A stretch of 64,000 bases of DNA, from contig JAFKFM010000011.1 in assembly GCA_017308135.1 (NCBI GenBank), forward strand, positions 310,001 to 374,000. The letters run 5' to 3'. The stretch is from Alphaproteobacteria bacterium. GTDB taxonomy: Bacteria > Pseudomonadota > Alphaproteobacteria > CACIAM-22H2. Shown here in pieces: positions 1-64,000 of this stretch (position 1 is the stretch's first letter; each line of letters begins with the position of its first letter). Position numbers and translations under genes: made by a program. The notes under the pieces were generated by a model. It made no database searches, was not told where the DNA came from, and saw only the letters and a program-made list of their open reading frames with translations.

Positions 1-75
1 TTCTCGGTCGATCGCCTCGCCAAGCGCCAAGCGGCGGCGCTGAAGCACGCCAAAGTCCCCAAAGCGGTGGGGTAA
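1..75 (+). CDS. C-terminal end of an unidentified protein (partial)
   Basis: An open frame enters from the left edge and stops at TAA (73-75), giving 24 residues rich in Lys, Arg and Ala that end in KVPKAVG. The fragment is too short to assign to a family. It lies 71 bases upstream of the periplasmic binding-protein gene on the same strand, so it may be the last gene of an upstream unit. No clear terminator lies between them. Confidence 0.5.
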   Translation, partial: FSVDRLAKRQAAALKHAKVPKAVG

Positions 76-146
76 GTCTTGACGCCGCCGCGTGCGGCGC
101 GCTTCACTCCGGCCAATTCGACATTCCGTCCGGAGGAAGCCCCATC

Positions 147-1382
147 GTGACCACGACGACAAAACTCGGCCGCCGCGCCGTTCTCGCCGGCTCGGCCGCC
201 GGTGCCGCCCTGCTCGCAGCACCCGCCATCGTGCGCGCGCAAGCGCCGGTTATCCGTATCGGCATGCTGCTGCCGCGCTCGGGCTTCTTCGCCCAGGCCG
301 GGCAAAGCTGCCATCGCGGCGCGCTGGCCGCCCCGCGCGTGCTGTCCGATCTCGGCTATCGCGTCGAACTCGTGCATATCGACACCGAGTCGAACGCCGA
401 TATCGCCCGCACCCAAGCCGAACGCGCGATCAACGACGGCGTGCATTGCCTCGTCGGCGCGTTCGATTCCGGCCATACGCTCGCCATCGCCCAGGTCGCC
501 GAACAGCGCCAAGTGCCGCTGGTGATCAACATCGCCGCGGCGCCGCCGATCACCGAGCAGGGCTACAAATTCCTGGTGCGCAACTTCCAGACCGGCCCGC
601 AGCTCGTGACCAACGGCTTGCGCCTGATCGGCGAGACGATCACGGCCACGAAGATTTCGCCCAAGACGGCCGTGTTCCTGCACGCCAACGACACGTTCGG
701 CCAAGCCCAACGCGGCGCGATGGACGCGCTGTTCCCGCGCGCCAATCTGCCCTTCACGCTGGCTGAAAGCATCGCCTACGATCCGCGCGCGCAGGATCTG
801 TCGGTCGAAGTCACGCGCCTGCGCGCCTTGCGTCCCGACCTCGTGCTGGTCGTGACGCGCGCGTCGGATGCGGTGAAGCTGGTGCGCGACATGGTGCGCC
901 AACGTTTCGAGCCGATGGGCATCGTCTCGCCCGGCTCGCCCGGCATGTATGACGAGGAATTCTACCAAGCGCTCGGGCCGCTGGCGGATTTCCATATCTC
1001 CAATCTGCCCTGGGTCAATCCGCGCTCGGCGATGACCACGGCGCTGGAGACGGCCTTCCTCGCGGCGAATCCGGGCACGCGCTTCGCGGCCGACGCGTTC
1101 AACGCCGGCTTCACCTTCGAAGCGATCCTGATCGCGGCCGACGCGTTCAAGCGCGCGGGTACGACCAATGGCCCGCAGCTGATGGCGGCGATCAAGGCGA
1201 CCGACATCGCCGAACACGTGATGATCGGCGGCCCGATCAAGTTCGACGAGAAGGGTCAGAACCCGAATATCGGTTCGGCGGCCGTGCAAAATATCAAGCG
1301 CACGCCGACGGTGGTGCTGCCGGCCGATTCCTCGGCCGCCGCGCCGGTGTTGCCGATGCCGGGCTGGCAGGGCCGCACGTAA
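147..1382 (+). CDS. ABC transporter substrate-binding protein, branched-chain amino-acid type (LivK-like)
   Basis: Periplasmic receptor of the Peripla_BP_6/LivK family that would deliver its ligand to the permeases encoded just downstream. The GTG start at 147 is supported by GGAGGA (132-137). The N-terminus has a twin-arginine motif (R9-R10) followed by an Ala-rich hydrophobic stretch and a likely cut near residue 31, so export is probably by Tat. The mature part starts with the IRIGMLLPRSG strand typical of the fold. Length (411 residues) is normal. The ligand cannot be read from sequence; members bind branched-chain amino acids, amides, urea or aromatic acids. A terminator follows directly, which would let this gene be made in excess over the membrane parts. 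Confidence 0.88.
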   Translation: MTTTTKLGRRAVLAGSAAGAALLAAPAIVRAQAPVIRIGMLLPRSGFFAQAGQSCHRGALAAPRVLSDLGYRVELVHIDTESNADIARTQAERAINDGVHCLVGAFDSGHTLAIAQVAEQRQVPLVINIAAAPPITEQGYKFLVRNFQTGPQLVTNGLRLIGETITATKISPKTAVFLHANDTFGQAQRGAMDALFPRANLPFTLAESIAYDPRAQDLSVEVTRLRALRPDLVLVVTRASDAVKLVRDMVRQRFEPMGIVSPGSPGMYDEEFYQALGPLADFHISNLPWVNPRSAMTTALETAFLAANPGTRFAADAFNAGFTFEAILIAADAFKRAGTTNGPQLMAAIKATDIAEHVMIGGPIKFDEKGQNPNIGSAAVQNIKRTPTVVLPADSSAAAPVLPMPGWQGRT

Positions 1383-1416
1383 GCGCCCTTTCCAAGCCGC
1401 AGCGGTTTGGGTAAAG

Positions 1417-1456
1417 GAAACCCCCTTCGCCGATCCCGGCGGAGGGGTTTTTCTTT
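1417..1456 (+). terminator. Intrinsic terminator between binding protein and permease genes
   Basis: The arm AAACCCCCTTCGCCG (1418-1432) faces CGGCGGAGGGGTTT with a 3-4 base loop and one mismatch, followed by a T-rich tail (ttttctttgg). This is a convincing Rho-independent terminator inside the transporter operon. It probably acts as an attenuator or 3' stabiliser that sets the ratio of binding protein to permease. Confidence 0.8.
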
Positions 1457-1474
1457 GGTCCCAACCCACGCCCG

Positions 1475-2344
1475 ATGCCCCTCGATTTCTACGCCAATGT
1501 CGCCCTGCAAGGCCTATTGACCGGCTTGGTCTACGGGCTGATGGCGCTCGGCCTGTCGGTGATTTTCGGCGTGATCCGGCTGGTCAATTTCGCGCATGGC
1601 GAATTCGCGGTCGTGGCGATGTATCTCGCCTTCGTGTTCTTCGCCTGGGCGGGCATCGACCCGATGCTGTCGATGCTGCCGATCGCCGCGGGGTTCTTCG
1701 GCATCGGCTATCTTCTGCAACGCCATGCGATCGATCCGTTCGTCGGGCGGCCGGAACACGAGCAATTCATCCTGCTGGTCGGCCTCGCGATCGTCATGGT
1801 CAACGGCTTGCTGATGATCTTCGGCCCCGATCTGCGCCACGCGAATCTGTCCTACGCGTTCGACTCCTACGAGATCGGCGCGCTGCTGATCGACAAGGTG
1901 CGCGTCTATGCGGCGGCCGCGTCGCTGGTTGTGTCGGCGCTGCTCTTCGCGTTTTTCCGCTTCTCGCGCACGGGTACGGCGATCCGCGCTTGCGCCGATA
2001 ATCTGACCGGGGCCGCCGTCGTCGGGCTCGACGTCAAACATCTCTACGCGCTGACCTTCGGCATCGGCATGGCCTGCGTCGGCGCGGCCGGCGCGCTGAT
2101 GGTCGTGCTGGCGGATGCCACGCCGATGTTGGCGCCGGCGTTCACATTGTTGGCCTTCACCATCGTCATCGTCGGCGGCATGGGCTCGATGGCCGGTGCC
2201 TTGGTCGCGGGCATCGTCATCGGCGTGTCGGAAGCGTTCGCGAGCTTCCTGTTGGCGCCGTCGATGAAAAGCATGTTCTCCTTCGGCTTGCTCATCGCCG
2301 TGCTGCTGTTCCGCCCGCAAGGCCTGCTGGGGAAGCGCAAATGA
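1475..2344 (+). CDS. livH: Branched-chain amino-acid-type ABC permease, LivH subunit
   Basis: Inner-membrane permease of the LivH family (289 residues, normal length), one half of the translocation pore. The start MPLDFYANVALQGL leads into the conserved segment GLVYGLMALGLSVIFG and the LivH hallmark LVNFAHGEF near residues 45-53. About eight hydrophobic helices can be traced, ending with LLFRPQGLLGK, the usual LivH tail. It overlaps the next gene by ATGA (2341-2344). The substrate follows the binding protein and is not defined. Confidence 0.92.
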   Translation: MPLDFYANVALQGLLTGLVYGLMALGLSVIFGVIRLVNFAHGEFAVVAMYLAFVFFAWAGIDPMLSMLPIAAGFFGIGYLLQRHAIDPFVGRPEHEQFILLVGLAIVMVNGLLMIFGPDLRHANLSYAFDSYEIGALLIDKVRVYAAAASLVVSALLFAFFRFSRTGTAIRACADNLTGAAVVGLDVKHLYALTFGIGMACVGAAGALMVVLADATPMLAPAFTLLAFTIVIVGGMGSMAGALVAGIVIGVSEAFASFLLAPSMKSMFSFGLLIAVLLFRPQGLLGKRK

Positions 2345-3339
2345 AGGCGTTGGCGCGCATCTGGAACGCGACGAACCCGCGCGCACGCGCGGCCTTGGCG
2401 CTGTTCTTCGGCGCGTTGCTGGTGGCGCCCCTATTCGCCGACCGCTATTTGCTATCGGTGCTGATCCTGATCTTCTATTTCGCGTTCGTCGGCCAAGCCT
2501 GGAACGTGATGATGGGCTTCGCGGGCCAGCTCTCGCTGGGCCACGCGCTTTACGTTGGCGTCGGCGCCTATGTCTCGGCCGCACTCTGGGTGAAGTTCGG
2601 CATCGGCCCGTGGGCGGGCGTGCTCGCCGCGATTGCGGCCTGCGTGGCGCTGGGCCTCGTCATTGGGGCACTCGGCTTTCGCTTCGGCATCGAAGGCGTC
2701 TATTTCGCGATGCTGACCATCGCGATCGCCGAATTCGTGCGCATCGCCTTCGATCATATGGAATGGACGGGCAAGGCGGGCGGCTTCTTCCTGCCGGTGC
2801 GCGCCGATGCGGCGGGCGAGTGGTGGAATCTGCGTGGCGGACCGCTGCTGTTCTATTATGTGGGCTTGGCGTTGATGGCGGGCGCGTTCGTTTTGTGCGC
2901 CATGCTGCGCCGGTCGCGCATCGGCCATCAATGGCTGGCGATCCGCGAGGACGAACAGGCCGCGCGGGCGCTGGGCATCGACGTGTTCCGCGCCAAGCTG
3001 ATCGCGGTCGCGATCTCCTCGGCGATGACCGGCATCGGCGGCGTGTTCTACGCCTTCTATTACAACAACCTGTTCCCGGCGCAGGTCTTCGACATTTCGC
3101 GCTCGATCGAATTGATCCTCGGCCCCATCGTCGGCGGGCTCGGCACGCTGTTCGGGCCGATCCTGGGCGCCTTCATCCTCACACCGCTGGGCGAAGCTTT
3201 GATCGGCGCCACTGAGCGCTTGGGCGTGAACGTGCCGGGCGCCAAGGCCGTGTTCTACGGCGTGGCATTGATGGCGATCATCTACGCCGCGCCCTCGGGC
3301 GTGTGGCCGTGGCTCAAGAAGAAGCTGGGGCTCGCATGA
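2341..3339 (+). CDS. livM: Branched-chain amino-acid-type ABC permease, LivM subunit
   Basis: Second permease half (332 residues) with about nine membrane segments. Family marks visible are GFAGQLSLGHALYVGVGAY near residue 60 and the cytoplasmic coupling stretch with AIREDEQAARALGID near residues 200-215, which contacts the ATPases. The start is fixed by the ATGA overlap with livH, and its stop overlaps livG in the same way. It forms a heterodimer with LivH. Confidence 0.92.
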   Translation: MKALARIWNATNPRARAALALFFGALLVAPLFADRYLLSVLILIFYFAFVGQAWNVMMGFAGQLSLGHALYVGVGAYVSAALWVKFGIGPWAGVLAAIAACVALGLVIGALGFRFGIEGVYFAMLTIAIAEFVRIAFDHMEWTGKAGGFFLPVRADAAGEWWNLRGGPLLFYYVGLALMAGAFVLCAMLRRSRIGHQWLAIREDEQAARALGIDVFRAKLIAVAISSAMTGIGGVFYAFYYNNLFPAQVFDISRSIELILGPIVGGLGTLFGPILGAFILTPLGEALIGATERLGVNVPGAKAVFYGVALMAIIYAAPSGVWPWLKKKLGLA

Positions 3340-4067
3340 CGCAGCCCATCCTCAGCGTGAAGGGCGTCACCCAGCGCTTTCGCGGCCTCGTCGCCGTCGA
3401 TGACGTGTCGTTCGACGTCGCCAAGGGCCAGATCTACGCGGTGATCGGCCCGAACGGGGCCGGCAAGACCACGTTGTTCAACCTGATCGCCGGCGTCTAC
3501 ACGCCCGCTGCCGGCACGATCGAGTTCGAGGGTGCACGGATCGACGGCCTGGCGCCGGAGAGGATCTGTACACGCGGGATCGCGCGCACCTTCCAGATCG
3601 TGCGGCCGTTCCCGGGTTTGACCACGCTGGAAAACGCGACGATCGGCGCTTTGCTGCGCGATGCCGATCCCGACGCCGCCACCGGACACGCGGGCGAAAT
3701 CCTGCGGCGCCTGGATCTATGGGACAAGCGCGACGCGCGCGCGGGCGCCTTGACGCTGCCCGACCGCAAGCGGCTGGAAGTCGCGCGCGCCTTGGCGACG
3801 AAGCCCAAATTGCTGCTGCTCGACGAGGTGATGGCGGGCTTGCGCCCGACCGAGACCGACCGCCTCGTTGCGATCTTCCGCGAGCTGGCGCGCGAAACCG
3901 GCGTGACGATCCTGCTGATCGAACATGTCATGCGCGCGGTGATGGCGCTCGCCGAACGCATCCTCGTGCTGCATCACGGCGCCAAGCTGGTCGAGGGTGC
4001 GCCTGCCGACATCGTGCGCGATAAGCGCGTGCTCGATTCCTATCTGGGCGCGGAGGCGTTGGGCTGA
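3336..4067 (+). CDS. livG: Branched-chain amino-acid-type ABC ATPase, LivG subunit
   Basis: Cytoplasmic ATPase of 243 residues. The start at ATG 3336 overlaps the livM stop; an upstream GTG at 3303 in the same frame would only add livM-overlapping residues. Walker A is GPNGAGKTT at 38-46 and Walker B ends in DE (163-164). The ABC signature is unusual: LTLPDRKRLE (139-148) replaces the LSxGxxRxLE seen in many LivG proteins, and DEVMAGL replaces DEPxAGL. A lineage with this variant is known to me in the family, so it is likely functional, with LivF supplying a canonical signature. Confidence 0.9.
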   Translation: MTQPILSVKGVTQRFRGLVAVDDVSFDVAKGQIYAVIGPNGAGKTTLFNLIAGVYTPAAGTIEFEGARIDGLAPERICTRGIARTFQIVRPFPGLTTLENATIGALLRDADPDAATGHAGEILRRLDLWDKRDARAGALTLPDRKRLEVARALATKPKLLLLDEVMAGLRPTETDRLVAIFRELARETGVTILLIEHVMRAVMALAERILVLHHGAKLVEGAPADIVRDKRVLDSYLGAEALG

Positions 4068-4771
4068 TGCTGTCCGTCCGCGACCTCGACGTGTTCCATG
4101 GCGACGCGCAAGCGCTGGACGGCGTGTCGCTGGACGTGGCGCAAGGCGGCATCGTCGCCATCGTCGGCGCCAATGGCGCGGGCAAGACATCGCTAATCCG
4201 CACCATCGCGGGCATGTTCACCCCGCGCAAAGGGGTCATCGAATTCAAGGGCGAGAATATCGCCGGCTGGCCCAGCCATCGCGTCTGCGATCTCGGGATC
4301 GGCCAGGTCGCCGAAGGCCGCCAAGTGTTTCCGAGCTTGAGCGTGCGCGAGAATCTCGAAATGGGCGCGATGCTGCCGCGCGCCAAGGCGCATCGCGCGC
4401 GCAATCTCGAACATGGCCTGGCGATGTTCCCGAAATTGAAGGAACGCTACGGCCAAGCGGCGGGCACGTTGTCGGGCGGCGAGCAGCAAATGCTGGCGAT
4501 CGCGCGCTGCCTGATGGGCAATCCCGAGCTCGTGATGTTCGACGAGCCGTCGCTGGGCCTGTCGCCGACGGTGACGCAGGATGTGCTGCGCGTGATCCGC
4601 GATCTCGCCGCCGGCGGTTTGACCTGCGTGCTGGTCGAGCAGAACGTCGCGGTGTCGCTGAAACTCGCGCACCACGCCTATGTGCTGGAAAACGGCCGCA
4701 TCGTGCTGTCGGGCACGGGCCAAGAATTGCTCGCCGACGACCGCGTGCGCAAAGCCTATCTCGGGCTTTAA
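4067..4771 (+). CDS. livF: Branched-chain amino-acid-type ABC ATPase, LivF subunit
   Basis: Second ATPase of the importer (234 residues), with Walker A GANGAGKTS (34-42), a canonical signature LSGGEQQ (135-141) and Walker B FDEPSLGLSP (158-167). ATG 4067 overlaps the livG stop TGA by one base, so the two are translationally coupled. It ends the Liv operon: its stop overlaps by 4 bases the stop of the convergent oxygenase gene, and I saw no terminator there. Confidence 0.93.
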   Translation: MLSVRDLDVFHGDAQALDGVSLDVAQGGIVAIVGANGAGKTSLIRTIAGMFTPRKGVIEFKGENIAGWPSHRVCDLGIGQVAEGRQVFPSLSVRENLEMGAMLPRAKAHRARNLEHGLAMFPKLKERYGQAAGTLSGGEQQMLAIARCLMGNPELVMFDEPSLGLSPTVTQDVLRVIRDLAAGGLTCVLVEQNVAVSLKLAHHAYVLENGRIVLSGTGQELLADDRVRKAYLGL

Positions 4772-5754
4772 CGCGTCTCCAGTTCCGCCGGCATCGAGCG
4801 GTCGAGCTTCGACAGAATGTATTGCCGCGCGTTCACCGGCCCGTATTTCGCCGGGTTCGCCGCCGATTGGCAGGTCGGCAGGCATTCGATCAACGCGTCG
4901 TCGTTGGGCCCCGAGAAGAACACCAGCGACAGACGTCGCGTGGCGATCGCGCCGTCGCGTGGCGGATTGACCACGCGATGCAAGGTCGAGCGCCAGCGAT
5001 CGTTGGTCCAGCGCGCGATCAGATCGCCGATATTGATCGTGAAGGCGCCGGGGTGCGGCAACACGTCGATCCATTGCCCGTCGAGTTCGACCTGCAAACC
5101 GCCGGGGGCGGAATCCTGGCGCAAGATCGTGAACCCGCCATAGTCGGAATGCGCGCCGTAGCGCAATTGGCCGGGTTCGGGCGCGTCCTTTTGCTCCGGG
5201 TAGTACGCGAGTCGCAGGACGCCTTTGCGCTTGTCGATATAGGGCGCGAAGAAATCTTCGGGCAGATCGAGGGCGAGGGCTGAGAGGCGCATGAGATCGC
5301 CGGATAGATTGCGCACCGCGACGAAATAATCGCGCAGCGCCGCCGCCAATTCGGGCGGCTTCGCGGGGATCAAATTGCCGGTAGCCGCGCTTGTCCCGGG
5401 CCGCAAATCCGGCGGTTCCATGTGCATTGCGTAGAAAACCAGCGCTTCGACCAGATCGGGCGGCCGGTCGTCGCCCCTTGTCAGCGCCACGCTTTCCACG
5501 CCCGCCGGCACATAGCCGCGATTCTTGACCCGGTCGGGCAGGGCGCTGCGCATTTTTTCGTCGAGCGGCAGATCGAAGAACCGGTTGGCGAGTTCATAGG
5601 CGCGCGCGGTGACGGCCGTATCCACGCCATGGCCGACGATGGTCGCGAAGCCAAACCGCTCGAATGTATGCCCGAATTGGCGCGCGAGATCGCGGCGCGA
5701 CGTGCCGTCGCCGCCGCCGAGCGCGCTCATATCGATGACGGGGATCGCTGGCAT
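4768..5754 (-). CDS. 2-oxoglutarate/Fe(II)-dependent oxygenase, isopenicillin N synthase family
   Basis: Soluble non-heme iron enzyme of 328 residues with a DIOX_N-like N-terminus (PAIPVIDMSAL) and a C-terminal 2OG-FeII_Oxy domain. The iron facial triad is visible as HSD in YGAHSDYGG (His near 201, Asp near 203) and the distal His in TLHRVVNPP (near 259), followed by RRLSLVFF, whose Arg-x-Ser binds 2-oxoglutarate. The start at MPAIPV matches the family; upstream in-frame Met codons would add an implausible Arg-rich leader. It is convergent to livF and divergent from the next gene. Substrate unknown; relatives act on small metabolites and xenobiotics. Confidence 0.85.
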   Translation of the reverse strand: MPAIPVIDMSALGGGDGTSRRDLARQFGHTFERFGFATIVGHGVDTAVTARAYELANRFFDLPLDEKMRSALPDRVKNRGYVPAGVESVALTRGDDRPPDLVEALVFYAMHMEPPDLRPGTSAATGNLIPAKPPELAAALRDYFVAVRNLSGDLMRLSALALDLPEDFFAPYIDKRKGVLRLAYYPEQKDAPEPGQLRYGAHSDYGGFTILRQDSAPGGLQVELDGQWIDVLPHPGAFTINIGDLIARWTNDRWRSTLHRVVNPPRDGAIATRRLSLVFFSGPNDDALIECLPTCQSAANPAKYGPVNARQYILSKLDRSMPAELETR

Positions 5755-5838
5755 GGGCGTTGCTGTTCCTCCGGGAAAGGCGAGGAAAGCGGCAGCAAGC
5801 CGCGTGCCATCGCCGCTTAAACGAAAGGAACGGGTGCG

Positions 5839-6831
5839 ATGGCGTGGAAGATTTCCCGATTGGCCGGTGGATTGGTTGCGGCGATTGTCGCGGTTTCGGC
5901 TGCGCAGGCGCAAACACGCGATAAGGTCGTCTTCGGCCTGTCATGGTTGCCGCAGGCCGAGCATTGCGGCTTCTTCCAGGCCCAAGCGACGGGGATCTAC
6001 GCCGCCGCCGGGCTCGACGTCGAACTCGTCCAAGGCGGGCCGGGCGTCAATGTCGCGCAGCTCGTCGCGGCGGGCCGTTATCACTACGCGATGGGTTCGG
6101 CGCTAACGACGCTCAATATGCGCGTCAACAACGTGCCGGGTGTCACCATCGCGTCGATGTTCCAGAAAAGCCCGCAGACTTTGGTGGCGCACCCCGATCA
6201 AGGAATCACGAAGCTCGAAGACCTCAAAACCCGGCGCGTCGCCGTCGCCAATTTCTCGCGTACGACGTTCTGGGCGTGGCTGAAGGCCGCGCATGGTTTC
6301 GAGGATTCGCAATTGCGCCCTTATGTCTACAACCCGTCGACCTTCGTGGCGGACCCAAGCTCGGTGCAGCAAGGCTTCGTCACCGAAGACGCGTTTTTCC
6401 TGGGCCAGGCCTTGGGCAAGCCGCCGGTCACGCTGCTGCTCGCCGATTACGGCTATCCCGATTACCAGACGACGATCTTCGGCGTGGAATCGGAAATCGC
6501 CGCGCGTCCGCAAGTGGCGCAGCGTTTCGTCGACGCGACGATCAAAGGCTACGCGAGCTGCATGACCGGCGATCCCAAGCCCGCCTTCGAAGCGATCAAG
6601 GGCGCGATGGCCGAACAATCGCTGGAGCTGTCGGCTTTCAAGGTCGCGCAGATGAAGAAATACGAACTCGTCACCGGCGGCGACGCGGCGACGCTGGGCA
6701 TCGGCGCGATGACCGACGAACGCTGGAAGCGCATCTTCGACGTGATGTCCGACGCGGGTGTCTACGCCAAGGATTTGAACTGGCGCGCGGCGTACCGGCT
6801 CGACTTCGTCAACAAGAAGGTCGCGCAGTAG
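5839..6831 (+). CDS. Orphan ABC substrate-binding protein, NMT1/THI5-like
   Basis: Periplasmic receptor of 330 residues with a Sec signal peptide ending at AQA (22-24). The mature part opens with VVFGLSWLPQAEHCGFFQA, then a GIYAAAGLDVELVQGG segment typical of the THI5/SsuA fold that binds thiamine pyrimidines, sulfonates, nitrate or riboflavin-like ligands. No permease or ATPase gene adjoins it, so partner subunits must be elsewhere. The stop lies only 3 bases from the stop of the convergent MocR gene. The exact ligand cannot be told from the sequence. Confidence 0.83.
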   Translation: MAWKISRLAGGLVAAIVAVSAAQAQTRDKVVFGLSWLPQAEHCGFFQAQATGIYAAAGLDVELVQGGPGVNVAQLVAAGRYHYAMGSALTTLNMRVNNVPGVTIASMFQKSPQTLVAHPDQGITKLEDLKTRRVAVANFSRTTFWAWLKAAHGFEDSQLRPYVYNPSTFVADPSSVQQGFVTEDAFFLGQALGKPPVTLLLADYGYPDYQTTIFGVESEIAARPQVAQRFVDATIKGYASCMTGDPKPAFEAIKGAMAEQSLELSAFKVAQMKKYELVTGGDAATLGIGAMTDERWKRIFDVMSDAGVYAKDLNWRAAYRLDFVNKKVAQ

Positions 6832-6834
6832 CCC

Positions 6835-8223
6835 TTAGACCATGGGCAGCGCGCCCTCGGGCGAATCCTGCAGGATTTCGGCGAGGGTGGAGAGGGCGCG
6901 CTCCAAATCGGAATCGTGATCGGGCTGGGTCAGCGCGATGCGCACGGCATGCGGCACGGGGGCGCGGCCCACGGCGAAGGCGTTGGCGGGGGCGACACCC
7001 ACGCCGCGCCGGCGCGCGGTTTCGGTGAATTCCTCGCGTCGCCACGGCTCGGGCATTTTCAGCCAGATATGGAAGGCGCGCGGATGGCTGCGGAATTCGT
7101 AGCCGTGCAGGATCTGCGCGGCGAGTTTCTGGCGCCGTTCGGCGAGCTCGGTTTGATACGCCGCCGCTTTGTCGGCATCGCCCGAGCGGATCAGGCGCGT
7201 CGCGATCTCCGCGACCATCGGCGTGGTCATGAACGTGGCCGCACGGATCGCCGCCGTCGCGCGCTGGATGATCGCATCGGAGCCGTGGAGGTAGCCTAAG
7301 CGCAAACCGGGGGCGACCGTTTTCGACAGGCTGGTCAGAAACACCGTGATGTCGGGGGCGAGTACGGCCAAGGGCGTCGAGGCGGGATCGAAGCTGCCAT
7401 AGATGTCGTCTTCGATGATCGTCACGCCATGGCGGCGGCAAATTTCGACGATCGCTTTGCGCCGTTCCAGCGGCATGATCGTCGTGGTCGGGTTTTGGAA
7501 GGTCGGCAGCGCGTAAAGCGCCTTGGGCGCGTGCTGGCGGCACGCGGCTTCCAGCGCGTCGGGCAATAGCCCGTCATCGTCCATCTCGATGCCGATGGGG
7601 CGCACGCCCAAAAGATTCGCGATCGATTTGATGCCGTAGAAGGTCAACGCTTCGACCAGCACCACGTCGCCCGGGCGGCACAACGCGGCGATCGCCAGCA
7701 TCATCGCGTTTTGGGCGCCCGAGGTGACGGCGACGCGCGCCGGATCGGCGTTGACGCCCCGCCGGCGCAACCATTCGGCCCCCGCCTCGCGGTGCGCGGG
7801 CAGGCCTTGGTTCGACGTGTAGCCGAGCAGCGGCTGGATATCACCTTGCGCGATGTCGGCGAGGTGCTTCGCGACCATCGCGGCGGCGGGGCCCGAAGCG
7901 CTGGGCAGATTGCGCGAGAGATCGACGTAATCGTCGGTCGTCGGCGGCGTGGGCATCAAGGGCGGCGGCGCGTCGCCCAAGCGGTCGCGAATATAAGTGC
8001 CGCGCCCGACTTCGCCGGCGATCAGGCCGCGCCGTTCGGCCTCGGCATAGGCGCGGGTGATCGTGCCGACGGTGAGGTGCAGTTTCCACGCGAGATCGCG
8101 ATGGGTGGGCAGGCGATCGCCCGGCTTCAGCCGCCCCGCCGAGATATCGGCGGCAAGGGAATCGGCGATCGCGATATAGCGCGGGCCGGGGCGGGTTTCG
8201 ATCTCGGGCTGCCAAGTTGTCAT
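6835..8223 (-). CDS. MocR-family regulator (GntR-type HTH fused to aminotransferase-like domain)
   Basis: Fusion protein of 462 residues. Residues about 15-85 form a GntR winged helix (DRLPTHRDLAWKLHLTVGTI, then AYAEAERRGLI). The rest is a fold-type I aminotransferase-like domain with the PLP lysine in LTSLSKTVAPGLRLGY. MocR proteins use PLP as an effector to sense amino or aldehyde compounds. ATG 8223 is preferred over an upstream in-frame ATG at 8283, which would put the start inside the shared promoter region. It is divergent from a DUF1127 gene, the same arrangement as E. coli yjiR/yjiS, and is the likely regulator of the run from 8320. Confidence 0.9.
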   Translation of the reverse strand: MTTWQPEIETRPGPRYIAIADSLAADISAGRLKPGDRLPTHRDLAWKLHLTVGTITRAYAEAERRGLIAGEVGRGTYIRDRLGDAPPPLMPTPPTTDDYVDLSRNLPSASGPAAAMVAKHLADIAQGDIQPLLGYTSNQGLPAHREAGAEWLRRRGVNADPARVAVTSGAQNAMMLAIAALCRPGDVVLVEALTFYGIKSIANLLGVRPIGIEMDDDGLLPDALEAACRQHAPKALYALPTFQNPTTTIMPLERRKAIVEICRRHGVTIIEDDIYGSFDPASTPLAVLAPDITVFLTSLSKTVAPGLRLGYLHGSDAIIQRATAAIRAATFMTTPMVAEIATRLIRSGDADKAAAYQTELAERRQKLAAQILHGYEFRSHPRAFHIWLKMPEPWRREEFTETARRRGVGVAPANAFAVGRAPVPHAVRIALTQPDHDSDLERALSTLAEILQDSPEGALPMV

Positions 8224-8319
8224 AGAGACAATGTAATTATTGACCCCGTATTGTGTCAATGAGATCGTGACAAAGCGAGACATTCATTCGGGATGTTTTG
8301 CGGACAAATGGAGGATTGC
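8224..8319. promoter_or_regulatory. Divergent promoter region with repeated ATTG/CAAT half-sites
   Basis: This AT-rich 96-base stretch sits between the MocR gene and the DUF1127 operon. It contains ATTGAC (8239-8244) facing GTCAAT (8255-8260) with a 10-base spacer, and the overlapping symmetric ATTGtgtCAAT (8250-8260). A further ACAAT (8228-8232) and GACAA (8269-8273) flank them. The cluster fits an operator bound by the adjacent MocR protein, an inference from position. The Shine-Dalgarno GGAGG (8310-8314) for the next gene lies at its right end. Confidence 0.55.
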
Positions 8320-8565
8320 ATGGATACAATAGCCCGGACCGGCCCGCTCGAGCAGATTGCTCGCGCGACCGTTTTCGCGACGTTGGAAGCCATGCGCGCG
8401 GTCGACCGCGTCCTTCTGCTCGCGGTCGAAACCCTGCTGAACTGGCAGGCCCGTGCGCGCATGCGCACCCAGATGGCCGAACTTTCGGAGCATCTGCGAA
8501 AAGACATGGGGCTGACGGTCGGCGACGTCATTCGCGAGTCCGACAAACCTTTCTGGATGAACTGA
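8320..8565 (+). CDS. DUF1127 (YjiS-like) small protein
   Basis: Small protein of 81 residues ending with the DUF1127 pattern: W-x-R-x-R near the middle, then MAELSEHLRKDMGL, GDVIRE and the terminal KPFWMN. DUF1127 proteins are short Arg-rich proteins; some alphaproteobacterial members affect RNA and central metabolism, but this type has no defined role. ATG 8320 was chosen because GGAGG ends 5 bases before it; two earlier in-frame ATGs lack such a site. It is first in a same-strand run, with 14 bases to the next gene, and is divergent from the MocR regulator. Confidence 0.8.
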   Translation: MDTIARTGPLEQIARATVFATLEAMRAVDRVLLLAVETLLNWQARARMRTQMAELSEHLRKDMGLTVGDVIRESDKPFWMN

Positions 8566-8579
8566 GCCGGGCGGGGGCC

Positions 8580-9950
8580 ATGTCGGCGACGTTGGCCCTC
8601 GTTCCCATTCTGGTGTTCGCGCTGGCGGCATGGCGCGGGGTGAACTTCCTCGCACCCGCCGCCTGTGCGGGCGCGCTCGCGGCGTTGCTGCTGGCGGGAT
8701 TTCCCGCCGGGGTGTTGCCGCGCGCCTTCTGGATCGCGGCCCCCATGGCGGCCGTGCTGTTCGCGGGTGTGTTGCTGCGCGAGGTCGCCAACCCGCGCGT
8801 GACGGCGGCCGCACCACGCGATGCGGCGCAGGCCCATCGCCGCCTGTTCGTCGCGTGTTTTCTGGTCGGCCCGTTCTTCGAATGCGCGGTCGGATTCGGC
8901 ATCGGCGCGATGTTCGCGTTGCCGTTCATCTTCGCCGCGCATCGTAAAGCCGCCAACGCCGCCGCTTTGGCGATGCTGACCCAATGCCTGGTGCCGTGGG
9001 GCGCTTTGGCGATCGGCGTGATGGGCAGTGCGGATATCGCGAACGTCACCGCGATCGCGGTGGGGCAGGCGGCGGTCGCGGCCGTCGCGTGGATGCTGCC
9101 GCCGTTTTTGATCTGCTTCTGGTGGCTGGTTCGCGATCTCGGCGTTTCGTGGGCGCAACGCGCCGGCGACGCCGCCTGGCTCGCCGTGCTTTGGCTCGTG
9201 CTCGATTTCGTCGGTGCGCGCGCGACACCCGACGCGACGGGAATCGTCGCGACCGGTCTCGTCGCCGGGGCGCGGCTGCTATGGGACGAACGCCCCACGC
9301 CCGCCCAGGCGCTGCGCGTGATCGGCGCGAATTGGCCTTATGTGGCGCTGACGCTGGCGCTTGCCGGATCGCGTTTGGTGCCGGAAATCGGCACGTTCAC
9401 CAAGGCCGTCGCGTTCCCGACCGCGTCGAACCTGCCGGCCTTCGCGCCATTCCATCACGCGAGCTTCTGGCTGCTCGTCGTCGCCTTGCTGGCATCGCGC
9501 GGCGGGAACCTGCCGCTCGCCGCCGCGTGGTCGCAAAGCGCGCGGCCGATCTTCGCGGGTTTCGCCTTCGTGCTGTTCGGCGAGGCGTTGGCCCAAGGCG
9601 GTTTCGCGGCGACACTGGTCGCTTCCTTCACCGGCGTCGCGGGATCGGCGGCGATCGCGGTGGTGCCGATCCTGGCGATACTGGGCGGGGCGACGATCGG
9701 TTCGACGCTGGCGGCGAGTGCCATCAATCTGCCGCTGACCTTGCCGTTGATGGGCGCCAATCCCGTAACCGTGATCGGCGCGCACGCGGCGATCGCCGCC
9801 GCCTTCACCGCGTTTTCGCCCGCGCGCGTGACGCTCGTGGCCGGCCTTGCCGGCCTCGCGGGCGATGCGGGCGCCGTCTATCGTGAATTGCGCCCGCTGG
9901 TCGCGATTCTTTGCGTCGCCGCCGCAGCCTTGTTCGCGTGGGGAGTGTAA
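8580..9950 (+). CDS. Polytopic membrane protein, permease-like (distant L-lactate permease resemblance)
   Basis: Hydrophobic protein of 456 residues with roughly 11-13 membrane segments. The stretch GPFFECAVGFGIGAMFALPF and the later CLVPWGALAIGVMG resemble, by eye, the conserved FLEGAAGFG region and the following segment of LctP-type lactate permeases. The resemblance is weak and the protein is shorter than LctP (about 550), so the call is tentative. A role as exporter or importer of a small acid is inferred. It sits between the DUF1127 gene (14-base gap) and the PaiB-like gene (5-base gap), so it is co-transcribed with both. Confidence 0.55.
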   Translation: MSATLALVPILVFALAAWRGVNFLAPAACAGALAALLLAGFPAGVLPRAFWIAAPMAAVLFAGVLLREVANPRVTAAAPRDAAQAHRRLFVACFLVGPFFECAVGFGIGAMFALPFIFAAHRKAANAAALAMLTQCLVPWGALAIGVMGSADIANVTAIAVGQAAVAAVAWMLPPFLICFWWLVRDLGVSWAQRAGDAAWLAVLWLVLDFVGARATPDATGIVATGLVAGARLLWDERPTPAQALRVIGANWPYVALTLALAGSRLVPEIGTFTKAVAFPTASNLPAFAPFHHASFWLLVVALLASRGGNLPLAAAWSQSARPIFAGFAFVLFGEALAQGGFAATLVASFTGVAGSAAIAVVPILAILGGATIGSTLAASAINLPLTLPLMGANPVTVIGAHAAIAAAFTAFSPARVTLVAGLAGLAGDAGAVYRELRPLVAILCVAAAALFAWGV

Positions 9951-9955
9951 TCGCC

Positions 9956-10561
9956 ATGTATGTGCCCGCCGCCTTCGCCGGAACCGACGCGCAAGCGCGC
10001 GAATTGATCGACGCCTATCCTTTCGCGACCGTGATCGCCACCGGGGCGGGCGGCATGGTCGCAGCGCATCTGCCGCTGCTGCGCGACGGCGATACGCTGC
10101 TCGGGCATTTGGCGGGACCCAGTCCGCTGGCCGATCTGCTGTTCGATGCGGCGAAGACCGGTACGGAAGTGCTGGCGATTTTCCATGCGCCCCATTTCTA
10201 CGTCTCGCCGACTTGGTATCAGGCGAAAAGCGGCACGGTGCCAACCTGGAATTACGGGGCGGTGCATGTCTATGGCGTGCCGCGCGCCACGAACGACAAG
10301 GCGAAACTGCGCGATCTGGTTTCGCGCCTCGCTGCGCGCTACGAGAAGGGCGAGTGGCGCTTCGACGCCCAGCCCGAGATTTTCATCGACAAGATGCTGG
10401 GCGGGATCGCCGGTTTCGAAATCCCGATGACCCGCGTCGAAACCAAACTCAAATTGTCGCAGAACCGCGCGCGCGCGGATCGCGACGGCGTGCTCGCGGC
10501 GATCGACGGCGAGAACGCGGAGTTCATGCGCCGCTACGGATTACCGGAGAAGCAAGGATGA
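9956..10561 (+). CDS. PaiB-like FMN-binding protein
   Basis: Protein of 201 residues of the FMN-binding/negative transcriptional regulator family (PaiB). Family marks are the start MYVPAAFAGTD, AAHLPLL near residue 38, and HFYVSPTWYQAKSGTVPTWNY near residues 80-100, which forms the flavin-binding split-barrel surface. In Bacillus subtilis PaiB is encoded with the polyamine N-acetyltransferase PaiA; here too a GNAT gene follows with an ATGA overlap. The biochemical role is poorly defined in the family; a redox or metabolite-sensing function is possible. Confidence 0.87.
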   Translation: MYVPAAFAGTDAQARELIDAYPFATVIATGAGGMVAAHLPLLRDGDTLLGHLAGPSPLADLLFDAAKTGTEVLAIFHAPHFYVSPTWYQAKSGTVPTWNYGAVHVYGVPRATNDKAKLRDLVSRLAARYEKGEWRFDAQPEIFIDKMLGGIAGFEIPMTRVETKLKLSQNRARADRDGVLAAIDGENAEFMRRYGLPEKQG

Positions 10562-11154
10562 AAGTCGAAACGGTCACGCTCGAAGGCAGATATGTGCGTC
10601 TCGTTCCGTTGGAGATGGCGCATGCCGACGGCATCGCGTCGGTCGTCGATGCGTCGTTGACGCAGTATTTCCCCAAGCCGTTCCGCTCGATCGACGACGT
10701 GCACGGCATGATCGCCGACGCGCTGAAGATGCGCGATGCAGGCACGGCCTTGCCGTTCACGACGATCGACATCGCGACGGGACGCATCGTCGGCGGTTCG
10801 CGCTTCGCCAATATCCGCACCCACGACAAGGTGGCGGAGATCGGCTTCACCTATGTCGGGCGCGATTTCCAGCGCTCGCCCGTCAACACCGAAGCGAAGA
10901 TCCTGATGCTGCGCCACGCTTTCGAGACGTGGAAAGCGAATCGCGTCGAGTTCAAGACCGATTCGCTGAACGTGCAGTCGCGCACGGCATTGACGCGGCT
11001 GGGCGCCGTCGAGGAAGGCACCTTCCGCAATCACATGCTGATGGAAGGCGGGCGCCTGCGCCATTCGGTGTGGTTCTCGATCATTCCCGACGAATGGCCC
11101 GCGATCCGCGCGCGCCTGGAATCGCGTCTGGCGCAAGGGGGCTTCAAGCCATGA
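10558..11154 (+). CDS. GNAT N-acetyltransferase, RimJ/RimL type
   Basis: Acetyl-CoA-dependent N-acetyltransferase of 198 residues. It starts with the LEGRYVRLVPLE strand seen in RimL-like enzymes; GRIVGGSRFANI forms the central strand and NTEAKILMLRHAFE follows. The later NVQSRTALTRLGAVEEGTFR is the classic segment around the acetyl-CoA site, ending in SVWFSIIPDEWP. The start overlaps the paiB-like stop and its stop overlaps the next gene. The substrate is unknown; an amine or an amino-acid N-terminus is likely from the family. Confidence 0.88.
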   Translation: MKVETVTLEGRYVRLVPLEMAHADGIASVVDASLTQYFPKPFRSIDDVHGMIADALKMRDAGTALPFTTIDIATGRIVGGSRFANIRTHDKVAEIGFTYVGRDFQRSPVNTEAKILMLRHAFETWKANRVEFKTDSLNVQSRTALTRLGAVEEGTFRNHMLMEGGRLRHSVWFSIIPDEWPAIRARLESRLAQGGFKP

Positions 11155-11954
11155 GCGAATTGGAACTGCCGATCTATCAGGTCGACGCTTTCGCCGACCG
11201 TCTGTTCGCGGGCAATCCCGCCGCCGTCGTGCCGTTGAAAACATGGCTGCCCGACGCGACGATGCAAACCATCGCGGCGGAGAACAATCTTTCCGAGACC
11301 GCGTTCTTCGTGCCCGAAGGCCCCGATTTCGGCCTGCGCTGGTTCACGCCGGTTTGGGAAGTGCCGCTGTGCGGGCACGCCACACTCGCCTCGGCCTTCG
11401 TCATCGCGACGATTTTGGAGAAGGGGCGCAGCGCCATGCGCTTCAACACCAAATCGGGCGTGCTGCAAGTGACCAAGGCGGGCGAGTTGTTCACGCTCGA
11501 TTTTCCCGCGCGCGACATTGTCGACGACGTCGCGGCGGATTACGAAGCGGTGGCCGAAGCGCTCGGCGCCAATCCCGTCTGGGTCAAGCGGTCGGCCTAT
11601 CGCTATCTCGCGCTGTTCGAGACGGCGGCGGAAGTCGAAAGCCTGAAACCCGATATGGGCAAGCTCAAAGCCACGCCCAAAGGCAACGCGATGGTGACGG
11701 CACCGGGCACGGATTGCGACTTCGTCTCGCGCTATTTCGCGCCCTTCGCCGGGATCGACGAAGACCCGGTCACCGGCTCGGCGCATTCGACGCTGATCCC
11801 CTATTGGGCACAGGTTCTTGGCAAGAAGAAGCTGCATGCCCGCCAAGTCTCCGCGCGCGGCGGCACGCTGTGGTGCGAGGATGCGGGCGAGCGCGTCTAT
11901 ATGGCGGGCACGGCGAAGCTCTATATGTCCGGCACGATCAAGGTGCCGGCGTGA
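11151..11954 (+). CDS. PhzF-family isomerase/epimerase-like protein
   Basis: PhzF-fold protein of 267 residues, normal length. IYQVDAFADRLFAGNPAAVV opens the first half. LSETAFF contains Glu49 at the place of the catalytic Glu of PhzF. GHATLASAFV and EDPVTGSAHS carry the other conserved loops. PhzF homologues isomerise small hydroxylated acids, but most, like this one, have no known substrate, and nothing else for phenazine synthesis is present. It is coupled to both neighbours by 4-base overlaps. Confidence 0.88.
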   Translation: MSELELPIYQVDAFADRLFAGNPAAVVPLKTWLPDATMQTIAAENNLSETAFFVPEGPDFGLRWFTPVWEVPLCGHATLASAFVIATILEKGRSAMRFNTKSGVLQVTKAGELFTLDFPARDIVDDVAADYEAVAEALGANPVWVKRSAYRYLALFETAAEVESLKPDMGKLKATPKGNAMVTAPGTDCDFVSRYFAPFAGIDEDPVTGSAHSTLIPYWAQVLGKKKLHARQVSARGGTLWCEDAGERVYMAGTAKLYMSGTIKVPA

Positions 11955-12400
11955 AACGCGTTCGCGACGATCGCTACGAAATCGACGACGATCGCGCGCG
12001 GATCGACCTTGCGCGCGTCCATCGCTGGATCGACGAAGAAGGCTATTGGGCGCGCGGCATCCCGTTCGCGTTGTTCAAGCGCAGCGTCGATGGGGCGCGG
12101 CCCTTCGGCATCTACGCGCCCGATGGCGTGCAGGTCGGTTTCGCGCGGGTCATTTCCGACTTCGCCACGTTCGGCTATATCGGCGACGTGTTCGTCGATA
12201 CCGCCCATCGCGGCAAAGGCCTGTCGAAATTCCTGATGACCGCGATCATGGAACATCCCGAATTGCAGGGCTTCCGGCGCTGGATGCTGGTGACCGCTGA
12301 CGCGCACGGGCTTTACCAGCAATTCGGGTTCGAGCCGCTGACGAATCCCGAGCGTGTCATGGAACGCCGGTTGTTGAATCCCTACGGTTCCGGCGCATGA
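11951..12400 (+). CDS. GNAT N-acetyltransferase, small form
   Basis: Single-domain GNAT protein of 149 residues. It starts at GTG 11951, which overlaps the phzF-like stop. The acetyl-CoA pyrophosphate loop appears as VFVDTAHRGKGLSKFL (about residues 80-95), and ADAHGLYQQFGFEPL is the usual C-terminal substrate-side segment. It resembles uncharacterised acetyltransferases found in amine-detoxification neighbourhoods. The substrate is not predictable. It is followed by an exporter gene with an ATGA overlap. Confidence 0.87.
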   Translation: MKRVRDDRYEIDDDRARIDLARVHRWIDEEGYWARGIPFALFKRSVDGARPFGIYAPDGVQVGFARVISDFATFGYIGDVFVDTAHRGKGLSKFLMTAIMEHPELQGFRRWMLVTADAHGLYQQFGFEPLTNPERVMERRLLNPYGSGA

Positions 12401-12993
12401 ACGAAACGCTTTTTTGGGCCCTGATCGGCTTCGCGCTGATCGTCAGTTGCACGCCCGGTCCCAACAACGCGATGTTGACGGCCGCCGGCGCCAATTTCGG
12501 TTTCCGCCGGTCGATCCCGCATATGCTGGGCATCAATGTCGGGTTTCCGGCGATGGTGCTGGCGATCGGCCTGGGTCTCGGCACCGTGTTCCAGACGTTT
12601 CCGTGGCTGCATATCGCGCTGAAATATATCGGTGCCGCGTATCTCCTGTTCCTCGCCTGGAAGATCGCCAATGCCGGCCGTGCGGCGGGCCGCGAAACGG
12701 CGAAGCCCATCACATTTTTGCAGGCCGTCGCGTTCCAATGGGTGAACGTCAAGGGCTGGATCAACGCGGTGGGCGCATTGTCGGCCTATACCGATCCCGC
12801 CGCCGACGCGTTCGGCGAAGCGGCGCGGGTGGCGCTGGTTTATGTCGGCGCCACCATCGTGTCGAACACGCTGTGGTGCGGCTTCGGCGTGGCGATCGGC
12901 CGTTTGCTGAAGACCGAGCGTGCTTTGCGCTGGTTCAACTGGATCATGGCGGCGGCCCTGGCGGCCTCGATCATCCCCGTCTTTTTGGTCTAG
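12397..12993 (+). CDS. LysE/RhtB-family exporter
   Basis: Membrane protein of 198 residues with about six helices, in the LysE/RhtB family of amino-acid and metabolite exporters. The hallmark SCTPGPNNAMLTAAGANFG lies near residues 18-36, and FQWVNVKGWINAVG carries the second conserved loop. It is the last gene of the coupled run that starts at 8320. An exporter beside two acetyltransferases suggests removal of a small amine or modified amino acid, which is inference. The next gene starts 47 bases later. Confidence 0.9.
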   Translation: MNETLFWALIGFALIVSCTPGPNNAMLTAAGANFGFRRSIPHMLGINVGFPAMVLAIGLGLGTVFQTFPWLHIALKYIGAAYLLFLAWKIANAGRAAGRETAKPITFLQAVAFQWVNVKGWINAVGALSAYTDPAADAFGEAARVALVYVGATIVSNTLWCGFGVAIGRLLKTERALRWFNWIMAAALAASIIPVFLV

Positions 12994-13040
12994 CAAGTTC
13001 CGGGTGGAGGTCGGCCGCGCACGGGCCTAGATTTCCCGCC

Positions 13041-13901
13041 ATGGACGATTACGCGCGCATCGAAAAAGCCCTCGCCTTTTTGGAGGCGAGCCTCGACGAC
13101 CGGCCCGAATTGGACGCGGTCGCCGCCCATGTCGGCCTGTCGCCGTTCCATTTCCAGCGCCTGTTCACGCGCTGGGTCGGCGTCAGCCCGAAGAAGTTTC
13201 AGGAATATCTCGGCCTCGATCGTGCCAAGGCGTGTCTCGCCCAAGCGGGATCGGTGCTCGACGCAGCCTATGAGGCGGGCTTGTCCGGCCCTGGCCGCTT
13301 GCACGATCTGTTCGTGACGCATGAGGCGGTCACACCCGGCGAATTCAAGCGCGGCGGCGAAGGCTTGGCGATCGCCTGGGGCTGGGCGGACTCGCCCTTC
13401 GGCCCGGTGCTGGCGATGACCACGCCGCGCGGGATTTGCGGCCTCGCCTTCGCGATGGGCGAGGGCGAACAGGCCAAGCGCGACGCGTTCGACGATATGC
13501 GCCGCCGTTTTCCCGGGGCGACGCTGCACGAGGATCCCGCCCAAGTGCGCGATCTTGCCGCCCGGATCTTCGATGCGCGCGCGGACAAGGGCGAACTCAA
13601 GCTGCTGCTCTGCGGCTCGCCCTTCCAGGTGCAGGTGTGGAAGGCGCTACTCGCCATTCCGTCGGGGGCGCTGGTCGCTTACGACGACATCGCCGCCAAG
13701 ATCGGCAAGCCGACCGCCAGCCGCGCCGTGGGCTCGGCCGTCGGCGCCAACCCGATCTCGTTCCTGGTGCCGTGCCATCGCGTGATCCGCAAATCGGGCG
13801 CCATCAGCCATTACCATTGGGGGCGGCCGCGCAAACTCGCGATGATCGGTTGGGAAGCCGCGCGCGCCGACGGTGCAAATCCGGTGGCGGGGGCGGCGTA
13901 A
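13041..13901 (+). CDS. Ada-like protein: AraC-type HTH plus methylated-DNA-protein cysteine methyltransferase
   Basis: DNA repair protein of 286 residues that removes alkyl groups from O6-alkylguanine by transfer to its own cysteine. Residues about 5-95 form an AraC-type helix-turn-helix (HVGLSPFHFQRLFTRWVGVSPKKF). The C-terminal half is a methyltransferase domain with acceptor Cys245 in PCHR (244-247) and the downstream HYHWGRPRK. The N-terminal zinc-binding methylphosphotriester domain of full Ada is absent, as in other short Ada homologues, so damage sensing by that route is not expected. Whether it activates transcription is unknown. Confidence 0.92.
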   Translation: MDDYARIEKALAFLEASLDDRPELDAVAAHVGLSPFHFQRLFTRWVGVSPKKFQEYLGLDRAKACLAQAGSVLDAAYEAGLSGPGRLHDLFVTHEAVTPGEFKRGGEGLAIAWGWADSPFGPVLAMTTPRGICGLAFAMGEGEQAKRDAFDDMRRRFPGATLHEDPAQVRDLAARIFDARADKGELKLLLCGSPFQVQVWKALLAIPSGALVAYDDIAAKIGKPTASRAVGSAVGANPISFLVPCHRVIRKSGAISHYHWGRPRKLAMIGWEAARADGANPVAGAA

Positions 13902-13940
13902 CGCGCTATTCTCGCCGCCTCATTTGCGGGAGGCGATGCA

Positions 13941-15002
13941 ATGGCGGCGAAGAAGCACAAGATCGCGGTGATCGCGGGCGACGGGATCGGCACCGAAGTG
14001 ATCCCCGAAGGCCTGCGCGTGCTGGATGCCGCGGCCGCGCGTTACGGGATCGAGCTTTCCTACACGCATTTCGATTGGAGCTGCGAGGTTTACGCCAAGA
14101 CCGGCAAGATGATGCCGGATGACGGCCTGGACCAATTGCGCCCGTTCGATGCGGTGTTCCTCGGCGCCGTCGGATTTCCCGGCGTGCCCGATCACGTGTC
14201 GCTGTGGGGCCTGCTGATCCCGATCCGGCGCGGCTTCAATCTCTACGCCAATGTCCGCCCGATCCGCTTGCTGGCCGGCACGCAAAGCCCGCTGGTGGGG
14301 CGTGACGCGAAGGACATCGATTTCGTCGTGGTGCGCGAAAACACCGAAGGCGAGTATTCGGAAATCGGCGGCCGTTCGGGCAAGGGCACGGCCGACGAAA
14401 TCTGCATCCAGGAAGCGGTGTTCACGCGCAAGGGCGTCGATCGCATCCTGAAATACGCCTTCGATATGGCGGCCAAGCGCCGCAAACACGTGACCTCGGC
14501 GACGAAATCCAACGGTATCGTGCATACGATGCCGTTCTGGGACGAGCGCTTCGCCGAAATGGGCAAGCGCTATCCGGACGTGAAGACCGACCAGTATCAT
14601 ATCGACATTCTGACTTCGCATTTCGTGCGCCACCCCGATTGGTTCGACGTGGTCGTCGCATCGAACCTGTTCGGCGATATCCTCTCCGATCTCGGCCCCG
14701 CCATCGCTTCGGGGATCGGCGTGGCGCCATCGGCGAATATCAATCCGGAGCGCGAATTCCCCTCGCTGTTCGAGCCGGTGCATGGTTCCGCGCCCGATAT
14801 CGCGGGCAAGGGCATCGCCAATCCGGTCGGCACGATCTGGTCGGCGGCGATGATGCTTGATCATCTCGGGCATTCGGATGCTGCGCGCGCGATCGAAACG
14901 GCGATCGACGAAGCCTTGGGCGGCGGTTGCCGCACGCCCGACCTGGGCGGCAAGGCGACGACGGTCGATCTGGGCAAGGCGATCGCGGGGGCGGTGAAGT
15001 GA
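13941..15002 (+). CDS. Tartrate/D-malate dehydrogenase (isopropylmalate dehydrogenase family)
   Basis: NAD-dependent beta-decarboxylating hydroxyacid dehydrogenase of 353 residues. IAVIAGDGIGTEVIPEGL opens the fold. NVRPIRLL replaces the leuB-type substrate loop, VVRENTEGEYSEIGGR follows, and EPVHGSAPDIAGKGIANP carries the cofactor loop. These variants match the tartrate dehydrogenase/decarboxylase and D-malate dehydrogenase branch (TtuC/DmlA) rather than LeuB or Icd. The start follows a GGGAGG site. It is coupled to a MaoC-type hydratase gene. Substrate preference between tartrate, D-malate and related acids is open. Confidence 0.85.
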   Translation: MAAKKHKIAVIAGDGIGTEVIPEGLRVLDAAAARYGIELSYTHFDWSCEVYAKTGKMMPDDGLDQLRPFDAVFLGAVGFPGVPDHVSLWGLLIPIRRGFNLYANVRPIRLLAGTQSPLVGRDAKDIDFVVVRENTEGEYSEIGGRSGKGTADEICIQEAVFTRKGVDRILKYAFDMAAKRRKHVTSATKSNGIVHTMPFWDERFAEMGKRYPDVKTDQYHIDILTSHFVRHPDWFDVVVASNLFGDILSDLGPAIASGIGVAPSANINPEREFPSLFEPVHGSAPDIAGKGIANPVGTIWSAAMMLDHLGHSDAARAIETAIDEALGGGCRTPDLGGKATTVDLGKAIAGAVK

Positions 15003-15466
15003 CTTCGACGCCGCCGCGCATGGATTACTATTTCGACGAGCTGACGCTCGGTCAGCGCTTTGAAAGTGCGGGCTATCGCTTCACCGAAGCGGCGATCATC
15101 GACTTCGCCTTCCAATTCGATCCGCAGCCCTTCCATATCGATATCGACGCGGCCAAGGAGTCGCATTTCGGCGGCTTGATCGCGTCGGGCTTCCACACGC
15201 TGAACGTCGCGTTCCGCATGCTTTATCAGACCGGCTTCCTGCGCGGCGCTTCGTTGGGCGGACCGGGCATGGACGAATTGCGCTGGACGAAGCCGGTGCG
15301 GCCCGGCGACACGATCCGGGCGGTCGCCGAAGTGATCGAGCTGCGGCCGTCGCAATCGAAGCCCGATCGCGGTGTGGCGAAGTTCCGCTTGGCGGCCCTC
15401 GACCAAGCGAACGAGGAAGTGATGACCGCGATCATGATGGTGATCATGAAGCGGGTGCGCGCATGA
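14999..15466 (+). CDS. MaoC-like hydratase/dehydratase
   Basis: Hot-dog-fold protein of 155 residues of the MaoC family, which hydrates enoyl-CoA or related thioesters. FAFQFDPQPFHIDIDAAKE carries the Asp and His of the R-specific hydratase active site, and FGGLIASGFHTL is the conserved following loop. I place the start at GTG 14999, whose GTGA overlaps the dehydrogenase stop; ATG 15020 is an alternative seven codons later. The CoA substrate is unknown. Confidence 0.85.
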   Translation: MTSTPPRMDYYFDELTLGQRFESAGYRFTEAAIIDFAFQFDPQPFHIDIDAAKESHFGGLIASGFHTLNVAFRMLYQTGFLRGASLGGPGMDELRWTKPVRPGDTIRAVAEVIELRPSQSKPDRGVAKFRLAALDQANEEVMTAIMMVIMKRVRA

Positions 15467-15948
15467 GCTTCAAACTGCGCGATGCCGCGCCGGGCGACGA
15501 GGCGACGATCGTCGCGCTGATCGAAGCGCTCGCGGAATACGAGAAGATGCGCGACCGTTGCGTGGCGACGCCCGAAGCGATGCGCGACGCGTTGTTCGGC
15601 GCCGAACCTTCCTGCGAATGCGTGCTGGCCGAACTCGATACCGGCCGCGTTGCGGGTTTCGCGCTGTTCCACAAAACCTTCTCCACCTTTCTGGCGAAGC
15701 CGGGTTTGTGGCTCGAAGATCTGTTCGTCTATCCCGACCTGCGGGGCTTGGGCATTGGCAAGGCGCTGATCGCGCATGGCGCGAAACTCTGCGCCGCGCG
15801 CGGCTACGGCCGCTACGAATGGTCGGTGCTGGATTGGAACGCGCCGTCGATCGCCTTCTACGAATCGCTCGGCGCGCGGCGTAAGGACGGCTGGTTCACG
15901 ATGCGATTGGACGGCGAGAAGCTCGCCGCCCTCGCGCGCAAAGCCTAA
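15463..15948 (+). CDS. GNAT N-acetyltransferase, diamine acetyltransferase-like
   Basis: Single-domain GNAT of 161 residues with a complete fold: the start [12 protein letters not shown], then [24 protein letters not shown], the acetyl-CoA loop [11 protein letters not shown] and the late helix [14 protein letters not shown]. The FSTF...LEDLFV pattern matches spermidine/spermine acetyltransferase-like (SAT) members. ATG 15463 overlaps the MaoC stop. Its own stop overlaps the stop of the convergent chemoreceptor by 4 bases. Confidence 0.88.
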
Positions 15949-18236
15949 GCCGCACGCACCTCGCGCAGGAAGCGATCGACTTGATCGCGCAGCCGCGCCG
16001 ATTCGTGGCCGAGCTGCCCGGCGGATTCCAGCATCTCGTTCGCCGATGTGCCGGTCTGGCGCGCGGCATCGGTCACCGTCACGATATTCGACGAGACTTC
16101 CGCCGTGCCCGCCGAGGCCTGCTGCACGTTGCGCGCGATCTCGGCGGTCGACGCGGATTGTTCCTCCACCGCCGCGGCGATCGAGCCCGCGATCTGGTCG
16201 ATGCGCTGGATCGTGTCGCCGATCGAGCGGATCGCCGCGACAGCACCGCCGGTCGCGGTCTGGATCGCGGTGATCTGGCCGCCGATCTCCTCGGTCGCCT
16301 TCGCGGTTTGGGTCGCGAGGTTTTTGACCTCCGACGCGACGACCGCGAAACCCTTGCCCGCTTCGCCCGCGCGCGCCGCCTCGATCGTGGCGTTGAGCGC
16401 CAGAAGATTGGTCTGGCTCGCGATCTCGCTGATCAGGCGCACGACTTCGCCGATCTTGCCGGCCGCCACGCTCAAGGCTTCGACCTGATGATCGGTCGCC
16501 TTGGCTTGATTGACCGCGTCGCGCGCGATGGTCGCGGATTCCGAGACCTGGCGCGAGATTTCGCCGATCGAGGCGGAGAGTTCTTCGGCCGCCGAGGCGA
16601 CGGTCTGGATATTGACGGCCGCCTGTTCGGAGGCGGCGGCGACGGCCGAGGATTGGCGCGTCGTTTCCTCGGCCGAGCCGCCGAGCTGCTTGGCGGTGCT
16701 TTCGAGTTGGGCCGCCGCACTCGCCACGATCTCGACCGCACCCTTCACGTTGGTCTCGAAATCGTCGGCGAGCGTCACCTGCTTCGTCACCACGCTCCAG
16801 CTCAGCATCGGGCCGATATAGGCGCCCGCACGGTCGTACATCGCCGATGCGCGCAGATCGAGCGTCTCGGTGCCGAGCTTGATCTTGGCGCGATGGGGCA
16901 AATTGGCGGGGTTCGACAACATGCCGCGCTGATGCGACGGATCGCGGTGGAAATGGTCGATCGACGTGCCGACGATATCCTCCGCCTTCATGCGGATCAG
17001 CGATTCGAACGGCCGCAGGGAATCGATCGTCGCCTTGTTGGCGTAGTTCACTTTGTACTCGTTCTTGGGATCGGCGGTCATGATGGCGAGCGGCATGCCC
17101 TCGACCATCTGCTTCAAGCGGAACGCTTCGCCCACCGCGACGCAAAGCTTGGCCATCGCCGCTTGCAGCGATCCGATCTCGTCCTTGCGGCCGTCGGCGG
17201 CGATGGCGACGGTGTCGTCGCCGTCGGCCAAGCGCTTGGCGGCGTCGACGAGACGGGCGAGCGGGCCTTTGAGGCTCGCGGCGAAGCCCCAAGCGATCAG
17301 CAAAGCGAGCAATGCCGCACCCGCGCCGATGATCGCCATCATGCGCTGGCGCGCGACGAGTTCGGCGTCGGCGGCGGCGAGGGCTGTGCTCTCCTCGGAT
17401 TCGGCGCGCTCGGTCAGCTTGCCGGCGATCTCGGTCATCTTGTCGCCGTCGGCGCCGATGGCGGCACGGCGTTCCCAGAGCGCTTTGACGTCGGCGCGAT
17501 AGCGCGCGTAATCGTCGCGATATTTCTCGACCGCGCGGACTGAATCGGCGAGTGCGGCCGGCGCGCCGGGCATGGCGCGGGCGTTTCCGAGCGATGTCAG
17601 CGCGTCGGCGAAGGCGCGATTCGCGCCGTCGATATCCGCATCGGCGCGGCTGGCGCGAAAGCGCATCGCGCGCACGCGGCCCAGCATGTAATGCTCGGCG
17701 GCGAGATTGAGCTGGACGGCCATGTCGGCCAAACCTTGCCGCGCGACGGCGTCGCGCTGGTTTTGGATCGCCGTGCGATTGGGCGGCCCGGTCCGGTCGA
17801 GTTCGGCGAGCGTCGCGCGAATTCGCGCATCGGAATCGCGCAAATCCTTCCAGCCGGCGACGGCGTATCTGTCGTAGAGCTTCGCCAGCTCGGCGGCGGC
17901 GGCGCGCTTCTCGGCGTCTAGATCCCGCTCCAGCACGTCCTTCAACTCGCTGCGCGAGAATGCGACCGTCTTATCGACTTCCGCGGCGGGCGCGTCGCCG
18001 GGCATTTGCAGCCAGACGTTCAGCGCGCTGCTGAGTTGGGTGAGGCTGAGATCGAGCCCGCGGACATGGCTGGCGATATCCGCGAATTCCGCCGCGCGAT
18101 CCGACGATGCCTTCGTGTCGATCAGCGATCGCACCGCGTAGGCCGCGGTGCCGCCCAGCAGGATCGCAACCAAGCCGAATGCCGCGAAGAGCTGGCCGAT
18201 TAGCGAGAAGCGGCCGAAAGGTGAAAGCGCGCGCAT
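15945..18236 (-). CDS. Methyl-accepting chemotaxis protein with periplasmic sensor, HAMP and PAS-like domain
   Basis: Membrane chemoreceptor of 763 residues. TM1 spans about 11-35 and TM2 about 297-320; between them lies an Ala/Asp-rich, largely helical periplasmic sensor of about 260 residues. HAMP follows ([18 protein letters not shown]), then a PAS-like region about 360-460 ([22 protein letters not shown]). The signalling domain contains the invariant hairpin [20 protein letters not shown] near residues 600-620 and long flanking coiled coils. No C-terminal pentapeptide for CheR docking is seen. It would signal to CheA/CheW encoded elsewhere. The ligand is unknown. Confidence 0.93.
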
Positions 18237-18595
18237 TTTGGGGGGCTCCTGCGTTTTGCGTCGGCTTCATGCCGATTTAAGAATGCGCTCCGAAACTGCG
18301 CGCGTCGAATTAATGCTGCGTAAAACCAGGAGTAACGATTCGATGGTCAGTCCGAAAATATTGTATGCGTTGCAGCGCAACAACTTGGCCTAGATATGAA
18401 ATTGCGTCGCATCAGCGGGATAAAGCACCATTCGGGCTCGCTAATTTGTACTCGATACGGTGTATCGCCGATTTCTACACTCATTCGAGGGTAGATTTTC
18501 GAGCCTCGCCGCGCGTGCGAATCCGAGTTACCGATTCTTATCTCTGCGCAAGATCTCGGGCCGTCCCAGTTCAAAAATTGAAAATCGGTGAAACG
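18237..18595. promoter_or_regulatory. Intergenic region upstream of the AraC regulator, with a palindrome
   Basis: This 359-base gap lies between the divergent chemoreceptor and AraC-type genes and is clearly richer in A+T than its surroundings. It holds the perfect inverted repeat CGATAC-ggt-GTATCG (18453-18467), which looks like a dimeric operator about 130 bases upstream of the AraC start. Just left of it is GTTGC-agc-GCAAC near 18368-18380. I found no convincing gene; a frame open through to the regulator from 18365 has no supported start. The chemoreceptor Shine-Dalgarno (AGGAG on the minus strand) lies at its left end. Confidence 0.45.
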
Positions 18596-19471
18596 ATGCA
18601 GAGTGCAACTCGTATATTGTTTCTTCCCAAGTTGCGCATTTTGTCGGGCGAGCTTACCGGCCCCGACGAGCCGCGCGCTTTGTTGCAGGCGGCGATCCTC
18701 GTGCCGCTTGCGCCGATCTCGTGCCGGTTCGCCGTCGCGGGCAACGAAGTCACGCTCGACGCCGATCATGCGCTGCTCGTCAATCCGATGACGGAACATG
18801 CGCGCCTCGACGCAGGTCCCCGTAGCGCCATGCTCGTGGCGCTGTTGGGACCCGATTGGGTCGCGCCGCATATTTCGGGCAAACGCGGCGTTCAAGCCTC
18901 GCGCCCCTTCCCCGCGACGCTGGTGCCGCAAACGCCGTCGTTCCGCCAGCGCCTGGACGCGCTGTTGGCGCAGCTGCGCGATCCGGCGGCGACGGATATG
19001 GACCTGACCGCCGCGGCCGAGACCTATGCGCAGGAAGCGCTCGATATCTATGCGGGGCCGGTCGAAACGTCGGGCCCGGCCTTCGATTATCGCATCCGGC
19101 GCGCGATCCAGACGATCGGCCTCGACCCCGCCAAGCCGCCCTCGGTCGACGATCTGATCACCGCGTCCGATCTGTCGCGTTCGCGCTTTTTCCAGCTGTT
19201 CCGCGAATGCACCGGCCTGACGCCGCAAATGTATATCGACGCGCATGCGATCGAATCGGCGCTGGATGCGTTGACGCGCGGCGGCCGTCCGGTCGCGCGA
19301 ATCGCGCGCGAAGCGGGGCTCGGCTCGCCCGAGCGTTTCGCGCGCTACGTGAAACGCATGACCGGCTTGGGCCCGCGTGAATTCCGCCGCGCGGCGTTGC
19401 GCTTGGATGGGGCGCCCCCCGAAGCGCCGCGCTTCGATCACACGGCGCCCGCGCCGATCAGCCCGGCCTGA
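18596..19471 (+). CDS. AraC-family transcriptional regulator
   Basis: Protein of 291 residues with a C-terminal AraC-type DNA-binding domain: SVDDLITASDLSRSRFFQLFRECTGLTPQMYID is the first helix-turn-helix, and VARIAREAGLGSPERFARYVKRMTGLGPREFRRA is the second. The N-terminal 170 residues look like a beta-rich effector domain (AILVPLAPISCRFAVAGNEV) of no recognised type. ATG 18596 follows GGTGA at a suitable distance. The start region lies in AT-rich DNA. Targets are unknown; the adjacent chemoreceptor, divergently read, is one candidate. Confidence 0.85.
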   Translation: MQSATRILFLPKLRILSGELTGPDEPRALLQAAILVPLAPISCRFAVAGNEVTLDADHALLVNPMTEHARLDAGPRSAMLVALLGPDWVAPHISGKRGVQASRPFPATLVPQTPSFRQRLDALLAQLRDPAATDMDLTAAAETYAQEALDIYAGPVETSGPAFDYRIRRAIQTIGLDPAKPPSVDDLITASDLSRSRFFQLFRECTGLTPQMYIDAHAIESALDALTRGGRPVARIAREAGLGSPERFARYVKRMTGLGPREFRRAALRLDGAPPEAPRFDHTAPAPISPA

Positions 19472-19961
19472 TATCCATCGCACCGCCCGGCCGCAAATGC
19501 GGCAGCAAGCGGGGCCAGTCGTCATGCGCCACCGCGACGCAGCCGGCGGTCGGCGTCCAATCGGGACGCGCGACATGCAGGAAAATCGCCGAGCCCAAGC
19601 CCGGAACGGGCGGCGCGTCGTTCCAGCCCAGCGGCACGATCCAGTCATAGACGGTGTCGTCGCGCCATAGACGCTCCGGGTGTTCGACGGGGGCCGAACG
19701 GCGCAGCGTGTTGTAGGCGGGCGAGGCGGGATCGTCGTCCCACCACATATCGGGCTCGATCGCCTGGAACGGCAGCGGCGAAACGGCCGTCACGCGATCG
19801 GCGCGGAAAAACGCGAAGCGCAGCAAATGCCGCCCGGCCGGCGTGGCGCCGTCGCCTTCGCGCTTCGCATCGGCCGCGACGATGCCACCGCGCCCGACGA
19901 CGCAGCGAAGATCGAGATCGGAGACGCGCAAGCGCCCGTTGCGAACCAGGAGATCGGTCAT
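19458..19961 (-). CDS. L,D-transpeptidase-like (YkuD-domain) protein
   Basis: Protein of 167 residues with the YkuD catalytic signature: His129 in AIFLHVARP and Cys141 in TPTAGCVAV, matching HX(10-14)TxGC. YkuD enzymes form or edit 3-3 and lipoprotein cross-links in peptidoglycan. No signal peptide is seen at the N-terminus, so either export is by another route or the protein belongs to the small uncharacterised YkuD branch. ATG 19961 overlaps the stop of the upstream fabI-like gene. The 3' end overlaps the convergent AraC gene by 14 bases. Confidence 0.8.
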   Translation of the reverse strand: MTDLLVRNGRLRVSDLDLRCVVGRGGIVAADAKREGDGATPAGRHLLRFAFFRADRVTAVSPLPFQAIEPDMWWDDDPASPAYNTLRRSAPVEHPERLWRDDTVYDWIVPLGWNDAPPVPGLGSAIFLHVARPDWTPTAGCVAVAHDDWPRLLPHLRPGGAMDIRPG

Positions 19962-20731
19962 CCGACGATATTGTACCCGGCGTCGACGTAATGCACACCG
20001 CCGGTCATGCCCGCGGCCGCGTCGGTCGCGAGGAACGCGGCAAGCGCGCCGATTTCCGCGATCGTCACCAGGCGCCGTCCGGGGCTGCGTTCCTTGGCGC
20101 GCTCGACCAATTCGTCGAAGCGATCGATGCCCGACGCGGCGCGCGTCAGCAGCGGCCCCGGGGAAATCGCATGCGCACGAATGTTCTTCGGCCCCAGCTC
20201 CGCCGCGATGGCGCGCACGCTTGCCTCCAATGCGGCTTTGACCGGGCCCATCAAATTGTAATTCTCGACCGCTTTCTCCGCGCCGTAGAAGCTGACCGTC
20301 ATCAGCGTGCCGCCATCGCGCATCAGCGGCTCGGCCAGTTTGGCCATGCGGATGAAGGAATGGCACGACACGTCCATCGCCTGCAGGAATCCGTCGCGCG
20401 AGGAATCGGTCACGCGCGCGTGCAGATCCGCGCGCGGCGCGAAGGCGATGGAGTGCAGCAGAATGTCGAGCTTGCCCCAGCGTTCGGTCACGGCGGCGAA
20501 GCAGCGTTCCAACGCGCCTTGCTCGCGCACGTCGAGCGGGATCAGAAAATCCGCATCGAGCTTTTCCGTCACCGCGCGGACATGCTTCTCCGCCTTCTCG
20601 TTCAAATAGGTGACGGCGAGTTCGGCGCCCGCTTCGCGCAGCGCGGCGGCGCAGCCGGCGGCGATGGATTGGCCGTTGGCGATGCCGACGATCAAAGCCT
20701 TCTTGCCGGCGAGAGGGGCGGGGATGGTCAT
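19958..20731 (-). CDS. FabI-like enoyl-ACP reductase (divergent paralogue)
   Basis: Atypical short-chain dehydrogenase of 257 residues, FabI type. ALIVGIANGQSIAAG is the nucleotide-binding loop. The catalytic Tyr158-x6-Lys165 pair lies in NYNLMGPVKAALEA, and AISPGPLLTRAASGI follows. The residue ten before the catalytic Tyr, a Tyr in E. coli FabI (Tyr146), is Phe148 here. Such variants occur in second FabI copies of alphaproteobacteria, so this may not be the main enoyl reductase of fatty acid synthesis. The start at MTIPAPLAGK matches the family. It is the first gene of a two-gene unit with the YkuD protein. Confidence 0.82.
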   Translation of the reverse strand: MTIPAPLAGKKALIVGIANGQSIAAGCAAALREAGAELAVTYLNEKAEKHVRAVTEKLDADFLIPLDVREQGALERCFAAVTERWGKLDILLHSIAFAPRADLHARVTDSSRDGFLQAMDVSCHSFIRMAKLAEPLMRDGGTLMTVSFYGAEKAVENYNLMGPVKAALEASVRAIAAELGPKNIRAHAISPGPLLTRAASGIDRFDELVERAKERSPGRRLVTIAEIGALAAFLATDAAAGMTGGVHYVDAGYNIVG

Positions 20732-20896
20732 GCCGTCACGATAGCGTCGGAATATGACGCTTCCCAAGCGCCTCGACGCGACGTTCGGCCGCATCGGTGA
20801 AATCCGGTTGCGCGAAGCGGACTCGTTCTATAGAACCTGCGGCGGGCCAGAACCTCCCAACGGGTTCCGGACCTTCTGTAAGGAAGGGATTTTAAA
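20732..20896 (+). promoter_or_regulatory. serC leader with palindrome and possible RBS-masking hairpin
   Basis: This lies between the divergent fabI-like and serC genes. It contains the perfect 12-base palindrome GTTCTATAGAAC (20825-20836), then GAACC (20850-20854) facing GGTTC (20863-20867). CCTTC (20872-20876) faces GAAGG (20883-20887), and that second arm overlaps the AAGGAAGG Shine-Dalgarno of serC. The layout suggests an operator followed by a leader RNA that can hide the ribosome site. Function is inferred only from these repeats. Confidence 0.45.
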
Positions 20897-22063
20897 ATGA
20901 CGAAGCCTGCCACGCGCCCGAATTGCGCGAATTTTTCCTCCGGCCCTTGCGCCAAGCGCCCCGGCTGGAATCTCCAAGCCCTCGAAAACGCGGCCCTCGG
21001 CCGTTCGCATCGCTCGAAACTCGGCAAAGCCAAGCTTGCCGACGTGATCGAACGCACGCGCAAAATCCTCGGCATCCCCGCGGATTATCGCATCGGCATC
21101 GTCGCCGCGTCGGATACGGGGGCGGTCGAAATGGCGCTGTGGTCGCTGCTGGGTCAGCGCGGCGTCGACATGCTGACGTGGGAATCCTTCGGGGCCGGTT
21201 GGGTCACCGATGTGGTCAAGCAGCTCAAGCTCAAAGATACGCGCAAGCTCGAAGCCGATTACGGCGCGCTGCCCGATCTGAAATCCGTGAACTTCGACAA
21301 CGACGTCGTTTTCACCTGGAACGGCACCACCGCCGGCGTGCGCGTGCCGAACGGCGACTGGATCCCGGCCGACCGCAAGGGCCTGACGATCTGCGACGCG
21401 ACCTCGGCCGCCTTCGCGATGAAGCTGCCCTGGGACAAGCTCGATGTGACGACGTGGTCCTGGCAGAAGGTGCTGGGCGGCGAAGGTCAGCACGGCATGC
21501 TGGTGTTGAGCCCCCGCGCCGTCGAACGCCTGACGACCTACACGCCCGCCTGGCCGCTGCCGAAGATCTTCCGCCTGACGCAGGGCGGCAAGCTGATCGA
21601 AGGCGTGTTCAAGGGCGAAACGATCAACACGCCCTCGATGCTCGCGGTCGAAGACGCGCTCGACGGTTTGATCTGGGCCGAAAAGATCGGCGGGCTCGAC
21701 GCGCTGGTCGCGCGGTCGGAAAAGAACCTCGCCGCGATCGAAGCCTGGGCCGCGAAGACGCCGTGGGTCGGCTTCCTCGCCGCCGACAAGGCGATCCGCT
21801 CCTGCACCTCGGTCTGCTTGGTCATCAAGGACCCGGCGGTGACGGCGCTGGATGCCGACGCGAAGGCCGCCTTCTCGAAGAAGATGGTCGCGATGCTGGA
21901 GGCCGAAAAGGTCGCCTACGACATCGACGCCTATCGCGATGCGCCCCCGGGCCTTCGCATTTGGGCCGGCGCCACGGTGGAAACCGCCGATCTTGAAGCG
22001 CTGTTCGGTTGGCTCGACTGGGCCTTCGCCGAAGCCAAAGCATCGCTTTCCAAAGCGGCCTGA
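20897..22063 (+). CDS. serC: Phosphoserine aminotransferase
   Basis: PLP enzyme of 388 residues that makes phosphoserine from 3-phosphohydroxypyruvate and glutamate. It belongs to the longer SerC branch common in alphaproteobacteria: [18 protein letters not shown] at the N-terminus, [20 protein letters not shown] as the phosphate-binding segment, and the PLP lysine in [13 protein letters not shown] (near 191). AAGGAAGG precedes ATG 20897. It stands directly before serA, so the first two steps of serine synthesis are co-encoded. Confidence 0.95.
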
Positions 22064-22071
22064 TCCTTTCC

Positions 22072-22103
22072 CGTTTTCTTGAAACGGCGCGGCAAACCGC
22101 GCC
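22072..22103 (+). other. Tandem hairpins in the serC-serA spacer
   Basis: Two adjacent inverted repeats fill the short spacer: CGTTT (22072-22076) with AAACG (22082-22086), and GGCGCGG (22086-22092) with CCGCGCC (22097-22103) around a CAAA loop. There is no T-run, so it is not a standard terminator. The second hairpin ends just before the serA Shine-Dalgarno (GGAG, 22105-22108). It may block exonucleases or tune serA translation. Confidence 0.5.
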
Positions 22104-22115
22104 CGGAGCGTAACC

Positions 22116-23693
22116 ATGCCCAAGGTTCTTATTTCCGACGCTTTGTCCCCGCGCGCGGTCGAAATCTTCAAAGAGCGCGGCATCGACGTCGATCTCAAAG
22201 TCGGGCTGAAGCCGGACGAGCTCAAAGCCATCATCGGCGAATATGACGGCCTCGCGATCCGCTCGGCGACGAAGGTCAACAAGGACATCCTCGCCGCCGC
22301 GACGCATTTGAAGGTTATCGGCCGTGCGGGCATCGGCGTCGACAACGTGGACGTGCCCGCCGCCACGACGCGCGGCATCGTCGTGATGAACACGCCCTTC
22401 GGCAATTCGATCACGACCGCCGAACACGCGATCGCGCTGATGATGGCGCTCGCCCGCCAGTTGCCCGCCGCCGACAAATCGACCCAGGCCGGCAAGTGGG
22501 AAAAGAACCGCTTCATGGGCGTGGAAATCACCGGCAAGACGCTGGGCCTGATCGGCTGCGGCAATATCGGTTCGATCGTCGCCGAGCGCGCCTTGGGCTT
22601 GAAGATGAAAGTCGTCGCGTTCGACCCGTTCCTGACGGCGGAGCGCGCGAAGAATCTCGGCGTCGAGAAAGTCGAACTCGACCAACTGCTGGCGCGCGCA
22701 GATTTCATCACGTTGCACACGCCGCTGACCGAGCAGACGAAGAACATCCTCGACGCCAAGGCGTTGGCGAAGACCAAGAAGGGTGTGCGCATCGTCAACT
22801 GCGCGCGCGGCGGCCTGATCGTCGAGGACGATTTGAAGGCGGCGTTGGATTCGGGCCATGTCGCGGGTGCGGCGCTGGACGTGTTCATGGTCGAGCCCGC
22901 GAAGGAACATGCGCTGTTCGGCCGCGACGACGTTGTCTGCACGCCGCATCTCGGCGCTTCGACCAGCGAAGCGCAGGAGAATGTGGCGCTGCAGGTCGCC
23001 GAGCAGATGTCGGATTTCCTGCTGACGGGGGCGGTCACCAACGCCGTCAACATGCCGTCGGTTTCGGCCGAAGACGCGCCGAAGCTCCAGCCTTATATGA
23101 AGCTCGCGACCGATCTCGGCCGCTATCTCGGTCAGTTGCAGGACGAGAACGTCAAGGCGATCTCGATCGAATACGAAGGCTCGGTCGCCAATCTCAACAC
23201 CAAGCCGCTCACGGCTTGCGTGCTCGCCGGCTTCCTCGGCGTGAAGATGGAAAGCGTCAACTCGGTCTCGGCCCCGGCCGTCGCGCGCGAGCATGGTATT
23301 GGCGTGACCGATATGCGCCACGACCGCACGTCCGATTATCCCACGCTGATCCGCGTGACGGTGGAATCGGAAGGGCAGAAGCGCATCATCGCGGGCTCGC
23401 TGTTCGGCCAGGCGAAGGCGCGCATCGTGCAGATCGCCGAAGTGCCGATCGAAGCCGAGTTCGCGCCGCATATGCTCTACGTGCGCAACCAGGACAAGCC
23501 GGGCTTCATCGGCGCCATCGGCCGCTTGTTCGGCGATGCGGGCATCAACATCGCGTCGTTCCATCTCGGCCGCACCTCGGCGGGTGCGGACGCGATCTGC
23601 CTGATCGCGGTCGACCAGCCGCCGTCGGAAACGGTGCTCACGAAAATCCGCGCACTGCCCCAAGTGCTGCGCGTACGCGCGCTGGCGTTCTAA
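22116..23693 (+). CDS. serA: D-3-phosphoglycerate dehydrogenase, long form
   Basis: First enzyme of serine synthesis, oxidising 3-phosphoglycerate with NAD. At 525 residues it is the long type with an intervening ASB domain and a C-terminal ACT domain. Visible are GRAGIGVDNVDVPAA, the Rossmann loop GLIGCGNIGSIVA, NCARGGLIVEDDL with the active-site Arg, TPHLGASTSEAQENVA with the catalytic His, and the ACT start VRNQDKPGFIGAIGRLFG, where serine may bind for feedback control. It is followed by a strong terminator. Confidence 0.96.
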   Translation: MPKVLISDALSPRAVEIFKERGIDVDLKVGLKPDELKAIIGEYDGLAIRSATKVNKDILAAATHLKVIGRAGIGVDNVDVPAATTRGIVVMNTPFGNSITTAEHAIALMMALARQLPAADKSTQAGKWEKNRFMGVEITGKTLGLIGCGNIGSIVAERALGLKMKVVAFDPFLTAERAKNLGVEKVELDQLLARADFITLHTPLTEQTKNILDAKALAKTKKGVRIVNCARGGLIVEDDLKAALDSGHVAGAALDVFMVEPAKEHALFGRDDVVCTPHLGASTSEAQENVALQVAEQMSDFLLTGAVTNAVNMPSVSAEDAPKLQPYMKLATDLGRYLGQLQDENVKAISIEYEGSVANLNTKPLTACVLAGFLGVKMESVNSVSAPAVAREHGIGVTDMRHDRTSDYPTLIRVTVESEGQKRIIAGSLFGQAKARIVQIAEVPIEAEFAPHMLYVRNQDKPGFIGAIGRLFGDAGINIASFHLGRTSAGADAICLIAVDQPPSETVLTKIRALPQVLRVRALAF

Positions 23694-23719
23694 TCGAACG
23701 TCTATCGCGATGAAGAATG

Positions 23720-23757
23720 AAGGCGGGCGCCGAAAGGCGCCCGCCTTTATGTTTTTT
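23720..23757 (+). terminator. Intrinsic terminator after serA
   Basis: A perfect 12-base stem AAGGCGGGCGCC (23720-23731) and GGCGCCCGCCTT (23736-23747) closes a GAAA tetraloop and is followed by TATGTTTTTTT. This is a textbook Rho-independent terminator 26 bases after the serA stop. Its right edge touches the stop codon of the convergent small membrane protein gene. Confidence 0.95.
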
Positions 23758-24100
23758 TGAGCTGGTGCGCGAGCAAGACGTAAGCGGCGATCACGAACGC
23801 GACTTGGATCGCCATCGCTTCGCGCGTTGGGTTGCCCGCGAGCGTCGCGAGCCAAGCGGGTACATCCGCGTCGATACTCGGCAGTAAGCCGAGCGTTTGG
23901 AATTCGCCGACCGACGCGGCGATCAAGCGCAGCGCCACGGCGAAGAGCGCGAGCGCCACGAAGATTCGTGCCGCATCTCGGGCGCGATGGCGTGCCAATC
24001 GCGTCGCGGCCGCGAGCATCAGCGCCGCCCCGCCCGCTGCGGCGAGGGCAGGGGCGAGGGTGCCGAACTCGCTTGCCGTGTTGTGGACCGCCTCGACCAT
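23747..24100 (-). CDS. Small membrane protein, function unknown
   Basis: Protein of 117 residues with three probable membrane helices: LAPALAAAGGAALMLAAA (about 15-32), IFVALALFAVALRLIAAS (about 46-63) and AIQVAFVIAAYVLLAHQL (about 97-114). It ends with KKT. Codon use is like its neighbours. I do not recognise a family. The ATG at 24100 is immediately next to one arm of the palindrome at 24101-24156. It shares the region upstream of hisZ. Confidence 0.6.
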   Translation of the reverse strand: MVEAVHNTASEFGTLAPALAAAGGAALMLAAATRLARHRARDAARIFVALALFAVALRLIAASVGEFQTLGLLPSIDADVPAWLATLAGNPTREAMAIQVAFVIAAYVLLAHQLKKT

Positions 24101-24156
24101 TTTCGCTCAGATATGCAATTAAGACTTATTCGCAATATAAGATGATCTGAGCGAAA
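24101..24156. repeat. 12-base inverted repeat with AT-rich core in a divergent promoter region
   Basis: TTTCGCTCAGAT (24101-24112) is repeated inverted and without mismatch as ATCTGAGCGAAA (24145-24156), separated by 32 AT-rich bases. Inside lies a smaller pair CTTAT/ATAAG (24125-24129, 24137-24141). The AT content contrasts sharply with the GC-rich surroundings. The left arm abuts the start codon of the minus-strand gene. It could be an operator for a dimeric regulator or a leader hairpin; I did not notice a second copy in the window. Confidence 0.6.
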
Positions 24157-24465
24157 TGAAAGGGTGGCTTGCCGGAGTCGGGCCTCGGCCTGTCGCGGTG
24201 GGCGCGGAACGGCGGACGTCGTGGGCCGAACCCATTCGCGGGCGGTGCGACGATTCTGCATAACTATATGAATTGGCGTCGAAATCAGGTGAGCGGCGGC
24301 ACGATACGGGACTGCCTTTCGCCAGGCCTTGGCCCGGCCCGCGAAACCCGCTACACACCCCCGGAAAAGCCGGTCGGCCAAAAGGTCGGGCGCGTTTTTC
24401 GCCCGTCCGCCAGAAACGCCACCGCGTGGTTCCATTCCCACGCCCCGACATCGGCTCACGCTCCC
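24157..24465. other. Gap upstream of hisZ with no convincing gene
   Basis: These 309 bases hold no gene I can support. The one structure noticed is CGGGCG (24387-24392) facing CGCCCG (24400-24405) around CGTTTTT, about 60 bases before the hisZ start. It could be a weak leader hairpin. GC content returns to the local norm after about 24160. Confidence 0.4.
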
Positions 24466-25617
24466 ATGAACGAACTGACGACCCGCGCCCTTCTGCCTGC
24501 CGGTCTGCGCGACGCGCTGCCGGCCGAGGCCGAACAGGAAGCCGAAATCGTCTGGCGCATCGCGCAGGTCTTCGCGTCCTACGGCTATCGCCGCGTCAAA
24601 CCGCCGATGGTCGAGTTCGAGGATTCGCTGCTCGCCGGCAGCCAAGCGGCGCTGGCGCGCCAGACCTTCCGCCTGATGGATCCGGATTCGCAGCGCATGA
24701 TGGCCTTGCGCGCCGACATGACGCCGCAGGTCGCGCGCATTGCGGCGACGCGCCTGAAAGGCGAAGCGCGGCCCTTGCGCCTTTGCTATGCGGGCCAAGT
24801 CATGCGCGTGAAGGGCGACGCGTTGCGCCCCGAGCGCCAATTCGGCCAAGTGGGTGCGGAGCTGATCGGCGCATCGGAAGCGCAAGCCGATAGCGAGATC
24901 GTGACGATGGCGGCCGATGCGCTGGGCCAAGTCGGTGCGGCGAATATCTCGATCGACCTCGCCATCCCCTATCTCGTCTCGGCCGTGCTCGCCGCCCATC
25001 CCGATCCGGGGCCGGTGGCGAAGGAAGCGATCCGCGTGGCGCTGGAAAAGCGCGACGGCGAAACGCTGGCGCGCGTCGGCCGCGAAGCGGGTGCGGTGCT
25101 CGCCAAGCTCGTCGCCGCATCGGGCCCGGTCGAGAAGGCGCTGCCCGCGTTGAAGGCGCTGGATTTGCCCGCGGACGCCAAGCGCGAAATCGCGCGTCTG
25201 GAACAGGCCGTCGGCTTGATCCGCGCTTCGCGCCCCGATCTGGCGCTGACGGTCGATGCGGTCGAACGGCGCGGCTTCGAATATCAGCAGGGATTGAGCT
25301 TCACCGTATTCGCGCGCGGCGTGCGCGGCGAATTGGGGCGCGGCGGGCGCTATCTCGCCGGCGAGGATTTGATGGAAGGGGCGGGCGAAACCGCGACGGG
25401 CGTCACGCTGTTCACCGATACGGTGCTGCGCGCCTTGCCGTTTCCGCCGCCGCGCAAATGCGTGTTCGTGCCGGCCGATGCGCCCGCGGGCACGGAATCC
25501 GAATTGCGTCGCCAAGGCGAAATCGCGCTGCGCGGCTTCGCCGCCGGGGCGGATCCGAAATCTCTGGGCTGCACGCATGTCTGGCGTGCGGGCGCCGTCG
25601 TCAAGATCGAAGGGTAA
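24466..25617 (+). CDS. hisZ: ATP phosphoribosyltransferase regulatory subunit
   Basis: Protein of 383 residues related to histidyl-tRNA synthetase but used as the regulatory partner of short HisG, the first enzyme of histidine synthesis. It opens with [44 protein letters not shown] is the motif-2-like region, and [18 protein letters not shown] follows late. The C-terminal anticodon-binding domain of a true HisRS is absent. ATG 24466 is where family similarity begins; the frame is open further upstream but with no recognisable homology. It is followed after 5 bases by purA. Confidence 0.93.
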
Positions 25618-25622
25618 GCAAC

Positions 25623-26915
25623 ATGACCAACGTCACCGTCGTCGGATCGCAATGGGGCGACGAAGGCAAAGGCAAGATCGTCGATTGGCTGTCGGAACGC
25701 GCCGAAATCGTCGTGCGCTTCCAGGGCGGCCATAACGCGGGCCACACGCTGGTCATCGACGGCGTGACTTATAAGTTGTCGCTGCTGCCGTCGAGCGTCG
25801 TGCGCAAGGGCAAGATCGGCGTGGTCGGCAACGGCGTGGTCGTCGATCCTTGGCATCTGCTGAAGGAGATCGCGGCGATCCGCGAAAAGGGCGTGGATGT
25901 CGGCCCGCATAATCTGCGCGTGGCGGAAAACGCCGCGTTGATTCTGCCGCTGCATGGCGAGATCGATCGCCTGCGCGAAGAAGCGCGCGGCAGCGCCAAG
26001 ATCGGCACCACCGGGCGCGGCATCGGCCCGGCTTACGAGGACAAGGTCGCGCGCCGCGCGATTCGCCTGTGCGATCTATTCGACGGGCCCACGCTCGATG
26101 CGAAGCTCGAAGAGCTGTGCCGCCATCACGACGCGCTGCGCAAAGGCTTGGGCTTCGCGCCGGTCGATCGGCCGACCTTGCGCAAGCAATTGCTGGAACT
26201 CGCACCCCAGCTCGCACCCTATGCCGATCCGGTGTGGCCGTTCCTGGGCGATTCCAGCAAGGCGGGCAAGCGCATCCTGTTCGAAGGCGCGCAAGGCGCG
26301 TTGCTCGACGTCGATCACGGCACCTATCCGTTCGTCACCTCGTCGAATACGGTGGCCGCGCAAGCCGCGACCGGTTCCGGCTTGGGCCCGCACGAAGTCG
26401 GCTACGTGCTCGGCATCACCAAGGCCTACACGACGCGCGTGGGCTCCGGCCCGTTCCCGACGGAACTGACCGATTCGATCGGCCGGCATCTCGGCGAGCG
26501 CGGGCATGAATTCGGTACCGTCACCGGGCGCGCGCGCCGCTGCGGCTGGTTCGATGCGGTGCTGGTGCGCCAGACCGTGCGCACCGGCGGCATTCGCGGC
26601 ATCGCGCTCACCAAGCTCGACGTGCTCGACGGGCTCGACGAGATCAAGGTCTGCGTCGCTTACGATATCGGCGGCAAGCGCTACGACCGGTTGCCCGCCG
26701 CCCAGCATCTGCAAGCGCAGGCGGCCCCGATCTACGAGACGCTGCCGGGCTGGAAGGAATCGACGCAAGGTGCGCGGTCCTGGGCCGATCTGCCGGCGGC
26801 GGCGGTCAAATACATCGTGCGGATCGAGGAATTGATCGGCGCGCGCGTCGCGTTGCTGTCCACCAGCCCCGAACGCAACGACACGATCCTGGTCGAGGAC
26901 CCGTTTGCCGATTGA
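25623..26915 (+). CDS. purA: Adenylosuccinate synthetase
   Basis: GTP-dependent enzyme of 430 residues that joins IMP and aspartate in AMP synthesis. It has the P-loop [12 protein letters not shown] near residues 7-18 with the catalytic Asp, QGGHNAGHT with the catalytic His, [14 protein letters not shown], and the late [13 protein letters not shown]. Length is normal. Five bases separate it from hisZ, so histidine and purine genes are co-transcribed here. Confidence 0.97.
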
Positions 26916-27005
26916 TTTTGTTGACTAAATCGGTTCGTTAACCAGTTTTCGACAAACACGGCTTAAATTCGGGAGATCGATCCGGACAAACGCGGAGGGC
27001 GGCCT

Positions 27006-29057
27006 ATGGCCGAACCGGCCAATCAACGCGACGACGACGACGAGAAGGGTGGCCCCGCCAAGGGGCCGTCCGGCACGTCCGTTTCGCTCGCGGGCCGGTT
27101 CAAGATCTATCCGTCGTCGCCCATTCCCGAAATGTCGACCGCCAGCGTGCGCGCCTATCTGGCGGTCGACGAGCGCGACACGATCGGCCAGCGCGTGGCG
27201 CTGATCTGCAGCCAGGAGATTCCGCCGCGGCTGGAGATGGCCAAGAACATCAAGGGCGTCGAGCGGCCGGGCCTGCTGCGGCTTTACGAATTCGGTCTGG
27301 TCGACTGGCCGGGTGCGTCGGCGCGGCGCTTGGCCTTCATTTACGATTTGCCCGAGGGCGGGCCGCTGTGGCGCGGCAACGGCCCGCGCGACGAATGGCC
27401 GGCCCCCCGCTTGCTGACGCATTTCCTACTGCCGCTCGCCAATGCGTTGGGCGAGCTGTTCCACCGCAACGTCACCCATCGCGGCATCCGCCCGACCAAT
27501 CTGTTCTGGCTCGACGAAGCGCGCACGCGCATCGTGCTGGGCCCTTCGTTCCACGTGCCCGGCGGCTTCGAACAGCCCGCCCCGCTGGAACCCATCGAAC
27601 GCGCGATGGCCGATCCGGACGCGCGCGGCTCGGGCACGCGCGAGGACGATATGTTCGCGCTCGGCATGACGCTGCTCGCCTTCGCGCAAGGCTTCATGCC
27701 GGGCCAAGGCATCGACGTGGACGAGCAATTCGCGCGGCGCGTGGATCGCGGCACGTTCGACTCGCTCGCCGACCTTACGCGTATCGCGCCGCAAGTGATG
27801 GAAGTGCTGCGCGGCCTGACCAACGATTGGGAACAGGACCGCTGGACGCTGGAAATGCTGAAAGGCTTCCTCGACGGCAAGCGCCAGCAGGTCAACCCGT
27901 CGTCGCCGCTGGTGTTGCGCGCGGCCAAGGGCTATCGCTTCGGCGGGCGCGAATACAAGACGCCGCGCGATCTGGCGCACGGTCTCGGAAGGCGCTGGGA
28001 AGCGGCGGCGGCCGAATTGCGCAACGGCAATATCGCGATGTGGGTGCGCAATACGCTGGGCGATCAGAAACTGCATGACCGCCTGAACGCGGCGGTGCGC
28101 GAACCCAGCGGCGATCCCAACCCGACCTACTCCGATGCGCTGACGGTGGCGCGCGCGTCGATCGTGCTCGATCCTTTGGCGCCGATCCGGTTTCGCGGCC
28201 ACAGCGTTCATGTCGACGGTTTGGGCACGGCGATCGCCGTCGCCATGCGCAAGCCTGGCGGTGGGCCGATTTTCGCTGACCTCATCCGCAGCCGCGTGAT
28301 CGGGCTATGGACGATGCTGCATAAATCGGCGGGCGGGCGCGGCTTGCCGCCGGCGGGCTTCGTCGAACGCTTGGGCAAATGGATCGAAGATCCCGCCCCC
28401 GGCAACGGCATCGAACGTGTGCTCTACGAACTTAATCCCAATCTGCCGTGCTTCTCCGAACTTGCGGCGGGCATGTGGGTGTCGGAACCCGATCAGGTGC
28501 TGGAGGCGCTGGAAGCTGCCGCCGGGTCCGGCCACAAGCCGATCGACCGGCACATTGCCGCCTTTCTTGCGGTCCATGCGGGTGCGGACCCCGCACAAAT
28601 TCGCGTGCTGATGAATCCCGAACAAGTCGACATGTCGGGCGGCATGTCGATCCTGCGCATGTTGTCGGATTTGCAGGAACGTTTCGGTCCGCCGATGGTG
28701 CCGCGCTTGACCGCGTGGTGCGCCACGCTGGTGCGCGGCTATGTCGACGGGATCAATCATTTGCCGCTGCGCCAATCGCAGATCGAGCGGCTCAATCAAG
28801 TCGCCGAAGAAGGCAATCTCAAAGCGCTGCTCGAGCTCGTCGATAACGAGAAAATGCGCGAGGTCGATCATTGGGGCTTCGACGCCGCCAAGGAAGCCTA
28901 TGTCGCGGCGGGGGCGGAAATGGTCGAGATTCGCGGCGGTGCGAAACAACGCGCGCATGCGGCGATGCTCGCGGGCAAGGAAACGGCCGCACTCACCTCC
29001 GCGTCGCTGTCGGGCGTCGTCGGTATCGGATCGATTCTCTGGCGGATTCTGTTTTAG
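27006..29057 (+). CDS. Membrane-anchored pseudokinase-like protein, function unknown
   Basis: Protein of 683 residues. Residues about 30-290 read as a eukaryotic-type kinase fold with broken chemistry. There is no glycine-rich loop and no clear VAxK lysine (VALIC, 64-68). The catalytic HRD is HRG (158-160) within HRGIRPTN, with Asn165 kept, and DFG is GPS (179-181). C-lobe marks survive: DDMFALGMTLL (214-224) for helix F and QDRW (277-280) for helix I. The rest is a helical domain I do not recognise, ending in a hydrophobic anchor (SLSGVVGIGSILWRILF). It follows purA by 90 bases and is 2 bases from a small membrane-protein gene. It is likely a scaffold or sensor rather than an active kinase. 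Confidence 0.75.
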   Translation: MAEPANQRDDDDEKGGPAKGPSGTSVSLAGRFKIYPSSPIPEMSTASVRAYLAVDERDTIGQRVALICSQEIPPRLEMAKNIKGVERPGLLRLYEFGLVDWPGASARRLAFIYDLPEGGPLWRGNGPRDEWPAPRLLTHFLLPLANALGELFHRNVTHRGIRPTNLFWLDEARTRIVLGPSFHVPGGFEQPAPLEPIERAMADPDARGSGTREDDMFALGMTLLAFAQGFMPGQGIDVDEQFARRVDRGTFDSLADLTRIAPQVMEVLRGLTNDWEQDRWTLEMLKGFLDGKRQQVNPSSPLVLRAAKGYRFGGREYKTPRDLAHGLGRRWEAAAAELRNGNIAMWVRNTLGDQKLHDRLNAAVREPSGDPNPTYSDALTVARASIVLDPLAPIRFRGHSVHVDGLGTAIAVAMRKPGGGPIFADLIRSRVIGLWTMLHKSAGGRGLPPAGFVERLGKWIEDPAPGNGIERVLYELNPNLPCFSELAAGMWVSEPDQVLEALEAAAGSGHKPIDRHIAAFLAVHAGADPAQIRVLMNPEQVDMSGGMSILRMLSDLQERFGPPMVPRLTAWCATLVRGYVDGINHLPLRQSQIERLNQVAEEGNLKALLELVDNEKMREVDHWGFDAAKEAYVAAGAEMVEIRGGAKQRAHAAMLAGKETAALTSASLSGVVGIGSILWRILF

Positions 29058-29059
29058 CC

Positions 29060-29545
29060 ATGGCCAAGCAACCCAAATCGGCGAAGAAGGGCCCCAGCGC
29101 CATGACGCTCGCCATGGCGGGGACGGGCGTCATCGCGATCGTCGCGTGGCTTGCCTATAACGTGCCGTGGCTGTGCCTGTTCGTGGTTGCGGGCTTCTTG
29201 CCCACGCTCGCCGCCGCGATCGTCGATCCCACGCGCCAGAAGCATGACGCGATCGCCGTGGGCACGATGAGCATGGGCGCGATGCTGCCCTTCCTGCTCG
29301 ACGGATTCGCGATGATGGGCCGCACCGGCGGGCGCGAGATTCTCGGCAACGCCTTCGCCTGGCTGTCGGTCTACGGGGCGGCCGTGTTCGCCTGGGGCCT
29401 GTGCTGGCTGTTCCCGATCATCGCGAACATCATCTACGAAAATCGCGCGCAGAACCGCTTGCGCCAATTGCAGCGCCGCCAAAACTCGCTCGAAACCGAA
29501 TGGGGCGAGCGGGTGAAGGAACTCGCCGACCTGCCGCCGCAATAA
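29060..29545 (+). CDS. Small integral membrane protein paired with the pseudokinase, function unknown
   Basis: Protein of 161 residues with a Lys-rich N-terminus (MAKQPKSAKKGP). There are about four membrane segments (about 15-34, 36-53, 70-88 and 99-120), then a charged, probably coiled-coil tail of about 35 residues rich in Arg, Gln and Glu. I recognise no family. It starts 2 bases after the pseudokinase stop, so the two are almost certainly made together. The C-terminal tail would be on the same side as the pseudokinase body if both face the cytoplasm. The next gene is convergent. Confidence 0.72.
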   Translation: MAKQPKSAKKGPSAMTLAMAGTGVIAIVAWLAYNVPWLCLFVVAGFLPTLAAAIVDPTRQKHDAIAVGTMSMGAMLPFLLDGFAMMGRTGGREILGNAFAWLSVYGAAVFAWGLCWLFPIIANIIYENRAQNRLRQLQRRQNSLETEWGERVKELADLPPQ

Positions 29546-29551
29546 TCCGGA

Positions 29552-30772
29552 TCAGGCGGCGCCGCGTTCGACGGTCAATCCCGCGTTTTCCAATTCGCCG
29601 ACCAGCTTGTCGCCATGCGCGCGATCGACGACTTCGATCGTCGCTTCGACCGTCACCGCACGCGCGGAGCGTTCGGTGAAAGTGCGCTGGTGCTCGACCT
29701 CGACGATATTGCCGCCCGCCTTGCCGATGCGCCCGGCCAGATCGGCGAGCGCGCCGGGCCTGTCGGGAATCTCGATCGACAAGCGCAGCAAGCGCCCATC
29801 GCGCGCAAGGCCGCGCAGCAGCACGCTCGACAACACGCGCGTGTCGATATTGCCGCCGCACAGGACGAGGCCCACTTTGCGGCCCTTGAAGCGTTCGGGA
29901 TGGGCGAGCAACGCGGCAAGCCCGGCCGCACCGGCACCCTCCGCGACGGTCTTTTCGATTTCGATCAGCAGCACGATGGCGCGTTCGACGTCCAGCTCGT
30001 CGACCACGACGACATCGCGCACCAATTTGTCGATCACCGGCCAGCATTGCGCGCCCACGTCGGCGACCGCGATGCCTTCGGCGATGGTCGTCCCGCCGGT
30101 ATGGACCTTCTCGCCGGCTTTGCGTTGGGCGGCGGAGGCGAAGGCTTCGACCTCGACGCCGAAAATCTCGATATTCGGATTGATCGATTTGGCCGCGACG
30201 GCGCAGCCCGAAATCATCCCGCCGCCGCCGATGGGGATCACCAGCGTGTCGAGATCGGGGAAATCCGCGAGCATCTCCAGCGCCAGCGTGCCTTGGCCCG
30301 CCATGATCGCCGGATCGTCGTAGGGATGCACGAAGACCAGATTTTCCTTCGCCGCCAGATCGCGCGCGAAGGCGGCGGCCTCGGTCAGCGCATCGCCTTC
30401 CAGGATCACGCGCGCATCGTGGTCGCGCGTGCGCGCGACCTTCGTGAACGGCGTGGCTTTGGGCATCACGATCGTCGCGGCAATACCCAAGCGCTTGGCA
30501 TGATAGGCGACGGCTTGCGCGTGGTTGCCGGCCGACATCGCGATCACGCCGCGTTGGCGCTCCTCCGGCGAAAGCAATAGAAGTTTGTTGAGCGCGCCAC
30601 GTTCCTTGAACGACGCGACGTATTGATGGTTCTCGAACTTGATGCGCACATCCGCGCCAGTGACGGCGGAGAGTGTGGCCGAGCGCAATGTCGGCGTGCG
30701 CAGAACCTGGCCTTGGATACGCGCGGCGGCGGCGGCGATATCGGCGGCGTTGATGCTGATCGGATCGGTCAT
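29552..30772 (-). CDS. ilvA: Threonine ammonia-lyase with ACT domain
   Basis: PLP enzyme of 406 residues that deaminates threonine to 2-oxobutanoate for isoleucine synthesis. The PLP lysine is in SFKERGALNKLL, the phosphate loop in IPIGGGGMISG, and AMSAGNHAQAVAYHA is the conserved Asn segment. The C-terminal about 80 residues form a single ACT-like domain (LSIEIPDRPGALADLAGRIG) as in the shorter, TIGR01127-type enzymes. ATG 30772 overlaps the stop of the upstream sugar-nucleotide gene by one base (TAATG). Confidence 0.92.
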   Translation of the reverse strand: MTDPISINAADIAAAAARIQGQVLRTPTLRSATLSAVTGADVRIKFENHQYVASFKERGALNKLLLLSPEERQRGVIAMSAGNHAQAVAYHAKRLGIAATIVMPKATPFTKVARTRDHDARVILEGDALTEAAAFARDLAAKENLVFVHPYDDPAIMAGQGTLALEMLADFPDLDTLVIPIGGGGMISGCAVAAKSINPNIEIFGVEVEAFASAAQRKAGEKVHTGGTTIAEGIAVADVGAQCWPVIDKLVRDVVVVDELDVERAIVLLIEIEKTVAEGAGAAGLAALLAHPERFKGRKVGLVLCGGNIDTRVLSSVLLRGLARDGRLLRLSIEIPDRPGALADLAGRIGKAGGNIVEVEHQRTFTERSARAVTVEATIEVVDRAHGDKLVGELENAGLTVERGAA

Positions 30773-32196
30773 TATTTGCGCCCGTAAGAGTCTTCGAGGC
30801 GCACGATATCGTCCTCGCCAAGATAGGATCCCGACTGCACCTCGACGATATGCAGCATTTCCGTGCCGGGATTCTCCAGGCGATGGACGCAGCCGACGGG
30901 GATGTAAGCCGACATGTTTTCGCGCAAGGTGAGCACGTCTTCGTCGCGCGTGACGCGCGCGATGCCTTGCACGACGACCCAATGTTCGGCGCGCTGGGCG
31001 TGTTTCTGCAGCGAGATTTTGGCGCCGGGCTTGACCGACAGGCGCTTCACCTGGAAGCGCGGGCCCAGATCGATCGTCTGATAGCTGCCCCAGGGGCGAT
31101 GCACTTCGGTGTGCAGGCTCGCTTCGCTGCGCCCCGCCGCCTTCAGGCGGTCGACGATGCGCTTGACGTGCTGCGCCTTGTCCTTGCGCGCCACGAGCGT
31201 CGCGTCGCGCGTGTCGACGACGATCAGATCGTCGACGCCGATGGTCGCCAGCAAGCGGCCTTCGGTGCGCAAATAGGAATTATGCGTATCCTCGGCGATC
31301 ACGTCGCCGCGCACGACGTTGCCGTCGGCGTCGCGCGTGCCCAGATCCCACAACGCGTCCCAAGCACCCACATCCGACCAGCCCATGGATGCTGGAACCA
31401 TGGCCGCGAGGCTCGTGCGTTCCATCACCGCGTAGTCGATCGATTTCGAAGGGGCGGCGGCGAAGGCGTCCTTGTCCAGGCGCACGAAATCGAGGTCGCG
31501 CTTGGCCTTGGCGACGGCGTCCTTCGCGGCGCGCGCGATCGCGGGTTCGAATTTCTCGGTCTCCGCCAGGAAGATTGCGGCGGGCAGCATGAACATGCCC
31601 GAGTTCCACGTCCAGCCGCCTTCGGCGAGATATTTCTTCGCGGTGTCGAGATCGGGCTTCTCGACGAAACGCTCGACCGCGTAGGCGCCGTCGAGGCCGG
31701 GCAGCCCCGCGCCGCGCTTGATATAGCCGTAACCGGTTTCGGGGCGCTCGGGCTCGATGCCGAAGGTCACGAGCTTTCCCGCGCGTGCGCCCGCCGCCGC
31801 TTTCGCGGCGGCTTTGGCGAACGAAGCGACGTCGGAAATCGCGTGGTCGGAGGGCAGCAGCATCATGATCTCGCCCGGCTCCAGCAACGCGGCGGCGGCC
31901 GCGGCGGCCGGGGCCGTGTTGCGCCCGACGGGCTCCAGCACCATCGCGCGCGGGGCGATGCCGATCTGGCGCAATTGCTCGGCGATGGCGAAGCGGTGTT
32001 CCTCGTTGCACACGATGATGGGGGCGCCGAAGCTTTCGCCGCCGCAACGCGCGGCCGTGTCTTGGATCAGGCTGCGTGTACCCGCCAGCGCCAAAAGCTG
32101 CTTGGGATAGGTCTCGCGCGACAAGGGCCACAGCCGCGTGCCCGCACCGCCGGACAAAATCACGGGAACAATGCGGGGCAAGGCGGCGGCGGTCAT
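30772..32196 (-). CDS. manC: Mannose-1-phosphate guanylyltransferase/mannose-6-phosphate isomerase
   Basis: Bifunctional enzyme of 474 residues supplying GDP-mannose for surface polysaccharide. The N-terminal nucleotidyltransferase has the signature LSGGAGTRLWPLSR (14-27), and FVEKPDLDTAKKYL follows. The C-terminal cupin has the type II isomerase motif LQKHAQRAEHWVVVQG. Length and order match ManC/AlgA/CpsB. I chose ATG 32196 because homology begins there. Coupling to ilvA by one-base overlap is unusual in metabolic terms; no polysaccharide gene cluster adjoins it. Confidence 0.93.
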   Translation of the reverse strand: MTAAALPRIVPVILSGGAGTRLWPLSRETYPKQLLALAGTRSLIQDTAARCGGESFGAPIIVCNEEHRFAIAEQLRQIGIAPRAMVLEPVGRNTAPAAAAAAALLEPGEIMMLLPSDHAISDVASFAKAAAKAAAGARAGKLVTFGIEPERPETGYGYIKRGAGLPGLDGAYAVERFVEKPDLDTAKKYLAEGGWTWNSGMFMLPAAIFLAETEKFEPAIARAAKDAVAKAKRDLDFVRLDKDAFAAAPSKSIDYAVMERTSLAAMVPASMGWSDVGAWDALWDLGTRDADGNVVRGDVIAEDTHNSYLRTEGRLLATIGVDDLIVVDTRDATLVARKDKAQHVKRIVDRLKAAGRSEASLHTEVHRPWGSYQTIDLGPRFQVKRLSVKPGAKISLQKHAQRAEHWVVVQGIARVTRDEDVLTLRENMSAYIPVGCVHRLENPGTEMLHIVEVQSGSYLGEDDIVRLEDSYGRK

Positions 32197-32329
32197 ATGC
32201 TTTCTCCAATCGAAACAGGCGTTTGCTACCCTATTCCGGGGGGCTTGGAAAGCCGGTTGAGCCATATCAAAGCGCGGGCGGCCGCTTTGCGTCAGGTTCA
32301 TTCGCGAACCAGACAAGGAGATCAACGTC

Positions 32330-33187
32330 ATGACCCCGCCGCGCAATCCGTCTCCCACCCAAAACACCGGCTTCCGCGATCTGGTCGTTTTCGCCGAAGC
32401 GGGGCCGGATATCGCGTCGCGTTTGGCGTTTGCCGCGCGTTTCGCCAAGGGGCAGGGCGCGCATCTGGCCGCGATCCATGCGCTGACCGAGCCGGTGCTG
32501 CCGATGTCCGCGCGCTCGCTTGCCGGCACGTCGATCATGGAGGCGTTTCGCGATCAGGTGCGCGAAGAAGGCGCCAAGGTGCGCGACGCGGTCGCCAAAG
32601 CCGCGATCGCCGAAGGGATCGAGATCGAGTATCGCGAGGCCTGGGGCTTCGCCGAGGACGTGGCGCTGAACCATGCCCGCCATGCCGACGCGATCATCGT
32701 GCCGCAGCCCGACGGGCAATTGCCGCCGGATGTCGCGGCGTTGGGCGAGGCCTTGGTGCTGACCGCCGGGCGCCCGGTGATTTTCGTGCCGAGCGCCGGA
32801 AACTTCATGGGCACGGCCAAACATGTCGTCTGTGCGTGGAACAACACGCGCGAGGCCGCGCGCGCGGTGGCCGACGCATTGCCGTTGCTGCGCGCGGCGG
32901 AGAAAGTCTCGATCCTGTCGATCGATCCGGACAATGCGGCCAAGCGCCTGCCGGGGGCCGATATCGCGCTGCATCTCGCGCGTCACGGCGTGGCGGCGGA
33001 GGCGACGACGACCTATTCCGGCGATCTGTCGGTGGGCGACGCGTTGCTCAGCCGCTTGGCCGATCTCGGCGCCGATTTCCTGGTCATGGGCGCCTACGGG
33101 CATAGCCGCGCGCGCGAAGCGATTTTCGGCGGCGCCACGCGCGACGTGCTCGACCACATGACTGTGCCGGTGCTGATGTCGCACTAA
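32330..33187 (+). CDS. Universal stress protein, tandem UspA domains
   Basis: Cytoplasmic protein of 285 residues made of two Usp folds. The first (about 15-150) is degenerate. The second (about 160-283) ends with the ATP-binding motif GAYGHSRAREAIFGGATRDVL (G-2x-G-9x-G-S/T type), so nucleotide binding probably resides there. Usp proteins act in stress survival; the exact role is unknown. It is divergent from manC across 133 bases and its stop overlaps that of the convergent permease gene by 4 bases. Confidence 0.88.
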   Translation: MTPPRNPSPTQNTGFRDLVVFAEAGPDIASRLAFAARFAKGQGAHLAAIHALTEPVLPMSARSLAGTSIMEAFRDQVREEGAKVRDAVAKAAIAEGIEIEYREAWGFAEDVALNHARHADAIIVPQPDGQLPPDVAALGEALVLTAGRPVIFVPSAGNFMGTAKHVVCAWNNTREAARAVADALPLLRAAEKVSILSIDPDNAAKRLPGADIALHLARHGVAAEATTTYSGDLSVGDALLSRLADLGADFLVMGAYGHSRAREAIFGGATRDVLDHMTVPVLMSH

Positions 33188-34038
33188 GCGCGTTTGCGGC
33201 GCGGGTCGAAGCGATCCTGAATGGCGTCGGCGAGAAGATTGATCGCCGCGACCGTGATCAGGATCGCAAGACCCGGCCACAAGGCAAGCCACGGCGCTTG
33301 GACGATCGTCTCCTGGGCACCCGTCAGCATATTTCCCCAGCTTGGGATCGGCGGCTGGATGCCCAGCCCCAAGAACGACAGCACGCTCTCGTAAAGGATC
33401 GTGCCGCCGACGGCGAGCGCCGTCGCGATCAGGATCGGCGTGGTGCAATTCGGCAGAATATGCGCCCACATGATGCGCCACGGGCCCGCCCCCAAGGCGC
33501 GCGCCGCACGCACGAAATCGCGTTCGCGCAAGGCGAGCGCATGGCCGCGCACCAATCGTGCGACTTTGGGCCAGCCGAACGCCGCGACGATGACCACGAT
33601 GCGCGCGAGGCTCGACGCTTCGCCTTCCGGCACGCCGAGTTTGCCGAGATCGACGGCGGCCAGCACGATCAGCACCGGCAGCACGGGCAGCGACAGCACC
33701 GCGTCGGTCGCGCGCATTAGGATCTGATCGATGCGCCCGCCGAAATAGCCGGCGATCAAGCCGATCGCCGTGCCGATCGTGCTGGCGGCGAGTGCCGCCG
33801 CCAACCCCACCGCAAGCGACACGCGCGCCCCGAACAGCAAACGCATCGCCACGTCGCGGCCCAACTCGTCGGTGCCCAGCGGATTGGCGAAGGAGGGCGG
33901 CGAATAGCGGCGCAGCAAATCCGTGTCGAACGGATCGTAGCCGACGAGCCAGCCGATCGCCGGGGCGGCGAGGGCGGCGAGCGCCACGATGGCGATCACC
34001 GTTCCCGCCAAGGCGAGGCGCTTTTCGGGGCCGGTCAT
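33184..34038 (-). CDS. Peptide/nickel-type ABC permease, DppC-like
   Basis: Inner-membrane permease of 284 residues with about six helices. NPLGTDELGRDVAMRLLFGARVSL is the DppC hallmark near residues 50-75. The coupling loop is seen as RARALGAGPWRIMWAHILPN, and YESVLSFLGLGIQPPIPSWGNML is the strongly conserved late segment. It pairs with the DppB-like subunit, overlapping it by ATGA. No ATPase gene follows; the next gene is convergent, so ATPases must be shared from elsewhere. Confidence 0.92.
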   Translation of the reverse strand: MTGPEKRLALAGTVIAIVALAALAAPAIGWLVGYDPFDTDLLRRYSPPSFANPLGTDELGRDVAMRLLFGARVSLAVGLAAALAASTIGTAIGLIAGYFGGRIDQILMRATDAVLSLPVLPVLIVLAAVDLGKLGVPEGEASSLARIVVIVAAFGWPKVARLVRGHALALRERDFVRAARALGAGPWRIMWAHILPNCTTPILIATALAVGGTILYESVLSFLGLGIQPPIPSWGNMLTGAQETIVQAPWLALWPGLAILITVAAINLLADAIQDRFDPRRKRA

Positions 34039-35009
34039 GTGTCGTCGTCCCGCGCGCGCCCGAAGCCGATGCGCGGATCGAGGGCGGCATAGACCATATC
34101 GGCCGCGAAGTTCGCCGCGATCACCAAGGCCGAGGCCATCAGCAGACAGGCGAGGGCGAGATTGAAATCGCTCGCCATGATCGAATCGTAGATGAGCTTG
34201 CCCATGCCGGGATAGGCGAAGATCGTTTCGGTGACGAGGGCGCCGGAAAACAAGCCGCCGAAGCCGAGGGCCGCGACCGTCGCGACGGGGACCAGCGCGT
34301 TGCGCAGCACATGGCCCAGCACCACGCGCGTTTCGGAAGCGCCCTTGGCGCGCGCGGTGCGCACCCAATCCTGCGCCAGCGCGTCGATGGCGGCCGCGCG
34401 CATATGGCGCGCGTATTCGCCCGCTTCGACCAAGGCCAAAGTCGTCACCGGCAAGATCAAATGGCGGATCTTGTCCCAGATTCCGTCTTCGCCCGGCGGC
34501 GGCAAGGCGCTGGCGGGCAGCCAGCCGAGCGTGACCGCGAACAACACGATCATCAATAGCGCCAGCCAGAAGGTCGGCGTGGCGGCGGAGACGAAGGCGA
34601 AGGCGTTGATCGCCGTATCGATCGCGCCGCCGCGATTGGCCGCCGCCGCAAGGCCCAGCGCGATGCCGAACACGAGCGCAAGCACGAACGACACCAGCAT
34701 CAACGCGGCGGTGTTGGCCAGGAAGGGCGGAATCGTCGCCAGCACGGGCCGCGAGAACGTGCGGCTATAGCCGAGATCGCCCGACAGCGCCGAAGCGGCC
34801 CAGTCGAGATAGCGATCGACCAGCGGCCGATCGAGCCCGTGGAGTTCGCGCAGATTGCGCAGATCGTCGGGCGTGAAATTGGGATTGCCCGAGGCGATCA
34901 GATCGACCGGATCGCCGGGCATCAGGCCGAGCAAGATATAGATCGCGAAACTCGCGGCGGTCAGAACCAGCAGGCCTTGAACGAGGCGCGTGACCGCGTG
35001 GCGGAGCAT
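34035..35009 (-). CDS. Peptide/nickel-type ABC permease, DppB-like
   Basis: Permease of 324 residues with six helices and the periplasmic N-terminal loop usual in DppB (LHGLDRPLVDRYLDWAASALSGDLGYS). The cytoplasmic coupling segment is YARHMRAAAIDALAQDWVRTARAKG, followed by FGGLFSGALVTETIFAYPGMG. ATG 35009 is one base after the stop of the binding-protein gene. It forms the pore with the DppC-like protein. Substrate follows the binding protein. Confidence 0.93.
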   Translation of the reverse strand: MLRHAVTRLVQGLLVLTAASFAIYILLGLMPGDPVDLIASGNPNFTPDDLRNLRELHGLDRPLVDRYLDWAASALSGDLGYSRTFSRPVLATIPPFLANTAALMLVSFVLALVFGIALGLAAAANRGGAIDTAINAFAFVSAATPTFWLALLMIVLFAVTLGWLPASALPPPGEDGIWDKIRHLILPVTTLALVEAGEYARHMRAAAIDALAQDWVRTARAKGASETRVVLGHVLRNALVPVATVAALGFGGLFSGALVTETIFAYPGMGKLIYDSIMASDFNLALACLLMASALVIAANFAADMVYAALDPRIGFGRARDDDT

Positions 35010-35010
35010 G

Positions 35011-36657
35011 TTAAGGGCGTGGGCGCCAATTTTCGACGCCGAGCGTCGAATAATATTGATGTCCCGTCGGCTCGATCCCGGTCAGCCATTTCGGGATCAC
35101 GAACGGATCGGCGCGGAAATAGAGCGGCAGCACCCAGGCGTTCTGGGCGTAGAGCGTTTGGATGCGCGCCCAGATCGGCTTGCGCTTGGCGGGATCGAGT
35201 TCGCGTTCCAGCGCGTCGATCGCCGCGTCGATTTCCGGCTCGCGCACGCCGGGATAATTCTGGCCCTGCCAGCCATTGGCCTCGCTGGGGATCATCTCCG
35301 AATGTAGCGTGGTGCGCGGCACCGCCTCGGGCGAGGAGAACCACGCATACATCGCCATTTGGAAACGGCGCTTGGACGTGCCGTCGCCGAAAAACACGCG
35401 CGGCGGTTCGTTGCGGATGCGCACGTCGATGCCCGCCCGCCGCCACTGGCTTTGCAGCGCCTGCTGCACCGTTTCGCGCAGACGGTTTCCGGCGGTGGTG
35501 CCGAATTCGAACGACAAGCGCTCGCCCGCGGCATTTTGGCGAATACCGTTCACGACGCGATCGAAGCCCGCCTCGGCCAGCAGCGCCTGCGCGCGCGCCA
35601 GGTCGAAGCCGAGCACGGGCAGATCGGCGGCGGACATCGGGTCGCGCGGCCCCATGAAGGAATGCGCCACGCGCTGCTTGCCCTCGAACAATTGACGGGT
35701 CAGCGCTTCGCGATCCAGCGCATGGACCATCGCGCGGCGCACGCGCACATCCTTCAGGATGGGATGGTCGAGATTGAAGTCGATATGCTCGTAGAGCAGC
35801 GACGGGACGTAGTTGAAATCGAAGCGCGCGGCCTGGCGCTTTTCCAGCGCCAAGGCTTGATCGAGCGTGAACCCGAGCTCGCCCGCGACGTAATCGATCG
35901 AACCAGAGAGGAGATTGGCTTCGAGGGCGGCCGAGTTTTCGATCACGCGGACGAAGATGCGTTTGAAATGCGGCTTCCTGCCCGCCCAATGCGGATTGGG
36001 CTCCAGCGTGATCGACGCGCCCGGCTGCACGTTGGTGATGCGATAGGGGCCGTTATAAAGGCCGGGATTGGCCGTATCGGTGTCGTAACCCGTGCGCCGG
36101 CGATAGGTCTCGGGGTCCTGTTCGAAACGCGCGCGTTCCAGATGCGCCGGGATGAAATCGTATTGGCTGAAATCGTTGTAGGAGAAAGTGACGCGGTCGG
36201 AGGTGAAGACCAGCGTCTTGGGATCGGGCGTTTCGATCTTCAGGATGCGGCGATAGCCTTCGCCCGAGGTGACGCCCGAACGCGGATGCTTGCCGATTTC
36301 CCAGGTCAGGATCGCGTCGTCGGCGACGACCGGCTTGCCGTCGCCCCAATTCGCATCCGGCTTGATGCGGAAGGTGACCTCCATACCTTCCTTGCCGTCG
36401 GGCAAGGATACGCGCCTGGCGCCGCCGTTTTCGACGGTCGGCAGCTCGACGCACATCAGGCAGACGAGCTTCCAATCCTTGTCGTAGGTCGTGATCGGAC
36501 GGCGGGCCATGCCGAGCACGTAGCTCTTGGCCGCCATCGAATCGATCATCGGATGGAAAGTCGCGGGGAATTGCGAAAGACCGACCGTCAGCTCGTCCTT
36601 GGCTTTGGCCGGGAAAGCCAAAGCGAGCAGGGCGAAGGCGAGGGCGGCGACGCGCAT
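35011..36657 (-). CDS. ABC peptide-type substrate-binding protein (SBP family 5)
   Basis: Periplasmic protein of 548 residues with a Sec signal (about 1-19, ending AKA). The family 5 fold is seen in YNGPYRITNVQPGASITLEPNPHW, the domain hinge, and in VRRAMVHALDREALTRQLF. The length and the insert around EYGTT-like residues are in the normal range for extracellular solute-binding proteins of the oligopeptide/opine type. It is the first of three transporter genes, and is preceded by pyrE with 9 bases between. Ligand unknown. Confidence 0.9.
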   Translation of the reverse strand: MRVAALAFALLALAFPAKAKDELTVGLSQFPATFHPMIDSMAAKSYVLGMARRPITTYDKDWKLVCLMCVELPTVENGGARRVSLPDGKEGMEVTFRIKPDANWGDGKPVVADDAILTWEIGKHPRSGVTSGEGYRRILKIETPDPKTLVFTSDRVTFSYNDFSQYDFIPAHLERARFEQDPETYRRRTGYDTDTANPGLYNGPYRITNVQPGASITLEPNPHWAGRKPHFKRIFVRVIENSAALEANLLSGSIDYVAGELGFTLDQALALEKRQAARFDFNYVPSLLYEHIDFNLDHPILKDVRVRRAMVHALDREALTRQLFEGKQRVAHSFMGPRDPMSAADLPVLGFDLARAQALLAEAGFDRVVNGIRQNAAGERLSFEFGTTAGNRLRETVQQALQSQWRRAGIDVRIRNEPPRVFFGDGTSKRRFQMAMYAWFSSPEAVPRTTLHSEMIPSEANGWQGQNYPGVREPEIDAAIDALERELDPAKRKPIWARIQTLYAQNAWVLPLYFRADPFVIPKWLTGIEPTGHQYYSTLGVENWRPRP

Positions 36658-36666
36658 CCCGGAAGC

Positions 36667-37356
36667 CTACTCGCCTTTCTTCTTGCCGTCGCGCCCCACG
36701 CCGCCATGGGCGTAGGACCAATCCGCCGGGTTCTCGAGGAATTTGCGCACTTCGGCGAGCTCGGCGGCGGGATAGACGGCTTGCGCTTCGGCTTCCTTCA
36801 GCACGTCCCACCACGTGGCGAGTTCGTGGAGCGCCACACCTTCCTTGGCCAGCGCGGAGACGCTTTCCGGGAAGATGCCGTAATGGAACACGACGAAGCT
36901 GTGCGCCACCTGGCAGCCGGCCTCGCGCAGCCCGTTGACGAAATGGAGCTTCGACTTGCCGTCGGTCGCGAGATCTTCGACCAGCAGCACGCGCGAACCT
37001 TCGACGATCTTGCCTTCGATCAGCGCGTTGCGCCCGAAGCCCTTGGGCTTCTTGCGCACATAGAGCATCGGCAGTTCCAGGCGCTCGGCGATCCAGGCCG
37101 CGAAGGGGATGCCGGCCGTTTCGCCGCCGGCGACGGCGTCCAGACTATCGAAGCCGATCGTGCGCTGGATCGTTTCGACCGCCATATCCATCAGCTTGGC
37201 GCGCGCGCGCGGGAACGAGATCAGCCGCCGGCAATCGCAATAGGTGGGCGAGGCCCAGCCCGACGTGAAGATATAGGGCTTGGCGACGTTGAAATGGATC
37301 GCTTGGGTTTCGATCAGGATGCGGGCGGCGGTTTTGGCGATCTCGTCCTTGGTCAT
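36667..37356 (-). CDS. pyrE: Orotate phosphoribosyltransferase
   Basis: Pyrimidine synthesis enzyme of 229 residues that makes OMP from orotate and PRPP. FTSGWASPTYCDCRRLISFP is the N-terminal orotate-side segment, YVRKKPKGFG carries the flexible-loop lysines, and VLLVEDLATDGKSK is the PRPP-binding loop. ATG 37356 fits the family N-terminus. It leads a minus-strand unit with the peptide-type transporter (9-base gap), an unusual partner for pyrE. Confidence 0.93.
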   Translation of the reverse strand: MTKDEIAKTAARILIETQAIHFNVAKPYIFTSGWASPTYCDCRRLISFPRARAKLMDMAVETIQRTIGFDSLDAVAGGETAGIPFAAWIAERLELPMLYVRKKPKGFGRNALIEGKIVEGSRVLLVEDLATDGKSKLHFVNGLREAGCQVAHSFVVFHYGIFPESVSALAKEGVALHELATWWDVLKEAEAQAVYPAAELAEVRKFLENPADWSYAHGGVGRDGKKKGE

Positions 37357-37539
37357 GGCGACTCCCGGAAATACTGTCGCGCCTTTCATATGCCATGCCC
37401 TTGGGCTTGGCGAGACGGCGTGTTCCCGCCGGTAAAATTTTCCGTTGCGGGACCGTCGTTGCCGGTTTCGCTCGGCAGAAACTGCCCCGGCCACGTTGTT
37501 TCGAATAACTAAGTCATTGTTTTTAAATGATAATACTCC

Positions 37540-37555
37540 TGGCATGCCGGTTGCG
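37540..37555 (+). promoter_or_regulatory. Sigma-54 promoter for the flagellin gene
   Basis: TGGCATGCCGGTTGCG matches the sigma-54 (RpoN) consensus TGGCAC-N5-TTGCA, with the invariant GG (37541-37542) and GC (37553-37554) exactly 10 bases apart. It lies 41 bases before the flagellin ATG, leaving a 5' leader of about 30 bases. RpoN control of flagellins is established in alphaproteobacteria such as Caulobacter. AT-rich DNA (37500-37535) lies just upstream. Confidence 0.72.
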
Positions 37556-37596
37556 ATGCGGATGGAAATAACGAATCCCCCGGCACGGAGCCTGCA

Positions 37597-38415
37597 ATGT
37601 CCAACTCCATCAACACCAATCTCAGCGCGATGGTCGCCCTTGGGTCGCTGCGCACGGCGGGCACGATGCTCGCCACCGCGTCCAAGCAGGTCCAGACCGG
37701 CTATCGCGTCGCCGATGCGATGGACGATTCGTCGACCTTCACGGTCGCGCAGGGCATCCGGGGCAATCTGCAGGCCTATCAGGCGGTGCAGGCGTCGATC
37801 ACCAACGGCACGGGCTTGGGGGCGGTGACAGACTCGGCGCTGACCAATATCTCGAACCTGGTCGGCAATCTTCAGGCGAAGATCACGCAGCTTGCCGACG
37901 GCGCGATCGGCAACGGCCAGCGCACGATCTACGCCGCCGATTTCAGCGCGATGACCAGCCAGATTTCGACGTTCATCGCCCAAGCGAACTACAACGGCGT
38001 GAATCTGCTGTCGAACAACTCGGCGGCCAAAACCTTCCTCGCCGACGTCAACGCGACGACGATCACGATGTCGAGCCGCTCGACGGTTCATACCGCGTTC
38101 ACGACTTTCGCGGCGTCGTCGGTCTCGTCGGTCACGGCGGCGACGGCGGCCCTCACCTCGCTCTCGACCTTCGGCAACGCCGTCTCGGCGGCGTTGGGCG
38201 GTGCCGCGGCCGATAGCCGCACGCTGCGCCTGCAAAGCAATCTGCTGAACTCGGTCGTCGACGCGACGACGACGGGTATGGGCGCTATGGTCGACGCCGA
38301 TATCGGCAAGGCCTCGGCCTCGACCCAGTCGCTGCAGGTCCGCCAGCAGCTGAGCGTGCAATCCCTTTCGATCGCCAACCAGCAGCCGCAGCTCATTCTC
38401 GGTATCGTGCGTTAG
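37597..38415 (+). CDS. Short flagellin
   Basis: Filament protein of 272 residues with conserved D0/D1 ends and little or no central variable domain. N-terminal marks are SINTNLSAMVALGSL, then TGYRVADAMDDSSTFTVAQGIRG. At the C-terminus ADIGKASASTQSLQVRQQL is followed by a short tail ending GIVR. It is rich in Ser, Thr, Ala and Asn and almost lacks Lys, as usual for flagellins. No other flagellar gene is in the window, so this is a stand-alone flagellin gene. It has its own promoter (37540) and terminator (38459). Confidence 0.9.
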   Translation: MSNSINTNLSAMVALGSLRTAGTMLATASKQVQTGYRVADAMDDSSTFTVAQGIRGNLQAYQAVQASITNGTGLGAVTDSALTNISNLVGNLQAKITQLADGAIGNGQRTIYAADFSAMTSQISTFIAQANYNGVNLLSNNSAAKTFLADVNATTITMSSRSTVHTAFTTFAASSVSSVTAATAALTSLSTFGNAVSAALGGAAADSRTLRLQSNLLNSVVDATTTGMGAMVDADIGKASASTQSLQVRQQLSVQSLSIANQQPQLILGIVR

Positions 38416-38458
38416 TCCCCAGTACGTCTTCTCCTCTCCTCCTCCTCTCCCAAACTTC

Positions 38459-38490
38459 AGGGCGGCGTTTCCAAGCGCCGCCCTTTTTCT
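38459..38490 (+). terminator. Intrinsic terminator after flagellin
   Basis: The stem GGGCGGCG (38460-38467) with CGCCGCCC (38476-38483) and loop TTTCCAAG is followed by TTTTTCTTT. It lies 43 bases after the flagellin stop, beyond a C/T-rich stretch. It isolates the highly expressed flagellin transcript from the crotonase gene. Confidence 0.93.
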
Positions 38491-38517
38491 TTAAGCTGGC
38501 GGCGGGGAGGACCATCG

Positions 38518-39351
38518 ATGCCAGCCGCCAAACGACGCACGCCGAAGACCGTCTCGACGAAGGACGGGTTGATCCTGGTCGATCGCGAAGCCGCCGGCGA
38601 TCCGCGCATCGTGACCGTCACGCTCAACCGGCCCGAGAAGCTCAACGCGTTGAGCCAGGCGAGCTGGAAGGGCCTGGGCGAAACGATGCGGGCCTTGCAT
38701 CGCGAAGCCGATATCGGCTGCATCGTGTTGCGCGGGGCGGGCGAGAAGGCGTTCGGGCCGGGTGCGGATATCTCGGAATTCGAGCGGACGCGCGCGACCA
38801 CGAAACTCGCCATCGCCTATGGCAAGATCATGCACGCCACGCTGGCCGCGATCCGCGATTGCCGCCATCCCACGCTGGCGATGATCCATGGGCTGTGCGT
38901 CGGCGGTTCGCTGGAGATCGCGTCGATATGCGATCTGCGCATCTGCGGCGAGGGCAGCCGCTTCGGCGTGCCGATCAACCGCATCGGCGTCATTATGGCG
39001 TACCCGGAATTGTCGGCGCTGATCGATCTGGTCGGCCGCGCGACGGCGCTGGAAATCCTGCTCGAAGCGCGCGTGTTCGGGGCCGCCGAAGCCAAGGAGA
39101 AGGGCCTCGTCACGCGCGTCGTGGCCGACGCGGACGTGACGAAGGAAGCCTACGAAGCCGCGACGCGTATTGCTTCGGGCGCACCGCTCTCCAATCGCTG
39201 GCACAAGAAATTCGCGCGGCGTTTGATGGATTCGCGCAAGCTTTCGAAGCGCGAATATCTCGAAGGCTTCGCCAATTGCGATACCCGCGATTACCTGGAA
39301 GGCTATCGCGCGTTCCTGGAAAAGCGCCGCCCGAATTTCGAGGGGCGCTGA
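38518..39351 (+). CDS. Enoyl-CoA hydratase/isomerase (crotonase) family protein
   Basis: CoA-dependent enzyme of 277 residues. VTLNRPEKLNALS near residue 38 opens the fold, and FGPGADISEFE holds the first oxyanion-hole loop. IHGLCVGGSLEIASICDLRI holds the second and the helix carrying the catalytic position. The N-terminal Lys/Arg-rich 15 residues precede the usual start. Substrate unknown. It is followed one base later by a CaiB/BaiF CoA-transferase, so the pair likely handle one CoA thioester pathway. Confidence 0.9.
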   Translation: MPAAKRRTPKTVSTKDGLILVDREAAGDPRIVTVTLNRPEKLNALSQASWKGLGETMRALHREADIGCIVLRGAGEKAFGPGADISEFERTRATTKLAIAYGKIMHATLAAIRDCRHPTLAMIHGLCVGGSLEIASICDLRICGEGSRFGVPINRIGVIMAYPELSALIDLVGRATALEILLEARVFGAAEAKEKGLVTRVVADADVTKEAYEAATRIASGAPLSNRWHKKFARRLMDSRKLSKREYLEGFANCDTRDYLEGYRAFLEKRRPNFEGR

Positions 39352-39352
39352 C

Positions 39353-40501
39353 ATGGCGGGCGCGCTCGAAGGGATCCGCGTCGTCGAACTCGCCCATATC
39401 ATGGCGGGGCCCGTGGCGGGCATGATGCTCGCCGATCTGGGGGCCGACGTGATCAAGGTCGAGAAGCTGCCCGGCGGCGACGATACGCGGCGCATGCAGC
39501 CGCCGATGGTCGGCGATCAGAGTGCGGCCTTCCTGATGATGAACCGCAACAAGCGCGGCATCGCCCTCGACCTCAAAACCGAGCACGGCAAGGAAGCGCT
39601 GCGCCGTTTGCTCGCGACCGCCGACGTGCTGATCGAGAATTACCGGATGGGCACGCTCGACAAGCTCGGTTTCGGCTACGATTCGGTCCATGCGCTCAAT
39701 CCGCGCTTGATCTATTGCTCGCTGTCGGGCTTCGGGCGCACCGGGCCCTACGCGGCGCGCGGCGGCTTCGATCTTGTGGCGCAAGGCATGTCGGGCCTGA
39801 TGGGCATCACCGGCGAAGGGCCGGGCCGCGCACCCGTGAAAGTCGGCGCGCCGGTGACCGACATCACCGCCGGTATCCTCGCGGCGATGGGCATCCTTGC
39901 CGCGTTGCAGGCGCGCACGCGCACGGGCGAAGGCCAAATGGTCGATACTTCGCTGTTCGAAGCGGGGATCGTGCAGACCTATTGGCAATCGGCGATCGCG
40001 CTGGCAACCGGCGCGTCGCCCGGGCCGCTCGGCTCCGGCCATCCGTTGAACGCGCCCTATCAGGCTTTCGCCACGAAAGACGGCTGGATCAATGTCGGGG
40101 CCGCGAACCAGAAATCCTGGCTGAAGCTGATCGAATGCTTGGCGGCGCCGCATCTCGCCGCCGATCCGCGCTTCGCGTCCAACGCCGATCGTATGGGCAA
40201 TCTGCCGGCGCTGGTCGATGCGCTGACGCCGCTATTCGCCGCGCGCACGACCGCCGAATGGCTCGACCTGTTCGATCGCATGGGCATGCCGGCCGGGCCG
40301 GTCTTGTCGATCCAGGAAATGCTCGCCGATCCGCAAACCCGCGCGCGCGAGATGGTGGTCGCGACGGATCATCCAACGCTGGGCCGCGTCGAAACGCTGG
40401 GGGCGCCCGTCAAGCTTTCCGCGACACCCGCTGGCGTCACGCGCGCGGCACCCACGTTGGGCCAGCACACCGACGAGATTTTGCGCGAACTCGGGCTTTA
40501 G
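39353..40501 (+). CDS. CaiB/BaiF family III CoA-transferase
   Basis: Enzyme of 382 residues that moves CoA between carboxylic acids by way of an aspartyl intermediate. It starts with LEGIRVVELAHIMAGPVAG; ADLGADVIKVE and NKRGIALDLK follow, and the likely catalytic Asp170 lies in GAPVTDITAGILAAMG. The length matches single-subunit members. It is coupled to the crotonase gene. The acid used cannot be named; formyl-CoA:oxalate transferase is one member but specific support is lacking. Its stop overlaps the convergent EamA gene. Confidence 0.92.
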   Translation: MAGALEGIRVVELAHIMAGPVAGMMLADLGADVIKVEKLPGGDDTRRMQPPMVGDQSAAFLMMNRNKRGIALDLKTEHGKEALRRLLATADVLIENYRMGTLDKLGFGYDSVHALNPRLIYCSLSGFGRTGPYAARGGFDLVAQGMSGLMGITGEGPGRAPVKVGAPVTDITAGILAAMGILAALQARTRTGEGQMVDTSLFEAGIVQTYWQSAIALATGASPGPLGSGHPLNAPYQAFATKDGWINVGAANQKSWLKLIECLAAPHLAADPRFASNADRMGNLPALVDALTPLFAARTTAEWLDLFDRMGMPAGPVLSIQEMLADPQTRAREMVVATDHPTLGRVETLGAPVKLSATPAGVTRAAPTLGQHTDEILRELGL

Positions 40502-41394
40502 GCTTTCGCCGGGCGGTTGACCGTCCAGATGCCGAAGCCCACGAGCGCCAGCGACATGACCAGGACGGGCTTCAATTCCTCGCCCAGGAGCAGATGCGCC
40601 GCCAGCACGCCGAAGACCGGCGTGAGGAACGAGAACGACGCCAGCGACGAGGCGCGATAGACCGGGATCAACGCGAACCAGATCGTGTAGCTGACGAAGA
40701 CGACGATCACGATCTGAAAGGCGAGTGCGCCCATCACCAAGGGCGTGGGGTCGAAGATGCCCTTCTCGCCCATCAGCAACGCGACCGCACCGAGCAGCAC
40801 CGCCGACACGGCATATTGGTAAAGGCCGATCTTCTCGCCGCGCGCGGTGGCGAGGTTGGAGCGTTTGATGACGATGGTCGACGCACTCCAGAACAGCGAC
40901 GCGGCGAAGGCCAGCGCATCGCCGATCAAGCCGGTGCGGTCCGGCAGGGTCAGCGAATCCGCGAACAGCAATGCGACGCCCAGGAAACACGCGGTCAGGC
41001 CCAATATCTTGCGCGGCGTCAGCCGGTCGTTCTTCAGGAAGAAATGCGCCGCGATCGCCAGCGAGATCGGGGCGGTATAGAGCAGCACGACCGAACGCGC
41101 GGCGGTGGTGAATTCGATCGCCCAATAGAGCAGGCCGAATTCCGTGCCGAACAGCAAGCCGGCCGCGATCCCGCCCGCCAGCGTGCCGTCGCGCACGAAA
41201 ATCGGAATGCCGCGAAACCATGTCCAAGCCAGCACGAGGATCGCCCCGCCGGCCGAGCGAATCGCCGATTGCCAGAGCGGCGAAATACCGGCGTTGCCGA
41301 ACTTGATCGCGACTTGGTTGACGCCCCAGACCGCGCATAGCACGACGACCAGGGCCATCACGCCGAGTCCCGGCGTGCGCGAGGTGTCGTTCAA
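40498..41394 (-). CDS. EamA-family (DMT) transporter
   Basis: Membrane protein of 298 residues with ten helices in two EamA repeats, typical of metabolite exporters. The first repeat has VWGVNQVAIKFGNAGISPLWQSAIRSAG; the second has SFLTPVFGVLAAHLLLGEEL near the end. I place the start at TTG 41394, whose TTGA overlaps the upstream thioesterase stop; ATG 41358 is an alternative and loses only a short soluble lead. Substrate unknown. Confidence 0.86.
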   Translation of the reverse strand: MNDTSRTPGLGVMALVVVLCAVWGVNQVAIKFGNAGISPLWQSAIRSAGGAILVLAWTWFRGIPIFVRDGTLAGGIAAGLLFGTEFGLLYWAIEFTTAARSVVLLYTAPISLAIAAHFFLKNDRLTPRKILGLTACFLGVALLFADSLTLPDRTGLIGDALAFAASLFWSASTIVIKRSNLATARGEKIGLYQYAVSAVLLGAVALLMGEKGIFDPTPLVMGALAFQIVIVVFVSYTIWFALIPVYRASSLASFSFLTPVFGVLAAHLLLGEELKPVLVMSLALVGFGIWTVNRPAKA

Positions 41395-41831
41395 CGTGCC
41401 ACGCCTTCCAAGGTTTCGCTGCCGGGGCGGTATTTAAAGACGGCTTCGCCGGTCGCCACGAATTTACCTTCGTCGTCGACAATCTCGATCGTCGCGAAAT
41501 AGATCGACTTGCCGCCGGGCCGCGTGCGGCCCGTCGCGATCAATGTGCGGCCGATTCGCGCAGGCCCGATGAATTGCGTGGTCAGCGACAAGGTGGAAGC
41601 GCGGCGCACGCGGCCGGGATGCGGGCAATAGCAGCCCGCGAATCCGCCCGCGACGTCGATCATCGTCGCGACCACGCCGCCATGCGCGATACCGGAACGG
41701 TTGCGGTGGCGTTCCTCCAGCTTCAGCAGCATTTCCACGTAGTTTTCGCGCCAAACGCGCGGGTAATAGCCGATCAAGTCGCGAAACGCGCTATCGCCCG
41801 CGGGCGCCATCCATTCTTGTATCTCGTCCAT
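41391..41831 (-). CDS. PaaI-family hot-dog thioesterase
   Basis: Protein of 146 residues that would cleave acyl- or aryl-CoA thioesters. RNRSGIAHGGVVATMIDVAGGFAG is the PaaI signature with the conserved His-Gly-Gly and Asp, and VRRASTLSLTTQFIGPARIG is the following strand pair. ATG 41831 (MDEIQEWM) fits the family start; the frame is open upstream to 41924 but lacks homology there and would run into the TPP gene. It is coupled to an exporter and lies near other CoA enzymes. Confidence 0.87.
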   Translation of the reverse strand: MDEIQEWMAPAGDSAFRDLIGYYPRVWRENYVEMLLKLEERHRNRSGIAHGGVVATMIDVAGGFAGCYCPHPGRVRRASTLSLTTQFIGPARIGRTLIATGRTRPGGKSIYFATIEIVDDEGKFVATGEAVFKYRPGSETLEGVAR

Positions 41832-41913
41832 CGCGGCAAAATAGCCTTGCGGCGGGCCTTGCGTCCATCGCGGCCCGCTTGTTAACTGCCGCTCTGTTTT
41901 TCGGAGGTAACGC

Positions 41914-43605
41914 ATGTCCCCCAAACCGCGCAGCGGCGGCCGGGTTCTGGTCGATCAGTTGCTGATTCACGGCGTCGATATGGCGTTCTGCGTGCCGGGG
42001 GAATCCTATCTCGAAGTGCTCGACGCGCTGCACGACAGCCGCACGATCCGCCTGATCAACGCGCGCCACGAAGCGGGTGCGGCGAACATGGCGGAAGCCT
42101 ACGGGAAGCTCACCGGCAAGCCGGGCATTTGCATGGTCACGCGCGGACCGGGGGCGACGCATGCCTCGGTCGGCGTGCACACGGCGATGCAGGATTCGAC
42201 GCCGATGATCCTGCTGGTCGGCCAGGTCGGCCGCGACATGATGGATCGCGAAGCGTTCCAGGAAATCGACTACCGGCAAATGTTCGGCTCGGTCGTCAAA
42301 TGGGCGGCGCAGATCGACGACGCGGCGCGCATTCCCGAATACATGGCGCGCGCGTTTCACACCGCGACGTCGGGCCGCCCCGGCCCGGTCGTGCTGGCCC
42401 TGCCCGAAGACATGCTGACCGATGTGGTGACGGTGCGCGACGCCGAACCCTATCGCGTCGCCAAGCCCGCCCCGACGCATTCCGATCTGCTGCGCGTGCA
42501 GGCCGCCTTGGCCAAGGCGCAGCGCCCGCTGGTGATCATTGGCGGGCCGGGCTGGCAGGACGAGGCGGGGGCTGCGATCCAAGCTTTCGCCGAAGCCAAT
42601 GATCTTCCCGTGGCGGCGTCGTTCCGGCGCATGGATGCGATCGCGCCCGATTCGCGCGTCTATGTCGGCGATCTCGGCACGTCGGGCCCGCCCGAATTGA
42701 TCAAGCGCGCCAAGGAAGCCGATCTGCTGCTGGTGATCGGTGCGCGCTTGGGCGAGATGACGACGCAGGGCTACACGGTGCTGGAAAGCCCGGAGCCCAA
42801 ACAGACGCTGATCCATATCCACGCCGATCCGGACGAACTCGGCCGCGTCTATCGCCCGGATGTCGGCATCGTCGCCGACGCGAACGCGTTCGCGCTCGCC
42901 ACGGGTGCGTTGAAGCCGCTGGAAACACGTCCGTGGAAAGCATGGACGCAAGCCGCGCGCGCCGATTACGAGAAGTCGCTGGTGCCCAATCCCTATAACG
43001 GCGAACTCGATATGGGCCGCGCGATGCGCGAACTCGCGACGTCGCGCCACGTCGAAAGCTATGTCGTCACGGTCGATGCCGGGAACCATACCGGCTGGCC
43101 GATGCGCTTCCTGCCGTTCAAGCGGCCCGCGCGCTTGGTCGGGCCGACCTCGGGCGCCATGGGCTATTCCGTGCCGGCGGCCGTCGCGGCGTCGCTCGTC
43201 CATCCCGATCGCCTCGTGCTCGGCATGATCGGCGATGGCGGGTTCATGATGTCGGGGCTCGAGATCGCGACCGCCGTGCAATATGGTGCCGCGCCGATCA
43301 TTCTGGTCTTCGACAACGGCATTTACGGCACGATCCGCATGCATCAGGAACGCGAGCATCCCGCCCGCGTCGTCGGCACGGATTTGAAGAGCCCGGATTT
43401 CGTCGGGCTCGCCAAATCGCTGGGCGCTTATGCCGAGGCCGTGACGCGGACCGAGGATTTCATGCCCGCGTTGGAACGCGCCATCGCCGCGCGCCGCACG
43501 GCGCTGCTGGCGTTGACGATCGATCCCGAAATCATCACCACGCGCACGACAATGACCGCCATCCGCGAAGCGGCGCTGAAGCGCCAAGCCGCGCAAGCGC
43601 GCTGA
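41914..43605 (+). CDS. Thiamine-pyrophosphate-dependent enzyme, acetolactate-synthase-like
   Basis: Three-domain TPP enzyme of 563 residues. The N-terminal domain has [13 protein letters not shown] and the cofactor-activating Glu53 in [15 protein letters not shown]. The central domain has [13 protein letters not shown]. The C-terminal domain has the TPP/Mg motif GDGGFMMS (from about 440) to DNGIYGT (about 467). It is probably not the main valine/isoleucine enzyme, since no ilvH-like small subunit gene follows. Relatives decarboxylate 2-oxo acids or sulfo compounds. It reads in the same direction as fhs, 23 bases on. Confidence 0.87.
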
Positions 43606-43628
43606 GGCAACGAAGGAAACGTATTCGC

Positions 43629-45287
43629 ATGTCCGATATCGAGATCGCCCGCAAGGCGACGTTGCGCCCGCTCGCGGAAGTCGCCGCCAAGATCGGCATT
43701 CCCGAAGCGGCGATCGAGCCCTATGGCCGCGCCAAGGCAAAAATCGATACCGGGTTGCTGCCCAAATCGGCCAAGCGCGGCAAGTTGATCCTCGTCACCG
43801 CGATCAACCCGACCAAGGCGGGCGAGGGCAAGACGACGACCACCATCGGCTTGGGCGACGCGCTCAACCGCATCGGCAAGCGGACGGCAATCGCGTTGCG
43901 CGAACCCTCGCTCGGGCCCTGTTTCGGGCAAAAGGGCGGGGCGACCGGCGGCGGTTACGCCCAGATCGTGCCGATGGCCGATATCAATCTGCATTTCACC
44001 GGCGATATCCACGCGATCGGCACGGCGCATAATCTGCTCGCCGCCCTCGTCGACAATCACGTCTATTGGGGCAAGGCGCCCGCGATCGATCCCAAGCGCG
44101 TGGTGTGGCCGCGCGTGATGGACATGAACGACCGGTCGCTGCGCGATCTGGTGATGGGCTTGGGGGCGGGCAATGGGGCCGTGCGCCAAGGCCGCTTCGA
44201 CATCACGACCGCGTCGGAAGTGATGGCGATTTTCTGCCTCGCCAAGGATATGGCCGATCTGCAAGCGCGGCTTTCGCGCGTCGTGGTGGCCGAGCGCAAG
44301 GAAGGTGGCTACGTCACCGCCGCCGACCTCAAAGCGCAGGGCGCCATGGCCGCGCTGCTGAAAGACGCGATTAAGCCGAATCTGGTGCAGACGTTGGAAG
44401 GCAATCCCGTCCTGGTCCATGGCGGGCCGTTCGCGAATATCGCGCATGGCTGCAACTCGGTTGCGGCCACAACGACCGCCTTGTCGCTCGCCGATTACGT
44501 GGTCACGGAAGCCGGCTTCGGCGCGGATTTGGGTGCCGAAAAATTCCTCGACATCAAATGCCGCCAAGCGGGCCTCACGCCCGATCTCGCGGTCGTGGTC
44601 GCGACGGTGCGCGCCCTCAAGCTGCAAGGCGGCGCGGATGCCAAGGGGTTGACGCAAGAAGATGTCGGCGCGGTCGAGAAGGGCCTCGCCAATCTTCTGC
44701 GCCATGTCGAGAATTTGAAGAAATTCGGGCTGCCCGTGCTGGTCGCGATCAACGCTTTTACGTCCGACACCGCTGCCGAATGGACGGCGATCGAGAAGGC
44801 CTGTGCGGCGGCGGGCACCAAAGCGATCCGCGCCAAGCATTGGGCCGATGGCGGGGCGGGGGCGGAAGACCTCGCGCGCGAAGTCGTCGCCCAGATCGAC
44901 AAGGGCGAAGCGAAGTTCAAGTTCCTTTATCCCGACGACGCGCCGCTCAAGACCAAAATTGAAACCATCGCGCGCGAGATCTATCGCGCGTCGGGGGTCA
45001 GCTTCGCTTCGGCCGCATCGAAGCGCTTGAAGGCGATCGAAGAAGCGGGCTTCGGCAAATTCCCGGTCTGCATGGCGAAGACGCAGTATTCCTTCTCCGC
45101 CGATCCGGATTTGAAGGGCGCGCCGACGGGCCACACGCTGCCGGTGCGCGAAGTGCGCTTGTCCGCCGGGGCGGGTTTCGTCGTGGCGCTGGCGGGCGAC
45201 GTGATGACCATGCCGGGCCTGCCGAAAATCCCGGCCGCCGAAGCGATCGGCCTGACGCAAGACGGCGAAATCGACGGAATCTTTTGA
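43629..45287 (+). CDS. fhs: Formate--tetrahydrofolate ligase
   Basis: ATP-dependent enzyme of 552 residues that feeds formate into one-carbon metabolism. The P-loop is [10 protein letters not shown] (61-70), followed by [18 protein letters not shown] and [20 protein letters not shown], both near invariant in Fhs. Length is normal. It lies 23 bases downstream of the TPP enzyme gene and overlaps the next exporter gene by one base (TGATG). Confidence 0.96.
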
Positions 45288-46144
45288 TGCCCGCCCGCGC
45301 CAATCTGCGGGCGGTGTTCCTGATGGTCGGGGCGATGGCGCTGTTCGCGTCGATGGACGCGCTCAACAAATCGCTGACCCAGGGCTATCCGATTTCGCAG
45401 ATACTGGCGATCCGCTTCACGTTATTCGTCGCGTTCGCCTGCCTGCTCGCCAAGCGCGGGCCGTGGCTGGTGTTCGAAAGCAAAGCGCCGTGGTGGCAGG
45501 CGCTGCGCACGGCGGTGCTGCTCGTCGAAATGGTCTCGTTCATTCTGGCGTTCAAATATCTGCCGCTGGCCGAAGTGCACGCGGTCGCGGCGGCGGCGCC
45601 GCTGCTCGCCACGGCGACGGCGGCGATTTTCCTGAAGGAGAAAGTCGATCCGATCGGCTGGGGCCTCGTGGTCGGCGGCATGCTGGGCGCGCTGCTGGTG
45701 ATCGGTCCCGGCTTCGAGCAACTCGGCCCCGCGATGTGGATCGCCGTGCTCGCGATGGCGACCTGGGGCGTCTATCAAACGCTGACGCGCCTGATCGCCG
45801 GCAAGGATTCGACCGACGTGACGACGCTGCACACGCCGCTCGTCGGCCTAGTGTTCGCGAGCGCCGTCGCGTATTTCGACTGGCGCGCGCCCGACGCCGC
45901 CGGGTGGTTTTGGCTGATCGCCAGCGGCTCGCTGGGCGCCTTCGCGCATATCTGCATCGTGCGCGCATTGGCGATAGCACCCGCCAGCGCGCTTCAGCCC
46001 TATAATTATCTACTGGTCGCGTTCGTGACCTTTTTGGGCTGGCTGATCTACGGCGACGTGCCGGGGATGTGGACGGTGATCGGCGCCATCGTGATTTGCG
46101 CTTGCGGCATCGCGGCGATGCGCCGCGCCGCGGTTAAAGCGTAA
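45287..46144 (+). CDS. EamA-family (DMT) transporter
   Basis: Ten-helix membrane protein of 285 residues with two EamA repeats. MALFASMDALNKSLTQGYPISQILAIR opens the first, and GAFAHICIVRALAIAPASALQPYNYLLVAF lies in the second. ATG 45287 overlaps the fhs stop, so it belongs to the same unit; a TTG one codon earlier is also possible. Exports an unknown metabolite. The 3' end overlaps the convergent monooxygenase gene by 11 bases. Confidence 0.88.
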   Translation: MPARANLRAVFLMVGAMALFASMDALNKSLTQGYPISQILAIRFTLFVAFACLLAKRGPWLVFESKAPWWQALRTAVLLVEMVSFILAFKYLPLAEVHAVAAAAPLLATATAAIFLKEKVDPIGWGLVVGGMLGALLVIGPGFEQLGPAMWIAVLAMATWGVYQTLTRLIAGKDSTDVTTLHTPLVGLVFASAVAYFDWRAPDAAGWFWLIASGSLGAFAHICIVRALAIAPASALQPYNYLLVAFVTFLGWLIYGDVPGMWTVIGAIVICACGIAAMRRAAVKA

Positions 46145-46493
46145 ACCCCGCCTCGTGCGCCGCGCGGGAGTCCGCCGGCGCTTGATCGCGTTCGAACATG
46201 CCGTAATCGCGGATCACGCCCGCGATGCGCAGACGGTAATCGGCGAAAATGCCGGTGCGCCCGGCGGCCTGCGCCGCGCGATGGCCGGGCCGGTTGCGCC
46301 ACGCCTGAATGGCGGCTTCGTCGCGCCAGAAGGACAGCGACAGCATCTTGCCGTCGTCGGTCAAGCTTTGGAACCGCTCGACCGAGATAAAGCCGTCGCT
46401 CTTCTCCAGATCGGCGCGCAAGGCGGCGGCGAAATCGAGATAATCTTGTTTGCGCCCTTCGGCGGGCCGCACTTCGAAAATCACGGCGATCAT
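46134..46493 (-). CDS. Antibiotic biosynthesis monooxygenase (ABM) domain protein
   Basis: Small alpha/beta-barrel protein of 119 residues. IAVIFEVRPAEGRKQDYLDFAAAL is the first strand-helix unit, and GFISVERFQSLTDDGKMLSLSFWRDEAAIQAWRN is the classic ABM middle. The C-terminal 25 residues are charged. Members include quinol monooxygenases and heme-degrading enzymes, but many have no known activity. ATG 46493 overlaps the stop of the upstream glycosyltransferase. Confidence 0.86.
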   Translation of the reverse strand: MIAVIFEVRPAEGRKQDYLDFAAALRADLEKSDGFISVERFQSLTDDGKMLSLSFWRDEAAIQAWRNRPGHRAAQAAGRTGIFADYRLRIAGVIRDYGMFERDQAPADSRAAHEAGFTL

Positions 46494-47593
46494 GCGATCC
46501 CCCCGATGATGGCTTCGGCCTGTTCGGCGCGCGCCGACCAGCGATAGACGCGGTTGACCCAATCGACCTGCAGACGCAGCCGCGCATCCAAAGCCGGATT
46601 GTTCTGCGCGAAGGCGTCGACGATGGCGGTCGCGGCATTCACATAAGCCTGCGGATCGATATTGCGGTCGACGACGGGGGCGAGGATGCCGAATTCGCCC
46701 GTCGTTTCCGGCAATGCGCCCAGCGCCGTGGTGATGACCACGCAGCCCGACGCCATCGCCTCCATCGTCGCGATCGACGCGGTCTCGGCCGCGACATTGG
46801 GATAGAACAGCAACAGCGACGCCTTCAGCGCGCGGGCGAGTTCGGCCTGGGGCACGTTGCCGTGCGAGACGACGCCGGGCGCGTTCTTCGCCTCCTGCGC
46901 CAGAAATTTCCAGCTCGGCTGATGGCGGAAGAAATTATTCGCCGGGTAGAAATCGAAGCTCGAAAACACGTCGAGCGATACGTCCGGCCGCGCGGCGCGC
47001 AGTTCCTTGAAGAACGCCAGCGCTTGTTTCAGGCCCTTATAGGGCACCGACGTGAACGAAGCGCGAGGCGGGCGCGCCTTGGCCGCGACGATGCTGTCGC
47101 CGGGGGCGAACATATTTTCGAAAGCCGGGCCGATCGCGTTGCCCAGCACGACGATGCGCGCCTCGGCCACGCCGTAATCGGTGAAATTCGTCTTGTGCCA
47201 GTTCGATACGCAAATGATGCGGTCGCGCGGGCCGGAGAGGGCCTTCAGCGCCGCGTCTTCCTCGGTGCCCGGCACGAACACGTTATGCGCCCAGGCGAAG
47301 ATCGGCGGGTTCGGGTGCGCTGCGCGCAAGGCGGGCACAAGCTCGGGCGCCGAGGTCACGAAAATCGCGTCCCAGTCGCCGGGCAATTCGCCCGTCCAGC
47401 GGGCCTGATCGAGCCCGCGCAAGCGCCGATCCCCGCGCGTGGTACCGGAAAACAGCGCGACCTGATGACCGCGCGCCGCTAACGCAAGTGCGAGATAGAC
47501 CTGCGCCGATTCGGAGCCGGGCAACGGCGCTTCGAACGGCGTATCGGCGTCGTAATCATGGGCGAGGTTCGGATTGACGAAGGCGATTCGCAT
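46490..47593 (-). CDS. Glycosyltransferase, GT4-like
   Basis: GT-B fold enzyme of 367 residues. The N-terminal domain begins RIAFVNPNLAHDYDADTPFEAPLPGSE and the C-terminal donor-binding domain has ASIATMEAMASGCVVITTALGALPET, with the E-x7-E region of GT4 enzymes recognisable (E in MEAMASG). It would add a sugar to a surface or secreted molecule in the cytoplasm. ATG 47593 is where homology starts. No polysaccharide cluster adjoins it. Acceptor and donor unknown. Confidence 0.83.
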   Translation of the reverse strand: MRIAFVNPNLAHDYDADTPFEAPLPGSESAQVYLALALAARGHQVALFSGTTRGDRRLRGLDQARWTGELPGDWDAIFVTSAPELVPALRAAHPNPPIFAWAHNVFVPGTEEDAALKALSGPRDRIICVSNWHKTNFTDYGVAEARIVVLGNAIGPAFENMFAPGDSIVAAKARPPRASFTSVPYKGLKQALAFFKELRAARPDVSLDVFSSFDFYPANNFFRHQPSWKFLAQEAKNAPGVVSHGNVPQAELARALKASLLLFYPNVAAETASIATMEAMASGCVVITTALGALPETTGEFGILAPVVDRNIDPQAYVNAATAIVDAFAQNNPALDARLRLQVDWVNRVYRWSARAEQAEAIIGGIA

Positions 47594-47684
47594 GACGGGG
47601 CCGAACCTATCACGAGTCGCATGTCGCCTCTTTTCATATGATGAATGACGGATTAGGATCGCCGTCGAAATCCCGGGGGGAAAC
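47594..47684. promoter_or_regulatory. Divergent promoter region before the dehydratase gene
   Basis: This 91-base region between the glycosyltransferase and the IlvD/Edd gene contains the symmetric TTCAT-atg-ATGAA (47633-47645) in an AT-rich patch. It resembles a small dimeric operator. A run of G (GGGGGGAAAC) forms the ribosome site of the next gene. No regulator gene adjoins it. Confidence 0.35.
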
Positions 47685-49427
47685 ATGGCCGACACGAAAA
47701 AGCGTCATTTCAAAAAGGGCGAACTGCGTTCCAAGCAATGGTTCGGCCGCACCGACCGCGACGGCATGGTGCACCGGTCCTGGATGAAGAATCAGGGCCT
47801 GCCGCATCATCTGTTCGACGGCCGTCCGGTCATCGGCATCTGCAACACGTGGTCGGAACTGACGCCCTGCAACGCGCATTTCCGCGATCTGGCCGAAAGC
47901 GTGAAGCGCGGCGTACTGGAAATGGGCGGCTTCCCGCTGGAATTCCCGGTGATGAGCCTGGGCGAAACCTTGATGCGCCCGACGACGATGCTGTTCCGCA
48001 ACCTCGCCTCGATGGACGTGGAGGAATCGATCCGCGCCAACCCGATCGACGGCGTGGTGCTGCTGGTGGGCTGCGACAAGACCACGCCGGCCCTCGTGAT
48101 GGGCGCCGCCTCCTGCGATCTGCCGACGATCGCGCTGTCGGGCGGGCCGATGCTCAACGGCCGCTGGCGCGACCAGCAGATCGGCTCGGGCACGCATGTG
48201 TGGAAATTCACCGAGCTGATGAAGAAGGGCGAGATGGACACCAACGACATGGTCGAGGCGGAAGCCTGCATGTCGCGCTCCGTCGGCCATTGCATGACGA
48301 TGGGCACCGCCTCGACCATGGCGTCGATGATGGAAGCTTTGGGCTTGGCGCTGCCGACCAATGCCGCGATCCCGGCGGCGGATTCGCGCCGCAAGGTGCT
48401 CGCCCACATGACCGGGCGGCGCGCGGTCGAGATGGTGAAGGAAAACCTGAAACTCTCGAAGGTGCTGACCAAGGAAGCGTTCGAGAATGCGATCGTCGCC
48501 AACGGCGCCATCGGCGGTTCGACCAACGCGGTCGTCCACCTGCTCGCGATGGCCGGCCGCATGGGCGTGGATCTCACGCTCGCCGATTGGGACCGCCTGG
48601 GCCGCGAAGTGCCGTGCCTCGTCGATTTGATGCCGTCGGGCAAATACTTGATGGAGGATTTCTACTACGCCGGCGGCTTGCCCGTGGTGCTGCGCGAGAT
48701 GGGCGACAAGCTCAACAAGAAGGCGCTGACCGTCAACGGCAAGACGATCTGGGAAAACGTCAAGGACGCGAAGAACTGGAACGAGAAGGTCATCACGCCG
48801 CGCAAGAAGCCCTTCAAGAAGCAGGGTGGCATTGCCGTCCTGCGCGGCAATCTCGCGCCCGACGGCGCGGTGCTGAAGCCGTCCGCCGCCACGCCCGCCT
48901 TGATGAAGCACAAGGGCCGCGCGGTCGTGTTCGAGGATATCGACGACTACAACCGCCGCGTCGACGATCCCAAGCTGGATGTCGATAAGAACTGCATCCT
49001 AGTGCTGAAGAATTGCGGCCCCAAGGGCTATCCGGGCTTCCCGGAAGTCGGCAATTTCGCGCTGCCGGCCAAGCTCTTGAAGCAGGGCGTGACGGACATG
49101 GTGCGCATCTCCGACGCGCGCATGTCGGGCACGGCCTACGGCACGGTCGTGCTGCACACGGCCCCCGAAGCCGCCGCCGGCGGCCCGCTGGCGCTGATCA
49201 AAAGCGGCGACATCGTCGAACTCGACGTGTCCAAGCGGCTTTTGAAAATGCACGTCTCGGACGCCGAGCTCGAAAAGCGCCGGAAGCAGTGGAAGGGCCC
49301 GCCGGTGCACGAAGCGCGCGGCTGGGTGAAGCTCTATGTCGAGCATGTGAACCAGGCCGACAAGGGCGTGGATCTCGACTTCCTGGTCGGCGGTTCGGGC
49401 GCCCCGATCGGCCGCGAAAGCCACTAA
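47685..49427 (+). CDS. IlvD/Edd-family sugar-acid dehydratase
   Basis: Iron-sulfur dehydratase of 580 residues. The three cluster cysteines are Cys62 (TPCNAHF), Cys130 (VGCDKTTPA) and Cys203 (GHCMTMGTAS). The substrate-side segment is ANGAIGGSTNAVVHL and the end has RISDARMSGTAYGT. By length and the LPHHLFDGRPVIGI start it is closest, by eye, to L-arabinonate/D-xylonate-type dehydratases rather than IlvD or Edd. It would turn an aldonic acid into a 2-keto-3-deoxy acid. With the DgoK-type kinase downstream it suggests a De Ley-Doudoroff-like route. Confidence 0.88.
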   Translation: MADTKKRHFKKGELRSKQWFGRTDRDGMVHRSWMKNQGLPHHLFDGRPVIGICNTWSELTPCNAHFRDLAESVKRGVLEMGGFPLEFPVMSLGETLMRPTTMLFRNLASMDVEESIRANPIDGVVLLVGCDKTTPALVMGAASCDLPTIALSGGPMLNGRWRDQQIGSGTHVWKFTELMKKGEMDTNDMVEAEACMSRSVGHCMTMGTASTMASMMEALGLALPTNAAIPAADSRRKVLAHMTGRRAVEMVKENLKLSKVLTKEAFENAIVANGAIGGSTNAVVHLLAMAGRMGVDLTLADWDRLGREVPCLVDLMPSGKYLMEDFYYAGGLPVVLREMGDKLNKKALTVNGKTIWENVKDAKNWNEKVITPRKKPFKKQGGIAVLRGNLAPDGAVLKPSAATPALMKHKGRAVVFEDIDDYNRRVDDPKLDVDKNCILVLKNCGPKGYPGFPEVGNFALPAKLLKQGVTDMVRISDARMSGTAYGTVVLHTAPEAAAGGPLALIKSGDIVELDVSKRLLKMHVSDAELEKRRKQWKGPPVHEARGWVKLYVEHVNQADKGVDLDFLVGGSGAPIGRESH

Positions 49428-49439
49428 GGAGACCGCACC

Positions 49440-50060
49440 ATGACGATGAGCGCCGAATTCCTGATCGTGGCGCTCATCGTCGTGGCCACACCCGGAACGG
49501 GCATGATCTACACCGTCGCGGCGGGGCTCGCGCGCGGCGGCAAAGCGAGCGTGGTGGCCGCGTTCGGCTGCACGCTCGGGATCGTGCCGCATATGCTGGC
49601 GGCGATCACCGGCCTTGCCGCGTTGCTGCACGCCAGCGCCCTTGCCTTCGATATCGTGAAATACGCGGGCGTCGTCTATCTGCTGTGGATGGCGTGGCAG
49701 ACATGGCGCGACAAAGGCGCGCTCAGCCTGACGGCGGGCGGAAGTGCGCGCCAAGGCTTTCTGGCCGTGACCGTCGAAGCGGTGGCGATCAATCTGCTCA
49801 ATCCCAAGCTCTCGATCTTCTTCTTCGCCTTCCTGCCCCAGTTCGTGGCCGCCGATGCGCCCGGTGCGGTCGGGCAGATGCTGGCGATGAGTGCGGTATT
49901 CATGGCGATGACCTTCGCGGTTTTCGCGCTTTACGGCTTGTTCGCGGCGGCGGTGCGCGACCGGATTTTGACCCGGCCCGCGGTGCTGGCCTGGATGCGC
50001 CGGGGCTTCGCGGCGACTTTCGCCCTGCTTGGCGCCAAACTGGCGCTGACGGAACGCTGA
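49440..50060 (+). CDS. LysE/RhtB-family exporter
   Basis: Six-helix membrane protein of 206 residues. The family signature is TPGTGMIYTVAAGLARGGKASVVAAFGCTLG near residues 18-48 (TPGP changed to TPGT), and NLLNPKLSIFFFAFLPQF is the usual second loop. It is 12 bases after the dehydratase gene, so co-transcribed. Exports an unknown amino acid or metabolite. Confidence 0.88.
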   Translation: MTMSAEFLIVALIVVATPGTGMIYTVAAGLARGGKASVVAAFGCTLGIVPHMLAAITGLAALLHASALAFDIVKYAGVVYLLWMAWQTWRDKGALSLTAGGSARQGFLAVTVEAVAINLLNPKLSIFFFAFLPQFVAADAPGAVGQMLAMSAVFMAMTFAVFALYGLFAAAVRDRILTRPAVLAWMRRGFAATFALLGAKLALTER

Positions 50061-50143
50061 CCACGGCGCCGGGGGTTGTTGGGGCGGGGGATGGGGCCCT
50101 ATAAGAAGGGCCCGTTCCCGCCGACCCGGAAGCGCTCCGCCCA

Positions 50144-51301
50144 ATGCCCAATTTCCCGCTACGCCCGAAATCCGAGAACCTGCTCGGCTCGCTGATCCGC
50201 GAAGTCTCCAAAGACGCGATGGATAAGCCCGGGCTGATTCCGCTGTGGTTCGGCGAGGGCGATCGCCCGCCCGCACCGGCGGTGGTCAAGGCGGCGCATG
50301 ACGCGCTCGACCAGGGCTATCACTATTATTCGTCGAGCCTGGGCCGTCCGGAACTGCGCGAGGCCATCGCCGCTTACGTGTCGCGGTTGCGCGGCCTGAA
50401 GATCGGGCCGGAGCGCATCGCGGTCACGTCGTCGGGCAATTCGGCGATCCAGATGGCGATGCAGCTGATCGTCGATCCCGGCGACAACGTGGTGTTCGCC
50501 GTGCCGTTGTGGCCCAACGCGGCCGATGCGTGCGATCACCTCAACGGCGAAGTGCGGCGCGTCGCCTTGCGCTTCACCGACAACGCGGGCTGGTCGCTCG
50601 ATCTCGACAGACTATTCGCGGCTTGCGATTCGCGCACCAAGGCGATCTTCCTGAACTCGCCGGGCAACCCGACCGGCTGGCTCGCGACCAAGGACGAATT
50701 GAAAGCCGTCGTCGAGTTTTGCCGCGCGCGGAACATCTGGGCGATCGGCGACGATGTTTACGAGCGCCTCGTCTACGAAGGCGATTACGCGCCCTCGCTG
50801 CTGGATTTCGCCCAACCCGGCGATCCGGTGCTGAGCGTGAATTCGTTCTCGAAAAGCTGGTGCATGACCGGCTGGCGCATGGGCTGGCTGGTCGCCCCCG
50901 AAGGTGTCGTCGACACGCTGGGCAAGATCATCGAGTTCAACACCTCCGGCGCGAATACGATGACCCAGCGCGCGGGCATCGTGGCGCTGCAGCAGGAGGA
51001 TTTCGTGCGCGATCTGCGCGCGCACTACGCGCACGCGCGCGACATCGTGCATAACCGCCTGGCGAAATTCCCGAAGGTGCGCACGGCCCGCGCGCAAGCC
51101 GCGTTCTATTCCTTCTTCCAAGTGCAGGGGATGACCGACTCGGTCGAATTCTGCAAACGCGTGGTGCGCGAGGCGAATGTCGGCCTCGCCCCCGGCCGCG
51201 CCTTCGGTCCCGAAGGCGAGGGCTGGGTGCGGCTATGCTTCGCCATCGGACACGATAAACTCGAAACCGCCCTCGATCGATTGGAGCCTTTGCTGAAATG
51301 A
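50144..51301 (+). CDS. Pyridoxal-phosphate-dependent aminotransferase, class I/II
   Basis: Fold-type I aminotransferase of 385 residues. LIPLWFGEGDRPPAP opens; YYSSSLGRPELREAIAAY is the substrate-side helix, and NSPGNPTGWLATKDEL holds the cofactor Asn. NSFSKSWCMTGWRMGWLVAP holds the PLP lysine. It belongs to the large aspartate-aminotransferase-like group whose substrates cannot be told by eye. Its stop overlaps the kinase gene by ATGA, linking it to the sugar-acid set. Confidence 0.9.
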   Translation: MPNFPLRPKSENLLGSLIREVSKDAMDKPGLIPLWFGEGDRPPAPAVVKAAHDALDQGYHYYSSSLGRPELREAIAAYVSRLRGLKIGPERIAVTSSGNSAIQMAMQLIVDPGDNVVFAVPLWPNAADACDHLNGEVRRVALRFTDNAGWSLDLDRLFAACDSRTKAIFLNSPGNPTGWLATKDELKAVVEFCRARNIWAIGDDVYERLVYEGDYAPSLLDFAQPGDPVLSVNSFSKSWCMTGWRMGWLVAPEGVVDTLGKIIEFNTSGANTMTQRAGIVALQQEDFVRDLRAHYAHARDIVHNRLAKFPKVRTARAQAAFYSFFQVQGMTDSVEFCKRVVREANVGLAPGRAFGPEGEGWVRLCFAIGHDKLETALDRLEPLLK

Positions 51302-52191
51302 GCGGATTCGTCGCCCTCGATTGGGGCACCACCAATCTGCGCGCCTTCCGGATCGCCGCCGACGGCACGATGCTGGATCGGCGCGAGCGCCCCTTGGGCT
51401 TGCAGGCGATCAAGAACGCCAATTTCGCCGGCGCCTTCCGCGACGTGGTCGGCGATTGGATGAACGATCCGTCGCGCCCGACCGCGCTGATGTGCGGCAT
51501 GGTCGGTTCGGCGCAAGGCTGGATCGAAGCGCCCTACGCCACGTGCCCGGCCTCGGCCGCCGAGCTCGCTTCGGGCCTCGCGGTGGCGCCCGACGCGCAT
51601 TTCGATATTCGCGTCGTGCCGGGCCTGCGCTGCCAAGGGGCGGGCGGGCCCGACGTCATGCGCGGCGAGGAAACGCAGCTCGTCGGCACGGGGCTTGGCG
51701 ACGGCGTTTACTGCCTGCCGGGCACGCATTCCAAATGGGCGATCGTCGAAGGCGGGCGCATCCAGCGTTTCGCCACTTTCATGACCGGCGAACTCTACGC
51801 GACTGCGCGCAAGCACACGATCCTCGGCCGTTCGATGATCGACGCAAGCCACGATCCGTCCGCCTTCGCGAAAGGCTTCGTGCGCGCGCAAGCGCCGGGC
51901 GGCTTGCTCAACCATCTGTTCATGGTGCGCACGGCATCGCTGCTCGAAGGGCTGAAGCCGGCCGAAGCGCCGTCCTATCTCTCGGGCCTGTTGCTGGCGC
52001 ATGAAATCGCGGCGGCGAAGGAATGGTGCAAGCCCGCGCGCGTCGTCGTCGTGGGTGCTGGCACGCTGGTGCAGAATTACGCCGTGGCGCTGGCGATGGC
52101 GAATGTCGAAGCCGCCGCCGTCAATGGTGAGCACGCGTCGGCCGCCGGCCTCTACGCCATCGCGAACGCGGCGGGGCTGCTCAAGCGATGA
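51298..52191 (+). CDS. dgoK: 2-dehydro-3-deoxygalactonokinase (DgoK family)
   Basis: Kinase of 297 residues with the ASKHA-like fold. ALDWGTTNLRAFRI is the phosphate-1 loop, MCGMVGSAQGW follows, MRGEETQLVG is the DgoK-specific segment, and CLPGTHSKWAIVEGGRIQRFATFMTGELY is its strongest block. It phosphorylates 2-keto-3-deoxy sugar acids. No DgoA aldolase gene adjoins it, so the cleavage step is elsewhere. It is coupled to both neighbours by overlaps. Confidence 0.9.
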   Translation: MSGFVALDWGTTNLRAFRIAADGTMLDRRERPLGLQAIKNANFAGAFRDVVGDWMNDPSRPTALMCGMVGSAQGWIEAPYATCPASAAELASGLAVAPDAHFDIRVVPGLRCQGAGGPDVMRGEETQLVGTGLGDGVYCLPGTHSKWAIVEGGRIQRFATFMTGELYATARKHTILGRSMIDASHDPSAFAKGFVRAQAPGGLLNHLFMVRTASLLEGLKPAEAPSYLSGLLLAHEIAAAKEWCKPARVVVVGAGTLVQNYAVALAMANVEAAAVNGEHASAAGLYAIANAAGLLKR

Positions 52192-53210
52192 AAATCCTGG
52201 TCCCCGACGCGCAATTCGCCCTCGACCCCGATGTCGAACGCACGGCGCTGCCGGAGGCCGAGTTCATCATCCATCGCGCGCGCGATCCGTTGCAGATCCC
52301 GGATTCGGTCTGGGCCTCGGCCGACGGCGTGCTGGTTTGGCAGGACATGCCGCTCGACCGCGTCGTGGCGCGCAAGCTCACGCGCTGCCGGATCGTCGTG
52401 CGCCACGGCGTGGGCTACGACAAGGTCGATCTGGAAGCCTTCGCCGAGCGCAACATTCCCGTCTGCAACGTGCCCGATTACGGGATCGAGGAAGTCGCCA
52501 ACCACGCGATCGCCTGCGCGCTCAGCCTGCGCCGGGGCTTGCCGACCTATACCGAAATGCTGTCGCTCGATCCCGTCGCGGGCTGGCAATGGAACGTGGC
52601 GCCGTTGGTGCGCCGTTTGACCGGCCAGGCTTTCGGTATCGTCGGGCTGGGGCGGATCGGCCAAGCCGCCGCCGCGCGCGCCAAGGCGCTGGGCTTCGAC
52701 GTTGGCTTCTACGATCCCTATCTGCCGGTCGACGAACCCGCCGCGCAGCCCTATTTGCGCTTCGCCGAGCTGGGCGAGATGCTGGCGCAGTCCGACATCG
52801 TCTCGATCCATTGCCCGCTGACCCGCGAAACGCACGGCATGTTCGGGGAATCGACCCTGGCGCGGCTCAAAAAAGGCGCGATCCTGATCAACACGGCGCG
52901 CGGGCCCATCGTCGATACCGACGCTCTGCTGCGCGGAATCGAGGCCGGGGCGATCGGCGGCGCGGCGCTGGACGTGCTGCCGCAGGAACCGCCCGACCCC
53001 GACGACAAGCTGGTCGCGGCCTATCGCGTTCCGCCGTCCTGGCTCGCGGGACGCTTGATTTTGACCCCGCATGCCGCTTTCTACAGTCCCGAAAGCTGGT
53101 ACGATCTGCGGTATAAGGCGGCGGACACGGCCGGGGACTGGCTCAAGAAGGGCAAGCTGCGCAATTGCGTGAACCGGCATCTGTTCCCGCCGGGCGCGCT
53201 GCCTGAGTAG
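52188..53210 (+). CDS. D-isomer 2-hydroxyacid dehydrogenase, CtBP-like
   Basis: NAD-dependent dehydrogenase of 340 residues. RHGVGYDKVDLEAFAERNIPV is the N-domain border, FGIVGLGRIGQAAAARAKAL the Rossmann loop, NTARGPIVDTDALL holds the active-site Arg, and the Glu and His lie in PQEPPDP and LTPHAAFYS. CtBP-like members act on short 2-oxo/2-hydroxy acids. Coupled to the dgoK-like gene, it may reduce or oxidise an intermediate of the sugar-acid route; this is inference. Confidence 0.88.
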   Translation: MKILVPDAQFALDPDVERTALPEAEFIIHRARDPLQIPDSVWASADGVLVWQDMPLDRVVARKLTRCRIVVRHGVGYDKVDLEAFAERNIPVCNVPDYGIEEVANHAIACALSLRRGLPTYTEMLSLDPVAGWQWNVAPLVRRLTGQAFGIVGLGRIGQAAAARAKALGFDVGFYDPYLPVDEPAAQPYLRFAELGEMLAQSDIVSIHCPLTRETHGMFGESTLARLKKGAILINTARGPIVDTDALLRGIEAGAIGGAALDVLPQEPPDPDDKLVAAYRVPPSWLAGRLILTPHAAFYSPESWYDLRYKAADTAGDWLKKGKLRNCVNRHLFPPGALPE

Positions 53211-53265
53211 CTTGGACCCACGTAAGCTGGCTTAGAACAAAAACGCGACGGGAGGAGACGGTTTT

Positions 53266-54219
53266 ATGAAGGCGGTCGTCACAGGCGGGACGGGTATGCT
53301 CGGCAAGAAGCTGGGCAAGGCGCTGCTGGCGCGTTCCGAGATCACGAAGATCGTGCTGTTCGACGTGGTCGATCCGGGCGATACGCCCAAGGACCCGCGC
53401 ATCGAAATCGTCGTCGGCGAAGTCTTCGATCCCGCCACGATCGCCAAGCTGATCACGCCGGATACGGGCGCCATCTTCCATCTCGCGGGCGTCGTCAGCG
53501 CCGGGGCGGAGCGCGATTTCGATCTGGGCTACCGCGTCAATCTCGACGGGACGCGCGTCGTGCTCGAAGCCGCGCGCAAATTGCCCAAGCCCGCCAAACT
53601 CGTCTTCGCCTCGTCGCTGGCCACCTATGGCGGCGATCTGCCGGAGATCATTCCCGACGATTTCCGCCTGACGCCGCAAACCTCCTACGGCATCCAGAAG
53701 GCGATGGGCGAAATGCTCGTGGCCGACTACACGCGCAAGGGCTATCTCGACGGCCGCTCGCTGCGCCTGCCGACGATCGTCGTGCGCCCCGGCAAACCCA
53801 ATCTCGCCGCATCGACCTTCGCGTCGTCGATCATTCGCGAACCGCTTGCCGGCCAGAAAGCCGTGTGCCCGGTTTCGGCCGATGCGTGGATGCCGCTGCT
53901 GTCGCCGCGCCGCTGCATCGAAGCGTTCCTGCGCGCCTACGATCTGCCGTCGTCGGAGTGGGGCTGGAATCGTTCGTTGATGCTGCCCTCGCTCGACGTC
54001 ACGGTCGGCGAGATGGCCGCAGGACTGAAGCGCCATTCCGGCGCCAAGGCCTTCGACCTGATCGAATGGAAGCAGGACGAGATGATCGCCAAGATCGTCG
54101 CGGGCTGGCCCAAGCGCCTCGATTCCAAGCGCGCGCGCAAGATGGGCTTCCAATCCGATACGTCGATGGACGAATTGATCCGCAACTATGTCGAAGACGA
54201 CATGCCGAAAGCCGCCTGA
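53266..54219 (+). CDS. denD: NAD-dependent epimerase/dehydratase, D-erythronate dehydrogenase-like
   Basis: Extended SDR of 317 residues. The NAD loop is TGGTGMLGKKLGKALL (7-22), the active Tyr-x3-Lys is in TSYGIQKAMGE, and LRLPTIVVRPGKPN with STFASSIIREPL is characteristic of the DenD branch. DenD enzymes oxidise D-erythronate at C2 in sugar-acid catabolism. The start follows GGGAGGAG. Its stop overlaps the permease start by one base. The partners DenK, DenC and DenI (OtnK/OtnC/OtnI) are not adjacent. Confidence 0.8.
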   Translation: MKAVVTGGTGMLGKKLGKALLARSEITKIVLFDVVDPGDTPKDPRIEIVVGEVFDPATIAKLITPDTGAIFHLAGVVSAGAERDFDLGYRVNLDGTRVVLEAARKLPKPAKLVFASSLATYGGDLPEIIPDDFRLTPQTSYGIQKAMGEMLVADYTRKGYLDGRSLRLPTIVVRPGKPNLAASTFASSIIREPLAGQKAVCPVSADAWMPLLSPRRCIEAFLRAYDLPSSEWGWNRSLMLPSLDVTVGEMAAGLKRHSGAKAFDLIEWKQDEMIAKIVAGWPKRLDSKRARKMGFQSDTSMDELIRNYVEDDMPKAA

Positions 54220-56417
54220 TGCGTAGACTCGTTGCCGGCTGGTCGGCCGCCGCCCTGACCGCCTTCCTGTTCCTGCCCTGGCAAGCGATCGAAGATGGTT
54301 TCTTCGGTTTCGGCTGGATCCAGGATTATCCCGACGATCGCACCGCCAGCGCGTTGTTCTACGCGCTGGCCTTCGATCGCCCGTGGCTGTGGGGCGTGTT
54401 GCCCTTCGTGGCGCTGGGCCTGCTGGCGCTCGCCTTTCCGCGCGAAGATCGCCGCTTCGGCCAGACGCTGGTCTTCGCCGGTCTCGGCGGGCTCGGCTAC
54501 ACGTTCTTGCAAGGCTTCGCGATCGGCATCACCGGCCTGCAATGGACCTGGCTTGCCCCGCTGATCGGCGCGATCGAAACGTCGCAATACGGTTTCGGCT
54601 GGGGCGCCACGATCATTCTGTTCGCCTTCCTGATGATGACTTCGCTGGGCGTGGCGGCGCTGGGCTATTTCCGCGGCGACGCCTTCATCGCGGGCTCGGT
54701 CATCGTGTCGACGGCGCTGATCCTCGCCTTCGTGTTCTTCCCCATCGCCACGATGCTGGCGGGGGCGGTCACGGACGAACACGGCAATCTGGCGCTGGAG
54801 CTGTTCTGGCGACGCTTCTTCGCCGACGACATCTGGGAACTCAACTGCCTTGTCGGCGGCCCGCGCTGCGGCGTGGTGTTCAACACCGTGCTGCTGGGCG
54901 TGCTGACCGGCGCCCTTTCCACGTTGATGGGCCTTGCCTTCGCGCTGGTCGTGGTGCGCACCGGCCTGCCGTGGCGCAAAGGCCTGCGCGCGCTGACCAT
55001 CCTGCCGATCATCACGCCGCCTTTCGTGATTTCGCTCGCCATCATCGTGCTGTTCGGGCGCACGGGCATCGTCACGTGGTTCCTGGAAGTCGCGTTCGGC
55101 ATTCCGCCGTCGCGCTGGATCTACGGTCTGCCGGGCGTGCTGATCTCGCAGCTTCTGTCGCAGATCCCGGTCGCGTTCCTGGTGATGATCGGCGTGGTCG
55201 AAGCGATCAGCCCGTCGCTGGAGGAAGCCTCGCAAACGCTGGGTGCGTCGCGCTGGCAGACCTTCCGCACGGTCACGTGGCCGCTGCTGCGCCCGGGTCT
55301 CGCCGCCGCCTTCCTGCTCGGCTTCGTCGAAAGCCTCGCCGATTTCGGAAACCCGCTGGTCCTCGGCGGCAATTTCGACGTGCTGTCGACCAAGATCTTC
55401 TTTGCCATCGTCGGCGCGCAGCACGATCCCGGCCGCGCCGCCGTCTTGGCGATATTGCTATTGATCATGACGCTGGGCGCCTTCTGGATTCAGATGCGCT
55501 GGCTCGGCAAGCAAAGCTACGTGACCGTCACCGGCAAGGGCGATTCGGGCCTGTCGGCGGAATTGCCGCGCAAGCTGAAGCGCGTGCTTTACTGGACGAC
55601 GATCCCGTGGGCGGCCTTCACGCTGGTCACCTACGCGATCGTAATCTTCGGCGGCTTCGTGCGCGATATCGGCCGTTTCGATCTGGAATTCACGTGGCGC
55701 CATTATCTCGACGCGTTCCGCGTGGAGCTGACCGAGCGCGGCATGTTCTTCTCGGGCTCCGCGTGGGATTCGCTCATCACCACGATCCAGGTCTCGGCGA
55801 TTTCGGCCCCGCTCACCGGCATCATGGGTTTGCTCGTCGCCTATATTCTGGCGCGCACGAAATTCGCGGGTCAGCGCACCTTCGAATTCCTGACCATGCT
55901 GTCCTTCGCCATTCCGGGCACGGTCGTGGGCGTGTCGTATATCGTCGCGTTCAACGTGCCGCCGCTGGAACTGACGGGGACGGGCCTCATCCTCGTCATC
56001 TGCTTCGTGTTCCGCAACATGCCGGTGGGCGTGCGCGCGGGCATGGCGGCCTTGTCGCAGATCGACAAAAGCCTCGACGAAGCCTCGCTGACGCTGGGCG
56101 CCCGCACCGCCACCACGGTGCGCCGCGTCGTAATGCCGCTGCTGCGGCCCGCGATCGTGGCCACGCTGGTGTTCAGCTTCGTGCACGCGATGACGGCCGT
56201 TTCGGCCGTGATCTTCCTGGTGAGCGCGCGGCACAACATGGCGACCGCCTATATCGTCGGCCGGGTGGAGGCGGGCGAATTCGCGCTCGCCATCGCCTAT
56301 TCGACGGTACTGATCGGCGTGATGGCGCTGGCGATCGCGATCATTCAACTCGGCGTCGGACGCCGGCAGCTCGGACGGCGCGGCCAACAAACGGCCGCCG
56401 CCCTCGGCGGACATTGA
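54219..56417 (+). CDS. Ferric/thiamine-type ABC double permease (FbpB-like)
   Basis: Fused permease of 732 residues with two BPD_transp_1 halves, each with the EAA loop: EEASQTLGASRWQTFRTVTWPLLRPG in the first (about residue 340) and EASLTLGARTATTVRRVVMPLLRP in the second (about 620). An N-terminal extension of about 200 residues adds several helices (LWGVLPFVALGLLALAF region), more than in FbpB. ATG 54219 overlaps the denD stop. It works with the ATPase that follows. No binding-protein gene lies beside them. Confidence 0.9.
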   Translation: MRRLVAGWSAAALTAFLFLPWQAIEDGFFGFGWIQDYPDDRTASALFYALAFDRPWLWGVLPFVALGLLALAFPREDRRFGQTLVFAGLGGLGYTFLQGFAIGITGLQWTWLAPLIGAIETSQYGFGWGATIILFAFLMMTSLGVAALGYFRGDAFIAGSVIVSTALILAFVFFPIATMLAGAVTDEHGNLALELFWRRFFADDIWELNCLVGGPRCGVVFNTVLLGVLTGALSTLMGLAFALVVVRTGLPWRKGLRALTILPIITPPFVISLAIIVLFGRTGIVTWFLEVAFGIPPSRWIYGLPGVLISQLLSQIPVAFLVMIGVVEAISPSLEEASQTLGASRWQTFRTVTWPLLRPGLAAAFLLGFVESLADFGNPLVLGGNFDVLSTKIFFAIVGAQHDPGRAAVLAILLLIMTLGAFWIQMRWLGKQSYVTVTGKGDSGLSAELPRKLKRVLYWTTIPWAAFTLVTYAIVIFGGFVRDIGRFDLEFTWRHYLDAFRVELTERGMFFSGSAWDSLITTIQVSAISAPLTGIMGLLVAYILARTKFAGQRTFEFLTMLSFAIPGTVVGVSYIVAFNVPPLELTGTGLILVICFVFRNMPVGVRAGMAALSQIDKSLDEASLTLGARTATTVRRVVMPLLRPAIVATLVFSFVHAMTAVSAVIFLVSARHNMATAYIVGRVEAGEFALAIAYSTVLIGVMALAIAIIQLGVGRRQLGRRGQQTAAALGGH

Positions 56418-56433
56418 GGAATAGGGACGGACG

Positions 56434-57516
56434 ATGACGAAATCCACGACCAAGAAGGGCCCGGCCTCGGTCGAGTTCCGCAACGTGACCAAGCGCTACG
56501 GCACGGTCGCGGCGGTCGGCGGCGTGTCCTTCACCATCGAACCCGGCACGCTGGTCACGCTGCTTGGGCCCTCGGGCTGCGGCAAGACGACGACGTTGCG
56601 CCTGATCGCGGGGCTTGAAATCGCCAGCGAAGGCCAAATCCTGATCGCGGGCGAGGACGTGACGAATTTGTCCGCCGCCGATCGCGACGTGTCGATGGTG
56701 TTCCAATCCTACGCGCTGTTCCCGCATATGAACGTGCTGGACAACGTCGCCTACGGGCCGACGGTCGCGGGGCAGAAGAAATCCGACGCCTACGATCTCG
56801 CGCGCCAGAAACTCGCGCTGGTCGGCCTCAAGGATTACGATTTGCGCCTGCCGTCGGAATTGTCGGGCGGCCAGCAGCAGCGCGTGGCCGTCGCCCGCGC
56901 GCTGACGATGGAACCGCAGGTGCTGCTGTTCGACGAGCCGCTCTCCAACCTCGATGCCAAGCTCCGCCGCCGCGTGCGCGAAGATATCCGCGATCTGCAG
57001 CGCGATCTGAACCTGACCGTCGCTTACGTGACGCACGACCAGCAGGAAGCCTTGGCCGTGTCGGACCGCGTGATCGTCATGTCCAACGCGCGTATCGCCC
57101 AGATGGGCGCGCCGCGCGAATTGTACGAAGCGCCGGCCAGCCTGTTCGTGGCCGATTTCATGGGCGATTCGAATCTGATCGACGCGACGGTCGAACGCGT
57201 GTCGGGCGATCAGGCGCTGGTGAAGATCGGCGTCACGTCGCTGGAATTGCCGTCGCGCGGCACCAAGCCCGGCCCGTGCAAGGTCTCGATCCGCCCGGAA
57301 TCGCTGAGCGTGACGGCGTCGGTCCCGCAAGGCCCGGCGATCCCCGGCACGATCCGCAAGGCCGCGTATCTCGGCACGCATATGGAATACACGCTGGCGG
57401 CCGAGATCGGCGAATTGTTCGTCGTCGATCGCGACGTGGCGAACCCCAAGCCCGTGGGGTCGACCGCCTATCTCGCACTCGCCCGCACGGGTGTTTCGAT
57501 CGTGCCGAGCACCTAA
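56434..57516 (+). CDS. ABC transporter ATPase (FbpC/PotA type) with TOBE domain
   Basis: ATPase of 360 residues with Walker A GPSGCGKTT (near 47-55), signature LSGGQQQRVAVARAL, Walker B FDEPLSNLDAKLRR, and the H-loop THDQQEA. A C-terminal TOBE-like domain (about 270-355) would sense substrate or regulator. It is 16 bases after its permease gene. The class serves iron, polyamine, spermidine or sugar-phosphate import. Stop TAA is directly beside the stop of the convergent SDR gene. Confidence 0.93.
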   Translation: MTKSTTKKGPASVEFRNVTKRYGTVAAVGGVSFTIEPGTLVTLLGPSGCGKTTTLRLIAGLEIASEGQILIAGEDVTNLSAADRDVSMVFQSYALFPHMNVLDNVAYGPTVAGQKKSDAYDLARQKLALVGLKDYDLRLPSELSGGQQQRVAVARALTMEPQVLLFDEPLSNLDAKLRRRVREDIRDLQRDLNLTVAYVTHDQQEALAVSDRVIVMSNARIAQMGAPRELYEAPASLFVADFMGDSNLIDATVERVSGDQALVKIGVTSLELPSRGTKPGPCKVSIRPESLSVTASVPQGPAIPGTIRKAAYLGTHMEYTLAAEIGELFVVDRDVANPKPVGSTAYLALARTGVSIVPST

Positions 57517-58272
57517 TCAGAACGCGACGGAGGTTCCGCCGTCGACGATCAGCACCGTGCCGGTGACGTAGCTGCCGGCGGGCGAGCACAGCAATAGCGC
57601 CGGCCCGGCGAGTTCCTCGGGCATGCCCCAGCGGCCGATGGGGGCCCGCGCTTCGACCTGGGCGCGGAACGCGTCGGTCTGGTGCAGGCCCTTGGTCAAA
57701 TCGGTCACGAAGAATCCGGGCGCGATGCCGTTGACCAGCACGCCATGCGGGGCCAACTCGATCGCCATCGCGCGAACGAGGCCTTCCAGCCCCGTCTTGG
57801 CCGAGGCATAGGCCGCTTGTTGCGGGCGCACGGACCGCGCCATCAGCGACGTGGTGTAAAGGATGCGGCCCCATTTGTTGGGCACCATGCGCCGTGCCGC
57901 TTCGCGCCCCAGCACGAAACCCGCGCGCAAATGCGAACCCAAGATCGCGTCGAAATCCGACGTCGGATAGTCGAGCAACGGCTTGCGTATCGCCGAGCCC
58001 GCGTTCGAGATGAGGATATCCAGGCGCCCGTGCTTGGCGACGATCCGGTCGAGCGCGGCGATCGCCGCCGCCTCGTCCGTCACGTCGAAGGCTTCGGCGT
58101 CGCCGCCGATCTTGTCCGCCGCCGCTTTCGTTTCCGCCGCGTTGCGCGCGGCCAGCACGACCTTGGCGCCGGCTCCCGCCAAAGCCGTCGCCATCGCGTA
58201 GCCGATACCGCGCGAGCCGCCGGTGACGAGCGCCACGCGGCCCTTAAGATCGAACATTTGGGCGGGAGTCAT
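57517..58272 (-). CDS. SDR-family oxidoreductase
   Basis: Classical short-chain dehydrogenase of 251 residues. LKGRVALVTGGSRGIGYAMA holds the Gly-rich NAD(P) loop, DILISNAG follows, and the catalytic Tyr and Lys are in AAYASAKTGLEGL. IAPGFFVTDLTKGL and TVLIVDGG end it. The start MTPAQMFDLKG fits the family. It is 17 bases after the exported hydrolase gene on the same strand, so they are probably made together. Substrate unknown; gluconate 5-dehydrogenase-like members are the nearest I can suggest. Confidence 0.88.
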   Translation of the reverse strand: MTPAQMFDLKGRVALVTGGSRGIGYAMATALAGAGAKVVLAARNAAETKAAADKIGGDAEAFDVTDEAAAIAALDRIVAKHGRLDILISNAGSAIRKPLLDYPTSDFDAILGSHLRAGFVLGREAARRMVPNKWGRILYTTSLMARSVRPQQAAYASAKTGLEGLVRAMAIELAPHGVLVNGIAPGFFVTDLTKGLHQTDAFRAQVEARAPIGRWGMPEELAGPALLLCSPAGSYVTGTVLIVDGGTSVAF

Positions 58273-58289
58273 GTTTCCATCCTTCGTTT

Positions 58290-59477
58290 TTATTCGTCGA
58301 GAAACGCTTTGAGTTTGTCGGCGACGCGCGTCAAGGACAGCACGCCGTCCAAATGGCCGCCATTGCCGGGAATAGCGACGAGGTCCGCCTGCTTGCCCTG
58401 GCGCTTCAGGATATCGACGGCCTTCTGCGCGTAGCCGGGCAGCAGCAGCAAATCGCTTTCGGCGGGAATGAAGAGCGCCCGCGCTTTGATGCGGCCGAGC
58501 CCTTCCTCCAGATTGTTCTGGTGGCCGGTTACGAACAGCTGGTTCGCGCGCACCAGATAGACGAAATGGTTGGCGTCCGACACGCGGGCACGGGCGAGCG
58601 ACACTTGGTCGAGCGTGGCGTCGATCGCGAAGCGGTTGTCCCACGACGCGAGCGGGTTCTTGGTCGTTTCCGCCCAGCGTCGCCCGAAGGTCGCGTCGGC
58701 CCAGCCATGGGCGCGCGCGTCGATCGTCACCATCTTCAACGCGAGGGCGAGTCCGTTGGTCGGTTCCGGCCCGCCATACCAATCGCCGTTGTTGAAATTG
58801 GGATCGAGCAGGATGGGCTGCGCCCAAACCGCCAACCGCGCGATCGTATAGGCGTCGGCTTCGCCCACCCCGATCACCGGCACGACGCGTTTGACGAAAT
58901 CGGGGAAGGCGGCGGCCCATTCCAGCGCCTGCATCGAGCCCATCGACGCGCCCACGGCGGCGTGGACGGATGTGACGCCGAGGGAGTCGAGCAGCGCCTT
59001 TTGCACGTTCACGAAGTCGCGCATCGTCACGATGGGAAAGCGCAGGCCATAGGGCTTGCCGGTCGAAGGATCGATCGAGGCGGGGCCGGTCGTCACCGTC
59101 GTGCCGTCGCGCGTGTTGAGATTGACCAGCGAGTCGGCCGAGACGACGAAATACTTGTCGGTATCGATCGCCTTGCCCGGCCCGATGATCGCATCCCAAT
59201 AGCCGGGCGCGGGCTGGTCCGACCGGTAGCGCCCGGCGGCGTTGGAATTGCCGGAGAAGAAATGCGGCACGATCACCACGTTGTCGCGCGCGGCGTTGAG
59301 GCGCCCGTAGCTTTCCCAGCCGATTTTCACATCGGGGATCGTGGCGCCGCCGACGGTCGTGTAGCTCGGCAGTGCGAAAACCTTCTTCTCGACGATGCCG
59401 ACGCCGCGATCCTGCGCGTGCAGAGGGGCGGCGAACAGCAAAGCTGCGACGGCCGCGAGGGCGATCCGGATTCGCAT
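58290..59477 (-). CDS. Exported alpha/beta hydrolase, MetX (homoserine acyltransferase)-like
   Basis: Protein of 395 residues with a clear Sec signal peptide (1-21, LLFAAPLHA) and then a MetX-like fold. PHFFSGNSNAAGRY replaces the usual HALTGDSH strand. The nucleophile Ser178 lies in GASMGSMQALEWA, and the acid and His are seen in PAESDLLLLP and GNGGHLDGVLS. True MetX acts in the cytoplasm, so a secreted form is not the methionine enzyme and is more likely a periplasmic hydrolase or acyltransferase of unknown substrate. It is followed by an SDR gene. Confidence 0.85.
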   Translation of the reverse strand: MRIRIALAAVAALLFAAPLHAQDRGVGIVEKKVFALPSYTTVGGATIPDVKIGWESYGRLNAARDNVVIVPHFFSGNSNAAGRYRSDQPAPGYWDAIIGPGKAIDTDKYFVVSADSLVNLNTRDGTTVTTGPASIDPSTGKPYGLRFPIVTMRDFVNVQKALLDSLGVTSVHAAVGASMGSMQALEWAAAFPDFVKRVVPVIGVGEADAYTIARLAVWAQPILLDPNFNNGDWYGGPEPTNGLALALKMVTIDARAHGWADATFGRRWAETTKNPLASWDNRFAIDATLDQVSLARARVSDANHFVYLVRANQLFVTGHQNNLEEGLGRIKARALFIPAESDLLLLPGYAQKAVDILKRQGKQADLVAIPGNGGHLDGVLSLTRVADKLKAFLDE

Positions 59478-59508
59478 GAGTTTTCTCCCCGTATTCGCCC
59501 GACTTTAG

Positions 59509-60330
<822 letters not shown>

Positions 60331-61086
60331 CTAATACGTGCTGCGCCCGCCGGTGATGTCGAAAACGGCACCGGTCGAGAAGGAGCAGAGCGGCGAGGAC
60401 AGCCAGAGCACGAGGGACGCGATTTCGTCGACTTGGACGAAACGGCCCATCGGGATCTTGCTCAGCATGTATTCGACATGCGCCTCGGTCATCTGCTTAA
60501 GGATGTCGGTTTCGGCGACGGCGGGCGTCACGCAATTCACCAGCACGTTCGACTTGGCGAGTTCCTTGCCGAGCGATTTGGTGAGGCCGATCAAGCCCGC
60601 CTTCGCGGCCGAATAGGCCGGCGCGTTCGGGTTGCCTTCCTTGCCGGCGACCGAGGCGACGTTGACGATGCGCCCCCAGCCGCCCTTCACGATATGCGGC
60701 ACGGTCGCGCGGCAGCACAGGAAGGGCGCGGTCAGATCGACCTCCAGCACCTTGCGCCAATCCGCGACCGGGTATTCCCAGGTCGTCGCGTTGGGGCCGG
60801 TGATGCCGGCGTTGTTGACCAGAATATCGATGCCGCCCATCGCACCCACCGACCGGTTGGTCGCGGCGGCGACGGCGTTCTCGTCGGTCAAATCGGCTTC
60901 GGCCGTGTGCACGTCGCCTTGACCCGCCAAGCGCTTCACGGCGGCATCGAGGGCCGGCGCATCGCGGTCCCACAAGGTGACGGAAGCGCCCGCCGACAAA
61001 AGCTTACCCGCGATGGCGAGGCCGATACCCCGCGCCCCGCCGGTGACGATCGCGCGTTTTCCCGCAAGATCGATGGCAGCGCTCAT
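60331..61086 (-). CDS. SDR-family oxidoreductase downstream of an amino-acid importer
   Basis: Classical SDR of 251 residues. LAGKRAIVTGGARGIGLAIA is the NAD(P) loop, DILVNNAGITGPN follows, and the active Tyr and Lys are in PAYSAAKAGLIGLTKSLG. VTPAVAETDILKQM and AVFDITGGRSTY end it. The start is ATG 61086, after CAAGGAGAACCG-type ribosome binding bases on the minus strand. It lies 16 bases after the AapM-like permease gene, in the position where an AapP-type ATPase gene is usual. Substrate unknown. Confidence 0.87.
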   Translation of the reverse strand: MSAAIDLAGKRAIVTGGARGIGLAIAGKLLSAGASVTLWDRDAPALDAAVKRLAGQGDVHTAEADLTDENAVAAATNRSVGAMGGIDILVNNAGITGPNATTWEYPVADWRKVLEVDLTAPFLCCRATVPHIVKGGWGRIVNVASVAGKEGNPNAPAYSAAKAGLIGLTKSLGKELAKSNVLVNCVTPAVAETDILKQMTEAHVEYMLSKIPMGRFVQVDEIASLVLWLSSPLCSFSTGAVFDITGGRSTY

Positions 61087-61102
61087 GACGGTTCTCCTTG
61101 CT

Positions 61103-62146
61103 TCAGTGACTGCGTGCGGCTCCCAGCCGCCGTTCCAGCGACGCCGACCAGCGCGACATCGCGAAACACGCGAACCAGAAAATCGTGCCGGCGAAGACAT
61201 AGCCTTCGACGTTGTAGCCGACCCATTTGGGATCGGCCGACGCAGCATGCACGATGCCGAGCAGATCGAAAAGCGAGACGATCAGCACCAACGTGGTGTT
61301 CTTGGAGAGCGCGATAAATTCGTTTGCAAGGGCCGGTAACGAAATCCGCAAGGCTTGCGGCAGCACGATCAGGATCGTCGCGCGCCAATAGCCCAAGCCC
61401 ATCGCGGCGGCGGCTTCGTATTGGCCCTTGGGCACGGCCTGCAAGCCGCCGCGGATCGCTTCGGCCATATAGGCGGCGATGACGAGCGTGAGGCCGACGA
61501 CCGCGCGGATCAAGCGATCGACATTGATCGGCAGGATCAGCGGCAGCAGCAGCGAGGCGAGGAAGATCACCGCGATGATCGGCACGCCACGCCAGAATTC
61601 GATGAACGCGACCGAGATCGTGCGGATGACCGGCAGTTCCGATTGCCGGCCCAGCGCCAGCAGCACGCCCAGCGGGAAGGCGAAGATGCCGGAATAGACC
61701 GTCATGAACACGGTCAGCATCAAGCCGCCCCATTGGCGCGTCTCGACATAGGGCAAGCCGCCGAACCCGCCGAGCAGCAGCCAGAGACCGATGAAGGGAT
61801 AGACGACCAGCAGGGCCGGGATCGCGTAGCGTTTGCCGGGCAAGCGCCGCCAGCCCGCCCAGGTGCCGAAAACCACCAGCAGCGCGCCGGCGAGATCGAT
61901 TCGCCAGGTCTGGCTCGACGGATAAAGCCCGTACATGAACTGGTCGAAGCGCGCGCGGATGAACACCCAGCAAGCGCCGCCCGCGCCGCAGGCCGAGCGG
62001 TCGTCGCCCAGCCATGCGGCTTTGAAGATCGTCCAGTCGAGCAGCGGCGGGACGAAGCGCCACACGACCCAGATGCAGGCGAGCGTGATCGCCGCGTCGA
62101 CCCAGGTCGCGAATAGATTGGTGCGGATCCAGGCGAGCGCTTTCAT
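61103..62146 (-). CDS. Polar amino-acid ABC permease, AapM-like
   Basis: Permease of 347 residues of the HisM/AapM family. A long N-terminal part with four helices precedes the pore domain; the coupling motif is GGLQAVPKGQYEAAAAMGLGYWRATILIVLPQALR (from about residue 230), and ALSKNTTLVLIVSLFDLLG is the family's late mark. ATG 62146 overlaps the AapQ-like stop. It forms the pore with that protein and imports polar L-amino acids by family inference. Confidence 0.9.
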   Translation of the reverse strand: MKALAWIRTNLFATWVDAAITLACIWVVWRFVPPLLDWTIFKAAWLGDDRSACGAGGACWVFIRARFDQFMYGLYPSSQTWRIDLAGALLVVFGTWAGWRRLPGKRYAIPALLVVYPFIGLWLLLGGFGGLPYVETRQWGGLMLTVFMTVYSGIFAFPLGVLLALGRQSELPVIRTISVAFIEFWRGVPIIAVIFLASLLLPLILPINVDRLIRAVVGLTLVIAAYMAEAIRGGLQAVPKGQYEAAAAMGLGYWRATILIVLPQALRISLPALANEFIALSKNTTLVLIVSLFDLLGIVHAASADPKWVGYNVEGYVFAGTIFWFACFAMSRWSASLERRLGAARSH

Positions 62147-63309
62147 CGCGTCACCAGGGCGATGCGCGAATTGTACCAGTTCATGAACATCGACACGGCC
62201 AAGCCAGCGATCAGATAGATCGCCAGCGTGATCGCGATGATCTCGATCGCCTGGCCGGTGGCGTTGAGGGCCGAGCCCATGAACACGCTGACGATTTCCG
62301 GATAGGCGATCGCAGCCCCAAAGGACGAATTCTTCAGCAGGTTCAGATACTGGCTGGTCATCGGCGGGACCATCACGCGCAGCGCCTGGGGCACCACGAT
62401 CAAGCGCAGCGTCTGGCCGGGCGAGAGGCCGAGCGACGCGGCCGCTTCCTTCTGGCCCTTGCCGACGGCCAGGATGCCGCCGCGCACAACTTCGGCGATG
62501 AAGCCGGCGGTGTAGGTGACGAGGGCCGCGAGCAGCGCCACGAATTCCGGCACCAATACGAAGCCGCCGCGGAAATTGAAGCCGCCGCGCACCGGCACGT
62601 TCCAGCTTGTCGTCAACGCGACGACGATCGCGGCGGCGAGCGGCACGCCGACGATCAACGCGGTGCCCGCCGCCCAGATCGGGAAGGCCTTGCCGGTCGA
62701 TGCTTGGCGTTTGGCGGCCCAAACGCGCAAGGCCAGGAACAAGACGACGCCGATCGCGAACGCAATCGACACGGCGGCGAAAGGATGGCCTTCGGTCGGG
62801 GCGGGCACGTAAAGCCCGCGATTATTCAGGAAGAAGGTGTCGAAGGCGGCGAAGGAATCGCGCGGCGGCGGCAGCGCGCGAATGACGCCGAAATACCAGA
62901 AGAAGACGAACAGCAGCAGCGGGATGTTGCGCACGAACTCGACGAAGCCGGTCGCGAGGCTGCGCAGCAGGAAATTCTTCGAAAGCCGCGCGATGCCGAT
63001 CAGGAAGCCGAGGATCGTGGCGAGCGCCATCCCCAGCAGCGAGACCAGCAGCGTATTGGCCACGCCGACCCACAGCAGGTCGACGATGTTGTTCTGCGGC
63101 GTGTAGTCGACGATCTTGAAGGGAACGTCGATGCCCGACGTGCGCCAGAGGAAGTCGAAGCCGGACGCGATGCCGGCTTTGACCATATTCTCCGACGCGT
63201 TGGCGACGAAATACCAGATCGTCCCAAACATCGCGCCCGCGACCGCGGCCTGGGAGATCCAGGCGCGGACGCGGGCGTCGTAGAACCAGCGCCGAAGCGC
63301 TGGGCTCAT
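62143..63309 (-). CDS. Polar amino-acid ABC permease, AapQ-like
   Basis: Permease of 388 residues. NIPLLLFVFFWYFGV lies near the middle, and the coupling loop GGILAVGKGQKEAAASLGLSPGQTLRLIVVPQALRV is about residue 290. LNLLKNSSFGAAIAYPEIV follows as in AapQ/BztB. ATG 63309 overlaps the stop of the binding-protein gene; an upstream in-frame start at 63348 would lie within that gene. It pairs with the AapM-like protein. Confidence 0.91.
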   Translation of the reverse strand: MSPALRRWFYDARVRAWISQAAVAGAMFGTIWYFVANASENMVKAGIASGFDFLWRTSGIDVPFKIVDYTPQNNIVDLLWVGVANTLLVSLLGMALATILGFLIGIARLSKNFLLRSLATGFVEFVRNIPLLLFVFFWYFGVIRALPPPRDSFAAFDTFFLNNRGLYVPAPTEGHPFAAVSIAFAIGVVLFLALRVWAAKRQASTGKAFPIWAAGTALIVGVPLAAAIVVALTTSWNVPVRGGFNFRGGFVLVPEFVALLAALVTYTAGFIAEVVRGGILAVGKGQKEAAASLGLSPGQTLRLIVVPQALRVMVPPMTSQYLNLLKNSSFGAAIAYPEIVSVFMGSALNATGQAIEIIAITLAIYLIAGLAVSMFMNWYNSRIALVTR

Positions 63310-64000
63310 TGGAACGGCGAGGTGAACAGCAATCCGCCCTTGGTCCACAACTGGTTGGGACCGCGGGGCAGCTTCAGGGGCGAATCCATGCCCACCGTGC
63401 GCTCGTAGCTTTCGCCGTAGTTACCGACCTGCTTGATCGCGTTGTAGAGCCAGTCGTTCGACAGGCCCAGCATCTGGCCGAAATTGCCTTCCACGCCCAG
63501 GATGCGGCGGACTTCGCCGTTGGTCGAGGAGCGGCGCATTTCGTCGACGTTCTTCGACGTGATGCCGAAATGCTCGGCGGCGATCATGCCGTTGAGCACC
63601 CAGCGCACGACCGCCTGATAGCGCTCGTCGCCGTAGCGCACGGTCGGGCCTTGCGGATCGTTGGAGATCAGCTGCGTCAGGATGACGTGATCGTCCGGCG
63701 CCTTCAGCTTGGAACGTTGCCCCGCCAGCGCGCCGAAGCCGGCGGTGTAGGCGTCGCAACGCTCGGCGTCGTAGGCGGCGATGGCGTCGTCGTTGCGCTG
63801 GAAGTTGACGATCGTCACCTTCTTGCCGCGCTCGGCGAACCAATCGGTCGCTTGCTTTTCTTCGGTCGAACCGGCGGCGACGCAAACCGTGGCGCCGTCC
63901 ATCTCGTCGGCCTTGGTGATGTTCGCCTTCTTGCGGACAATGAACGTCTGGCCTTCGTAGAAGTTGATGCCCAGGAAGTTCACGCCCAGCGAGGCGTTGC
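63306..64000 (-). CDS. Polar amino-acid ABC substrate-binding protein, AapJ-like (partial)
   Basis: The frame runs off the right edge, so the N-terminus with signal peptide and first lobe is missing; about 231 C-terminal residues are present. NFLGINFYEGQTFIVRK is the interlobe strand of the AapJ/BztA type, and TVCVAAGSTEEKQATDWF is the second ligand loop. The terminal RGPNQLWTKGGLLFTSPF is strongly conserved in AapJ-like proteins. It is first in the operon with AapQ- and AapM-like permeases, coupled by ATGA. Confidence 0.9.
   Translation of the reverse strand, partial: NASLGVNFLGINFYEGQTFIVRKKANITKADEMDGATVCVAAGSTEEKQATDWFAERGKKVTIVNFQRNDDAIAAYDAERCDAYTAGFGALAGQRSKLKAPDDHVILTQLISNDPQGPTVRYGDERYQAVVRWVLNGMIAAEHFGITSKNVDEMRRSSTNGEVRRILGVEGNFGQMLGLSNDWLYNAIKQVGNYGESYERTVGMDSPLKLPRGPNQLWTKGGLLFTSPFQ

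Follow-up and report, generated by a model that had tools for sequence, protein, structure and literature searches.

Bacterial pseudokinases have hardly been studied, and only a few have a known process. SelO and SidJ are kinase-fold proteins which perform a non-canonical transfer. EssB/YukC, a membrane pseudokinase of Firmicutes, scaffolds the type VII secretion machine; for the DLHK proteins, which have no transmembrane region and are often fused to helicase/DNA2 parts, Arg-based ATP binding was proposed; in the GLW pseudokinases of Proteobacteria HRD is replaced by GLW and the Lys by a poly-Leu/Trp motif; and the actinobacterial MviN pseudokinase domain, ActPs3, is a catalytically dead kinase fold within a multi-pass MviN protein (all PMC12599244).

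The locus described here is a pair of adjacent genes, gene 1 and gene 2, within a window of 64,000 nucleotides, ie the whole stretch of alphaproteobacterial DNA that was analysed. Its features, all on the + strand, are as follows.

25623-26915, +, purA (adenylosuccinate synthase), a conserved upstream neighbour, given as context outside the module
26937-26943, +, GTTAACC element upstream of gene 1, resembling half a CtrA box and kept in close relatives
27006-29057, +, gene 1, a 683-aa tail-anchored pseudokinase (open reading frame with ATG start; full-length family HMM match; dN/dS)
27069-27881, +, predicted two-lobed kinase-fold domain, residues 22-292, catalytic residues lost (AlphaFold model, VIA-align)
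27477-27485, +, HRG replacing HRD, residues 158-160, with Asn165 retained
27540-27548, +, GPS replacing DFG, residues 179-181
27891-28991, +, post-kinase part, residues 296-662, of which 300-405 are common to DLHK-type kinases and the rest is family-specific
28995-29054, +, hydrophobic C-terminal tail anchor, about residues 664-683 (from sequence)
29060-29545, +, gene 2, a 161-aa polytopic membrane partner with a conserved RQxxL...WG tail (ATG start, 2 bases after gene 1)

Gene 1 resembles EssB/YukC in being a pseudokinase that is anchored in the membrane and degraded at all three motifs, but its accessory domains and partners differ, and Pfam scans of the window protein and nine members of its family gave no EssB match, though there may be a remote similarity. 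Like MviN/ActPs3 it is a bacterial membrane protein whose kinase fold is catalytically dead; no sequence link to that domain was found. Where the GLW proteins have their characteristic motifs, the gene 1 family has H-R-A/S/G and, at the Lys motif, VAL(V/I)C. The DLHK pseudokinases (eg Q9I0B5 of P. aeruginosa) have in common with it the H-x-x-I/L-R catalytic-loop Arg and degraded DFG and Lys motifs. They retain the HRD Asp, however, which the gene 1 family has lost in every member, and the gene 1 family is tail-anchored and lacks a helicase. The family is homologous to DLHK without being a member of it. We found no paper on the gene 1 pseudokinases, which are a new, undescribed family with a dedicated membrane partner.

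The predicted kinase fold and the paired membrane protein

Gene 1 was modelled with AlphaFold2 using 11 relatives (mean pLDDT 76). The predicted residues 22-292 matched WNK3 with a Z of 25.4 across 252 residues, and the JAK2 and TYK2 pseudokinases with a Z of about 24 (VIA-align). An earlier note on this DNA had recognised a kinase C-lobe only. The C-lobe was kept, with HRG, Asn165, GPS, DDMFALG (residues 214-220) and DRW (278-280) all at the residues given for them, but the full two-lobed fold was modelled, its N-lobe having five strands and helix C and lacking just the Gly-loop and the Lys. Pfam Pkinase matched the window protein at E 0.003, which is under its curated cut-off, and nine of nine diverse members, weakly (best E 2e-6); the resemblance to kinases exceeds chance. 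NCBIfam LanL covered the kinase part at E 7e-7, far below the LanL cut-off. Beyond such weak kinase matches the Pfam and NCBIfam scans of gene 1 gave nothing, and the Pfam scan of the nine members contained no helicase domain, only Pkinase-like and chance families.

The part following the kinase domain had been described as an unrecognised helical half. This holds for residues 406-660 approximately, which have no known sequence match and were found only in the gene 1 family, but not for residues 300-405, as residues 52-405 aligned with a Rhizobium DLHK-type protein (hhalign probability 99.2%, E 1.5e-19). When the C-terminal half was modelled separately, its pLDDT was 85.5. A PDB fold search with this half found no match (best Foldseek E 0.43), and its best VIA match, to 4cso OrfY with a Z of 5.8, was within noise. 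The membrane anchor proposed for the C-terminus is clear by hydropathy in 78 of 84 relatives and weak in the window copy.

The ATG of gene 2, at 29060, begins 2 bases after gene 1, as had been noted. Of 85 loci, 84 had sequence downstream of gene 1, and in 79 of these a gene 2 homologue followed it directly, mostly across intergenic gaps of -4 to +15 bases; 76 of the pairs came from direct calls, and HMM searching supplied the other three. Gene 1 stood alone at five loci, three of which (L122, L137 and L157) hold an additional copy in a genome where another copy is paired. The source genome has four gene 1 paralogues, each followed by a gene 2 homologue. No family in Pfam or NCBIfam matched gene 2. 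Comparison with two relatives gave dN/dS values of about 0.16-0.32 (gene 1) and 0.23-0.33 (gene 2), and both genes are under purifying selection as proteins. The conserved pairing, the predicted fold and the loss of the HRD Asp in 84 of 84 members bear out the two-gene membrane module built on a pseudokinase which the earlier note had proposed.

Distribution and co-occurrence with flagellar genes

Full-length gene 1 members were present in 83 of 241 sampled alphaproteobacterial genomes, spanning dozens of families, and, in a phylum sample of 199 genomes, in none of those outside Alphaproteobacteria. A single scan of genome contigs with one protein found close relatives only. The pair also occurs on Azospirillum plasmids, annotated there as "serine/threonine protein kinase" and "hypothetical protein"; the first of these names contrasts with a catalytic Asp found in none of the aligned members.

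The process served by the pair had been left as unknown. This now stands only in part, since the presence of the pair tracks flagellar genes. FlgI or Flg_bbr_C was found in 83/83 carriers (FlgI in 79, Flg_bbr_C in 82, at least one in all) compared to 72/158 non-carriers, with a Fisher probability of 1.6e-21 in which kinship among the genomes is ignored. PhaC, the non-flagellar control, was far more weakly associated (69/83 carriers, 90/158 non-carriers, p 5e-5). The relation runs one way: flagella without the pair are common, whereas each of the 83 carriers had at least one flagellar gene. The weakest carrier was G127 (pair at L131), in which FlgI was matched only partially and Flg_bbr_C not at all. 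Four other genomes (G032, G041, G115 and G194) had been considered flagella-less carriers by FlgI and were rejected as such, all having Flg_bbr_C genes.

In an endosymbiont order (37 genomes), hook/rod genes were present in all six intact carriers. One family of this order, f194, has three members, none with hook/rod genes, and in two of them (G477 and G478) only truncated remnants of gene 1 were found. The remnant in G477 (L172:3579-4562) is a 327-aa open reading frame in which the C-terminal portion of gene 1 survives, together with a faint in-frame vestige of gene 2. A further family, f54, was dropped as a case of paired loss on account of two Flg_bbr_C matches in G076. Two loci have co-directional contexts which, by reading of the sequences, we take to be flgN-flgK-flgL-(gene 1), at L046, and (pair)(pair)-flhA-motA, at L134. 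Two such neighbourhoods among some 30-40 non-purA loci are about what chance would give and are not significant alone. In the window itself a lone flagellin-like gene lies at 37597-38415, outside the flagellar clusters, which are carried by contigs C7, C8 and C10, and the 200 bases upstream of it do not contain GTTAAC.

We tentatively favour, at somewhat short of even confidence, the reading that the pair is an alphaproteobacterial inner-membrane module, ie a non-catalytic pseudokinase scaffold or sensor with a polytopic partner, most likely serving flagellated cells. The flagellar part of this reading is weakened because the statistic takes no account of phylogeny, which is its main weakness, and because many flagellated genomes have no pair; the near-exception G127 and the chance level of flagellar neighbourhoods weaken it further. 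It is quite possible, though we rate it as doubtful, that the pair, in the manner of EssB or MviN, is a membrane scaffold without catalysis which serves envelope, secretion or polarity functions, and that its link with flagella reflects shared ancestry only, both being found in free-living, early-branching alphaproteobacterial lineages. The core evidence for a pseudokinase with a membrane partner fits this too, as do neighbours that are mostly housekeeping genes rather than flagellar ones and the frequent lack of the pair in flagellated genomes. Shared ancestry would not lead one to expect that none of the 83 carriers is free of flagellar genes, that gene 1 has decayed alongside flagella in one lineage, or that PhaC, as control trait, is so much more weakly linked. 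The pair probably assists motile cells without enzymatic activity, a role that had gone unrecognised.

Loss of catalytic residues and proposed descent of the family

At position 160, the site of the HRD Asp, the 84 aligned members have A (36), S (15), G (12), N (10) or other residues (11), and none has D; at positions 158-159 the H is kept in 78 and the R in 59. The DFG site reads G-E-C or G-D-C in most members and G-P-S in the window copy, position 180 being E in 38, D in 26, P in 14 and Q in six. The Gly-loop shows no glycine pattern, a Lys is present near the beta-3 Lys region in only 5/84, and residues vary freely at positions 160 and 68. Asp215 of alpha-F is present in 84/84, and Arg279 and Trp280 are also kept. 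Judged from this alignment, the loss of catalytic residues is a property of the whole family. A single decayed or merely mutated kinase copy, with homologues intact at HRD/DFG, was ruled out by the missing HRD Asp in 84/84 relatives and the low dN/dS.

It is improbable, but conceivable, that the family is an atypical enzyme, with many members still binding nucleotide and carrying out a non-canonical transfer like SelO or SidJ. The acidic residue at position 180 in 64/84 members, Asn165 in 80 and Arg162 in 70 would suit such an activity, and the Arg-based ATP binding proposed for DLHK proteins (PMC12599244) offers a precedent; but the window copy has Pro at position 180 and no Lys, the Gly-loop is absent, and the free variation at positions 160 and 68 is unlike an active site. 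Binding of nucleotide or metal by the window copy, with its G-P-S, is unlikely on sequence grounds, whereas other members, with G-E-C or G-D-C, may still bind one or the other.

The Rhizobium protein aligned with residues 52-405 is encoded on a plasmid of Rhizobium sp. 11515TR (L164:6371-12643). Its 2090 aa comprise zinc-ribbon-like, kinase (HRD kept, GFG) and helicase-like parts, its gene adjoins those for a radical-SAM activating enzyme and an AAA+ ATPase, and it matches the description of the DLHK family in a 2025 review (PMC12599244). The best non-alphaproteobacterial match (L175:488-3127, genome G277; E 5e-28) was to an 879-aa membrane kinase. It has the kinase and post-kinase segments of gene 1 and a C-terminal hydrophobic segment, but its Lys, HRD and DFG are intact and it lacks the 406-660 part specific to the gene 1 family; it is the nearest putatively active relative found. 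Plausibly, the gene 1 family descends from active kinases of DLHK architecture, catalysis having been lost once and the 406-660 part gained, a direction that we infer.

The purA site, the upstream element and the proposed role

The earlier note had asked whether the linkage to purA recurs in related genomes. It does: purA is immediately upstream of gene 1 in 41 of 85 loci, and the gene order serA-hisZ-purA-(pair)-rpoH-rluD is recurrent in many families, serA-hisZ-purA-(pair)-rpoH appearing to be the ancestral site of the pair. In the window, a convergent threonine dehydratase-like gene stands in place of rpoH. A sensor of purine or adenylate state, in a functional operon co-inherited with purA, would account for that linkage but is very improbable, as no purine neighbours accompany the three extra copies of the pair in the source genome or many other loci, and an upstream element of the pair's own separates purA from gene 1. 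A gene of the source genome (L040:6720-8162), convergent to one of its paralogous pairs, is one that we take, from reading its sequence, to be SelO-like, ie of the AMPylating pseudokinase family; its position is probably a coincidence. In another genome (L047:2785-6901, genome G024) at least four similar proteins of 327-350 aa (MPESKAYELPSKEKYPELY...) are encoded in tandem, convergent to the pair.

The sequences upstream of 77 members were compared with those of 568 control genes of the same loci in an unbiased scan of 6-mers. GTTAAC was the top word, found in 20/77 members and 18/568 controls (p 2e-10, or about 8e-7 corrected for 4096 words). In GC-rich loci TTAAC-N6-TT was present in 16/51 members and 8/365 controls, and this gapped motif was mostly confined to the purA site (17/38, compared to 4/39 elsewhere). 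CtrA reportedly has an ancestral role in motility, going by the title of a 2012 paper by Greene et al. that PMC6180460 cites. The CtrA box is TTAA-N7-TTAA, with TTAA half sites (PMC6180460), and in the same genomes it preceded 12/176 flagellar-cluster genes and 5/365 controls. The enriched upstream motif is like one half of this box; its second half, TTTGCC, differs from the CtrA consensus. No GTTAAC-type motif was seen by eye upstream of the three paralogous copies of the source genome, and sigma-54-type promoter patterns were not enriched upstream of members. Because the full box is not enriched upstream of gene 1 (1/51 members in GC-rich loci) and the gapped motif is rare away from the purA site, control of the pair by a CtrA-type regulator is only a suggestion.

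For an inner-membrane module serving flagellated cells, the gene 1 protein would be cytoplasmic, with its C-terminal anchor tethering it to the inner membrane beside, and probably in complex with, gene 2 as its dedicated polytopic partner. Its kinase fold and helical half would bind partners or a ligand without catalysis, in the manner of EssB. The module would help to assemble, place or control the flagellum, or would serve a process coupled to motility, perhaps with CtrA-type control. Several diverged copies per genome, as in the source genome, would fit modules with distinct partners. The bolder proposal by analogy, that the pair is an ancient accessory to the alphaproteobacterial flagellum, or to the way it is placed or controlled, and scaffolds or gates a motility machine at the inner membrane as EssB does in type VII secretion, we consider rather unlikely.

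The pair offers a fixed membrane partner for a bacterial pseudokinase and a concrete, testable link with motility. If that link is true, it would add a missing flagellar part in free-living, plant-associated and endosymbiotic bacteria of the class. If it is false, the family would still be a clear line of DLHK-type kinases losing catalysis and becoming a membrane scaffold or sensor.
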